Assembly: GCA_015521615.1 (NCBI GenBank)
Contig: WANW01000036.1
Location: 1 to 39,878, forward strand
Source: Candidatus Hydrothermarchaeota archaeon
GTDB lineage: Archaea; Hydrothermarchaeota; Hydrothermarchaeia; Hydrothermarchaeales; BMS3B
Direction: 5' to 3'
DNA length: 39,878 nucleotides
Program-made: the position numbers and the translations under genes
The notes under the pieces: generated by a model
What the model was told of the DNA's origin: nothing
What the model saw: the letters and a program-made list of their open reading frames with translations, nothing else
Databases searched by the model: none
Shown: one piece after another, positions 1 through 39,878 of the stretch
How the letters are laid out: each line of letters opens with the position of its first letter
Position numbering within the stretch: the stretch's first letter is position 1

Positions 1-1795
1 ACCTGATACATCGGTTATAATAGATGGAAGGATAACCCAGCTCATAAAGAATAAAGAGTACGCGGGGGCGCGCATCGTCGTGCCAGAGGCGGTTGTGGCG
101 GAGCTGGAGCACCAGGCAAACCAGGGCAAGGAGAGCGGCTTTAACGGTCTTGAAGAACTTGCCTCGCTGCGCGAGCGCGCGGAGGCGGGGGCAATAACCC
201 TGGAGTTCTACGGCACCCGCCCGAAGGAGCACGAGCTGCGCTTCATCGACGACATAATACGCAACGTGGCAAAAGAGGTCGGCGGCGTGCTGGTGACCAG
301 CGACAGGGTGCAGGCGATGGTAGCTCGAGTAAAGGGGATACAGGTGAAGTATCTGCGTGCGAAGCGGGTGAAGCGAAAGCTGGGGATACTGAAGTACTTC
401 GACGAAACCACGATGTCGGTGCACCTGCGCGAGCGCGTTGTGCCCCTCGCAAAGAAGGGCAAGCCGGGCAACATAAAGCTCGTGCCCATAGGCGAGAAGC
501 CCCTCACCGAGAGGGAGCTTTCAAGGCTCGCGCGGGAGATTCTGGAGTACGCGAAGGTTGACCCCGACTCCTTCATAGAGATAGAGCGCCGCGGTGCGAG
601 CGTTGTGCAGCTGCGCGAGATTCGCATAGCAATAGCGAGGCCGCCCTTCAGCGACGGCTTTGAGATCACCGCTGTGCGTGCAATAGCGAAGGTCTCGCTT
701 GAGGACTACAGGCTGAGTGACAGGCTGATGAGCCGCCTGCGCGAGCGCGCCGAGGGGATACTCGTGGCTGGACCGCCCGGCGCAGGGAAGAGCACCTTCT
801 CTCAGGCTCTGGCGGAGTTCTACCGCTCCCTGGGCAGGATAGTCAAGACCATGGAGTCTCCTCGAGACCTGCAGGTGAGCGATGAGATTACGCAGTACGC
901 ACCCCTGGAGGGGGACATGGAGAAGACCGCCGACATTCTGCTCCTGGTGCGCCCGGACTACACGATTTACGACGAGGTGCGCAAGACGAGGGACTTTAGA
1001 ATCTTTGCGGACATGCGCCTCGCGGGCGTTGGCATGGTGGGCGTGGTGCACGCCACCAAGGCCATAGACGCGCTGCAGCGCCTCATCGGCAGGGTGGAGC
1101 TGGGAATGATTCCCCAGATTGTGGATACGGTGATATTCATCAAGGACGGGAGGGTGGAGAAGGTCTACAAGGTGGTGTTCTCCGTCAAGGTTCCTGCGGG
1201 GATGACTGAGGCAGACCTTGCCAGGCCGGTGATTGAGGTCAAGGACTTCGAGAGCGACCGCACAGAGTATGAGATATACACCTTCGGCGAGGAGACCATC
1301 GTCATGCCTGTGGGCGAGCTGCGCGAGGCAAAGCCGGTGGAGAGGCTCGCCTCTGAGCGCGTGCTCCAGGAGATTCGCCGCCGCCTGCCGGGCAGCGCCG
1401 CAGTTGAGGTTGAGGTGAGTGACGGCAGGGCTGTTGTGTACGTGGATGAGCGCCACCTTCCGGCGCTGATAGGAAAGAAGGGCAAGCGCATCGCCTCGCT
1501 GGAAAAGAAGCTGGGCCTTGCCATAGATGTGCGCACCTTCGCGGAGAGGGCACAGCCCGAGAGGGGTGCTGCTCGCATCCCCGTGGACGTGGCGGAGACG
1601 AAGCACTACCTACACCTCATCGTTGGCAAGGGCTTCGCGGGCAGGATGATGAAGTTCTACGCCGGCGATGACTACCTTTTTACAGCTACCATAGGCAGGA
1701 AGGGGGAGGTCAAGCTGGCGAAGAACAGCGAAATAGGCGATGCCCTGCTCAGCTACGTGGAGGAGGGCAGGGAGATTTACGCCGTGGAGGCGTAG
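1..1795 (+). CDS. PIN domain-P-loop ATPase-KH protein, 5' partial
   Basis: The reading frame is open from the first base, so the true start lies upstream. A GTG at position 80 is internal, because the codons before it already encode the PIN-domain start with the motif DTSVIIDGR. Counting from the first full codon (position 2), the PIN nuclease-like domain covers about residues 1-115. A PilT/VirB11-like ATPase follows, with Walker A GPPGAGKS at about 257-264 and a Walker B region near RPDYTIYDEVR. A KH domain (IGKKGKRI) lies near the C terminus. This is the widespread archaeal COG1855 PilT-type family. The KH and PIN domains suggest RNA binding or processing, but the function is not established. 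It is not a pilus motor in context, since no pilin genes are nearby. Confidence 0.9.
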   Translation, partial: PDTSVIIDGRITQLIKNKEYAGARIVVPEAVVAELEHQANQGKESGFNGLEELASLRERAEAGAITLEFYGTRPKEHELRFIDDIIRNVAKEVGGVLVTSDRVQAMVARVKGIQVKYLRAKRVKRKLGILKYFDETTMSVHLRERVVPLAKKGKPGNIKLVPIGEKPLTERELSRLAREILEYAKVDPDSFIEIERRGASVVQLREIRIAIARPPFSDGFEITAVRAIAKVSLEDYRLSDRLMSRLRERAEGILVAGPPGAGKSTFSQALAEFYRSLGRIVKTMESPRDLQVSDEITQYAPLEGDMEKTADILLLVRPDYTIYDEVRKTRDFRIFADMRLAGVGMVGVVHATKAIDALQRLIGRVELGMIPQIVDTVIFIKDGRVEKVYKVVFSVKVPAGMTEADLARPVIEVKDFESDRTEYEIYTFGEETIVMPVGELREAKPVERLASERVLQEIRRRLPGSAAVEVEVSDGRAVVYVDERHLPALIGKKGKRIASLEKKLGLAIDVRTFAERAQPERGAARIPVDVAETKHYLHLIVGKGFAGRMMKFYAGDDYLFTATIGRKGEVKLAKNSEIGDALLSYVEEGREIYAVEA

Positions 1796-1847
1796 ATACA
1801 GTTTTGCTTTGCTACGTTAGGCGACCGCCAGGCGGAGAGGCTTGGTT

Positions 1848-3227
1848 ATGGACATACCGCGCATTCTCATCTCGGGCACCTCAAGCAGGGCGGGCAAGAC
1901 GGTGATAAGCATAGGTTTGATGCGCGCCCTGCGCAACCGCGGCTACCGCGTGGCGCCCTTCAAAGTTGGACCAGACTTCATCGACCCCAGCTATCACCTG
2001 TTCGCAACCGGGAGGGTAAGCAGGAACCTTGACGGCTACATGATGAGCGACGGGGACATACTCGAGGCCTTTGTAAGGAACTCCAGGGGCGCTGACATAG
2101 CGGTAATCGAGGGCACCATGGGGCTGTACGACAGCCACAATGCGGTAGATGCCAGGGGCAGCACCGCCGAGGTGAGCAAGGTTATTAAAGCACCCGTGGT
2201 GCTCGTCGCCAACGTGGAGCGAATCTCCCGCACGGCTGCCGCTTTTGTGCTGGGCTACAGGCTCTTTGACCCTGAGGTTAACCTCGCTGGCGTTATACTC
2301 AACCGCGTGGGTAACCCCAGGCACGCGTACAAGGCGAAGACCGCGGTGGAGGTGCTTGCGAAGATGCGCGTCTTCGGCACCGTGCCGAGGAATCCCGGCA
2401 TAGAGATACCCGAGCGCCATCTTGGTCTAATTCCAGCGTACGAGAAGGACAAACTCGAGCAGCTCTTCGACAATTTGGCGAGCGTTGTGGAGGAGCACAT
2501 AGATGTGGAGGCGCTGGTGGAGGTCGCGAGAGAGGCGCCAGAGCTGGAGGACGTGCCGCCGAATCCTCTCTTCTCCCAGCCGAGGGAGCCCAGGGTTACG
2601 CTGGGCTTTGCGAAGGATGTGGCCTTCACCTTCTACTACCAGGACAACTTGGACGCCTTCGCAGCGCAGGGGGCAAGGCTCGTGCCCATAGACACGCTCC
2701 GCGACTCCGCGCTGCCGGAGATTGACGCCCTCTACATAGGCGGTGGCTTTCCCGAGGTAATGGCAGAGCAGCTTGAGCGCAACCGCCCGCTGAGGCGCAG
2801 CATATATGACTTCTGCGAGAGCGGCAGGCCATGTTATGCGGAGTGTGGCGGGCTCATGTACCTGGGGCAAAGTATAAATACCAGAGATAATCATGAATAC
2901 GAGATGGTGGGCTTCCTGCCCATCGCCACAGAAATGAAGGCTAAGTTTCAGGCTCTTGGTTATGTGAGGAACCGCGCTGTTCGTGATAATCCCATAAGCA
3001 GGAGTGGTGATCTCTTGGTGGGACACGAGTTCCACTACTCCAGGGTTAAGGCCTTTGAGAAGCTGAGCTTTGCGTACCGCGTTGAGAGAGGAAAGGGTGT
3101 GGACGGCACCCATGATGGTATAGTGAAGGATAACACCCTGGCGAACTACATGCATGTTCACGTACTTTCCTACCCTGGCATGGTGAACAATTTTTTGAAA
3201 GTAGCAGAAAAATTTAAAAGCGCGTAG
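1848..3227 (+). CDS. cobB: Cobyrinate a,c-diamide synthase (CobB/CbiA family)
   Basis: This enzyme is an ATP- and glutamine-dependent amidase acting on the a and c side chains of a tetrapyrrole. The N-terminal dethiobiotin-synthetase-like domain carries the P-loop SGTSSRAGKT (residues 9-18), followed by VGPDFIDPSYH. The C-terminal class I glutamine amidotransferase domain has its nucleophile in YAECGGLMYLG (Cys333) and a late His in HVHVLSYPG. Length (459 residues) is normal. A TTG at 1842 is possible, but the Shine-Dalgarno-like GGAGAGG at 1834-1840 is only 1 nt from it and 7 nt from this ATG. No other cobalamin gene is nearby. Methanogens use the homologue CfbB for coenzyme F430 (Ni-sirohydrochlorin a,c-diamide), and sequence alone does not separate the two roles here. 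Confidence 0.88.
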   Translation: MDIPRILISGTSSRAGKTVISIGLMRALRNRGYRVAPFKVGPDFIDPSYHLFATGRVSRNLDGYMMSDGDILEAFVRNSRGADIAVIEGTMGLYDSHNAVDARGSTAEVSKVIKAPVVLVANVERISRTAAAFVLGYRLFDPEVNLAGVILNRVGNPRHAYKAKTAVEVLAKMRVFGTVPRNPGIEIPERHLGLIPAYEKDKLEQLFDNLASVVEEHIDVEALVEVAREAPELEDVPPNPLFSQPREPRVTLGFAKDVAFTFYYQDNLDAFAAQGARLVPIDTLRDSALPEIDALYIGGGFPEVMAEQLERNRPLRRSIYDFCESGRPCYAECGGLMYLGQSINTRDNHEYEMVGFLPIATEMKAKFQALGYVRNRAVRDNPISRSGDLLVGHEFHYSRVKAFEKLSFAYRVERGKGVDGTHDGIVKDNTLANYMHVHVLSYPGMVNNFLKVAEKFKSA

Positions 3228-3274
3228 GAATATTAACCCACCTGTTTACTGAATAGAGAGTAGAGGGTCGCGAT

Positions 3275-5332
3275 ATGCTTAAGCCCTTGCCAATGAAGAA
3301 GGTAGAGGCAGTGCTCCTGGAAGAGCACAAGAATCGCGTGCTAAAGGAGCTTAAGGATAAGGGTGTAATTCACTTTATAAACTCCTCCTCTGATGGCAAT
3401 GAATTGATGGAGAAGCTTAAACTCCGCAGCGCAGGAGGCTCGTGGATCAGAATAGAGGCTTCTGAGAATATATCCAAGATAGAAAACCTGCTGGAAATTC
3501 TGAGGCAGGCCTTCCCGGAGGAGATAGAATCTCCACCTCTGGGGGACCTGGAGGAGATAGCCAGGAAGCTCCCGGCCAGTGAGGATGAGGTAAAGAAGGC
3601 CTTTGAGGAAATCGCAGAGCGGCTGTTTTTCCTTGAGGACAGGGTGCTTGCCCTGAACAACCGCCTTGCCGAGGTGAGAAAGGAGAAGGAGGAGCTTCAG
3701 AATTTCAGGGTGACACTTAAGAAGCTTGAAGTCTTTGGTCTTGGTCCCAAGGACCTACGCGGTATGAAGTACACCACTATATTCTTTGGTGTCATACCCA
3801 AGGAGGAAATTGCAGCTGTGGAAGAGAGCGTCGCCGGTATAACCGACCTTTATATTCTTGAAACAAAGGAGATATCAAAGAAGCAGGCCCTTCTAGTGCT
3901 AATAGTGCTCAAAAAGTATGAGGCAGATGTAAGCAGGCAGCTTAGAATCCACCGTTTTGAGGAGGTAAGCATTCCGCTGAGGCTTATCCCCTATACGCTG
4001 GAGGAGGCGAAGAGAAAGGTTGATGAGAATGCTGCAGCGCTGGAAAAGGACGAAAAGGAGATAATAAACCAGCTTCGGGAGATAGCCAACAGGGAGATGG
4101 GCAACCTCATCAGGTACAGGAGATTCCTTACAATAGCCAAGACCGTCGATGAGGCTAACCTGAACTTCCTCATGACAAAGAGCACATACTACCTCGCCGG
4201 CTGGGTTCCTGCCTCCCATGTGCAGGAGGTTGTTGATATTATAGAGAAAACCACCGGCGGTGCATGTGTTGTCGAGGTGAGCGAGCCTGAGGAAGAGGAG
4301 ACCCCACCCACACTTATAGTCAACCCGAAGGTTACCCAGCCTTTAGAGTCGCTCACCACCACCTATGGTACGCCGCACTACCGCGAAATAGACCCCACGA
4401 GCATAATCGCAGTAACCTTTCCGTTTATCTTTGGATTTATGTTCGGCGATATTGGCCAGGGACTGATTCTTATCCTCATCGGAATATTTATGGGCTTCAA
4501 GATGAAGAAGCTCAGCGATAAGGGCAGGAAGCTGGGGAGAACACTCATCCTGTGTGGAATAATGGCAACGCTTGTTGGCTTCATGTACGGCAGTATGTTT
4601 GGTCTTGAGGCAGAGGCCATGCACGGTGAGGAGGTCTCTGCCATGGAAAAGTACCTAGGCTTCAGCATAGAGCCGGTCAAGGTACCGGTGCTGGACAGGT
4701 TCTTTGAGGGAGCATTACTCGGTGCGCCAGACAGAATAATGAGGGCTGTGTACTTCTCCATTTACCTGGGCATAATCCTTCTAATTCTCGGACTTGTGAT
4801 AAATATAGTGAATCATGCGATGAGGGGTGAGCTCAAACATGGGTTGCTGAGCCCCTTCGGTGTGCCGGGGATATGGGCACTTCTCGGCGGTAGTTATGTG
4901 GTTTTCGGGCATGCGATGCAGCCCGTACCAATAGCCCTGGGGATTGGCATACCTATACTGCTCATATTCATAGAGGGCTGGCTGATAAAGAAGGAGGGTT
5001 TGATGATTGCTTTCATAGAGACATTTGAAAACTCGATGAAATACCTCACAAACACACTCTCCTTCCTGAGAATTACGATAATAGGAGTGGTACATGCCGC
5101 GCTCAGCATGATGATGGTTACAGCCATGAATGGTCTGAGCGCCTCAACAATTCCGGGTAAAGGCGTACTCGTTGCCCTGGTATTCATCCTGGGCAACATC
5201 ATAATTCTGGTAATGGAGGCCTTTATCTCCTTTGTCCATACCCTCAGGTTGCACTTCTACGAGATATTCTCAAAGTTCTACAACGGCAATGGCATACCCT
5301 TCTCACCACTGAAGGTAATCTATAATGAGTAA
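3275..5332 (+). CDS. atpI: A-type (V-type) ATP synthase subunit I
   Basis: This is subunit I (a subunit) of the archaeal A1Ao ATP synthase. It provides the stator arm and the membrane half-channels that carry ions past the rotor ring. The 685-residue protein has a soluble N-terminal half (about 1-370) rich in charged coiled-coil helices and a C-terminal half with about seven hydrophobic segments. The conserved patch EIDPTSIIAVTFPFIFGFMF leads into the membrane part, and SFLRITIIGVVHAAL is the helix containing the essential arginine. Length matches the family. It is followed after 45 bp by subunit K and then C, so the three genes read as one operon. The usual upstream subunit H gene is not visible in the gap after the preceding gene. 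Confidence 0.95.
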   Translation: MLKPLPMKKVEAVLLEEHKNRVLKELKDKGVIHFINSSSDGNELMEKLKLRSAGGSWIRIEASENISKIENLLEILRQAFPEEIESPPLGDLEEIARKLPASEDEVKKAFEEIAERLFFLEDRVLALNNRLAEVRKEKEELQNFRVTLKKLEVFGLGPKDLRGMKYTTIFFGVIPKEEIAAVEESVAGITDLYILETKEISKKQALLVLIVLKKYEADVSRQLRIHRFEEVSIPLRLIPYTLEEAKRKVDENAAALEKDEKEIINQLREIANREMGNLIRYRRFLTIAKTVDEANLNFLMTKSTYYLAGWVPASHVQEVVDIIEKTTGGACVVEVSEPEEEETPPTLIVNPKVTQPLESLTTTYGTPHYREIDPTSIIAVTFPFIFGFMFGDIGQGLILILIGIFMGFKMKKLSDKGRKLGRTLILCGIMATLVGFMYGSMFGLEAEAMHGEEVSAMEKYLGFSIEPVKVPVLDRFFEGALLGAPDRIMRAVYFSIYLGIILLILGLVINIVNHAMRGELKHGLLSPFGVPGIWALLGGSYVVFGHAMQPVPIALGIGIPILLIFIEGWLIKKEGLMIAFIETFENSMKYLTNTLSFLRITIIGVVHAALSMMMVTAMNGLSASTIPGKGVLVALVFILGNIIILVMEAFISFVHTLRLHFYEIFSKFYNGNGIPFSPLKVIYNE

Positions 5333-5377
5333 GAGTAAAATAGGAGAAGAAAGCAAAAACTAAGGAGAGGTGAAAGT

Positions 5378-5710
5378 ATGAGGAAGGTAACAGCTTTAGG
5401 TATCGTGTTGGGCATAGCAATGGTGGCTTCCTTAGGCATAGCCTTTGCTGCAGAAGAAGGCGCTGCCGCTGGAGGAGAGGCTGCTGCGGCAGCCAGCCAG
5501 AAAGGTCTCTATGCTATAGCAGCAGCGCTTGCTGTAGGCCTGGCGGCGGCAGGTGCGGGCTTTGCTATAGGCCACACGGGCGCAGCAGCTCTTGGAGCTA
5601 TCTCTGAGAAGCCCGAGATGATGACCTGGGGTCTCATTATAGTCGCGCTTGCAGAAGGAATTGCGCTGTACGGCCTGATTATATCCTTCATGCTCCTGAC
5701 AAGAATCTAA
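5378..5710 (+). CDS. atpK: A-type ATP synthase subunit K (rotor ring proteolipid)
   Basis: This is the membrane rotor subunit. An N-terminal hydrophobic segment (residues 1-25, ending AFA) looks like a cleavable signal peptide and is followed by an Ala/Gly/Glu-rich linker. The rest is one helical hairpin, about residues 43-75 and 82-108. Glu93 in ALAEGIALYG is the predicted ion-binding carboxylate. The first hairpin helix shows no Gln, and a Gly follows Glu93, which favours proton rather than sodium coupling (inference). At 110 residues it is a single-hairpin proteolipid rather than a duplicated 16-kDa form. A strong ribosome-binding site, AAGGAGAGGTGA (5362-5373), precedes the ATG, fitting the high copy number needed for a ring. 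Confidence 0.94.
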   Translation: MRKVTALGIVLGIAMVASLGIAFAAEEGAAAGGEAAAAASQKGLYAIAAALAVGLAAAGAGFAIGHTGAAALGAISEKPEMMTWGLIIVALAEGIALYGLIISFMLLTRI

Positions 5711-5716
5711 ACACAA

Positions 5717-5731
5717 ATATTTTTAATTTTT
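5717..5731 (+). terminator. T-rich stretch between atpK and atpC, possible partial terminator
   Basis: The 34-bp gap between atpK and atpC contains ATTTTTAATTTTT just after the atpK stop codon. Archaeal RNA polymerase can terminate at T runs with little structure, so this could lower transcription of atpC relative to atpK. No hairpin is visible. Confidence 0.3.
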
Positions 5732-5744
5732 AGGGAGCTGGAGC

Positions 5745-6863
5745 ATGTCGGCAGGAGACTATGCCTATACCAATGCAAAGATAGGTGCCCTTCGCTCGCG
5801 CATGCTGACACAGAGTGAGATGCGCTCACTTATAGAGGTTGCCAGCGTTGAGGACATGCTCACCCTGCTCAAGGGCACCTATGTGGGCAGGGATATCTCC
5901 AAACTACAGGATGCGAGCATTCTTAATGTAGAGGGGATGCTTTACAGCTCCCTTGCTCAGGAGTATGAGAGGATAGTACACGGCCTGAGGCGGGAGCCAA
6001 AGGCTGTGATGGACAGGCTGTACAGGAAACTGGGTGGAGAGGTTGTAAAGGCGATTCTGCGCCTTAAACATGCAGGTGTGCCTCCCGAGGTTATCCGAAG
6101 TAGCTACCCCATTTTTACCACCCGTGATTTGCCTGAGGACAGAATTCAGAAGATGATAGAAGCACAGGATGTGCGTGAGCTTGTGGAGACACTCAAGGGC
6201 ACAGACTACTACAAGCCCCTGTCAAAGGCGTTGCCCGCCTATGCGGAGGCAGATTCTCCAGCGGTTCTTACCAGTGCCCTGGACAGCTTCCTCTACAAGA
6301 ACCTGTGGGGTGCGGTGAGTGCGCTATCGACGAGGGACAGGGCAGTTGCCAGGGACATGATAGGTAAGGAGATAGACCTCAGGAATGTACTAGCCGCCTT
6401 CAGGCTCCGCGGTACAGACGTATCCACCGCCGAGGCGTATTTCATACCGGTGATGTACCGGGTGAGGAGGGAGGTGCTTACAGCGATACTGGGACTGCGA
6501 CATTTGGGACAGATTGCAACCGAGTTGCCACAATTCGGCTACACCTCTCTAATTGCAGCGCTGCTTAAAGACTATGACTCTCTGAGCAGAGAGCTGCCCT
6601 TTGGAATGCGCTATGCCCCTGCAAGTGCAGAGGCGGCCAGAGAATATGAGGGCATCGCTTCTGTGCTGCCCTTGGAGATAGCGCTGCGCAGGCACATGGT
6701 CTCACTTTATCAGCGCGCCTTTCGTGGTGATAGGTTCCACATCGGTGTGCCAATGGCGCATCTGTTCCTGAGGGAGAATGAGATAAGAAATATCATCACT
6801 GCACTGAAGCTCAAAGAGGCGGGTGTTGAAGCGGAGAAGATAGAGAGGATGATGGTGTTCTAG
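5745..6863 (+). CDS. atpC: A-type ATP synthase subunit C
   Basis: This is the V-ATPase d/C-type central-stalk subunit that caps the rotor ring and joins it to the catalytic head. The 372-residue protein is almost entirely helical. It begins with the family's DYAYTNAKIGALRSRMLTQ region and ends with IRNIITALKLKEAGVEAEKI, the typical C-terminal helix pair. An AGGGAG ribosome-binding site lies about 8 nt before the ATG. In most archaea subunit E sits between K and C, and F-A-B-D follow C. Here E is missing from between K and C, and a terminator and convergent genes follow directly, so the remaining subunits must be elsewhere. Confidence 0.93.
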   Translation: MSAGDYAYTNAKIGALRSRMLTQSEMRSLIEVASVEDMLTLLKGTYVGRDISKLQDASILNVEGMLYSSLAQEYERIVHGLRREPKAVMDRLYRKLGGEVVKAILRLKHAGVPPEVIRSSYPIFTTRDLPEDRIQKMIEAQDVRELVETLKGTDYYKPLSKALPAYAEADSPAVLTSALDSFLYKNLWGAVSALSTRDRAVARDMIGKEIDLRNVLAAFRLRGTDVSTAEAYFIPVMYRVRREVLTAILGLRHLGQIATELPQFGYTSLIAALLKDYDSLSRELPFGMRYAPASAEAAREYEGIASVLPLEIALRRHMVSLYQRAFRGDRFHIGVPMAHLFLRENEIRNIITALKLKEAGVEAEKIERMMVF

Positions 6864-6888
6864 CTATCTGTCTTGCCCATAGCTTTTT
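6862..6888 (+). terminator. Intrinsic-type terminator after atpC
   Basis: AGCTAT (6862-6867) and ATAGCT (6879-6884) form a perfect 6-bp stem around an 11-nt loop, and a five-T run overlaps the last base of the stem. It overlaps the atpC stop codon and lies in the convergent gap before the CBS-domain gene, as expected for a transcription end. Confidence 0.6.
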
Positions 6889-6908
6889 GAAGGTTGAGGA
6901 TTTTTTCC

Positions 6909-7328
6909 TTATCTCCTGTAACCGCCACTCCTGCCATACTCCCTTTTTGCCCTGAGCGACTTGAACATGCAGTACTTTGCCACATCGCGAGAGGTTATCA
7001 TTCCAATTATCTCCCCATTCTCCATTACCGGCAGGCGGCGGATGTGGTAGATGTTGAATAACTCGCTGGCCTTGCTTATTGGGGCGTGGGCATCTATGGT
7101 TACTTTCAGTTCTGTCATTATGTCGCTCGCCTTTACCTCCTTAAAGCTTAAACCCCTCGCCACAACTTTATTTATTATATCTCTCTCGGTAACAATCCCC
7201 CAGTCCACTTCGCTTAGCTTCACCAGCACAGAACCTATGTTTTTCTCCTTCATTATACGTGCAATTTCGAGGACACTCGTCGAGGGCTCAACAATTGTGA
7301 CACCATGCATGATATCCTTAACCTTCAT
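6909..7328 (-). CDS. CBS domain-pair protein
   Basis: The 139-residue protein is a tandem CBS pair with no other domain. The first unit is about residues 4-60 (MKVKDIM, then VLVKLSEVDWGIVTERDIINKV). The second is about 70-125 (ASDIMTELKVTIDAHAPISKA, then IGMITSRDVAKY). CBS pairs bind adenosine nucleotides or S-adenosylmethionine and act as sensors, but the ligand and partner are unknown. A GTG at 7337 could extend the protein by three residues. That GTG is part of the Shine-Dalgarno-like AGGTGA, so ATG at 7328 is the better start. It lies 51 bp downstream of the ferredoxin gene on the same strand and is probably co-transcribed with it. Confidence 0.88.
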   Translation of the reverse strand: MKVKDIMHGVTIVEPSTSVLEIARIMKEKNIGSVLVKLSEVDWGIVTERDIINKVVARGLSFKEVKASDIMTELKVTIDAHAPISKASELFNIYHIRRLPVMENGEIIGMITSRDVAKYCMFKSLRAKREYGRSGGYRR

Positions 7329-7379
7329 CGACTTCACCTGCAGTAAAAACTCGTAAAACAGCTTTAATTAACTTTTGCA

Positions 7380-7565
7380 TCAGCATGACTCGTGGTTTAT
7401 TGAGTTTGTGGGGCATACTTCAACACAGGAGCAGCAGTTGACGCAGTCTTCCATGCGCACGGGTACAGATTTGCCATCCTGAAGCTCATAAACGTCCGCA
7501 GGGCAGATATCAACGCACTCTCCGCATCCAACGCAGGTATCTTTATTCACCTCTATCTCTGCCAT
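7380..7565 (-). CDS. Two-cluster 4Fe-4S ferredoxin
   Basis: This 61-residue protein has two canonical 4Fe-4S motifs: CVGCGECVDICP (residues 11-22) and CVNCCSCVEVCP (41-52). It is a small cytoplasmic electron carrier, or equivalent to the delta subunit of 2-oxoacid oxidoreductases. It ends in an extra Cys. A strong ribosome-binding site, AAGGAGGT, lies just upstream of the ATG, and a minus-strand TATA box is centred near 7614. The divergent korAB-type genes start 141 bp away and lack their own ferredoxin-like delta subunit, so this ferredoxin is a plausible electron acceptor for that enzyme (inference from context). Confidence 0.92.
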   Translation of the reverse strand: MAEIEVNKDTCVGCGECVDICPADVYELQDGKSVPVRMEDCVNCCSCVEVCPTNSINHESC

Positions 7566-7609
7566 TCTAGACCTCCTTTCAAGTGCTCTGGTTTATCTCT
7601 CCCGGGAGG

Positions 7610-7618
7610 TATAAAAAG
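7610..7618 (-). promoter_or_regulatory. TATA box for the ferredoxin-CBS operon
   Basis: On the minus strand the sequence reads CTTTTTATA, an archaeal box A. Transcription would begin near 7588, leaving a leader of about 20 nt that carries the AGGAGG site of the ferredoxin gene. Confidence 0.5.
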
Positions 7619-7706
7619 TTTTTGTTTCTGTAATGATTTTTTATGATATTTATTTTGAGGGGGCAAACTTTTTTCTATCGCCGTGCCAACCTATAAGGGG
7701 GGTAAA

Positions 7707-9344
7707 ATGGACTTCGGGTTTCGCATATCTGGAATGGCAGGTGACGGGGTAAAGGGCGCCGGTCTGGTTGCTGCGAAGCTTTTTTCCAGGCTGGGATACC
7801 ACGTCTTTGTGCACGTGGAGTACCAGTCGCTAATACGCGGTGGGCACAATGCAGCTATAGTGAGGGTGAGCAGGAAAAAGGTGCGCTGCCATGAAGAGAA
7901 GGGCGACCTGCTTATAGCGCTTCAGGATTATGTTATCCCAATGCACAGGGTCTACGTCAAGCATGTACTCTACGACTCCTCGAAGTTCAGTCTGGAGGAA
8001 GGCTATGCGCTGCCCATGAGCGAGTTTGCAAAGCAGGCAAAAGCACCACCTGTTTTCAGGAATGCCTCTGCGCTTGGAGCGCTGTGCTACCTTTACGGCA
8101 TAGACGTTGAGGTTCTCAACGGGATATACCGCGACGCCTACGGTGAGAAGGCTGAGAAGGACATTGTGCTCGCGGAGATGGGCTACCGCTACGCAGAGGA
8201 GCACTTTGAGCAAATCAGAAAAATAGGAAGAGTTGGCGAGGCGCGAGCTTTGCTAGACGGCAATCAGGCAGCCGGCTTGGGCGCCCTCAGAGCCGGTCTC
8301 AGGTGCTACTACGCCTACCCGATGACTCCCTCCTCCTCGCTGCTCCACTTCCTCGCAGCCAGGAAGAGGGAGCTCGGCATAACCGTGGTGCAACCTGAGA
8401 ATGAGATAGCCGCCGCGGTAATGGCGATAGGCTCGGCCTTTGCTGGGGCGAGAGTAATGGTTGGCACCTCCGGCGGTGGCTTTGCGCTCATGCAGGAGGC
8501 TTTCAGCTTGGCTGGCATGGCTGAAGTACCCGTGCTCTTCCTGGAGTCGCAGCGCGGTGGGCCGAGCACAGGCCTGCCCACCTGGCATGCGCAGCAGGAC
8601 CTGCGCTTTGTGCTCCACGCAGGACACGGGGAATTTCCGCGCATTGTTGCCTCACCGGGTGATGTTGAGGACACCTTTTATCTTGCGGGCGATCTGCTCA
8701 ACCTCGCCTGGCGCTACCAGACACCTGCGGTGCTGCTCATGGACAGGTACCTCTCCGAGAGCGCGGCAACGGCTGAGATAGATGTGGAGAAAGTAAAAGA
8801 GGAGCCACCGCTGCTCTACCGCGGAGAAGCTGCAGACTATAGGAGGTACCTAATCACCGACTCCGGCATAAGCCCACTCGCCTTTCCTCCTGAGGTGGTG
8901 CTCAAGGCAACCGGCAACGAGCACGATGAGCTGGGCTTTACCACCGACGACGCAGAGGTAAGCGCAACGATGTACGAGAAGAGGATGAGGAAAATAGGGG
9001 GTATTGTTGAGGAGCTCAAGCAAAGGCAGGCGGTTAGAATCTTCGGCGAGGGCGAGGACGTGGTGTTTACCTGGGGCTCCTCCACAGGCGCTACTGTAGA
9101 GGCAGCACAGAAACTTGGAGGCATAAAGGTGGTGCAGGTGCGCTACCTCTCGCCCTTCCCGACTTGGGAGATTGAGAGACTGAGCATAGAGAGAGCAGCC
9201 TGCGTTGAATGCAACTATACCGGGCAGCTCGCCTCCCTGCTCAAGGAGCACGCGTGCATAGAGGCAGAGCTTATTACAAGGTACGATGGCAGGCCATTTA
9301 CAGCCAGTGAGCTCGTGCCCAAGCTGAGGGAGGTGTTCGGATGA
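7707..9344 (+). CDS. 2-oxoacid:ferredoxin oxidoreductase, fused gamma-alpha subunit
   Basis: This is the large subunit of an enzyme that oxidatively decarboxylates a 2-oxoacid to its acyl-CoA using ferredoxin. Residues about 1-180 are the gamma domain (FRISGMAGDGVKGAGLVAAK). Residues from about 190 are the alpha/pyrimidine-binding domain with YPMTPSSS at 204-211, equivalent to the YPITPSTP motif, followed by QPENEIAAAV. Gamma-alpha fusions are typical of two-subunit enzymes such as that of Sulfolobus, and this one is shorter (545 residues). A GTG at 7683 is possible, but AGGGGGGT at 7696-7703 is placed for ATG 7707. The substrate could be 2-oxoglutarate, pyruvate or a branched-chain oxoacid and cannot be read from sequence. 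It overlaps the beta gene by 4 bp. Confidence 0.9.
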   Translation: MDFGFRISGMAGDGVKGAGLVAAKLFSRLGYHVFVHVEYQSLIRGGHNAAIVRVSRKKVRCHEEKGDLLIALQDYVIPMHRVYVKHVLYDSSKFSLEEGYALPMSEFAKQAKAPPVFRNASALGALCYLYGIDVEVLNGIYRDAYGEKAEKDIVLAEMGYRYAEEHFEQIRKIGRVGEARALLDGNQAAGLGALRAGLRCYYAYPMTPSSSLLHFLAARKRELGITVVQPENEIAAAVMAIGSAFAGARVMVGTSGGGFALMQEAFSLAGMAEVPVLFLESQRGGPSTGLPTWHAQQDLRFVLHAGHGEFPRIVASPGDVEDTFYLAGDLLNLAWRYQTPAVLLMDRYLSESAATAEIDVEKVKEEPPLLYRGEAADYRRYLITDSGISPLAFPPEVVLKATGNEHDELGFTTDDAEVSATMYEKRMRKIGGIVEELKQRQAVRIFGEGEDVVFTWGSSTGATVEAAQKLGGIKVVQVRYLSPFPTWEIERLSIERAACVECNYTGQLASLLKEHACIEAELITRYDGRPFTASELVPKLREVFG

Positions 9345-10147
9345 AGCTTGCCACGCAGGTGAAGATAGTGTGGTGCCCTGGATGCGGGAACTTCGGCATC
9401 CTAAAGGCCTTCAAGGACGCGGCGGCTGAGCTGGCAGAGGTTGTGGATTTGAGGAGGATGGTGCTGGTCTCCGGGGTGGGCTGCCACGGCAAGATCGCCG
9501 ACTATCTCGCGCTGAGCAGCTTCCACACTATCCACGGCAGGGTGCCTGCTATGCTCGCGGGCATAAAGCTGGCTAATCCCGAGCTTATTGCAGTGGGCTT
9601 CGCCGGAGATGGCGACGCTTATAACGAGGGGCTGGTGCACCTTATCCACGCGGCAAAGAAGAACATCGATGCCACGCTTATAGTGCACGACAACGCCGTG
9701 TATGGGCTTACAACAGGACAGGCTACTGCGACGAGTGCGAGGGGCTTCAGGGGCAGGAGCACACCGGAAGGCAACCCAGAGGAGCCTTTAAATCCGGTGG
9801 CGCTGATGCTAGCCTCGGGAGCGAGCTTCGTTGCCCGCGGGTATGCCGGTGACGCCTCTCACCTGAAGGAGATAATCAAGGAGGCAATTCTGCACAGGGG
9901 CTTCGCCTTCATCGATGTGCTCCAGCCCTGCGTAACCTTCAACAACACCTGGAAGCTCTACAGGGAGAAGGTTCGCAAAATGAAGGACACGCCAGAAAGC
10001 ATCGATGAGGCTATGAAGCTGGCACGGGCGGAGGATGAAATACGGGTGGGCATCCTCTACCGTGAGGAGAGAAGCACCTACGAAGATGAGATGCGCATTG
10101 AGCCGCGAGATGCAGACGTCAATGCTCTGCTGGAAAGGATGAAGTAG
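9341..10147 (+). CDS. 2-oxoacid:ferredoxin oxidoreductase, beta subunit
   Basis: This thiamine-diphosphate-binding catalytic subunit pairs with the fused subunit just upstream, sharing an ATGA overlap. The TPP/Mg motif GDGDAYNEG is followed by HDNAVYGLTTGQATATS. Cluster cysteines are visible as CPGC (Cys12 and Cys15), Cys48 in GVGCHG and a late Cys in LQPCVTF. This is the pattern of beta subunits that carry one 4Fe-4S cluster. The 268-residue length is slightly below the usual 280-300. Together the two genes form a complete minimal heterodimeric enzyme. The nearby divergent ferredoxin is the likely electron acceptor (inference). Confidence 0.92.
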   Translation: MKLATQVKIVWCPGCGNFGILKAFKDAAAELAEVVDLRRMVLVSGVGCHGKIADYLALSSFHTIHGRVPAMLAGIKLANPELIAVGFAGDGDAYNEGLVHLIHAAKKNIDATLIVHDNAVYGLTTGQATATSARGFRGRSTPEGNPEEPLNPVALMLASGASFVARGYAGDASHLKEIIKEAILHRGFAFIDVLQPCVTFNNTWKLYREKVRKMKDTPESIDEAMKLARAEDEIRVGILYREERSTYEDEMRIEPRDADVNALLERMK

Positions 10148-10468
10148 CTATATGGGCGGGGCGATCGCAACTAGGACGCGCATGCGCGTCTTTGCCTTAA
10201 CGCCGTGGGGCTCGCTCACCTTGCTAATCAGCAGACTTCCGGGCTTTGCCTCGACCTCACGCTCGCCATCGGTGAAGTAGCCCTCCCCTTCAAGCACCAG
10301 AATCATTACCTCGCTATCCGCCTCGTGACTGTGCACAGGCAGCTCCTGCCCAGCGTCGAAGTTGAAGTTTATTATTCTCCAGCTGGGCGAGTCGTGGAGC
10401 AGCTTGAGCACGCGCTCCCCTTCCTTGAACTGGGCATATTCGCTTAGGTCTATCACCTGCATTTCCAT
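10148..10468 (-). CDS. Small cupin-domain protein
   Basis: This 106-residue single-domain cupin has motif 1 as GQELPVHSHEADSEVMILVLEGEG, with metal ligands His, His and Glu, and motif 2 around KPGSLLISKVSEPHGV. The ligand is unknown. Such stand-alone cupins include sugar-binding, dioxygenase-like and scaffold proteins. The frame is open upstream to 10549, but those extra residues would run into the divergent regulator's promoter and look non-coding. ATG at 10468 or 10462 are the sensible starts, and the family-like sequence MQVIDLSEY begins at the second. The gene converges on the oxidoreductase operon with no gap. Confidence 0.8.
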   Translation of the reverse strand: MEMQVIDLSEYAQFKEGERVLKLLHDSPSWRIINFNFDAGQELPVHSHEADSEVMILVLEGEGYFTDGEREVEAKPGSLLISKVSEPHGVKAKTRMRVLVAIAPPI

Positions 10469-10546
10469 CACAATACAATATATGCGCTCATCGGAGTTAA
10501 TCCTATCTGCGAACATGTTCGGAAATAATTGTAATTGATTGAGAAA

Positions 10547-10554
10547 CATATAAG
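10547..10554 (+). promoter_or_regulatory. TATA box for the FilR1-type regulator
   Basis: ACATATAA is centred about 28 bp before the ATG at 10580, matching a leaderless archaeal transcript. Its position inside the longer open frame argues against a TTG start at 10535. Confidence 0.55.
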
Positions 10555-10579
10555 TAGTTTTTATGGCAGCAATAAATTT

Positions 10580-11368
10580 ATGTCCAAAATAGAAGAGACG
10601 ATTAAGATACTCCTGTTCTCAAATAAAAGGAAGGATCTGCTGTTAATGCTTAAGGATGGAGCACGTTCCATAGATGAATTAAGAGATGAGCTTGAGATTT
10701 CCATGCCCAATCTTATACCACACCTTAAAATTCTTGAAAACGCAAAATTAATTTGGAGAAAGAAAAAGAATGTGCATCTAACTGAACGCGGACTTCTGTG
10801 TGTGGAGGCTCTTATTAATTTTTTAAATTCGATTGAAATAATAAATAATTACGAAGAATTCTGGAAGAATCATGATATTAACGGTATTCCTGAGCTATTT
10901 TTGATGAAAATTCACGAACTGGGAAATTGTGAAATCCTGGAATACAGTTCTGCAAGTGTATACGAACCTTTTAGAAAATTTTCGAAATATCTCTTGCGAA
11001 CTACAGAATTAAAAAGAATATCTCCAGTTTTCCACCCACAGTGTTATCAAATTTTCACTGACATGGTCAAGAACGGGAAGAAAGTTCAAATCATTCTCCC
11101 GGAAGAGGTGATCAGCGAAATTAGGGGAGGAAACAGGAAAATTATAGAAAGATTCGTTACTCAAAAAAACGCTCAGCTGATGATTTGCCGCTATCCTGTG
11201 AGAGTAGGGTTAACCTTAACAGAAACTTTTCTTTCATTGGGGCTGTTTCTGAGGGACGGGCACTTTGACGTGTACCGGGAGCTGCTCAGTTTTGATGAGT
11301 CGGCGATAAAGTGGGGCAGGGGGCTGTTTGAATTTTACCGGAAGCATTCTGTCCTTTACGATTATTGA
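10580..11368 (+). CDS. Winged-helix regulator, FilR1-type
   Basis: The 262-residue protein begins with an ArsR-like winged helix (about residues 5-80: SIDELRDELEISMPNLIPHLKILENAKLI). The middle-to-C-terminal domain resembles the FilR1 (formerly DUF1724) domain of methanogen and Archaeoglobus regulators, with features such as FHPQCYQIFTDMVKNGKKVQIILPEEV and the closing SFDESAIKWGRGLFEFYRKHS. In this family the N-terminal domain binds DNA and the second domain is thought to sense a ligand or partner. The gene is clearly more AT-rich than its neighbours and precedes an equally AT-rich PaaK-type gene on the same strand, which suggests joint transfer and possible control of that gene (inference). 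Confidence 0.85.
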   Translation: MSKIEETIKILLFSNKRKDLLLMLKDGARSIDELRDELEISMPNLIPHLKILENAKLIWRKKKNVHLTERGLLCVEALINFLNSIEIINNYEEFWKNHDINGIPELFLMKIHELGNCEILEYSSASVYEPFRKFSKYLLRTTELKRISPVFHPQCYQIFTDMVKNGKKVQIILPEEVISEIRGGNRKIIERFVTQKNAQLMICRYPVRVGLTLTETFLSLGLFLRDGHFDVYRELLSFDESAIKWGRGLFEFYRKHSVLYDY

Positions 11369-11390
11369 CTCCTCATAATTTTTATGCCCG

Positions 11391-11402
11391 GATAAATATA
11401 AG
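11391..11402 (+). promoter_or_regulatory. TATA box for the PaaK-family gene
   Basis: ATAAATATAAGT lies about 40 bp before the ATG at 11437. This would place the transcript start near 11423 and leave a short leader containing a GGTGA ribosome-binding site. It indicates that the PaaK-type gene has its own promoter. Confidence 0.45.
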
Positions 11403-11436
11403 TACATCCTCTTTATACCTAATATGGTGATGGAAA

Positions 11437-12735
11437 ATGGATTATGGGCATAATTCTGCAATATATTACATGAATCTCCATACAGAGCTTATGAAAACAA
11501 AATTTCCACTTGAACATCCACTTTATGGGAGAATAGAAAGCCTTCAGAAAGCACCTTTCCTGACTCCCGCGATGCTTGCTGAATTTACAAACACGTACTC
11601 ATTTGAAGGTTCCACAGAGCTTGAGGTTTGTCCACAGTGCTTCTTCCAGACCTCAGGAACAACCGGCAGAAGCAAGAAAATACCCTACTCAGAGCAGGAC
11701 CTTGAAAGACAAAAAGAGCATGAAGCACTCGCTTTCTCAATAGCCGGCATGAGTTCTGAGGATGTGATTCTGACCCTTGCCGCTCCGCCGCCGAGCATAT
11801 CTGCATGGGCGACGATAAATGGCTCCAGAAAACTTGGAGCAGAGGTCGTGAACACCTCGTACTTCGACTATGAAGATGCTATAAAAATTGGAGCATCCAG
11901 AAGAGTTACCACCATTTTCGCAACTCCCATAGTGGCGCAGGGCGTAGGGGAGCTTATCCAAGAAAAATACGGCAGCATTCGCGAGGTTTTCCCAAAGCTT
12001 AAGAGAGGTATTATTTTCGGAGACGTGCTTCCACCAAATTTAGAAAAGAAGCTTATAGAGCTCTGGGATTTTGAAATTAGAAGATTGTACGGCAGCGTAG
12101 AAGCGGATGTACTTGCAATAGAGTGCGGAAAAGGCAAAGGAGGCCTTCATATAATGGCAGATAAATTAATCTTCGAGATAATCCCGGAGGAAGAGTTAAA
12201 GCAGATGCGGGAGAATCCTGATTATTCCCCAAGGGTGAAGAATATTTTTGAGTGCGAAGATGGTGAACGCGGTGAGATTCTTGTTACAGACCTGATCAGA
12301 GACCTGCTGCCCCTGGTCAGGTACAGAGTTGGGGACATAGTGGAGGTGCATAAAGAGAAATGTGAATGCGGTAGAGAAACCCCGAGGATTAGGGTCCTCG
12401 GGAGGGCGGCAAATACGGTATACCTTGAGGGGGGCCCGGTTTATGAGATGCAGCTCCACCTTGCCCTCAATAAAACCCTCGGCTCTGACTACAGCGACTG
12501 GAAGGCGTATGTCAGGGGCAATGGTACTGACGAAACGTTTATAGATATACGGGTGGAAACCAAGAGGAAATTCAATTCTGATATTAAGGAGAAATTCTTA
12601 AAGAATTTGAGACGCATATGCTCGATCAAAAATATAAACTTAGCCAGATTTGTTGACATAAAATTTACAGATTCATTATCAGAGACCAAAATACCAAAAG
12701 CAGATGAAAAGTCAAAGAGGATAATTTTCGCATAG
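11437..12735 (+). CDS. PaaK-family adenylate-forming enzyme (phenylacetate-CoA ligase / F390 synthetase type)
   Basis: The 432-residue protein is an ANL-superfamily enzyme that activates a substrate with ATP. The P-loop-like motif TSGTTGRSKKIPYS starts near residue 70. RLYGSVEADVLAIECG matches the adenylate-binding region and YRVGDIVEV the hinge aspartate motif. CECGRETPRIRVLGRAANT is typical of the PaaK branch. In this branch, phenylacetate-CoA ligases and the methanogen coenzyme F390 synthetases are both about 430 residues, so the substrate is open: an aryl acid, another carboxylate, or coenzyme F420. The AT-rich composition shared with the upstream FilR1-type regulator points to acquisition of the pair. 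Its stop codon abuts the convergent gene at 12736. Confidence 0.85.
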   Translation: MDYGHNSAIYYMNLHTELMKTKFPLEHPLYGRIESLQKAPFLTPAMLAEFTNTYSFEGSTELEVCPQCFFQTSGTTGRSKKIPYSEQDLERQKEHEALAFSIAGMSSEDVILTLAAPPPSISAWATINGSRKLGAEVVNTSYFDYEDAIKIGASRRVTTIFATPIVAQGVGELIQEKYGSIREVFPKLKRGIIFGDVLPPNLEKKLIELWDFEIRRLYGSVEADVLAIECGKGKGGLHIMADKLIFEIIPEEELKQMRENPDYSPRVKNIFECEDGERGEILVTDLIRDLLPLVRYRVGDIVEVHKEKCECGRETPRIRVLGRAANTVYLEGGPVYEMQLHLALNKTLGSDYSDWKAYVRGNGTDETFIDIRVETKRKFNSDIKEKFLKNLRRICSIKNINLARFVDIKFTDSLSETKIPKADEKSKRIIFA

Positions 12736-13157
12736 TTACTCCGGTGTAAGGTCCAGCCAGTCGGGCGGCGACTCTGGTAGCTTATACTTTATATACCCAT
12801 AGCCTATTCTGCGATGCACCTGATTGCAGGCGTCGGTGCTCCTCTGTAGGCACGCTCAAAAGCCTGCCAGTCCTGCTTCTTCATAGCCTCCTCTATTGGC
12901 ACGAGATATTCGCGGTCAAAGTCCTCAAGCTCCTGCCTCCACTGGGGGCGCGTCTTTGCCCCAACGGCGGCAATCTCGCGTATCTCCTTGAGCTGGTACA
13001 GGCCCAGCTTCCAGTTTCCTGCTCTGCAGGCATGGTACATTATGCTGTATCGCTCGGTGTACTGGCGCATCACTCTGCTCATGCAGGGCTGCATGCTCGC
13101 GATTTCGTCTATACTAAGCTCACCAAACTTCGTCTTTGCTGCAATTTTCTCTCCCAT
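12736..13157 (-). pseudogene. Helical protein with ACN-x-x-H motif, interrupted by a frameshift
   Basis: The intact first frame runs from ATG 13157 to a stop at 12804 and ends abruptly in GAPTPAIRCIAE. A second minus-strand frame continues exactly where the first loses sense, encoding STDACNQVHRRIGYGYIK and then KLPESPPDWLDLTPE, with a stop at 12736 next to the neighbouring stop codon. Joining them near 12841-12846 (one base apparently missing) gives a protein of about 138-140 residues. The joined order YTERYSIMYHACRAGNWKLGLYQLKEI ... AFERAYR ... ACNQVH ... GYGYIKYKLPESPP, given here in short pieces, resembles small bacterial helical proteins with a cytochrome-c-like CNxCH end, here lacking the second Cys. 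The break may be a sequencing error or a real mutation. Function unknown. Confidence 0.6.
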
Positions 13158-13168
13158 TTTAGAACCTC

Positions 13169-14107
13169 CTAAAGGTAATAATAGTTTAAAATTAAATAGG
13201 CGAGGTAGAGGACAATCAGGACGATGCCGTTGCCCCTCGATATCTTCCCATTAAGCATAAACGCAGAGGTGGCAGCTAAGATGAGCATCATCGCCGGGAA
13301 GTGGAAGCTCACCACGCTTCGCTCCACCTCAAGCGGCGATGCCAGGGCGATTAAGCCGATGTTGAAGAGCACAAAGAAGAGCACCGTGCCCAGAATGTTG
13401 CCCATGCTTATCTCGGGTCTGCCCCTCCACGCGGGCACCACCATCCTGGCAACTTCCTCAAAGCTCACAGCAGCCGCCACGAAGACCATGCCGAGCAGGG
13501 TGTCGCTTATCCCGAAGCTCTGGATTATCCCCTTTGCGCCCCTCACAAGGAGCTCCGCCCCGGCTATGATTACCACCAGGCTGAAGAGCAGCAGAGCCGG
13601 GAAGTACCACGCGGGCTTCTCCTCCCTCTCCTCCAGTACCTCTTCGAACTCCTCGTTCTGCTCCAGAAAGCTGCTGTGCCTGGAGTCCCTGACGATGTAG
13701 CCTATCACCGGCAGGGAAATTACGAGGAGCGCAATGCCGTCGTAGCGCGAAAGGGTGCCGTCCAGCATCAGTGCGAACATCGGCAGGGGTGAGAGCAGCG
13801 TCAGGAGGATGTAGCGCGCAGGCACCCTCACCTCAAGCGGAATGAGCAGGGCGGTTATCCCCACCGCCGCACCAAGGAGGAATATGCTGGAGCCTATCAC
13901 AGTGCCCAGGCTTATGCCGGGCAGCCCCTTAACCGCCGCGGCAATACCTGTGCCCAGATTCTCTGCGTCGAAGCCCCCGAAGATTACGCCCAGCGCAAAG
14001 CTCGATACCCCGAGCACGAGCGCGGAGCCGGCGATTCCCTGCACAAAGCGCTCCGCGCCGTAAACCACGAGCGCTATCCCTAGGAGGAGCATCGCCACCT
14101 CTATCAC
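13169..14107 (-). CDS. Sodium/calcium exchanger-family membrane protein
   Basis: The 312-residue polytopic protein has two homologous halves of about five hydrophobic helices, the CaCA superfamily plan. A charged cytoplasmic loop (NEEFEEVLEEREEKP) lies between them. The alpha repeats are recognisable (GVIFGGFDAENLG ... LGTVIGSSIF, and VFVAAAVSFEEVA ... MGNILGTVLFF). They depart from the usual GTSLPE and acidic-D-before-GN signatures, so ion specificity is uncertain. The GTG start overlaps the PadR gene's stop by 4 bp, and GGAGGTG sits 6 nt upstream, so regulator and transporter are one operon. The most likely role is cation efflux across the cell membrane under PadR control (inference). Confidence 0.85.
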   Translation of the reverse strand: MIEVAMLLLGIALVVYGAERFVQGIAGSALVLGVSSFALGVIFGGFDAENLGTGIAAAVKGLPGISLGTVIGSSIFLLGAAVGITALLIPLEVRVPARYILLTLLSPLPMFALMLDGTLSRYDGIALLVISLPVIGYIVRDSRHSSFLEQNEEFEEVLEEREEKPAWYFPALLLFSLVVIIAGAELLVRGAKGIIQSFGISDTLLGMVFVAAAVSFEEVARMVVPAWRGRPEISMGNILGTVLFFVLFNIGLIALASPLEVERSVVSFHFPAMMLILAATSAFMLNGKISRGNGIVLIVLYLAYLILNYYYL

Positions 14108-14406
14108 TCGAGCACCTCCTCCACCAGCTCGCGTATCTTTATCCTTGCCTCCTCAAGCGCCCTGCGCCCCTTCTCAGTGGCACGGTAGTAGCGCCTCCTC
14201 CTGCCGGCGACAACCTGGGTCTCACCCTTCAGGTAGCCCTCCCTCTCCAGCAGGTGAAGCGTGGGATACAGCGTCCCGGGGCTTATCTCATAGCCGTGCC
14301 TCCTCAGCTCCTCCATCATCTCAACGCCGCAGATCCCGCCCCTGCTGGCGTGGTACAGGATGTGCACCTTTATGAATCCCAGGAAGATTTCACGAATTAT
14401 CGCCAT
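14104..14406 (-). CDS. PadR-family transcriptional regulator
   Basis: The 100-residue winged-helix protein has the PadR signature: ILYHASRGGICGVEMMEELRRHGYEISPGTLYPTLHLLEREGYL, given here only to place the helix-turn-helix at about residues 15-60. It is followed by VAGRRRRYYRATEKGRRALEEA and a short dimerisation helix. PadR proteins usually repress their own operon and an adjacent transporter gene. Here the exchanger gene overlaps its end by 4 bp. A 17-bp inverted repeat lies 4 bp upstream of the ATG, between it and a TATA box, so self-repression is likely (inference). Confidence 0.92.
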   Translation of the reverse strand: MAIIREIFLGFIKVHILYHASRGGICGVEMMEELRRHGYEISPGTLYPTLHLLEREGYLKGETQVVAGRRRRYYRATEKGRRALEEARIKIRELVEEVLE

Positions 14407-14409
14407 ACG

Positions 14410-14426
14410 ATATCGAGTTCCGATAT
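14410..14426 (-). promoter_or_regulatory. Candidate PadR operator
   Basis: ATATCG and CGATAT form a perfect 6-bp inverted repeat around AGTTC. It lies between the PadR start codon (14406) and a minus-strand TATA-like AGTATATATT at about 14431-14440, so a bound protein would cover the transcription start. Confidence 0.55.
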
Positions 14427-14468
14427 AATGGAATATATACTTTTTCCTATGCGTCTGAGGGCAAAGGA

Positions 14469-14819
14469 TTAAACACTCACCCTCACGTCGTAGTAGCGCT
14501 TGTGCACCTCTAGCAGCGTAATCTCAAAAATCAGCGTCTTTCCCGCCAGAGGATGTCCCTCTGAAAAGCCCTTCTCTGGCGGCACCTCAACCACGCGCTT
14601 CTCGCCTTTGCGCATTCCCTCGACTGCTTCCTCAAAGCCTTTAATAAGTCTCCCAGAGCCGAGCACAAAGGTCAGTGGCCTGCAGTACGCTTTCTCCTTA
14701 ATTCCCAGCCTCTCCGCAAGCTCCTCATCCGAGGTGTCCACCACTTCACCCTCTTTTGTCTTGGCAACATACGCCACCACCACGGTATCTCCACGCTCTG
14801 CAACTTCATCTCTGTCCAT
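14469..14819 (-). CDS. FKBP-type peptidyl-prolyl isomerase, short form
   Basis: The 116-residue protein catalyses cis-trans isomerisation of Xaa-Pro bonds during protein folding. FKBP landmarks are GDTVVVAYVAKTKEGEVVDTS at the start, then FVLGSGRLIKGFEEAVEGM, GEKRVVEVPPEKGFSEGHP and LIFEITLLEV. Only a few residues separate the FSEG and LIFEI segments, so the SlyD-type insert-in-flap chaperone domain is absent. A small insertion (about DEELAERLGIKEKAYCRP) lies before the active-site strand. An ATG at 14837 would overlap the topA stop, but GGAGG is placed about 8 nt before ATG 14819. It is the downstream gene of a topA-FKBP operon. Confidence 0.9.
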   Translation of the reverse strand: MDRDEVAERGDTVVVAYVAKTKEGEVVDTSDEELAERLGIKEKAYCRPLTFVLGSGRLIKGFEEAVEGMRKGEKRVVEVPPEKGFSEGHPLAGKTLIFEITLLEVHKRYYDVRVSV

Positions 14820-14836
14820 GGTCCCGCCTCCTGCCA

Positions 14837-16888
14837 TTAACCTGTTTTCTTCCTGTACTTCTCCTTGCTTTTACAGTTCATGTCAATACAGCTCAGCACA
14901 CGGCGCTTTCCGAGGGGCATGCTCACCATGGGCAAACCACAGACGTTGCAGCGCTTGTCCGTGGGGTAAATACCCCGCTTCTGGGGCAGTGGATATGAGA
15001 CATCGCAGCTCGGGTAGTTCTTACAGCCTATGAAGCGCTTGCCTGTCTTTTTTGAACGTATGATGCGCAGCTCACCGCCGCAGCGGGGGCACTCGCCTAT
15101 AACCTCACCCTTTCTCTTTTCCTCTATGGCGAGGGCGAGCTTTTCGCCAATCTCCTTCTCGCGAAGCTTGAACTCATTCATTATTCGTGTGAGCTCCCTT
15201 CTGGCCTCCTCCAGGGTGCGCTCCGGCTCGGCTTTTCCCTGCTGAATCTCCTCCAGCTTCTGCTCAAAGCGCCTTGTCAACTCTTCGCTTATTATCTCCG
15301 GCACATACTCTGCGAGAGCTTCGATTACACTCATGCCTATCGGCGTAACCCTTATCGGCACGCCTGTGATGTACTCCCGCTTGTAGAGGGTGTCCACAAC
15401 CTCGGCGCGTGTGGCTTTAGTGCCCAGTCCGCGGCGCTCAAGCTCTGCCACCAGCGAGGCAGGGTTGTAGCGCTCTGGTGGCTTTGTTTCGTCTTCATCC
15501 AGGCTCACCTTGAGCACCTTAAGCACGTCTCCTTCATGAAGCTTTGGAAGCACGTGCTCCTCCAGCCTGGCGTAGGGGTAGAAAACCCGCCACCCCTGCT
15601 CCAGTGTTCTCGCGCGGGAGAAGGTAAATGCCTCGCCTCTGATGCTCGTCCTTACGTTCATCTTCGCGCGCCTCATGGGTTCGCCGAAGGTGGCGAGGAA
15701 GCGGTGCACTATCAGCAGGTAGATCTTCTCCTCTCGCGAGGAGAGCTTTTTGGGTTTTACGCCAGTGGGGTAAATCGCAGGATGAGCTGGGTCGTCCTTC
15801 TTCCCCTGCCTGGGATAGAGCTTCTCCTTGGCCAGAAGAAGCTCTGCAAGCTGAGCGAAGGCGGGATTCTCTCCCAGCGCCTTTATAATCTGCCTGTAAC
15901 CTATGGTTGGTGGAAGCTTCTGCGAGGAAGTTCTGGGATATGAGATGTACCCGCTCTCGTAGAGAGACTGGGCGATATCCTGCGTCGCTTTAGGGCTGAG
16001 CCTGAAGTAGCGGTACGCTTCGCTCTGAAGTGTGCCCAGGTCGAAGGGTACGGGCGGCGGCACTGCGCTTTCTTTTAGCTCCACCTTCTCCACCTTCGCT
16101 TCCTTCGCATCCTGGAGCTTTGAGTAAAGCTGCCTGGCCTCGCCCTCGTCGAAGAGCTTTCCCCGTGTGTGCGTAGCCTTGACTCTGCTCCTGCCCACCC
16201 TGAGGGTGGCGCTGAGTGTCCAGAAAGGCTCTGGAACAAAGCTGGCGATCTCCTTCTCTCTTTCAACAAGTATTGCGAGCGCAGGTGTCTGCACCCTGCC
16301 AGCGGAGAAGGTGGTGAATTTTTTGGAATAAGACTTAACAGCACTGGAAAGTGCGCGGGATGTGTTTATCCCCCAGTACCAGTCCATTATGTGCCTAGCC
16401 TCGCCAGCTTTAACCAGAGGCATGTCCACCTCGGCGAGGTTCTCATATGCTCGCCTTAAGTCTGGCTTTGTGAGTGCGGAGAAGCGCATTCTCTTTGCCC
16501 GCTTGGCAGAACACGCGAAGCGCAGCGCGTTGTAGCCAAGAAGCTCGCCCTCAATATCGTAGTCTGTGGCTATAATAAAGTGCTCTACCTGGGATGCGAG
16601 CTTTTTGAGCAGGGAGATGTACTTCCGCGTGTAGCCCTTGCTCTTATCCACTTCATAGAGAGGTGCCCACTCGACGTCAAAGACGGGGTAGGAGTAGCTG
16701 TTTTTCTTCTCTTTCAGTGAGTAAAGGTGCCCCGCGGCACTGGCGACGTATATTGTTTCGCCGTTACTGGAAATTTCAAAGTAACTCACCCCACCCGCAG
16801 TGCGCCGCTTGCACCTGTCTGAGATAGCGTAGGCTATCTTCTGGCTCACCTTTGGCTTTTCGGTTATTATAAGCGTCCTCATGGCCAT
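14837..16888 (-). CDS. topA: DNA topoisomerase I (type IA)
   Basis: This enzyme relaxes negatively supercoiled DNA by passing strands through a single-strand break. The 683-residue protein starts with a Toprim domain (Glu10 in ITEKPK; DYDIE with Asp109, Asp111 and Glu113). The catalytic tyrosine is Tyr317 in YISYPRTSS. FSAGRVQTPAL (about 194-204) is the conserved family motif. Two C-terminal zinc motifs are visible: CPRCGG ... CKNYPSC and CNVCG ... CIDMNC. Length is normal for archaeal type IA enzymes. A second in-frame ATG lies two codons downstream (16882). No helicase domain is present, so it is not a reverse gyrase. Confidence 0.95.
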   Translation of the reverse strand: MAMRTLIITEKPKVSQKIAYAISDRCKRRTAGGVSYFEISSNGETIYVASAAGHLYSLKEKKNSYSYPVFDVEWAPLYEVDKSKGYTRKYISLLKKLASQVEHFIIATDYDIEGELLGYNALRFACSAKRAKRMRFSALTKPDLRRAYENLAEVDMPLVKAGEARHIMDWYWGINTSRALSSAVKSYSKKFTTFSAGRVQTPALAILVEREKEIASFVPEPFWTLSATLRVGRSRVKATHTRGKLFDEGEARQLYSKLQDAKEAKVEKVELKESAVPPPVPFDLGTLQSEAYRYFRLSPKATQDIAQSLYESGYISYPRTSSQKLPPTIGYRQIIKALGENPAFAQLAELLLAKEKLYPRQGKKDDPAHPAIYPTGVKPKKLSSREEKIYLLIVHRFLATFGEPMRRAKMNVRTSIRGEAFTFSRARTLEQGWRVFYPYARLEEHVLPKLHEGDVLKVLKVSLDEDETKPPERYNPASLVAELERRGLGTKATRAEVVDTLYKREYITGVPIRVTPIGMSVIEALAEYVPEIISEELTRRFEQKLEEIQQGKAEPERTLEEARRELTRIMNEFKLREKEIGEKLALAIEEKRKGEVIGECPRCGGELRIIRSKKTGKRFIGCKNYPSCDVSYPLPQKRGIYPTDKRCNVCGLPMVSMPLGKRRVLSCIDMNCKSKEKYRKKTG

Positions 16889-16962
16889 GCCTTCTATGCT
16901 GGGGAAAATTTTTTAATCTTAGATTACAATTCCTCACAAGTATCAAGATTATAGGTGTTGCT

Positions 16963-18114
16963 ATGGAGTACGCGGAGCGGATACAGAAGCTGCCCCCATA
17001 CCTGTTCGCTGAGCTTGACCGCAAGATAGCGCAGAAGCGCAAGGAAGGCGTTGACGTCATAAGCTTTGGTGTGGGAGATCCCGACATTCCGACGCCGGAG
17101 CACATTGTAAGGGCCGCCTGCGAGGCTGCGAAGAAGCCCGAGAATCACCGCTACCCGAGCTACGAGGGGATGCTCGCCTTCCGTGAGGCTGTGGCGGAGC
17201 GTTACCGCCGCGACTTCGGCGTGGAACTTGACCCTGAGAGAGAGGTAATAGCGCTGATAGGCTCCAAGGAGGGGGTGCACAACATCCACTTCGCGTTTGT
17301 TAATCCGGGCGATGTGGTTCTCTACCCTGACCCGGGTTATCCCGTCTACCGCACTGGGCCACTTTTTGCTGGCGGCGAGGCGTATGCGATGCCTCTGCGC
17401 AAGGAGAACAACTTCCTGCCCGACCTCGAGGCGATACCCCGGGATAAGGTTAAGAGGGCAAAGATGATGTGGATAAACTACCCGAACAATCCAACAGCCG
17501 CTGTGGCTGAGGCGGAGTTCTACCGCGAGGTGATAGACTTTGCCCGGGATAACGATATAATAGTGTGCTCCGACGAGGCCTATTCTGCTATCGCCTTCGA
17601 CGGCTACCGCGTGCGCAGCTTCCTGGAGTTCGACGGAGCTATGGAGGTGGGTATCGCCATAGATTCATTATCCAAGGCGTACAACATGACCGGCTGGCGC
17701 ATCGCCTATGCCGCTGGAAACGCTGAGATTATCGCGGGCCTGGGCAAGGTGAAGACGAATGTTGATAGCGGAGCGTCGCAGATTATTCAGGAGGCTGCGA
17801 TAGCGGCGCTTCGCGGCTCGCAGGAATGTGTGCGCGAGAATGTGCGCATTTACCAGGAGCGCCGGGACGTGCTCGTGCGTGGTCTGAGAAAACTGGGCTT
17901 TAATGTGGATAAGCCCAAGGCAACCTTCTACCTCTGGATGGAGGTGCCAGGAGGCGACTCCATGGCATTCGCCGAGAAGCTCCTCGAGGCGGGCGTAGTG
18001 GTGACTCCCGGTGTGGGCTTTGGGGAGCACGGCGAGGGCTTCGTCAGGTTTGCGCTCACGCAGCCTGTGGCGAGAATAGAGGAGGCGCTGGAGCGCATGG
18101 AGCGCGTGCTCTAG
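16963..18114 (+). CDS. dapL: LL-diaminopimelate aminotransferase-type enzyme
   Basis: This fold type I PLP aminotransferase has 383 residues. The PLP-binding lysine is Lys238 in [12 protein letters not shown], with Asp204 and Tyr207 in SDEAY and the NYPNNPT motif near 172-178. The N-terminal text [21 protein letters not shown] and [11 protein letters not shown] closely follow the DapL family, which converts tetrahydrodipicolinate directly to LL-diaminopimelate for lysine synthesis in methanogens and Archaeoglobus. Other class I aminotransferases share the fold, so the substrate is inferred from family resemblance. No other lysine gene is nearby. The gene is divergent from topA. AGGTG lies about 7 nt before the ATG. 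Confidence 0.85.
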
Positions 18115-18227
18115 GTATTTTAAACTTTACATTGTTAACCTCCTTCCAAGCGAGTACAACTTTTCGGGAGAAGATACCATGGCAGGACGGGATTACGTTC
18201 TACGTGATTGAGGAAGTAAAGCGCGAG

Positions 18228-19745
18228 ATGCGCTTACCGGAGCGAGTTCGGATTTTTGACACGACGCTTAGGGATGGAGAACAGACACCAGGGGTTTCTT
18301 TAACTGTTGAGGAGAAGATAACCATAGCGCGGCAGCTGGATAAGCTGGGCGTCGACATTATCGAGGCGGGATTTCCCATCTCCTCGCGGGGTGAGAAGGA
18401 GGCGGTGAGCAGGATAGCCAAGGAAGGGCTGAGCGCCGAGGTCTGCGGCCTTGCGAGGGTTCTTCCCGAGGATATCGACGCCGCCCTGGACTGCGACGTT
18501 GACATGGTGCACACCTTCGTCTCAACGAGCGACATACAGCGTGAGGCCACAATAAAGAAGAGCCGCGAGGAGGTGCTGGAACTCGTAACCAGCGCTGTGG
18601 AGCAGATTAAAGCCCACGGGGTAAAGTGCCTCTTCTCGGCGATGGACGCTACTCGCACTGAGATGGACTACCTGATAAAAGTCTTCAAAACCGCCGAGGA
18701 GGCGGGCGCTGACATAATAAACATCCCCGACACGGTAGGGGTTATGATTCCGCCGGCGATGCGGCGCATTACCCGTGAGGTGTACGAGAATGTGAGCATC
18801 CCCATAGATGTGCACTGCCACAACGATTTTGGATTGGCGGTGCCCAACTCACTTGCCGCCGTCGAGGCAGGGGCGCAGGAGGTGCAGGTTACCATCAACG
18901 GCATAGGCGAGCGCGCGGGCAACGCAAGCCTTGAGCAGGTGGTGATGAGCCTGACCTCCATCTACCGGGTTAAGACCAACATTCGCACAGAATACCTCTA
19001 CGAGACTTCCAAGCTGGTGGAGCGCCTCACGGGAATAAGGATGCCCCCCAACTATCCAATTGTGGGTGAGAACGCCTTCTCCCATGAGTCGGGCATCCAC
19101 ACCCACGGCGTGCTCGTTAAAGCCGAGACCTTTGAGCCGGGGGTTATGACCCCCGAGATGGTGGGTCACAGGCGGAGAATAGTGAGCGGCAAGCACGCTG
19201 GCGCGCATGGCATAAGCGCCATGCTCCAGGAGATGGGCATCTACGCCACCCGGGAGCAGGTGCGGGAGATTACACGAAGGGTGAAGGAGCTGGGCGACAA
19301 GGGCAAGCGGGTTACCGATGCCGACCTGCTTGCAATAGCAGAGGCGGTAGTGGGAGAGGTGGCGAAGCAGGAGAAGGTTGTCGACCTTGAGGAGTTTGCG
19401 GTGATGACGGGCAACCGCGTCATACCCACGGCGAGCGTCAAGCTGCGCTTCAGGGACAAGGAGCTCATGGGCGCGGAGACCGGCGTTGGCCCGGTGGACG
19501 CTGCACTGAACGCTGTGCGCAAGGTGCTCAGCGAGGTGGAGGACATTCGCCTGACTGAGTACCACCTCGAGGCGATAACCGGTGGGAGCGACGCCCTCGC
19601 AGAGGTTGTGGTCAAGCTGGAGGATAGCAGAGGAAACATCGCGAGTGGAAAAGCGGCGCGCGAAGACATAGTCAACGCCAGTGTCGAGGCCATGATCTCG
19701 GCGATAAACCGCATCTTTATAATGAGGGAGAAGGCTGAAAAGTAG
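18228..19745 (+). CDS. leuA: 2-isopropylmalate synthase-type enzyme
   Basis: This enzyme condenses acetyl-CoA with a 2-oxoacid, for LeuA 2-oxoisovalerate in the first committed step of leucine synthesis. The catalytic domain begins [18 protein letters not shown] and carries the metal-binding HCHNDFG and the [14 protein letters not shown] motif. [11 protein letters not shown] and GKHAGAHGI mark the linker. The C-terminal roughly 120 residues are the LeuA allosteric dimer domain. The open frame reaches back to 18132, but a TATA-like TATTTTAAA lies at about 18116-18124, so those codons are mostly leader. ATG 18228 gives 505 residues, the usual length. Citramalate synthase (CimA) and homocitrate synthase (AksA) are close paralogues and cannot be excluded. 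Confidence 0.85.
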
Positions 19746-19753
19746 GCCTTTCC

Positions 19754-20485
19754 CTACCCCTTTTCAGAGCCCTCCCAGAGGTATTTAAACATCACGCTGG
19801 CTATTCTCACCAGCTCAGGTTCGTCGCTCCATATACCCACACCCCCCGTCTCATCTCCGTAGGGTGAGGCATAGAAAACCTCCTCGTCGTCCTTTATGAC
19901 AACCCAGCCTATTCTCTCCCTGCACACCCTCACCTCCACGCCAGGAATCTCAACCCTTCCAAGCTCCTCGCCGGCGACCACCCTCACCTCCACGCCCAGC
20001 GCAGCCCTGCCTTCAATAATCCTCCTCATGCCTGAAAGTTCGCCAGCAAGGTCCGCGGGGATAAAGGGCACAAGCAGGCTCAGCGACACCCTGGCGGAGC
20101 TCAGCATCTCCAGCACCTTCTCCAGAATCTTCTCCTTGCCGCGAATTATCCACACACCCACCTTTTTTGAATCCCCGCCAACCGGCTTGAGACCGCGGAT
20201 TATCTCCTCCTTTGCCTCCTCGAGCTTTTTTCTGGTTTCCCTCTCCACGCTCCTGAGCACCACCCCGGGCTCAACCGCCCTGTAGCGCATGGGCTTGCCC
20301 GGCTCCCTCACAATCCACCCCTTCCTCTCCAGCGAGGTGAGCACATCGTAAACCCTCGGATAGGGGATGCCTGCGAAGTCGCTTATCTCCTTTGAGGTCA
20401 GCACGCCCCTTCTGGCAAGCTCCACATAGGCAAGGGCTTCATACCTGTTCAGCCCGAATAATCTCAGCTTGTCTTCGAGGTTCAT
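19754..20485 (-). CDS. TrmB-family transcriptional regulator
   Basis: The 243-residue protein has an N-terminal winged helix (about 5-70: FGLNRYEALAYVELAR, TSKEISDFAGIPYPRVYDVLTSLERKGWI). This is followed by a short coiled coil (VERETRKKLEEAKEEII) and a C-terminal domain of the TrmB middle-domain, PLD-like type (about 105-235). The sugar-binding extension of full-length TrmB is missing, so the ligand is unknown. It is divergently transcribed from an RND exporter operon. The 117-bp gap holds an 18-bp palindrome and repeated GTGGTTAA half-sites, so local control of both transcripts is likely (inference). Confidence 0.88.
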   Translation of the reverse strand: MNLEDKLRLFGLNRYEALAYVELARRGVLTSKEISDFAGIPYPRVYDVLTSLERKGWIVREPGKPMRYRAVEPGVVLRSVERETRKKLEEAKEEIIRGLKPVGGDSKKVGVWIIRGKEKILEKVLEMLSSARVSLSLLVPFIPADLAGELSGMRRIIEGRAALGVEVRVVAGEELGRVEIPGVEVRVCRERIGWVVIKDDEEVFYASPYGDETGGVGIWSDEPELVRIASVMFKYLWEGSEKG

Positions 20486-20573
20486 CCCTCTTTCTCCTTT
20501 TCCACTGAAGGGAACTTTGCGGCTGTGCTATTAAAATTAACTACTGCCGGTGGTTAAATAATCGAAAAACCTT

Positions 20574-20591
20574 AAAGTGGTTAACCACTTT
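20574..20591. promoter_or_regulatory. 18-bp perfect palindrome, candidate operator
   Basis: AAAGTGGTTAACCACTTT is perfectly palindromic. GTGGTTAA recurs at 20550-20557, and GTGGTAAA follows at 20595-20602, ending at the base before the exporter's ATG. The palindrome overlaps a TATA-like CTTAAAG. A bound regulator, most simply the divergent TrmB protein, would block exporter transcription. Confidence 0.6.
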
Positions 20592-20602
20592 CAGTGGTAA
20601 AC

Positions 20603-21721
20603 ATGCTTCTCAGGGGCGCTCTGGTGAGGCTTGCCCGGGCTCAGGCGAGGGGGGGACATGTGATTGTCGCCTTCGCACTGGTCTTCACCATCTTTGCAGC
20701 ACTTGGTCTGCCAGAGATTGGGCTTCAGACTGACCTCAGCAAGGAACTCCCGTCTGGGATTGAGGCTATTGAGAAGATGAAGGAGGTGGGCGCAGAGTTC
20801 GGGAGCTCCGACTCGGTGATTGTGATAATAAAGCTGTCGGACAGTGAAATCAGCGGCAGAGTCCAGGACATCCGTGACCCGAGGGTTGCGAGGATGATAG
20901 AGCAGATTCACAGGAATCTGGCTGAGGAGAGGGAGGTTTCCCGGGTGTACTCCGCCTACTCCATCTATGAAAAAACAGGCATACCCCGAAGCCTTGCGGA
21001 GAGCAGGGCCCTTTATTCCACTATACCTGAGCTGAAGGATTTCTACTCCCGGGATTTAACAGCAACGGCGATATACATCTACTCCGACATAGGTGCAAGC
21101 GAAGAGAGGAACAGGGCACTGGTAGAGAGAGTCAGGGAGATTGTGGGGAGTTCCGAGAAGCCCCCCGGGGTGGAGGTTCTGATAACAGGCACCCCTCCAA
21201 TGAGGGTGGCACTTTTTGAGCTTCTAATCCATGACGCTGCGCTTACAATGAGCATCGCCGCGCTGATAATCCTCTTCCTCCTGGTAATCCTCCAGAAGTC
21301 GCTGATTAAGGGGCTGATAGTGTTCACACCTCTTATGCTTTCAGTGGTGTGGACCTTGGGAACCATGGGCTGGCTCAACATACCCCTGAGCATAGGCACT
21401 GTGGGCATTGGCGCAATGATTCTCGGCCTGGGGGTGGAGTATGGAATTTTTGTGATAAAGAGGTACGAGGAGGAGAAGCAGAAGGGGAAGAACCCTGAGG
21501 AGATTCTCGGAGTAGTAGTGCCTGGGGTCGGGCTGAACATTACCGGCTCCGCTACCACCACAATTGCCGGCTTCCTCGCCCTTCTCCTTGCCACGATGCC
21601 AATGGTTCAGAAAATGGGCTCCACCCTTGCTCTTGGAATATTTTACAGCTACCTGGGCGCAATAGTTGTGAATCCTGCTCTAATAGCAATTCTGGACAGG
21701 AGGGGATACCTTGCTGATTAA
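20603..21721 (+). CDS. RND/MMPL-type exporter, first half
   Basis: The 372-residue membrane protein corresponds to one half of an RND permease. It has an N-terminal transmembrane helix (about 18-38), then an extracytoplasmic loop domain of about 165 residues (LSKELPSGIEAIEKMKEVG to VEVLITGTPPMRVA). Five further helices follow from about 205, including GIGAMILGLGVEYGIFVIKRYEEE, the conserved sterol-sensing-like fourth helix. Archaeal RND proteins of this type are proposed to export hydrophobic substrates or assist envelope assembly. A GTG nine bases upstream is possible. ATG 20603 fits a leaderless transcript from CTTAAAG at about 20571-20577. It overlaps the second half by 11 bp. Confidence 0.87.
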   Translation: MLLRGALVRLARAQARGGHVIVAFALVFTIFAALGLPEIGLQTDLSKELPSGIEAIEKMKEVGAEFGSSDSVIVIIKLSDSEISGRVQDIRDPRVARMIEQIHRNLAEEREVSRVYSAYSIYEKTGIPRSLAESRALYSTIPELKDFYSRDLTATAIYIYSDIGASEERNRALVERVREIVGSSEKPPGVEVLITGTPPMRVALFELLIHDAALTMSIAALIILFLLVILQKSLIKGLIVFTPLMLSVVWTLGTMGWLNIPLSIGTVGIGAMILGLGVEYGIFVIKRYEEEKQKGKNPEEILGVVVPGVGLNITGSATTTIAGFLALLLATMPMVQKMGSTLALGIFYSYLGAIVVNPALIAILDRRGYLAD

Positions 21722-22826
21722 GGCCTATGCCAGGTTTGCGTCGGGGCACCCCTACCTTCTCCTGGCACTCTGCCTCGCTGCAAGCTACCTGGCGTACGTC
21801 CAGCTTTCTGGAGTCGAACTCGAAGCCACAGCTTTCGAGAAGATGTTCCCCGAGGACATTGAGGTTATAAGGGGATTTAAAATAGCCGAGGACCAGTTTT
21901 TTGGCTCCCAGAACATGTTTGTGGTGGTTTTTATTGACCCGGAGCAGAATTCGGTGCACTCTGTCAGGGACATAAGGCAGCCGGAGGTTGCGAAGTACAT
22001 AAGCGCAATCCAGGGAAAGCTCAAGAGTATAGAGGGAATTTCCGGAAGCAGGAGCTATGTGGACTACCTCGGCGATCGGGTGCCCGGGACCCTGGATGAG
22101 GTTAAGCTCAGGGTTGAGGGGAACCCTGCAGCGGAGGCGTACGTCAGTGAGGACAGGGCAACGGCGCTGATAAAGCTTCAGGTGAGCGACGTCTCAGGCA
22201 GGGAGGAGAGTTTTGTGGAGGACGTGGAGAGCGCCATAGGCTCAATTACCCCCCCTCCGGGAGTAAGGGCTGTGGTGGCAGGCGATCCCGTGAATGGGAA
22301 GATTTTCAAGGAGCTTACCGCAGGCGATATGCAGGCAACCACGAAGTTCAGCTTCCTGGGCATCCTCTTTTTTACGGCGCTGGTTCTCTGGTCGCTGAGG
22401 TACAGCTTTCTTCCGCTGCTGAGCGTAACCCTGGGAACCTTCTGGAGCTTCGGGATGATAGGTGCGCTGGGAATTAAAATCTCCTCAACCCTTGCAGGGG
22501 TGGTGAGCATGATTATGGGCATCGGCATAGACTTTGCAATCCAGATAATCGGGAGGTACATGCAGGAGGTTCAGGGCTACTTCGGTAGAGCCCTGGCTCC
22601 AGAGGAGGCAATGAGAGTTACTCTGGAGAATGTTATTAAGCCCATGGGAATCACCACCCTGGCGGCTTTAATAGGCTTCAGGGCTATGGCCCTGGGAGAG
22701 CTCAGATTTATGCATGACCTTGCCAATGTGATGAGCATCGGCGTCCTTGCGTGCATGCTCTCTGCTTTAACCTTTGTCCCTTCAGCAGTTCTGATTCTGA
22801 ACAGATTAAAGGAGGTAAGAATGTGA
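21711..22826 (+). CDS. RND/MMPL-type exporter, second half
   Basis: The 371-residue protein has the same plan as its upstream neighbour: one N-terminal helix, a loop domain (EKMFPEDIEVIRGF to VRAVVAGDPVNGK), and a helix cluster with GVVSMIMGIGIDFAIQIIGRYMQEV. Together the two form the equivalent of one 12-helix RND exporter encoded as two chains. The TTG start is supported by AGGAGGGG at 21699-21706, five nt upstream. It lies inside the first gene's last codons, suggesting translational coupling. The 3' end overlaps the next gene by 4 bp. Confidence 0.87.
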   Translation: MLIKAYARFASGHPYLLLALCLAASYLAYVQLSGVELEATAFEKMFPEDIEVIRGFKIAEDQFFGSQNMFVVVFIDPEQNSVHSVRDIRQPEVAKYISAIQGKLKSIEGISGSRSYVDYLGDRVPGTLDEVKLRVEGNPAAEAYVSEDRATALIKLQVSDVSGREESFVEDVESAIGSITPPPGVRAVVAGDPVNGKIFKELTAGDMQATTKFSFLGILFFTALVLWSLRYSFLPLLSVTLGTFWSFGMIGALGIKISSTLAGVVSMIMGIGIDFAIQIIGRYMQEVQGYFGRALAPEEAMRVTLENVIKPMGITTLAALIGFRAMALGELRFMHDLANVMSIGVLACMLSALTFVPSAVLILNRLKEVRM

Positions 22827-24058
22827 GGTGGTCTGTGGCATTTGCGGTGGCACTTCTATTTGCAGGGGTGGTTTATGCTCTGGATGCGGACTTTTATGTC
22901 ATGGCGGTGGAGCACACAAAGCTGAAGCAGGACAGCTACGGCTATGTGAATATAACTCTGAAGAATCTCGGGCCAAAGTATGCGGCGTATGCACGTGTTA
23001 CCTTTGACCCTGAGGACGAGTCACCGATAGACCCGGTTGGCTCACCCAGAAGGCACATTGGAAGGGTGAGAGAGGGCGTCCCCTCAGAGCAGTACTTCGG
23101 AATAATCCTGCAGAATGAGGAGGTTGAGCTGGGTTACAGGATTTATGTGAAGAAGGGCACTCCGCCCGGGGTTTACTATGTCCCGCTGCTTGTGGAGTGG
23201 AAGGATGAGCAGTTTAACACCAAATCGCAGGTGCTTCAGCTTGCCCTGCCGGTAGAGGGGGAAATTAAGCTGAGCATCGCCGGAATAGCCACGGTACCCC
23301 AGGACATAAGGAGCGGGAGAGACAATGTTAAGGTTACGGTGAGGATAGCAAATACCGGCGATGCTGAAGCGAGGAATGTGAGGGCGAGGCTTATTCTGGG
23401 TGCTCCCTTCACTGAGAGCTTCTCGGGAGCTGGGGAAAGCTTCCTGGGGAATATAATGCCCTACGCCGAGGCCTCAGCGGAGTTCCACCTGGATGTTAGC
23501 GAGAGGGCAGAGCCGGGGAAGTATGAGGTGCCTCTTGTGGTTGAGTATGAGGACTCCTCGGGCAGGGAGTACAGGGAGGAGAAGAGCATCTCTATTCTTG
23601 TTGAGCCGGCACCCTACTTTGAGCTGACGGGCGTTGAGCTTGTGCCGGAGAATCCCTCTCCCGGAGACAGGGTTACGCTGAAGCTCAGGATAAAGAACAC
23701 GGGCGGCGAGAAGGCTGAGAACACCGATATAAGGGTTATAAGGGAGAGCTCCCAGCCCTTCGACTTCACGACACGCAGCGATTTTATAGGCAGCCTGAAG
23801 CCTGGAGAGGTGGGCGAGGGCGCAATAGAGTTTGAGGTTAAAGAGGACGCGGTACCCAAGGAGTACAGGCTCAGGCTGAGCATCAGGTGCACTGGCGACA
23901 GCGAGGCCGGGGACGACAATGTTTATGTGCAGGAGATTGCAGTACCCGTGAAGGTGGTTGCAGGTTCCTCAGAGGGAGGTAGCAGGATGCTCTACGCGGG
24001 TGCTGGAGTTCTGCTGCTCGCACTCCTTGCAATAGGGGCAAGGAAGCTCAGAGGCTAA
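22823..24058 (+). CDS. COG1361-type surface protein with CARDB-like repeats
   Basis: This 411-residue exported protein begins with a signal peptide (WSVAFAVALLFAGVVYA) and ends with one transmembrane helix (LYAGAGVLLLALLAIGARK), so most of it faces outward. Between them are three immunoglobulin-like beta domains of the CARDB/NEW3 type, shown by repeated phrases such as VTVRIANTGDAEARNVRARL and LKLRIKNTGGEKAENTDIRV. COG1361 proteins often accompany RND genes in euryarchaea and may act as their extracytoplasmic partner (known association; function inferred). The open frame extends upstream, but GTG 22823 is favoured: AAGGAGGT (22809-22816) sits 6 nt before it, and it overlaps the exporter stop as GTGA. 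Confidence 0.85.
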   Translation: MRWSVAFAVALLFAGVVYALDADFYVMAVEHTKLKQDSYGYVNITLKNLGPKYAAYARVTFDPEDESPIDPVGSPRRHIGRVREGVPSEQYFGIILQNEEVELGYRIYVKKGTPPGVYYVPLLVEWKDEQFNTKSQVLQLALPVEGEIKLSIAGIATVPQDIRSGRDNVKVTVRIANTGDAEARNVRARLILGAPFTESFSGAGESFLGNIMPYAEASAEFHLDVSERAEPGKYEVPLVVEYEDSSGREYREEKSISILVEPAPYFELTGVELVPENPSPGDRVTLKLRIKNTGGEKAENTDIRVIRESSQPFDFTTRSDFIGSLKPGEVGEGAIEFEVKEDAVPKEYRLRLSIRCTGDSEAGDDNVYVQEIAVPVKVVAGSSEGGSRMLYAGAGVLLLALLAIGARKLRG

Positions 24059-25377
24059 CATCCCACGCCCAGGTAGCCCATACCCAGGCGCTCCACCTCC
24101 TCCCTCGCCAGGACGCGCCTGCCGTCTATAACCACCGCATCCCTCTTCAGCAGGGGCTTCAGCTCCTCAAAGCTGAGCCTTTTGTACTCATCGTGGTCGG
24201 TGAGTATAACCAGGACATCGGCACCGGCTACGACTTCCTTCAGGTTGCTGGAGAACCTCCCGCCAAAGTCCTGCTTTGCGTGGGGATCGTGAGAGATGAC
24301 CTCAACGCCGCGCTCCATCAGTGCCTTCACCACCGGCTCTGCAGGACTCATGCGGGTGTCGTCGGTGTTGCCCTTGTAGGCTATGCCGAGCACAGCCACT
24401 TTTGCGCTGCTCAGGCTCTTGCCCCTGCTTTTCAGAGCCTGTTCTATCTTGCGGAGCACATGCAGGGGCATGCTGTCGTTGCGCTCCCTCGCGGCTTCTA
24501 TCAGGCTGAGCTTTAAACCTCTCTTTCTCGCCTCGTTTATCAGGAAGTATGGGTCTTTGGGCAGGCAGTGTCCCCCAACTCCCGCGCCGGGCATGTGAAG
24601 ATTAACCCGCGGATGCTTGTTCGCGAGATTTATTGCCCTGAGCACATCCACACCCATGGCCTCACAGAGCAGGGCGAGCTCATTCGCCAGGGCGATGTTT
24701 ACATCGCGGAAGGTGTTCTCGATGAGCTTGACCACCTCCACCACTTCAACACTCTCCTGGTAGACCTCACCGCTGGTGAGGCACCGGTAGAGGGCAGCCG
24801 CAGCACTGGCGCTCTCCTCGTTGAGTCCTCCAACAATCCGCGCGTTGCTCTGAATCTCCTCCAAGGTGCGCGTGGGTATTGCCCTCTCCGGCGAGTAGGC
24901 CAGGAGGAAATCCTCCCCCGCCTTTAAGCCCGAGCTTTCAAGTATGGGGGCTATCACATTGCGCGTTGCTCCCGGGGGAATTGTGCTCTCTATGATTATT
25001 AGGTGTCCCCTTCTCAGCGCCGCCGCCACATCGGCAAGAGCGCTCCTGAGAGCGCTTAGGTCGGGGCGCTTCTCCTCGTCTATGGGCGTCTGGACAACGA
25101 CAATTACAACATCACTCTCCAGCGTGGCCTCCCTGGCTGAGGTAACCGCCCTGAGCCTGCCCTCTGCCACAGCTTTTTTTACAAGCTCCTCAAGGCCGGG
25201 CTCCTTTATCGGCGATTCTCCACGGTTAACACTGGCCACTATGGTGGGGTTTATATCAGCACCGACCACCTGAAAGCCCCTTGCGGCGAGCACCGCCGCG
25301 GTGGGCAGGCCCACATAGCCAAGACCCACGACAGCAATTCTTGCTCTCTTTTCCTCTATTCGCCGGATAAGGTCCAT
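24055..25377 (-). CDS. wecC: UDP-sugar dehydrogenase, probable UDP-ManNAc dehydrogenase
   Basis: This NAD-dependent enzyme oxidises a UDP-sugar to its uronic acid for surface glycans or protein glycosylation. The Rossmann motif VVGLGYVGLPTAAVLA starts near residue 15. The catalytic cysteine is in PGAGVGGHCLPKDPYFL, the form typical of UDP-N-acetylmannosamine dehydrogenases, with LAYSPERAIPTRT and IENTFRDVNIALANE. The C-terminal UDP-binding domain ends with VLAREEVERLG. The frame is open to 25476, but a TATA-like ATATAAGC (25463-25470) lies there, so ATG 25377 with an upstream GAGGG is preferred and gives 440 residues. Only UDP-glucose 6-dehydrogenase is a serious alternative. It stands alone with no glycosyltransferases nearby, and its 3' end overlaps the COG1361 gene by 4 bp. 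Confidence 0.83.
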   Translation of the reverse strand: MDLIRRIEEKRARIAVVGLGYVGLPTAAVLAARGFQVVGADINPTIVASVNRGESPIKEPGLEELVKKAVAEGRLRAVTSAREATLESDVVIVVVQTPIDEEKRPDLSALRSALADVAAALRRGHLIIIESTIPPGATRNVIAPILESSGLKAGEDFLLAYSPERAIPTRTLEEIQSNARIVGGLNEESASAAAALYRCLTSGEVYQESVEVVEVVKLIENTFRDVNIALANELALLCEAMGVDVLRAINLANKHPRVNLHMPGAGVGGHCLPKDPYFLINEARKRGLKLSLIEAARERNDSMPLHVLRKIEQALKSRGKSLSSAKVAVLGIAYKGNTDDTRMSPAEPVVKALMERGVEVISHDPHAKQDFGGRFSSNLKEVVAGADVLVILTDHDEYKRLSFEELKPLLKRDAVVIDGRRVLAREEVERLGMGYLGVGC

Positions 25378-25583
25378 AATGCACGCCCTCTCGTTCACCG
25401 CATTTAGATGGAAAGAATCTCCTATATTAACCTTTCCGCTGCAACCATTTCTCATGGAAATGCTTATATCGAGCAAAGGTGCTTTGATACAATATAAACA
25501 TTCATAACGTTTCCCAACTTTTCCACGGCAGAAATTTTAAGATATTTTTTCGAATGTGACACTTATTTGTGAATATGGGATAG

Positions 25584-26525
25584 TTACTCCCTGTAAAATT
25601 CTTTTTTTATTGTAAGCACATGGGTTCTTCCTTTTGGCACCTTTTCAATTATACCCCTCTCCACCAGCTCCTTTACGATTCTGCTTATCTTGGGGCGTGA
25701 GAATCCTGTTTTCTCCGGCAGAGCGTCCTGAGTGAGTTTTCCACCCTCGCTGGCTATTGCTCTTATTATACGCTCCTCGTCCTCGTTGAGTATCTCATAG
25801 GGCAGTCTCTGCTTTATTTTCCTGACCCGCAGGTATACAAGCACACTCAGCATTCCCAGTGCGAAGCCAGCAATAAAGGTGAGGGGCAGGGTGCTGTTTT
25901 TCTGCTCCGGCAACTCGAAGCCCCTTTCCACCGGGATTACCTCATAGCCCGAGAGCTCCTCCTTTACGCTTGCTTCAAGCCCCTGAGGGAAGAGAAGCAC
26001 CCTCTTAACATGCAGCGAGGCGAGGGCATCCTTAACTGCAGGCGGTACGCGGTCGCGTTTGACGAATAGGATGGGGTAGTCTGTGGCTGAGCTGAGCCGC
26101 ATCGCTAGCAGAAGGTTCTCTGAGCTTTCGCCGTAAAGCAGAATCGCACCCTCTGCGCGGGAGTAGAACTCCTTTGCGAAGGTGGCGGCAGTGCCGTAGC
26201 GGTCCGCCTCAGCTATCCGTCTTGTAACATAGCCAAGCTGATCTATCTCACGCTGCACCTCCAGTGAGACAGCCTTCTCGCCGCCGATAATCACCAGATT
26301 TCTATACCCGAGGCTGGCATAGCCCCTGAGCTGCTCTCTTGCATCCTCGCTCAGCTCCTGTGATGGCGTTGTGACTATTGGCACGCCAGTAAGGTGGGAG
26401 TAGGCCTGAGCCACGGCAAATTCCTGGGGCAGATCGCTCCTGACGAGTATCACATCCACCTCACTGGCAAAGGCGGATACGCTGCCCATCAGAATCAGGC
26501 AGATGAGGAGAATATAAAGGCGCAT
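25584..26525 (-). CDS. Membrane-anchored winged-helix protein with cell-wall-binding-like ectodomain
   Basis: The 313-residue protein has four parts. A signal peptide or anchor occupies residues 1-20 (LYILLICLILMGSVSAFA). An ectodomain at about 21-205 resembles cell-wall-binding repeat type 2, with the phrases LVIIGGEKAVS and ADRYGTAATFAKEFY. One transmembrane helix lies at about 212-232 (LTFIAGFALGMLSVLVYL). A cytoplasmic MarR/IclR-like winged helix spans about 245-313 (ERIIRAIASEGGKLTQDAL, FSRPKISRIVKELVERGII). This layout fits a one-component sensor that reads the cell surface and binds DNA at the membrane (inference). A minus-strand TATA box at 26546-26553 indicates a leaderless transcript starting at this ATG, and an inverted repeat overlaps the upstream edge of the box. 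Confidence 0.82.
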   Translation of the reverse strand: MRLYILLICLILMGSVSAFASEVDVILVRSDLPQEFAVAQAYSHLTGVPIVTTPSQELSEDAREQLRGYASLGYRNLVIIGGEKAVSLEVQREIDQLGYVTRRIAEADRYGTAATFAKEFYSRAEGAILLYGESSENLLLAMRLSSATDYPILFVKRDRVPPAVKDALASLHVKRVLLFPQGLEASVKEELSGYEVIPVERGFELPEQKNSTLPLTFIAGFALGMLSVLVYLRVRKIKQRLPYEILNEDEERIIRAIASEGGKLTQDALPEKTGFSRPKISRIVKELVERGIIEKVPKGRTHVLTIKKEFYRE

Positions 26526-26552
26526 ACTAATAGCTCTGCGCGGGGTGATATA

Positions 26553-26588
26553 AGGGTTTCTGAGTTGATGCTGAGGGGGGGAAACCCT
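26553..26588. promoter_or_regulatory. 8-bp inverted repeat upstream of the membrane regulator
   Basis: AGGGTTTC (26553-26560) and GAAACCCT (26581-26588) are exact reverse complements 20 bp apart. They touch the upstream edge of the regulator gene's TATA box. This is a candidate binding site for autoregulation. Confidence 0.4.
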
Positions 26589-26663
26589 CTCTGGTGTAGC
26601 GCTGTGAGTGTTTACGTGACGAGCTCAAGTATCAAAAAGACTCTCCTTGCAGAGTTAGCCCCG

Positions 26664-26669
26664 GAAAAA
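26664..26669 (-). terminator. T-run terminator of tRNA-Ala
   Basis: About 20 nt beyond the tRNA 3' end the transcribed strand reads six consecutive T residues in a GC-rich setting (GGCGGTTTTTTCCGG). This is a typical archaeal T-run termination signal. Confidence 0.45.
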
Positions 26670-26687
26670 ACCGCCAGAAATAGAATA

Positions 26688-26760
26688 TGGACCCGCCGGG
26701 ATTCGAACCCGGGGCCGCTCGCATGCCAAGCGAGCACTCTACCAGCTGAGCTACGGGCCC
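26688..26760 (-). tRNA. tRNA-Ala, anticodon GGC
   Basis: All four arms fold over 73 nt. The acceptor is GGGCCCG with CGGGTCC, including the G3-U70 pair that defines alanine identity. The D arm is GCTC/GAGT. The anticodon stem CTCGC/GCGAG encloses TTGGCAT with anticodon GGC. The variable loop has five bases, and the T arm is CCGGG-TTCGAAT-CCCGG. The discriminator is A, CCA is not encoded, and there is no intron. A TATA-like CCTTAAAC lies about 26 bp upstream of the expected start. It reads GCC and GCU codons. Confidence 0.97.
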
Positions 26761-26807
26761 TCGCAAGCTCGCATAGCTTTAGCATGTTTAAGGATTTATG
26801 AAACACC

Positions 26808-28214
26808 TCACTTTTTAAGATAAACAGGTAAGCGGAGCTGCTCGTACTTTGCAATTTCAACGGGGTACTTGCCTGTGAGGCAGCCCAGGCAGAGCTGATC
26901 TTCGCTCAGGCCGATTGCTTTAATCAAATCCTCAATGCGGGTGTACTTAAGCGAATCAGCACCTATAGCGGAGCGTATTTCCTCCACGCTTCGCGAGCTT
27001 GCAATAAGCTCCTCGTGGGTGGGCATGTCTATACCCAGCTTGCACGGCGACTTTATCGGCGGGCACCCAACACGCATGTGCACTTCTCTGGCTCCGGCGT
27101 CCTTAAGAATTGAAATTATCCTGCGCGAGGTTGTCCCTCGCACAATGCTGTCGTCGAAGAGCACAACGCGTTTGCCGGCGATCTGCCTAGCGAGAGGATT
27201 GAGCTTCAGTTTAACCGCAAGCTCCCTGGCCTGCTGACTGGGCAGAATGAAAGTCCTACCCACATAGCGATTGCGTATTAACCCTTCGCGGTAGGGTATG
27301 CCCTTGGCACGGGAGTACCCCAGGGCGAAGGGAATCGCGGAGTCTGGGATAGGTGTAACAAGGTCGGCATCTACATCGTCACGCTCTGCCATCAGCATTC
27401 CAAGCTTCTCTCTCACCTCATATACTGGTATCCCGTTGAGCACCGAATCTGGACGGGAGAAGTAGACATACTCAAACATGCAGTACGCCCTGCGCGGGAG
27501 CTTGTACGGGCGGTAGCTCTTCGCTCCGTTCGCCGAGACCACAAAAATCTCTCCAGGCTTGATATCTCTCTCAAATTTTGCGTTTATCACATCAAAGGCT
27601 ACACTCTCAGAGGCGAATATATAGCCCCCGCCGCGGGTTCTCCCCAGCGAGAGTGGGCGTATACCCAGAGGGTCACGCACTGCTATAAGTGCGTCGTCGG
27701 TGAGTATTGCCAGCGAGTAAGACCCAACGAGCTTCCTCATCGTAGAGGCAATCGCCTCCACCATGTCCTCGCTCTTTAGGTACTCCCTTACAATAAGGTG
27801 GGCTATTACCTCCGTGTCGCTCGTTGAGACGAAGGCCTGACCAGTCGCCTTCAGCTTCTCTCTGAGTTCCTCGGCATTGACGATATTTCCGTTGTGTGCT
27901 ATGGCGATTGTTCCTCTCGAGTGTCTCACAACAAAAGGCTGAGCGTTGAAGAGTTCAGACTCCCCCGTGGTTGAGTAGCGCACATGCCCTATCCCCACAT
28001 TGCCGTGCAGCTTATCCAGCTTCTCGAGGTTAAAGACCTCATTAACCAGCCCCATCCCCTTCTCTGATATAAATTCGCCATCGGTGCGCATTGTTATGCC
28101 GCAGGACTCCTGGCCACGGTGCTGGAGCGCAAGGAGGGCGTAGAATATGGAATAAGAGACCCTTGCATCGTCGGTGGAATATATTCCCACCACGCCGCAC
28201 TTGTCGCGTAGCAA
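26808..28214 (-). CDS. purF: Amidophosphoribosyltransferase
   Basis: This enzyme makes phosphoribosylamine from PRPP and glutamine, the first step of purine synthesis. The open frame reaches 28400, but the real start is the TTG at 28214, preceded by GGAGAGAGG with 7 nt spacing. It gives the propeptide MLRDK directly before Cys6, the N-terminal nucleophile exposed after processing (CGVVGIYS). The glutaminase domain is followed by the phosphoribosyltransferase domain with the PRPP loop VVLFDDSIVRGTTSRRI. Four cysteines match the 4Fe-4S ligands of the Bacillus-type enzyme: YCMFEYVYFSRPDS, SPCKLGID and LCLGCLTGKYP. Length (468 residues) is normal. It lies downstream of rpl37e, an arrangement seen in other euryarchaea. 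Confidence 0.95.
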   Translation of the reverse strand: MLRDKCGVVGIYSTDDARVSYSIFYALLALQHRGQESCGITMRTDGEFISEKGMGLVNEVFNLEKLDKLHGNVGIGHVRYSTTGESELFNAQPFVVRHSRGTIAIAHNGNIVNAEELREKLKATGQAFVSTSDTEVIAHLIVREYLKSEDMVEAIASTMRKLVGSYSLAILTDDALIAVRDPLGIRPLSLGRTRGGGYIFASESVAFDVINAKFERDIKPGEIFVVSANGAKSYRPYKLPRRAYCMFEYVYFSRPDSVLNGIPVYEVREKLGMLMAERDDVDADLVTPIPDSAIPFALGYSRAKGIPYREGLIRNRYVGRTFILPSQQARELAVKLKLNPLARQIAGKRVVLFDDSIVRGTTSRRIISILKDAGAREVHMRVGCPPIKSPCKLGIDMPTHEELIASSRSVEEIRSAIGADSLKYTRIEDLIKAIGLSEDQLCLGCLTGKYPVEIAKYEQLRLPVYLKK

Positions 28215-28278
28215 GCTGGAAACCTCTCTCCGTGGACGTTTCTTAATAAACAAAAAATTACTAATAAAGGTTACGTCA

Positions 28279-28464
28279 TTACACCAGGCGAACACGGTTG
28301 AACTTCTTGTTCTGCCAGGAGTAACTCCTAATCCTCCGCGTCTTGCCGAAGCCGCAAGCAGCACAGCGCTTCTTCTTGACGTGGTAGGAATTCCTTCCAC
28401 ACCTGCGGCAGCGTACGTGCAGGAGCTTGTTCCTCTTGCCCATGGAAGGTGTACCCTTGCTCAT
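28279..28464 (-). CDS. rpl37e: 50S ribosomal protein L37e
   Basis: The 61-residue basic zinc protein of the large ribosomal subunit begins [13 protein letters not shown], has zinc ligands in CRRCG and CAACGFG, and ends [15 protein letters not shown], matching the family over its whole length. The frame stays open upstream, but the family start and an AGAGGTG site identify ATG 28464. In many archaea an LSm RNA-binding protein gene precedes L37e. Here no LSm gene is present, and the upstream region runs straight into the divergent thioredoxin-like gene. Confidence 0.96.
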
Positions 28465-28541
28465 CTGTAACACCTCTCTGAAGGTTAACTTGCCCTTGTT
28501 ACAAACCTTCCCGTCTAAAACTTTTGTGAAGAGGTCTTGGT

Positions 28542-29426
28542 ATGGCGCTGAGCGGTCTTGAGCTGAGGAGGGCGAAGAGGGAGCTTCGTTCACTGGAGGG
28601 TAGTGTGAGCCTGGTTCTTCTCAAAGATGGAGACGAAAAGCTTGAGAACGAGATGAAGGAGTTTGCCCGGACACTGGCAAAGCTGAGCGACAGGATAAAG
28701 CTGAAGTTCGAGAAAAGCCCGGCACAGACTCCAGCACTGGCAATTGAGAGCATAGGCAGGAAGGCGGTGATATATCGTACACTTCCTGCGGGTAGGAGGC
28801 TTAAGCCGTTTCTCGAAACCCTGAAGGCGGCGGCAAAGAAGGAGCTGCCAGAAGTGGGATTAAAGCTCTCAAATCCGGGACGAGAGGTGGAGCTGCTGAT
28901 ATTCACCACCAGCGTTTGCCCTCACTGTGGAAAAGTTGTTAAGCAATGCAATCTTCTTGCGCTTAGCAAAAACTGGATAAAGAGCGTTGTGATGGATGTG
29001 TTAGCAGAGGAAAAACTGCGGGAGGAGTACGCCGTAGCTGCCACACCGACGCTTGTTGTGGACAGAAAGCTGAAGCTTGAAGGCGAAGCATCTCTCGATG
29101 AAATAGTGGATGCAATAGAGGCTGTGCTCGATAGGCGCAGGCGCAGGGAGGTTGTAAGGCACATGCTGGCAAAAGGGTTGGCAGAGAAGGCCGGGGAATG
29201 GGCGGTTCGCGAAGAAGGTATAGCTGAGGTGCTCGTGGACCTTATAGCGGACCAGAATATGCGTGTTAAGATTGGTGCGATGCTCGCCCTGGAAGAGCTT
29301 TTTAAAGCCAGCCCTGAGATGCTTGAGAGGCTTGGCAGCGCCTTTGAGAAGCTGCTCAACCATGAAAAAGAGAATGTGCGCGGAGATGCGGCCTGGCTTA
29401 TTGAAAGGGCAAAAAAGTTTATCTGA
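28542..29426 (+). CDS. Protein disulfide oxidoreductase-like protein with C-terminal helical repeats
   Basis: The 294-residue protein appears to have three parts. Residues about 1-100 form a degenerate thioredoxin fold without a CxxC pair, as in the N-terminal unit of archaeal protein disulfide oxidoreductases. Residues about 110-200 form an active thioredoxin/glutaredoxin unit with CPHC at 126-129 and the cis-proline motif ATPT at 167-170. Residues about 200-294 are an all-helical tail resembling HEAT repeats ([41 protein letters not shown]). It probably forms, reduces or reads disulfides in the cytoplasm, with the tail as a partner-binding arm (inference). GAGGTC precedes the ATG, and it shares a short promoter region with divergent rpl37e. 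Confidence 0.82.
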
Positions 29427-29447
29427 GCTAAAGCTCTTTCTTTTCTC

Positions 29448-30236
29448 ATGGAGATAATCTTTCTTGGTTCCGGTGGTGGGCGCTGGACCACGCTCACACA
29501 GAAGCTGCGTACTGGTGGGATAAGGTTTCACGCAGAAAAGCAGGTGCACCTGGATCCAGGTCCTGGAGCAATAGTTAATCTTGCGCAGGCTGGTATAAGC
29601 GCCCTTCGCACAGACGCTGTTTTTGTCACCCATTCACACCCTGACCACTACAACGACGCCGAGATTCTGGTAGAGGCCATGACGAGAGGCATGCGAACCA
29701 CCCGGGGCACCTTTGCAGGAAGCAGGAGCGCCGTTGAGGGTGTTAAAGATATTGGGCCGGTGCTATCCCAGTATCATGCATCTAAGGTTGCAAGGCTTGT
29801 GACACTTGAGCCGGGAATGCGTGTTAGCGTGGACGGGCTCAGCATTAAGGCCCTGCCAACAAAGCATAGCGACCCCACCAACGTGGGGCTGAGTTTTGCC
29901 TTTGAAGAGGGTGTCATTGCCTACACCAGTGACACGGAGTATTTCCCGGGCATAGAGGAAGGCTATGCAGAGGCGAGGGTTTTGATAATAAATGTGATTC
30001 GCCCATCTAACAGGAGAATCCCGTGGCATTTATGCACAGAGGACGTTATAAAAATTCTGCATGAGGTAAAGCCTGAGCTTGCTATACTGAACCATTTCGG
30101 CATGACGATGATTGACATTGCGGATAGAGAAGCCGAACACGTGGCCAAGAAAACAGGTGTCAAAACCATAGCTGCGAAGGATTTTATGCGTATTGTGGTT
30201 GGTGAAGATATAAAGCTCCTGCGAGAGGTGCAGTAA
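29448..30236 (+). CDS. MBL-fold metallo-hydrolase
   Basis: The 262-residue metallo-beta-lactamase-fold protein begins MEIIFLGSGGGRW and carries the di-metal signature THSHPDHYND (about 61-70), a later His in PTKHSDPTN and the Asp of YTSDTEY, followed by LNHFGMT near the end. It is closest in layout to stand-alone archaeal RNase Z-like or phosphodiesterase-like hydrolases, but it lacks an obvious RNase Z exosite arm. The substrate is unknown. It sits 21 bp after the thioredoxin-like gene, and its stop overlaps the valS start by one base (TAATG), so the three genes are probably co-transcribed. Confidence 0.87.
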   Translation: MEIIFLGSGGGRWTTLTQKLRTGGIRFHAEKQVHLDPGPGAIVNLAQAGISALRTDAVFVTHSHPDHYNDAEILVEAMTRGMRTTRGTFAGSRSAVEGVKDIGPVLSQYHASKVARLVTLEPGMRVSVDGLSIKALPTKHSDPTNVGLSFAFEEGVIAYTSDTEYFPGIEEGYAEARVLIINVIRPSNRRIPWHLCTEDVIKILHEVKPELAILNHFGMTMIDIADREAEHVAKKTGVKTIAAKDFMRIVVGEDIKLLREVQ

Positions 30237-32908
30237 TGCTTCCCAAAAATTATAACCCAAAGGAAATTGAGCCAAAGTGGCAGCGCAGGTGGGAGGAGCT
30301 TGGTGTTTACCGCTTCGACCCTAAAAGCGATAAGCCCATATACTCCATCGACACGCCCCCGCCCACGGTGAGCGGCAAAATGCATTTGGGACATGCCTTC
30401 TCCTACTCGCAGATGGACTTTATCGCCCGCTTCTGGAGGATGCGCGGTTACAACCTTTTTTATCCCTTTGGCACGGATGACAACGGCTTACCTACTGAGC
30501 GTCTGGTGGAGAAGCTGAACAACGTCCGCGCCAAGGAGATGAAGCGGGATGACTTTATAAACCTGTGTCTGAGTACCCTTGAGAAGATCCGTCCTGACTT
30601 TGTGGCAGACTGGAAGCGCATAGGTATAAGTGTGGACTGGACGCTCACCTATTCCACTATCGACGAGCACTGTCGCAGAATTTCCCAGCGCTCCTTTATT
30701 GAGCTTTACAAGATGGGAAGGGAGTATCGTAAGGAGACACCATTTATCTGGTGTCCCAACTGCGAGACCGCCATTGCCCAGGTTGAGCTTGAGGATCGTG
30801 AGGTGGAGAGCAGCTTTAATGACATAATCTTCAGGCTGGAAGACGGTGGCGAGGTGGTAATCGCGACCACTCGTCCCGAGTTGCTCCCCGCCTGTGTGGC
30901 GATATTTGCCCATCCCGAGGATGAGAGGTATAAGCACCTCTTTGGCAAACGCGCCCAGGTGCCCCTTTTTGAGCACTGGGTGGAGATAAAGCCAGACCCC
31001 CGCGTAAACCCGGAGAAAGGCACCGGCATAGTGATGTGCTGTACCTTTGGTGATATGCAGGATATAGAGTGGTACATGGAGCACAATCTCCCGCTCAAAG
31101 TGGCGATAACCAAGGATGGACGAATGACGGCTCTTGCAGGGAAGTACAAGGGGCTTAGTGTAAAGGAGGCCCGGGCTAAGATTATTGAGGATTTGAAAAA
31201 ATCCGGGCTGCTGGTGCGCTCCAGAAAGATTACCCATGTGGTGAATGTGCATGAGCGCTGCGGCACTGAAATAGAGATTCTGAACACCAAGCAGTGGTTT
31301 ATACGCTATCTCGACATGAAGGAGGAGCTGAGAGAGGCGGGTAGACGCATAAAGTGGCATCCCGAGCACATGCGCTCACGCTACGAGAACTGGATAGATG
31401 GTCTGCGCTGGGACTGGTGCATCTCCCGCCAGCGCTACTTCGGTGTCCCATTCCCTGTGTGGTACTGCAAGGACTGCGGTGAGGTTATCCTTGCCAGGGA
31501 GGAGGACCTTCCGGTTGATCCGCTGCTGGACAAGCCTCCAACACCGTGTCCGCGCTGTGGCAGCGAGGATTACGTACCCGAGCAGGATGTGCTCGATACG
31601 TGGGCCACAAGCTCACTCACACCAATAATTGCGGCAGAGCTCATAGAAGATGAGGAAGTACGGAAAAAGCTCTATCCCATGTCTCTCCGTCCACAGGCTC
31701 ACGACATAATCACCTTCTGGCTCTTCAATACAGTGGTTAAGGGGCTTCTCCACAGGGGCGAAATCCCCTGGTACAATGCAATGATAAGCGGCTGGGCTCT
31801 TGACCCGCAGGGCAGAAAGATGAGTAAGAGTAAGGGCAACGTCATAGAGCCCCAGTATGTACTGGAGAAGTACAGCGCTGATGCCCTTCGCCTGTGGGCG
31901 GCGGAGAGTAAGCTTGGCGAAGACCTGCCCTTCAAGGAAAAAGACCTCGTAACAGCACAGCGCTTCCTTAACAAGCTATGGAACGCCTCGCGCTTCGCTT
32001 TGACCCACCTCAGAGACTACCACGGTGAGAAGCCCGCTGAGCTTAACATCATAGATGCCTGGATACTCTCGAAGGCTTACCGTCTGGTGGAGAAGTGCAC
32101 CTCTTACTTTGAAGAGTACCGCTACTCAAAAGCTAAGAAGGCGGTGGTCAACTTCTTCCTCTCTGACTTCTGTGATAATTACCTGGAGATGGTCAAGGCG
32201 AGGCTCTACAACCCGGAGAAGTACGGCGAAGAAGCGAGGAGAAGTGCGCAGTATGCGCTTTATAAGGTGCTGCTAATTTCTCTCAAGCTCCTGGCCCCCT
32301 TTGCACCGCACATAACCGAGGAGATATACCAGAGCTACTATGCTTCGCGGGAGCCCCAGAAGAGCATCCATGTGGATACCTGGCCAAAGCCGCGGCGTGA
32401 TCTAATACGCCCCGCCTTGGAGAGGGAGGCGGGTTATGTGGTAGCTATTGTATCTGCGGTGCGCCGCTTTAAGGCAGAGCGCGGAATGGCACTCAACGCT
32501 CCGCTCAGGGCACTTACTGTTAGCGCCCCCAGGGAGATTGCAGAAGCGCTCAGGCGAGGTGTCGATACGATAGAGGGCACGCTGCAGGTTGGGCGAGTGG
32601 AGATAACCTCTGAACCCCTGGCGGCAGAGGAGCGTATTGTCGAGGTTGTGCCCAACTTCGCTGTGCTCGGTCCGGAGTTCAAGGGCGATGCCGGTAAGGT
32701 TGTGGCTTATATGCGCTCCAACGCTGAAACTGTAGCGCGTGCCATAGCTGAGCATGGTGTGCACCGCTTTACCCTGGATGGAAAGAGTTATGAGCTCAGG
32801 GAAGAGCACATAAAAGAGGTGAGAAAGGCGATATCCCTCGCAGGAGCACGTGTGGAGAGTGTGTCTATACCCGAGTTACCCCAGGTGGTGGCACTTGTAG
32901 AGCTTTAG
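30236..32908 (+). CDS. valS: Valyl-tRNA synthetase
   Basis: This class I aminoacyl-tRNA synthetase charges tRNA-Val. The 890-residue protein has the HIGH-type motif HLGH at 50-53 in PPPTVSGKMHLGHAFSY and KMSKS at 528-532. The CP1 editing domain lies between them (about 180-340: VEIKPDPRVNPEKGTGIVM). A zinc-binding segment CKDCG ... CPRCG falls near 410-445. The C-terminal anticodon-binding domain includes FAPHITEEIYQ. It has the archaeal/eukaryotic-like KMSKSKGN context. Its stop codon overlaps the convergent DUF362 gene by 4 bp. Confidence 0.97.
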   Translation: MLPKNYNPKEIEPKWQRRWEELGVYRFDPKSDKPIYSIDTPPPTVSGKMHLGHAFSYSQMDFIARFWRMRGYNLFYPFGTDDNGLPTERLVEKLNNVRAKEMKRDDFINLCLSTLEKIRPDFVADWKRIGISVDWTLTYSTIDEHCRRISQRSFIELYKMGREYRKETPFIWCPNCETAIAQVELEDREVESSFNDIIFRLEDGGEVVIATTRPELLPACVAIFAHPEDERYKHLFGKRAQVPLFEHWVEIKPDPRVNPEKGTGIVMCCTFGDMQDIEWYMEHNLPLKVAITKDGRMTALAGKYKGLSVKEARAKIIEDLKKSGLLVRSRKITHVVNVHERCGTEIEILNTKQWFIRYLDMKEELREAGRRIKWHPEHMRSRYENWIDGLRWDWCISRQRYFGVPFPVWYCKDCGEVILAREEDLPVDPLLDKPPTPCPRCGSEDYVPEQDVLDTWATSSLTPIIAAELIEDEEVRKKLYPMSLRPQAHDIITFWLFNTVVKGLLHRGEIPWYNAMISGWALDPQGRKMSKSKGNVIEPQYVLEKYSADALRLWAAESKLGEDLPFKEKDLVTAQRFLNKLWNASRFALTHLRDYHGEKPAELNIIDAWILSKAYRLVEKCTSYFEEYRYSKAKKAVVNFFLSDFCDNYLEMVKARLYNPEKYGEEARRSAQYALYKVLLISLKLLAPFAPHITEEIYQSYYASREPQKSIHVDTWPKPRRDLIRPALEREAGYVVAIVSAVRRFKAERGMALNAPLRALTVSAPREIAEALRRGVDTIEGTLQVGRVEITSEPLAAEERIVEVVPNFAVLGPEFKGDAGKVVAYMRSNAETVARAIAEHGVHRFTLDGKSYELREEHIKEVRKAISLAGARVESVSIPELPQVVALVEL

Positions 32909-33717
32909 GGTACATGAAATCTTTCCCTGATGTTTTCAACGCTCTCGCCGCGCACTGAGATGCGCTTTTCAGCGTATTCTCCAAAGCCATAGTAACCTGC
33001 TTTGACTATGTGCTCAACGTGTATCGGGTTTATCCCCATTATTCTGCATGCTATGGTGTCGAGGGCTACAGGGTCACGGCTCGCCAGGGTGAGTCCCATG
33101 CGCTTCGGGGTGCCCTTCAGGGGACCCTCCCCCTCCATCGCAATACCGGCGTCTAGGATGGTCAGCTCAGGAGAGCGAATCATAAGCACATCGCATATTG
33201 CCTCGGAGATCTTCGGGTAATATATCTCCTTTCTGCGTGGCACTATTCTGAACATATTTGCCAGGCCCAGGCTTACCATCAGCATGCTGTGGGTCTTCAT
33301 CTTTGGCACATTTATTACGAGGTCGGCCTTTAGCACTGTGCGTGGCGTTGGAAAGGGATTCTCCAGGGCGAGGAAGTCCCTCTCCACGGGTATGAGGATG
33401 TCCCGTGAGAGGTTAACCCACCTGGCATCATAAAACTCACACAGCTCTTTAATGCCCAGAGCCTCCGCAACACCATCTGCGCTTCCCGAATAGCCATCGC
33501 TCTCGACGACATAAATCTCACTGGCCAGACCCTCATAGAGCTTGAAGAGCTGTTCCAGAATTCTCGGGTCGGTGGTGGCACCGGTATACCAGGGTTTGTC
33601 ACTACACAGGTGGGGCTTTATCACTAGGGTCTCGCATTCCTCAGGCTCAAAACCGATGTACTCAAGGGCCTTTTTAACGTTTGGCTTTGAGTCTCTGACC
33701 ACACTCACCGCCGGCAT
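32905..33717 (-). CDS. DUF362-domain protein
   Basis: The 270-residue protein matches the DUF362 family: LVIKPHLCSDKP near the N terminus, ADLVINVPKMKTHSMLMVSLGLANMF in the centre, and ITL-type LTILDAGIAMEGEGPLKGTPKRMG with SRDPVALDTIACRIMG later. The ferredoxin-type cysteine clusters of longer family members are missing, so this is the short form. The biochemical role is unknown. An ATG at 33747 would add ten residues, but a TATA box CTATAAAT (33751-33758) directly abuts it. The ATG at 33717 is about 37 bp from the box and is preferred. Confidence 0.82.
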   Translation of the reverse strand: MPAVSVVRDSKPNVKKALEYIGFEPEECETLVIKPHLCSDKPWYTGATTDPRILEQLFKLYEGLASEIYVVESDGYSGSADGVAEALGIKELCEFYDARWVNLSRDILIPVERDFLALENPFPTPRTVLKADLVINVPKMKTHSMLMVSLGLANMFRIVPRRKEIYYPKISEAICDVLMIRSPELTILDAGIAMEGEGPLKGTPKRMGLTLASRDPVALDTIACRIMGINPIHVEHIVKAGYYGFGEYAEKRISVRGESVENIRERFHVP

Positions 33718-33761
33718 GTTATCAAATTTAATTAAATTTTCCCTCATATTTATAGCTTGGC

Positions 33762-34061
33762 TTAGGTTTCGCCGTAATTCTCTCTGACCTGTCTCACCAC
33801 AAAAAGAAGCTTCCTTCCCTTATTTGTCAGAGAGTAGTAGACTGGACGGTACTTCTCAGAGGAAACTTCCCTCTTTATTAACCCGTGTTTTTCAAGACTT
33901 TTTAATCGCCTGGCGGTGGTTGATGGATTGCCTATAATCTCCTCAAGCTCCTTATACTTCCTCTTCCTCTCTTCAAGACTGTACAGGAGTTCAATCACTC
34001 CTTTCCTTCCCAGGAGTCTGAAGATGTCTTCGCTCACCACTTTATGTGAAATAAATTTCAT
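33762..34061 (-). CDS. Small winged-helix transcriptional regulator
   Basis: The 99-residue protein is a single winged helix of the HxlR/ArsR type. FRLLGRKGVIELLYSLEE is followed by the recognition region YKELEEIIGNPSTTARRLKSLEKHGLI, the wing EVSSEKYRPVYYSLTNKG and a short tail. No metal-binding cysteines are present. A TTG four codons upstream is possible, but ATG 34061 follows better from the TATA box at about 34113-34122. It is divergent from a 37-residue leaderless ORF, and the shared 83-bp gap contains AAATG/CATTT dyads. It may control that gene, itself or ilvC (inference). Confidence 0.83.
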   Translation of the reverse strand: MKFISHKVVSEDIFRLLGRKGVIELLYSLEERKRKYKELEEIIGNPSTTARRLKSLEKHGLIKREVSSEKYRPVYYSLTNKGRKLLFVVRQVRENYGET

Positions 34062-34112
34062 GTATATAACCAATTGCTATTACAAATGAAAGTAACATTT
34101 CAATAACAGAAA

Positions 34113-34122
34113 GGTTTATATA
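34113..34122. promoter_or_regulatory. TATA box serving divergent genes
   Basis: GGTTTATATA works in both directions. On the plus strand its centre is about 27 bp before the ATG at 34145. On the minus strand it reads TATATAAACC about 55 bp before the regulator's ATG. Nearby AAATG (34084-34088) and CATTT (34096-34100) form a short dyad that could be an operator. Confidence 0.5.
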
Positions 34123-34144
34123 GCATGAGAACAAGTTAGTTGCG

Positions 34145-34258
34145 ATGAGGAGAGAGGAAAGTTTTGCCGAGAAGTGGCTTGAGATTGAGCTGCGCAAAAG
34201 GGTTCTTCAGGAAGAGGTTGAGCGCCTCCTGGAGGAGGATAAGCGAAGTTTAAAGTGA
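34145..34258 (+). CDS. 37-residue charged helical protein, leaderless
   Basis: The frame encodes MRREESFAEKWLEIELRKRV and a further 17 residues ending in EEDKRSLK. It is highly charged and predicted to be one long amphipathic helix. The TATA box at 34113-34122 is centred about 27 bp before the ATG, exactly as for a leaderless archaeal mRNA. It faces away from the winged-helix regulator and lies 78 bp ahead of ilvC. It could be a small regulatory or complex-forming protein, an antitoxin-like peptide, or a leader ORF. No family is recognised, and no cysteines or metal sites are present. Confidence 0.45.
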   Translation: MRREESFAEKWLEIELRKRVLQEEVERLLEEDKRSLK

Positions 34259-34336
34259 GGGTGAGGGGGAAGACATCTTTAATTTCAACGAATTCTTTAA
34301 ATATTTTTAGAACGATTACACTTCGAGGTGATGTGA

Positions 34337-35320
34337 TTGGCGAGGATATACTACGACAAGGACGTGGACCTCGACGTGCTTGAGGGGGAAACCATCGCTG
34401 TCATAGGTTACGGGATTCAGGGCTCCGCTCAGGCGCAGAACTTCCGCGACTCTGGTTTAGAGGTGGTGCTCGGCCTGCGCAAAGGCGGTGCCTCTTGGGA
34501 GCGCGCCTCCCGCGACGGCTTTGAGGTTTTGCCAATAGATGAAGCTGCGAAGCGGGGCACAATTGTGCACATGCTCATCCCCGACGAGGCCCAGCCGGAG
34601 GTCTACAGGAAGTACATCCATGCGAACCTTGAGGAGGGCAACGCCCTCAGCTTCTCTCACGGCTTTAACATCCGCTTCTCGCAGATAGTGCCCCCCGGCA
34701 ATGTGGATGTGATAATGATGGCACCCAAGGGGCCTGGAGCAATGGTGAGGCGGGAGTATGAGCGCGGCTCCGGCGTGCCGGCACTGATCGCCGTAGAGCA
34801 GGACTACACCGGCAGGGCAAAGCAGCGCGCTTTAGCGCTTGCGAAGGCGAACGGCGCCACCCGCGTGGGCGTACTTGAGACAACCTTCGCCGAGGAGACA
34901 GAGACAGACCTCTTCGGGGAGCAGGTGGATCTGTGTGGTGGAAGTGCAGAGCTGATCAAGGCCGCCTTCGAGACGCTTGTGGAGGCGGGCTACCAGCCAG
35001 AAGTGGCCTACTTCGAGTGCCTGCACGAGCTCAAGCTCATCGTGGACCTCTACTACCGTGAGGGTATTGAGGGAATGTGGCGCCGCGTCTCCAACACCGC
35101 AGAATACGGCGGGCGCACCCGCGGGAAACGCATAATAACGCCGGAGGTCAAGCAGGAGATGAAAAAGATTCTGCGCGAGATTCAGAGCGGAGAGTTCGCC
35201 AGGGAGTGGATTCTGGAAAACCGCGCAGGTTTGCCAGTGCTCAACAGCCTCCGCGAGAAGGACAGAGAGCACCCCATCGAGGAGGTGGGGAAGAAGCTGA
35301 GAGAGATGATGAAGCTGTAG
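34337..35320 (+). CDS. ilvC: Ketol-acid reductoisomerase
   Basis: This enzyme converts acetolactate or acetohydroxybutyrate to dihydroxy acids in valine and isoleucine synthesis, using NAD(P)H and magnesium. The 327-residue class I enzyme has the dinucleotide motif [13 protein letters not shown] and the cofactor-specificity loop [17 protein letters not shown] and the C-terminal knotted domain with [10 protein letters not shown] and ISNTAEYG-type [13 protein letters not shown] also match the family. The start is TTG, supported by GAGGTGAT immediately upstream, and a TATA-like CTTTAAATA lies near 34295-34303. The other branched-chain genes ilvB/N and ilvD are not in the window. trm1 follows after one base. 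Confidence 0.95.
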
Positions 35321-35321
35321 C

Positions 35322-36467
35322 ATGTTCGCGGAGATTGTGGAGGGCAGAACAAAGCTCCTGGTGCCGGAGCGCAGCCTTGTATCGCCCCAGGAGATAAAAA
35401 AAGCCCTGCCTCCCGTCTTTTTCAATCCGCGGATGAAGCTCAACCGGGACGTAACCTGTGCCGTCGTCAGGGCGCTCATCGCAGCTGGGGAGGAGGTGAA
35501 GTTCCTGGACCTGCTGGCGGCGAGCGGGGCGAAGGGGCTGCGCGTCGCCAGGGAGGCAAAAGCTAAGGTGCACCTGAACGACGGCAGCGAGAGCGCCGTT
35601 GAGCTAATAAGGAAGAACGCCGCGCTTAACAACCTGGAGGTGGGGGTGTCGCAGAGGGAGGCGAACCTCTTCCTCCTCTCCAGCAGGGGAAGCTTCAACT
35701 TCATAGACATAGACCCCTTCGGCACGCCCGTGCCCTTCCTGCACAACGCCATACTGGCGCTTCCCCCCCGGCGCGGTTACCTGGCAGCTACAGCTACAGA
35801 CACGGCGCCGCTCTGCGGCGTTTACCCCAAGGCGTGCTTCAGGAAGTACTCCTCCCTTCCCCTGCGCGGAGAGCTGTGCAAGGAGGTGGGGCTGCGCATA
35901 CTCCTTGCGACCCTTGCTAGAGAGGCGGCGAAGCTGCGCCGGGGCATGCGCGTTCTCCTCGCCCACGCCACAGACCATTACTTCCGTGCCATCGTGGTGC
36001 TCCGCTCAGGCAGGAAGCGTGCCGACGAGGCTCTCGCAAAGCTGGGCTACCTCTACTACTGCAGGGCCTGCGGAAGGCGCGAGTTCGAGGCATCACCGCT
36101 GCCCTCGAGGCGGGGCTGCGCCTGCGGAGAGGGTTACGAAGTTGCCGGCCCTCTCTGGCTGGGCGAACTTAAAGATGAGGAGCTCGCAAGGAGGGCGGCT
36201 GAAGAGGCGGCCTACCTTCAGGACAATCGCTGCTCTAAGCTGCTCGCAACGATAGCGGCTGAGCTGGAGGTGCCCTTCTTCTACGATGTGCACCACCTCG
36301 CGAGGCGGCTCTCTCTGCACGAACTGCCCCCAATGAGAAAAATCCTGGAAGAGCTCCATCGGCATGGTTACAGTGCCACAAGAACCCACATCTCTGACAC
36401 GGGTATAAGAACCAACGCCCCCTATGAGGTACTTCAGGAAGTGGTAAAAGGTCTGATTAAAAATTAA
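35322..36467 (+). CDS. trm1: tRNA (guanine(26)-N2)-dimethyltransferase
   Basis: This SAM-dependent enzyme makes m2,2G26 in tRNA. The 381-residue protein has the SAM-binding region LDLLAASGAKGLRVA (about 62-76) and the catalytic motif DIDPFGTPVPF (about 129-139). TATDTAPLCGVYP follows. A zinc-binding region CRACG ... CACG lies in the C-terminal third, and the C-terminal domain includes LHELPPMRKILEELHRHGY. Length and order fit archaeal Trm1. Its ATG lies one base after the ilvC stop, so the two are co-transcribed. Its stop codon overlaps that of the convergent zinc protein. Confidence 0.95.
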   Translation: MFAEIVEGRTKLLVPERSLVSPQEIKKALPPVFFNPRMKLNRDVTCAVVRALIAAGEEVKFLDLLAASGAKGLRVAREAKAKVHLNDGSESAVELIRKNAALNNLEVGVSQREANLFLLSSRGSFNFIDIDPFGTPVPFLHNAILALPPRRGYLAATATDTAPLCGVYPKACFRKYSSLPLRGELCKEVGLRILLATLAREAAKLRRGMRVLLAHATDHYFRAIVVLRSGRKRADEALAKLGYLYYCRACGRREFEASPLPSRRGCACGEGYEVAGPLWLGELKDEELARRAAEEAAYLQDNRCSKLLATIAAELEVPFFYDVHHLARRLSLHELPPMRKILEELHRHGYSATRTHISDTGIRTNAPYEVLQEVVKGLIKN

Positions 36468-36601
36468 ATTTCATCCTCCTCCTCACAGAACTCGCATTCT
36501 TCACTCGCCGGGTCTCCGCAGTTGATGCAGAAGTTATAACCACAGATTTTACACACGTATATATCCTCCACTTCTTCGCCGCATATCTCGCAGGTAGGCA
36601 T
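36464..36601 (-). CDS. 45-residue protein with four CxxC pairs
   Basis: The frame reads MPTCEICGEEVEDIYVCKIC, then GYNFCINCGDPASEECEFCE and EEDEI. CEIC, CKIC, CINC and CEFC give eight cysteines, enough for two zinc sites in a zinc-ribbon or treble-clef arrangement. The tail is acidic. A minus-strand TATA box (ATTTATATCC, about 36624-36633) is centred about 27 bp from the ATG, as for a leaderless transcript. Small archaeal zinc proteins of this kind are often linked to translation, but no family is recognised. It overlaps the trm1 stop by 4 bp. A longer overlapping minus-strand frame here has no sensible sequence. Confidence 0.8.
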   Translation of the reverse strand: MPTCEICGEEVEDIYVCKICGYNFCINCGDPASEECEFCEEEDEI

Positions 36602-36646
36602 AGCAAAAAGATTGTGCTGAGGGGATATAAATTTTGCCCGCGCAAA

Positions 36647-36670
36647 CTTCAGAAAGTTTGATCATCATAT
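36647..36670 (+). repeat. 24-bp direct repeat, copy 1
   Basis: The segment starting CTTCAGAAAGTTTGATCATC is identical to 36750-36773, with a 103-bp period. After a one-base difference the similarity continues into TGCGGTAT of the following hairpin in both copies. Confidence 0.85.
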
Positions 36671-36749
36671 ATGCGGTATTCAATACCGCCATGAAGGTGG
36701 TATCGCAGATACCACATTATGGCGATGCAACCGGCTGCGGTTGCGCGGG

Positions 36750-36773
36750 CTTCAGAAAGTTTGATCATCATAT
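36750..36773 (+). repeat. 24-bp direct repeat, copy 2
   Basis: This is an exact copy of 36647-36670. It starts at the last base of the outer inverted repeat and is followed by a shorter hairpin, so it looks like the start of a second, truncated unit. Confidence 0.85.
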
Positions 36774-36817
36774 TGCGGTATCTTGCGATACACTATGTTT
36801 GCCACGGAGACGGGTAA

Positions 36818-36826
36818 CATATAAAA
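36818..36826 (+). promoter_or_regulatory. TATA box for aroC
   Basis: CATATAAAA is centred about 29 bp before the ATG at 36851, consistent with a leaderless or very short-leader transcript that would exclude the upstream hairpin element. Confidence 0.5.
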
Positions 36827-36850
36827 AGGCAGGGAGTGAGAAGGATTAAC

Positions 36851-37945
36851 ATGCCTGGAAACACCTTCGGCAGGGTATTCAGAGTTACCACCTTCGGCGA
36901 GAGCCACGGCAGGGCTGTAGGAGTGGTGGTGGACGGCTGCCCTGCGATGCTGGAGCTGAGCGAAGCCGAAATACAGCGCGAGCTCGACCGTCGCAGGCCG
37001 GGGCAGAGCGCCGTTACCACGCAGAGGAAGGAAGAGGACAGGGTGGAGATTCTCTCAGGCATATACGAGGGCAAAACCACGGGTATGCCGATAGCTATGA
37101 TTGTGTACAACCGTGAGTATGACTCCTCAGCCTACGAGGAGCTCAGGTTCAAACCCCGTCCGGGACATGCGGACCTGACCTATTTCCTGAAGTACGGGCA
37201 CCGCGACCACCGCGGCGGAGGCAGAGCCTCAGGGCGGGAGACCCTTGGAAGGGTTGCCGCAGGGGCAATAGCCAAGAAGCTCCTCGCCACAATAGGTGTG
37301 GAGGTGCTTGCGCATACGGTGGAAATTGCCGGTATTCGCATAGACGAGGTGAGCATCGACGAAATAAGGGAAAACCCGGAGAAGAACCCGGTGCGCTGCG
37401 CCGACTTAGCCAAAGCCAGGGAGATGGAGGAGAGGATACTGGAAGCCAAGCGTGAGGGCGACTCCGTGGGCGGCGTAGTCGAGGTTATAGCCCTGAATGT
37501 CCCTCCTGGACTTGGCGAACCTGTGTTCGACAAGCTCGATGCAGATATCGCAAAGGCGCTGATGAGCATAGGTGCGGTGAAGGGCGTGGAGATAGGCTCG
37601 GGCTTCACCTCAGCAAGGCTGAGGGGCTCCGAGAACAACGACGAGTTTTTTGTTGAGGATGGGAGGATAAGGAGCAGGAGCAACAACGCGGGTGGCATAC
37701 TTGGCGGAATCTCCACAGGCATGCCGATAGTGGCGAGGGTGGCGGTGAAGCCCACGTCGAGCATAGCAAGGGAGCAGCACACCGTGGACCTGCGCACCAT
37801 GAGGGAGACCACCATTACGGTGAGGGGGAGGCACGACCCGTGCATTGTTCCAAGAGTTGTGCCTGTCTGCGAGGCGATGCTCGCCTTAACCCTCGCGGAC
37901 CACGCGCTTCGTGCGGGTGTGATACCCGCGACGCGGCTTGGTTAA
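36851..37945 (+). CDS. aroC: Chorismate synthase
   Basis: This last enzyme of the shikimate pathway turns 5-enolpyruvylshikimate-3-phosphate into chorismate using reduced FMN. The family text is clear throughout the 364 residues: [61 protein letters not shown], and near the end [30 protein letters not shown] 15 bases upstream is possible, but the ATG fits the TATA box at 36818-36826 and the usual N terminus. No other shikimate gene is in the window. mptA follows after 38 bp. Confidence 0.96.
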
Positions 37946-37983
37946 TTTTTTAGAGGTTAACCGCTCTTCCTACGTCGATTTTC

Positions 37984-38847
37984 ATGGAGTATCTGCTTGG
38001 ATTTCAGGGAATTGAGCGCCTGGTAGAGCTTCGCAGGCATGGTGAAGTGGTTGTACTCCTGCCCAAGATAGAGGTTTTTCTCTACCCTCCTCCACGGATT
38101 GAGGTGCATGAAGTACAGGAGTTGGTGACCTCCGCGATAGATGGGGTTGTGGCGAAGGGTATTTCATCGCCGGAGGAACTCCCTGCGCTTGCGCTGAGGC
38201 ATGTCAGCGAATCCCTGCCCGAGCTTGAGCGGGCACGCATTGAGATGCGCGCCGAGTACATAGTATTCAGGCGCACACCCGTGACAAAGCAGGAGACGCA
38301 GGAGATGTACCAGATTCTCGCACGAGCTACGCTTGAGGGAGGAAAGATCACGCCAATGATTGGTGCTGAAGTCACGGGCATAACCGCCTGTCCCTGCGCC
38401 CATGAGGGCCTGGTTGAGAAGACGCGGGAAAAACTCAAAGGAAAATTCTCAGAGGAGGAGATTCAAACGATATTCAGCTCTGTACCGGTGGCGAGCCACA
38501 ACCAGCGCAACATCTCAACACTCATGCTGAGCGTTGTGCAGGGGGAGCGAATAGAGGTGGATGAGATAATAGAAATCCTGGAGAACTCCATGAGCTCCCG
38601 CCTCTATGAGGTCCTGAAGCGCGAGGACGAGGTGGAGGTGGTGTACCGCGCCCATCTGAACCCCAACTTCGTGGAAGATACGGTGCGCAAGATCCTTGTC
38701 AACACCCTTGAGAGGTTTTCCTCGCTGCCCGACGATACAGTGGTGTACGCGAAGAGCGAGAGCCTGGAGAGCATCCATCAGCACAACGCCGTTGCCGAGC
38801 GAATGACAACCCTCGGGGAGCTGAGGAGGGAGGTTAATATACGGTAG
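37984..38847 (+). CDS. mptA: GTP cyclohydrolase MptA (FolE2 family)
   Basis: This Fe(II)-dependent GTP cyclohydrolase opens the pterin ring pathway, leading to methanopterin- or folate-type cofactors. The 287-residue protein carries the family signatures GAEVTGITACPCA (metal-binding Cys region), PVASHNQRNISTLML, and the C-terminal HQHNAVAERMTTLGELRREV. It is slightly shorter at the N terminus than typical enzymes (about 310), and no better upstream start is visible, since a stop precedes it in frame at 37951. A T-rich TATA-like region near 37940-37952 would allow a short leader. Its last 58 bp are repeated beyond the vapBC genes, so the 3' end may have been replaced during an insertion. Confidence 0.92.
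   Translation: MEYLLGFQGIERLVELRRHGEVVVLLPKIEVFLYPPPRIEVHEVQELVTSAIDGVVAKGISSPEELPALALRHVSESLPELERARIEMRAEYIVFRRTPVTKQETQEMYQILARATLEGGKITPMIGAEVTGITACPCAHEGLVEKTREKLKGKFSEEEIQTIFSSVPVASHNQRNISTLMLSVVQGERIEVDEIIEILENSMSSRLYEVLKREDEVEVVYRAHLNPNFVEDTVRKILVNTLERFSSLPDDTVVYAKSESLESIHQHNAVAERMTTLGELRREVNIR
38779..38836 (+). repeat. 58-bp direct repeat within the end of mptA, copy 1
   Basis: It matches 39590-39647 at 57 of 58 positions (G at 38816, T at 39627). It encodes QHNAVAERMTTLGELRREV of MptA and lies 811 bp from the second copy. Confidence 0.93.
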
Positions 38848-38882
38848 GGAATTAAAAAGCTACTAAAAACAAAATAGAAAAT

Positions 38883-39332
38883 CTATGGGCTATTTTTTTC
38901 TAAATCACTCAAAACGACGATTTCAATCTCCTCTACTTTCTTCAGCCTCTTATCGTTTGTCAGGAAAAAGGAAGCTCCGGCATAAATCGAGGTAGCTATC
39001 TGGATGGCATCCGGTGTTCGTATCCCATACTTTGCTCTTAGCTTGGCGGCTTCTATTGCTATATCGCTCAAAACAGGATAAACCCGCAAATTTTTTGCGT
39101 TTAGTAATATTTCTGTATATTTCTTAACCAGATCCTCACGAGCAATCCGATATGGTTGAACGAGAACTTCCAATATGGTTATTGTGGATGTGACGCCTTC
39201 ACATTCACCTTTGTCTATTAATTTAAAAACAGGTTCCACAACTCTGGAAAACCTGCCAGCCTCTATGAAATATATCACCGGAGAGGTATCTATTCCTATT
39301 ATTTCGCCCTGGAGGCTCTTTAGAAGTTCCAT
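38883..39332 (-). CDS. vapC: PIN-domain toxin, VapC-like
   Basis: The 149-residue single PIN domain has the acidic quartet visible as Asp15 (GIDTSPVIYFIE), Glu55 (TILEVLVQP), Asp108 (RTPDAIQIATSI) and Asp127 (FLTNDKRLKK). It is a predicted magnesium-dependent RNase that halts translation when free of its antitoxin. The start overlaps the upstream antitoxin gene by 13 bp, the usual tightly coupled order. The AT-rich sequence differs from the flanking mptA, and the pair lies between two copies of the mptA 3' end, suggesting arrival as a unit. Confidence 0.92.
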   Translation of the reverse strand: MELLKSLQGEIIGIDTSPVIYFIEAGRFSRVVEPVFKLIDKGECEGVTSTITILEVLVQPYRIAREDLVKKYTEILLNAKNLRVYPVLSDIAIEAAKLRAKYGIRTPDAIQIATSIYAGASFFLTNDKRLKKVEEIEIVVLSDLEKNSP

Positions 39333-39532
39333 GAAGACCTCTCACTTTCTATATACTTCTCTACATCCACAGCCTCCCATACATCCCTCCCCAACCCTTT
39401 CAGCTCGAGGATGCTCCTCTTTTTCATTTTACTCTCCAGCATGAAAATTAACTCCTCCAGCAGTTTTATCTGCTCCTCTACCTCCAGTTTCTTTATTTCT
39501 CTCAGCATGGAGTCTCTTATCGATGCACTCAT
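39320..39532 (-). CDS. Putative VapB-type antitoxin
   Basis: The 70-residue protein begins with a helix resembling DUF2281-like and RelB-like antitoxins (IRDSMLREIKKLEVEEQIKLLEELIFMLE). It ends with a toxin-binding-type tail (LKGLGRDVWEAVDVEKYIESERSSW). No clear AbrB or ribbon-helix-helix domain is visible, so the identification rests partly on its position directly upstream of and overlapping the PIN toxin. A GAGGTGG site lies 5 nt before the ATG. An inverted repeat at 39558-39580 in the promoter region is a candidate autoregulatory site. Confidence 0.85.
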   Translation of the reverse strand: MSASIRDSMLREIKKLEVEEQIKLLEELIFMLESKMKKRSILELKGLGRDVWEAVDVEKYIESERSSWNF

Positions 39533-39557
39533 CTTTCCACCTCAGAGATTTGAAATC

Positions 39558-39580
39558 AAATTCCCGTAAACAAGGAATTT
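39558..39580. promoter_or_regulatory. Inverted repeat upstream of the antitoxin gene
   Basis: AAATTCC (39558-39564) and GGAATTT (39574-39580) are exact reverse complements with a 9-bp spacer, 26 bp upstream of the antitoxin ATG. This is where toxin-antitoxin complexes usually bind to repress their own operon. Confidence 0.4.
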
Positions 39581-39589
39581 TGTCCCTTC

Positions 39590-39647
39590 CAGCACAACGC
39601 CGTTGCCGAGCGAATGACAACCCTCGTGGAGCTGAGGAGGGAGGTTA
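39590..39647 (+). repeat. 58-bp direct repeat of the mptA end, copy 2
   Basis: This is a displaced copy of the mptA C-terminal codons. In the same frame it continues to its own stop (ERMTTLVELRREVRR, TAG at 39653-39655), so it retains a coherent gene end. No start or upstream mptA sequence is attached. Confidence 0.93.
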
Positions 39648-39659
39648 GGAGATAGCGCC

Positions 39660-39690
39660 TGCATAAAGAGAACCTCTCGCCAATTATGCA
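39660..39690. repeat. Nested inverted repeat after the mptA-end copy
   Basis: TGCATAA (39660-39666) and TTATGCA (39684-39690) are perfect complements, with AGAG/CTCT (39667-39677) nested inside. It lies five bases beyond the displaced stop codon. It could be a terminator-like hairpin or a boundary of the inserted segment. Confidence 0.4.
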
Positions 39691-39712
39691 GATTATTTGA
39701 GCGATTCTAAAA

Positions 39713-39729
39713 GTTCACCACCAGTGAAC
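39713..39729. promoter_or_regulatory. Inverted repeat upstream of the last gene
   Basis: GTTCAC and GTGAAC flank CACCA in a perfect 6-bp dyad. It lies 15 bp upstream of a TATA-like CTATAAAT (39745-39752), the position expected for an activator or repressor site. Confidence 0.4.
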
Positions 39730-39744
39730 ATTTTGAAGATTGTT

Positions 39745-39752
39745 CTATAAAT
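39745..39752 (+). promoter_or_regulatory. TATA box for the gene at the window end
   Basis: CTATAAAT would place transcription start near 39775, and an overlapping alternative ACTTATAG (39754-39761) near 39784. Either leaves a 43-52 nt leader that includes the paired segments at 39784-39817. Confidence 0.45.
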
Positions 39753-39783
39753 TACTTATAGCAGAAGCAGTACTGTAATAGCC

Positions 39784-39817
39784 GGGGAGGCGCCTCCTCA
39801 AAGAGAAAAAGAGGAGG
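39784..39817 (+). promoter_or_regulatory. Leader with mutually exclusive hairpins over the ribosome-binding site
   Basis: CCTCCTC (39793-39799) pairs perfectly with GAGGAGG (39811-39817), which is the Shine-Dalgarno site of the next gene. The same CCTC segment can instead pair with GGGGAG at 39784-39789 around a GCGC loop, freeing the site. This is the layout of a translational switch or thermosensor. Confidence 0.45.
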
Positions 39818-39826
39818 TGATGTTGG

Positions 39827-39878
39827 ATGAGGAGTAGATGGATAAAGGTCGTGCTGCCAGCACTGCTTACGATGCTGC
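39827..39878 (+). CDS. N-terminus of a probable exported or membrane protein, 3' partial
   Basis: ATG 39827 follows GAGGAGGTGA (39811-39820) at 6 nt and opens MRSRWIKVVLPALLTML before the window ends. Basic residues followed by a hydrophobic run suggest a signal peptide or first membrane helix. An ATG at 39820 in another frame stops after five codons. Too little is present to assign a family. Confidence 0.5.
   Translation, partial: MRSRWIKVVLPALLTML

Follow-up and report, generated by a model that had tools for sequence, protein, structure and literature searches.

A dispersed pseudoknot-forming hairpin unit, probably a non-autonomous mobile element, lies between a zinc-ribbon gene and aroC in Candidatus Pyrohabitans

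The stretch of archaeal DNA analysed here (39,878 nucleotides, hereafter the window; host genus Candidatus Pyrohabitans) carries two neighbouring host genes, one on the minus strand for a 45-aa zinc-ribbon-like protein (36467–36601, outside the element described below) and one on the plus strand for chorismate synthase, aroC (36852–37945, start set at the ATG of MPGNTFG...). An earlier note had reported an unusual cluster of hairpins in the gap between them, and its geometry proved accurate. The 10-bp outer inverted repeat (arms at 36636–36645 and 36741–36750, plus-strand coordinates) is 100% complementary, the four perfect inner hairpins lie at 36643–36660 (7 bp), 36673–36689 (8 bp), 36697–36715 (8 bp) and 36727–36744 (7 bp), the 24-bp repeat is exact, starting at 36647 and 36750, and the fifth hairpin is present at about 36775–36792, weaker than the other four. 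The 6-bp closing stem drawn around the four hairpins was reproduced by the DNA-fold centroid. Such crowding, which the note held to be beyond chance, was matched in none of 3,000 dinucleotide shuffles (four such hairpins in 156 bp), and nowhere else in the 39.9-kb window, outside the hairpin region, did 156 bp contain even three. Relative to dinucleotide shuffles, the fold energy of the segment gave z values of -4.5 for plus-strand RNA, -5.0 for minus-strand RNA and -4.6 for DNA.

The segment consists of three copies of one dispersed unit of ~55 nt, with U1 and U3 on the plus strand and U2 inverted. Each unit comprises, in order, hairpin 1 (7-bp stem, CWGN loop), the linker ATCANCA, a few bases, hairpin 2 and a tail. 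Hairpin 2 has the form GCGGTATY...RATACCGC in Candidatus Pyrohabitans and accounts for the GGTAT/ATACC theme that the earlier note had recognized in several hairpins, whilst the 24-bp repeat represents the conserved hairpin-1/linker core of U1 and U3. U1 (36641–36693, plus strand, covariance-model match 63.3 bits) contains hairpin 1, CAAACTT-CAGA-AAGTTTG (36643–36660), the linker ATCATCA (36661–36667), of which TC would pair with the loop GA in the pseudoknot proposed below, and hairpin 2, GCGGTATT-C-AATACCGC (36673–36689). U2 (36693–36746, minus strand, 68.7 bits) contains hairpin 1, GCAACCG-CAGC-CGGTTGC (36727–36744), where loop base 4 and linker base 5 are both C and unpaired, and hairpin 2, GTGGTATC-TGC-GATACCAC (36697–36715). 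U3 (36744–36797, plus strand, 54.5 bits) is partly degenerate: the 5' arm of its hairpin 1 comes from the outer repeat and includes G-T pairs, and its hairpin 2 is imperfect. The whole composite element spans 36639–36797, with no strand assigned, and is flanked on the plus strand by TTTGCC at 36633–36638 and 36798–36803, a sequence that occurs once in the corresponding empty site of the congener G004 (CTTTGCCGGCAGG...). At 6 bp, this repeat is too short to prove a target duplication and may be a coincidence.

Many dispersed copies, which the earlier note had named as a mark of a mobile element, were found in the window's own genome, in congeners and in other phyla. We counted 14 units at 9 loci in the window genome (G000) and 12 units at 9 loci in G001 (both at E < 1e-6). 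With a covariance model derived from 24 units, the unit was detected in 13 of the 20 genomes of the order (E <= 0.1). These genomes are mostly fragmented assemblies, at least partly MAGs, so that the copy numbers given are minimum values, and copies at contig ends (e.g. G015:C98) could in some cases be misjoined. Across 297 archaeal genomes, the same model gave strong multi-copy matches in genomes related to that of the window at no level below the domain, namely in f21 (15 units in G288, 8 in G254), f27 (whose unit-bearing genomes are complete and about 1 Mb in size), f102 and f105. Single weak matches in G145 and G182 are probably due to chance. There was no Rfam match at the gathering score (4,227 families), only weak C/D hits, and no match in INPHARED, PLSDB or, by exact patterns, IMG/VR, on which ground a phage, plasmid or IMG/VR origin was rejected. 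The published open-licence papers searched held no description of the element.

Compensatory changes, which the earlier note had put forward as support for a structured RNA, occur in the stems of both hairpins. In the alignment of 24 units, standard pairs filled 98% of the cells across 17 pairs, and 9 of these 17 had changed on both sides, a result equalled by 0 of 500 shuffles. Among 70 distinct cores from several phyla, all nine pairs (seven in the stem, two in the pseudoknot) had changed on both sides. Loop base 4 of hairpin 1 covaries with linker base 5, with Watson-Crick combinations in 63 of the 70 cores (0 of 1000 shuffles), distributed as A-T (39), T-A (20) and G-C (4) beside G-T (2) and other states (5). 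This pair is kept in 32 of 33 distinct units from other phyla, the lone exception being G-U; next to it, G3-C6 is replaced by A-U or G-U in some units, and in an all-against-all column scan the loop-linker pair (columns 11 and 23) ranked fourth, among the stem pairs. U2 of the window is among the few units in which loop and linker do not match. Linker column 22 and stem pair 6-13 are also linked, more weakly, in the way that a groove contact would produce. From the loop-linker covariation we infer that the unit forms an H-type pseudoknot when single-stranded, the hairpin-1 loop pairing with the linker 3' of hairpin 1, and that it is recognized in this state as either RNA or ssDNA, between which the G-U counts do not decide. 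Two RNA identities were considered and rejected. A box C/D sRNA on the minus strand (TGATGA...CTGA) was discarded given that fixed C (RUGAUGA) and D (CUGA) boxes are lacking, the C-box-like letters varying with the loop (TGTTGA, TGGTGA) and the loop itself alternating between CTGA and CAGA, and that Rfam gave no match. A hammerhead-like reading of CTGATGA was likewise set aside, as position three covaries and a GAAA partner is lacking.

A pseudoknot forms only in a single strand, which argues against the earlier suggestion that the segment is a multi-site target for a regulator of the zinc-protein gene and aroC. The palindromes do lie between two divergent TATA-like boxes, as judged by eye, an arrangement that could suit either a target of a regulator binding double-stranded DNA or a cluster of terminators. 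However, palindromes in double-stranded DNA cannot yield loop-linker covariation, the same unit is found at unrelated loci, and in G004 the corresponding gap lacks the element. Both versions of this explanation are therefore very improbable and largely refuted. The locus differs between congeners, being empty in G004, occupied by U1-U2 only in G001 and by U1-U2-U3 in the present genome. In the G004 gap, the TATA-like boxes of the zinc-ribbon gene and aroC stand back to back, ~25 bp apart; in the window they are ~190 bp apart (36615–36830). This wider spacing may change both promoters, and the window copy, lying in the divergent promoter region of the two genes, is probably without a function of its own there.

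Of the 18 loci in G000 and G001, ~12 adjoin a tRNA gene (one judged by eye at a contig end), an adjacency with a chance probability of about 4e-20 when 46 tRNA genes with 170-bp flanks, ~1% of the genome, are assumed. Hairpin 1 forms exactly one end of the element and, in Hydrothermarchaeales, abuts a second copy of the 3' part of the tRNA, running from the T-loop to just past the 3' end, with duplications of 16–22 bp at tRNA-Ser, Val, Lys, Gln and Leu. The 5' counterpart, in which the tRNA start to the D-loop is duplicated, was found in G017 (22 bp) and G011 (16 bp); a tRNA-Val 5' end with 22 bp is among the duplications recorded. Protein genes, assigned by ORF reading, are also targets: a 16-bp duplication at the top6B/top6A junction of G011 restores both the topoisomerase VI B stop and the topoisomerase VI A start, and in G015 the C-terminal codons of histidine kinases are duplicated over 44–50 bp. 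Further duplications were seen in G151 (43 bp) and G254 (about 46 and 48 bp). The target duplications anticipated by the earlier note for a mobile element are thus present as direct repeats of 16–50 bp at many loci. The tRNA-Lys locus carries the element in G000, G001 and G002, whereas G003, G004, G005 and G007 have an empty site there, with a single copy of the 3' part of the tRNA. Units of f27 sit directly against the 5' or 3' ends of tRNAs, with hairpin 1 toward the tRNA, and many adjoin tRNAs without visible duplication. Four f27 units were located within tRNA introns, two in tRNA-Trp (L173, L181) and one each in tRNA-Arg (L176) and tRNA-Thr (L182), which suggests that some archaeal tRNA introns stem from the element. 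In G225, a unit is situated between a tRNA-Ala gene and the apparent 3' end of 16S rRNA (L153:171-221). Two regularities that had appeared informative were abandoned. Co-orientation with the host gene held in Hydrothermarchaeales but failed in G151, G288 and f27, and was dropped as a mechanistic clue, whilst 5' truncation of the kind left by target-primed reverse transcription was rejected because short tails may be later deletions and the G001 tRNA-Lys orthologue has a full tail.

Flush placement at tRNA 5' and 3' ends and within introns, together with RNA-like pseudoknot covariation and G-U variants on the strand that reads hairpin 1 first, would also be compatible with a duplicated host RNA module, such as a tRNA-linked processing or stability element whose pseudoknot is selected for RNA function. 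We consider this unlikely, given that copies at 5' and 3' positions lie on different strands with respect to the tRNA, congeners lack orthologous copies, target duplications are present, copies occur at protein gene ends too and no Rfam family matches. Stems and linkers have also decayed in some fixed copies (pair 1 in G000:C84, the linker in G003:C119), as expected of a structure that benefits mobility and not the host. The structured RNA proposed in the earlier note stands in part: the compensatory changes are strong and include those of the pseudoknot, but no single gene is linked to the structure, which goes with the element and has decayed in some fixed copies.

Identity blocks from the T-loop to the tRNA 3' end are typical of the tRNA integration sites of tyrosine recombinases. 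The duplicated tRNA parts resemble such blocks, and tyrosine recombinase integrases are encoded in G000–G004, as well as in G009, G010 and G015. The copies might accordingly be deletion relics of larger tRNA-integrating elements, in which the duplicated tRNA part would be the att identity block, with arm sites of the recombinase in the hairpins. This origin is improbable, however, since no Phage_integrase was detectable in G011 (93% complete) or G006 (99%), both of which bear the unit, the same compact, cargo-free unit recurs across phyla, 5' ends and genes other than those of tRNAs also have such blocks, and IMG/VR, INPHARED and PLSDB returned no match. The contigs that gave G000 and G001 their best integrase matches carried no unit. 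Integrase was absent from G017 also. Other candidate movers gave a similar picture: no Y1 transposase was found in G000–G003, G006, G009–G011, G015 or G017, no Cas1 in G000, G001, G003, G006, G009 or G015, and no TnpB in G000, G001, G003 or G011, whilst reverse transcriptase was found only in G016, itself without the unit. None of these five enzymes follows the element across the order, and each is taken to be an unlikely mover. In the part of the contigs searched for such an arrangement, no pair of units flanked a transposase. As a separate observation, G005 and G007, which belong to the same family and are free of units, are the only genomes in which TnpB is abundant, with 27–31 matches, and a further 13 Y1 matches were found in G007, whereas unit-rich genomes have few or none of either.

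Dispersed copies, target duplications and empty sites together favour the REP/MITE-like mobile element that the earlier note had listed among its options. We interpret the segment as a composite of three non-autonomous mobile elements, each a MITE/SINE-like pseudoknot hairpin element of about 60–170 bp, and assign this reading a probability of roughly 0.7. Putative machinery acting in trans would recognize the pseudoknotted end as ssDNA or RNA and join it to a target, mainly tRNA gene ends (T-loop to 3' end, or 5' end to D-loop) and splice junctions but also protein gene ends. Staggered joining would duplicate 16–50 bp of the target and leave the gene intact, and duplications of this length would allow the host gene to survive insertion. 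The mobile-element reading is weakened by a duplication length too variable for a standard transposase, by the lack of a mobilising enzyme among the five sought, and by f27 copies without duplication, the mere 6-bp repeat at the window copy and the fragmented assemblies. A bolder version, to which we give somewhat less than even odds, is that the unit represents an undescribed archaeal mobile-element family spanning several phyla and consisting only of a pseudoknotted terminal hairpin, a variable hairpin and a tail. Such a family would be recognized single-stranded by widespread, perhaps housekeeping, machinery and would insert at tRNA ends and splice junctions with long duplications, creating tRNA trailers, leaders and introns. 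If true, this would add a SINE-like or mitochondrial-DHE-like class to Archaea, with a new transposition mechanism.

Comparison with known systems yields partial likenesses. Casposons are archaeal elements that insert at the 3' ends of tRNA genes or of genes for elongation factors and duplicate about 14–15 bp of the target. They and their non-autonomous forms share the archaeal host, the tRNA 3'-end insertion and the duplication with the present unit; however, G000, G001 and G003 lack Cas1, the unit's duplications measure 16–50 bp and it has no TIRs. Like REP/RAYT elements, mobilised by Y1 HUH enzymes, the unit is dispersed and extragenic with a hairpin core, but unit-rich genomes lack Y1, target duplications are present and no GTAG-type foot motif was seen. 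MITEs of bacteria and archaea are similarly short, gene-less, dispersed, hairpin-forming and intergenic, with target duplications. Unlike them, the basic unit has no terminal inverted repeats, its hairpin standing at one end only with no matching right end; only the composite U1-U2 is inverted, the duplications are long and variable, no partner transposase was found and the end is pseudoknotted. Integrative elements that target tRNA genes by means of tyrosine recombinases also leave a partial tRNA duplicate beside an intact tRNA and share the link to tRNA introns, but the unit carries neither cargo nor integrase, is only 60–170 bp long and is, as a hairpin unit, the whole element. The nearest published case found, otherwise different, is a Caldiarchaeum tRNA-Thr disrupted by a 1.8-kb recombinase-bearing element that leaves a tRNA fragment (PMC3293823). 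The double-hairpin elements, GC clusters and repetitive hairpin-forming elements of mitochondrial DNA are described as tiny, ORF-less, multi-hairpin mobile repeats with no known mobiliser (e.g. PMC4478555, PMC2800124). In all these respects they resemble the unit, but they are mitochondrial and, as far as known, unrelated in sequence. The unit works in the manner of MITEs or of mitochondrial double-hairpin elements, but owing to the lack of terminal inverted repeats, a known transposase and a fixed duplication length we file it with neither.

Small gene-less mobile elements of archaea have been little described so far. The present one can be traced across phyla by a 26-nt pseudoknot core, whose loop-linker covariation provides a built-in proof of structure. 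Since it marks tRNA ends and introns, it offers a testable route to archaeal tRNA leaders, trailers and introns, and it points to a mobilising activity that would be constrained by single-strand recognition and long, variable duplications.

Variation among copies extends beyond the core. In L085, L076, L092, L095 and other Pyrohabitans copies, the unit leads into a shared tail that contains a palindrome (AAGGGGAGGGGAATTCCCCTCCCCTT-like), and the units of G011 carry a hairpin tail of different sequence, ending in GGNTAT. At a second composite locus (L002, L035, L036, L064), hairpin 1 of U1 has been swapped whole between species, reading CAAACTT... in G002 and GCAACTG... in G000, G001 and G003, which suggests gene conversion or reinsertion.

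Follow-up and report, generated by a model that had tools for sequence, protein, structure and literature searches.

How did a toxin-antitoxin-like gene pair come to lie between two copies of the 3' end of mptA in a member of the Hydrothermarchaeota, and which of the two copies is the original end of the gene? The spread of chromosomal toxin-antitoxin (TA) pairs outside plasmids, phages and transposons is an open question. A sequence-only reading of the locus had proposed site-specific integration by an element that brought its own copy of the mptA end. Here we compare the locus with its relatives, with the rest of its own genome and with TA loci across the class. The window, by which we mean the whole 39,878-nucleotide stretch of DNA analysed, is the entire contig 36 of the host genome (G000; 1.80 Mb in 100 contigs).

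A duplicated end of mptA encloses a VapBC-like cassette

The repeat is direct and 58 nt long, with 57 identical positions (98%) and a start-to-start spacing of 811 bp (38779-38836 and 39590-39647). The chance expectation of such a repeat in a random 40-kb sequence is about 1e-24, and it is one of two direct repeats in the window with E<=1e-3. Both copies run in frame to a stop, the left as ...ELRREVNIR* and the right as ...ELRREVRR*, with a TAG ending at 39655. The features of the locus are as follows.

37984..38847, plus strand: mptA, GTP cyclohydrolase MptA, 287 aa (TIGR00294, E 3.4e-76)
38779..38836, plus strand: left (proximal) 58-bp copy, joined to the mptA body (direct repeat, 98%)
38837..38882, no strand: left end of the insert, which supplies the mptA stop (ATA CGG TAG); unmatched in relatives
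38883..39332, minus strand: vapC-like toxin gene, PIN domain, 149 aa (PF01850, E 4.7e-16)
39320..39532, minus strand: vapB-like putative antitoxin gene, 70 aa, 13-bp overlap with vapC (open reading frame)
39533..39589, no strand: right end of the insert, the region upstream of vapB, with two palindromes (from the sequence)
39590..39647, plus strand: right (distal) 58-bp copy, with one derived base (direct repeat)
39648..39655, plus strand: native mptA end (GGAGATAG, stop TAG), displaced by the insertion (similarity to G001 and G004)

The insert of 753 bp has a GC content of 40.2%, compared with 53.8% in the window and 55.4% in mptA, and the vapB-like and vapC-like ORFs, both on the minus strand, are its only genes; the palindromes, found by eye, occupy 39548-39561 and 39558-39580. 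The identity of mptA, the spacing and single mismatch of the repeat, its two in-frame ends, and an AT-rich pair with short inverted repeats as all that lies between the copies are thus as the sequence-only reading had described them. Elsewhere in the window, a 33-bp direct repeat (97%; 36647-36679 and 36750-36781, 103 bp apart) occupies the gap upstream of a chorismate synthase gene. Positions 39711-39878 hold the leader and start of a signal-peptide-like gene, within which the contig terminates; this sequence recurs at three sites on contig C15 of the same genome with 80-98% identity.

The toxin ORF carries the PIN domain that marks a VapBC toxin, and the vapB-like ORF is encoded upstream of it and overlaps it. 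The vapB-like protein has relatives in G009 (69% identity) and G011 (37%), and shares a C-terminal motif with the latter, which looks AbrB-like. In VapBC type II systems the gene of the PIN-domain toxin follows, and overlaps, a small antitoxin gene, an arrangement seen here too; the difference is that the putative antitoxin matches no Pfam or NCBIfam model above cut-off, and we regard the pair as a putative, VapBC-like type II TA system. A search of 23 genomes for the DNA of the insert returned nothing apart from 137 bp of a vapB homologue in G009, which lie at a contig start and not at mptA. VapC was not found in phages or in IMG/VR, the matches being distant ones on cyanobacterial and Thermus plasmids.

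Relatives without the insertion reveal its polarity

MptA shares 91% identity with its counterpart in Candidatus Pyrohabitans jungbluthii and 81-82% with those of two further congeners (Hydrothermarchaeota). Three genomes of the genus (G001, G003 and G004) each have a single, uninterrupted mptA end, and vapBC is absent from all three, which identifies the pair as an insertion; no relative among the three lacks vapBC while retaining both copies, the arrangement that the sequence-only reading had named as refuting an insertion. In G004, mptA (L008, G004:C72:465-1312) is split over two frames near position 596, by either a frameshift or a sequencing error.

The same comparison gives the insertion its polarity. 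Alignment to G001 and G004 through the right copy extends seven bases past the repeat, to 39654, while alignment through the left copy ends at 38835. Since the similarity of the relatives continues only on the right, the right copy is the displaced native tail, and since it stops at 38835 on the left, the left copy has been completed by sequence of the insert, which gives mptA its new end NIR*. At the single mismatch all three relatives agree with the left copy, and the derived base is in the right copy, as would follow from a loss of selection on that copy. We take these observations as confirmation that the cassette was truly inserted at the 3' end of mptA and that the target was duplicated.

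The remaining question is the source of the second copy. The two copies differ at 1/58 positions and the mptA genes of other species at 4-13/58, so the second copy is best interpreted as a duplicate of the mptA end of this lineage, made from host DNA when the cassette was inserted, rather than as a homologue carried in by a foreign element. Of the earlier proposal that one copy is native and the other supplied by the element, the first half stands, for the right copy, and the second half is not supported, given this near-identity.

This bears directly on site-specific integration, according to which a small or decayed element with an attachment site at the 3' end of mptA was integrated by an integrase acting in trans and restored the end of the gene. 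A gene-end repeat enclosing a cassette and leaving mptA open is what such an event would produce, and two tyrosine-integrase genes are present elsewhere in the genome (C52 and C53). The insert, however, is without an integrase, the repeat matches the mptA of its own lineage at 57/58 positions, and a search of viral contigs for the pattern of the mptA tail gave one IMG/VR match, which is not mptA-like. A tRNA gene as target was ruled out, the sole tRNA of the window being at 26688.

Another alternative is homologous integration of the Campbell type. Here a circle carrying a conspecific mptA tail together with vapBC, and derived from a strain that already had vapBC behind mptA, would have recombined with the native gene. 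This predicts exactly the structure observed, with the left end NIR* as the end of the donor, yet it requires an earlier insertion at the same place.

Sibling loci in the same genome

Both alternatives can be judged against the rest of the genome. We compared 1.78 of the 1.80 Mb of G000 with itself, looking for direct repeats of 25-100 bp around inserts of 0.4-1.5 kb. Few such repeats occur besides paralogue arrays, intragenic repeats and CRISPR-like repeats, and most of the remaining high-identity repeats show the anatomy of the mptA locus, as listed here.

C45: repeat of 61 bp, 98%; encloses a ParE/RelE toxin (E 7.5e-12) and its partner, a RelBE-type pair
C79: repeat of 50/51 bp, 88%; encloses a ParE-like (RelE-type) toxin and a convergent putative antitoxin
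C57: repeat of 27 bp, 96%; encloses a DUF2283/DUF4258 pair
C85 (G000:C85:3783-4700, L204): repeat of 57/58 bp, 98%; encloses an acylphosphatase-like gene and a 128-aa ORF

The ParE-like toxin of C79 scores just below the Pfam cut-off, and the repeat there consists of the final codons, stop included, of a gene lying upstream, which by eye resembles an HD-domain protein gene. At C57 the repeat lies within the 3' end of a radical-SAM-like gene (by eye) that is conserved in four relatives. The 128-aa ORF of C85 belongs to no family and appears coiled-coil-like by eye; the repeat lies directly upstream of a gene resembling, again by eye, a mannose-1-phosphate guanylyltransferase gene. In G012 the C85 flank and the guanylyltransferase-like gene are just 176 bp apart; the empty site is clear only at mptA and partial at C85, which may be a hitherto unrecognised cassette of two genes comparable with the TA insertions. 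The repeats of C46, C29, C23 and C34 were excluded as paralogue arrays or intragenic repeats, that of C38 as a likely tandem paralogue, and the 30-bp repeats of C21 and C85 as CRISPR-like by appearance.

Across loci the direct repeats range from 27 to 79 bp (58 bp at mptA). Those of nine loci are mutually unrelated, the longest word that they have in common being 11 nt, and the inserts of different loci have no common ends. Terminal inverted repeats are lacking, the longest inverted words near the insert ends being 7 nt at mptA and 4-8 nt elsewhere, none of them terminal. Unrelated repeats, the lack of common ends and the lack of terminal inverted repeats disfavour both an integrase with an attachment site and a transposon. 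The 11-nt limit argues against an attachment site shared among the loci and says nothing on an integrase specific to mptA. Given that the sibling inserts occupy unrelated sites flanked by repeats of 27-79 bp, that the mptA insert has no integrase and that its flanking copies are 1/58 apart, we consider the site-specific interpretation improbable, and its element-borne site probably wrong. Campbell-type integration is in our view very doubtful, since every one of the other loci, whose repeats are all unrelated, would have needed a donor circle of its own.

Repeats are enriched around ParE/RelE loci of the class

In the 23 genomes of the class, 7/30 ParE_toxin (ParE/RelE) loci are enclosed by direct repeats, compared with 5/400 random positions of G000, several of these within paralogue arrays (Fisher p 2e-6), and with 0/530 overlapping positions in the mptA-centred loci of other genomes; neither control was matched gene by gene. 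The excess holds with the four cleanest ParE loci alone (p 0.002). Among 19 other VapC-like loci no such repeat was seen, these being weak matches that may include non-TA PIN proteins. The sampling covers one lineage in draft assemblies.

The same anatomy recurs in several variants. At L288 it is the terminal part of a CBS-domain gene (PF00571) that is repeated, and the distal copy continues in frame. In G010 (L262:1400-2102) the repeat is an orphan tail resembling trpF, present as two diverged copies around a ParE-type pair; a PIN gene adjoins this locus, from which the body of trpF is absent. In G017 (L289:1168-1817) it is a promoter-like segment (by eye) ahead of both the ParE-type pair and the next gene. 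The repeats of L289 and C85 sit upstream of a gene and not at gene ends; the gene or genes after the second promoter-like repeat of L289 resemble a HicBA pair. Longer direct repeats were also noted near ParE-like matches, one of 299 bp (96%) in G020 (L279:317-615 and 1787-2085) and one of 256 bp (88%) in G005 (L290:1974-2227 and 2789-3036).

These loci also bear on the possibility that a vapBC contig was put in the wrong place because of an overlap or strain bubble in the assembly graph. The genome is fragmented into 100 contigs, and the end of the window is repeated on contig C15. Against an artefact, the copies at different loci are non-identical (by a mismatch, an indel or several differences), the repeats vary from 27 to 79 bp in length, and the pattern is found in several independent assemblies and around TA pairs more than elsewhere. 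We judge such an artefact unlikely, with a very small chance of explaining the locus.

A target-duplicating capture as the probable mechanism

Common to the loci are a compact cassette, a duplicated target of 27-79 bp and an adjacent gene with its end or promoter preserved. The most plausible account is that about 0.75 kb of foreign DNA carrying vapBC was captured close to the mptA terminus in an insertion that duplicated its target and had no site specificity, and that this has probably been a recurrent route into Hydrothermarchaeota genomes. On this capture account, 58 bp of the host mptA would have been duplicated at insertion and would now lie to the left and right of the cassette. The mptA frame remains open since the copy still attached to the gene body runs into a chance stop after three further codons (NIR), which would be largely supplied by the insert, and the distal copy would be a dead, slowly drifting tail.

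For the molecular joining step, we infer that a short DNA may have been captured at a staggered or replication-associated break or template switch and both sides filled in. The joining itself could have been carried out by the Ku/LigD-type end-joining operon of the genus, which in G000 encodes a LigD-type primase-polymerase (PolDom), Ku and an ATP-dependent ligase (G000:C93:18797-21332; L258:798-3333). Ku is present in 5/5 genomes of the genus, the G003 copy being a fragment at a contig edge, and a search of four archaeal control genomes gave no match. Ku was also not found in G010, G014 and G017, all of which hold repeat-flanked TA pairs, so Ku end joining cannot be the general step. Once captured, the insert would be retained if both neighbours kept an intact gene end or promoter and if the TA pair resisted loss; the duplication may in this way act as a filter through which insertions that spare the neighbouring genes survive.

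Tentatively, and with rather less confidence than for the mptA locus, we suggest that type II TA pairs may be minimal mobile units in need of neither transposase nor integrase, which reach new genomes by target-duplicating capture, in this genus by archaeal Ku-LigD, and whose insertions are tolerated in consequence of the intact gene end or promoter left to the neighbour. The same anatomy around unrelated TA pairs points to a way in which they could be mobile with no transposase, and its recurrence around unrelated TA families in one archaeal lineage provides a countable footprint of insertion. Such a footprint allows insertions to be dated through repeat divergence, empty sites to be found and candidate machineries such as Ku-LigD end joining to be tested.

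Comparison with known systems

SSV-type and tRNA-targeting integrative elements likewise duplicate a gene end around an insert and leave the gene open, whereas here there is no integrase, siblings have no attachment site in common and a number of the repeats are found ahead of genes. Duplication of a gene end around a cassette is, then, no sure sign of an integrase. Insertion sequences and MITEs, including those with long target duplications, are similar in their direct repeats of the target and differ in that the inserts described here have neither transposase nor terminal inverted repeats.

The closest parallel is with restriction-modification (RM) genes, which insert with long target duplications according to the summaries of Nobusato et al. 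2000 given in PMC3874152 and PMC1643837; PMC3031569 is a further source cited on known insertions of this kind, and a review compares RM and TA systems in their addiction and apparent mobility (PMC2654758). As those summaries present them, RM insertions are like the mptA locus in consisting of a short selfish cassette with a long, variable duplication and no need of a transposase on the cassette, and in having an empty site in a related genome. We found no account of TA pairs with long target duplications in a literature search that did not reach the primary RM papers (Nobusato 2000; Furuta 2010), where a prior description is possible. The duplications of RM insertions are, in the same summaries, of the order of 100 bp, compared with 27-79 bp here, and the cargo at mptA is a PIN toxin with a small putative antitoxin ORF in an archaeon, with no RM system. 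Because its cargo is not RM, the mptA locus is a variant rather than a plain member of the long-target-duplication insertions, among which TA cargo in archaea appears to be new.
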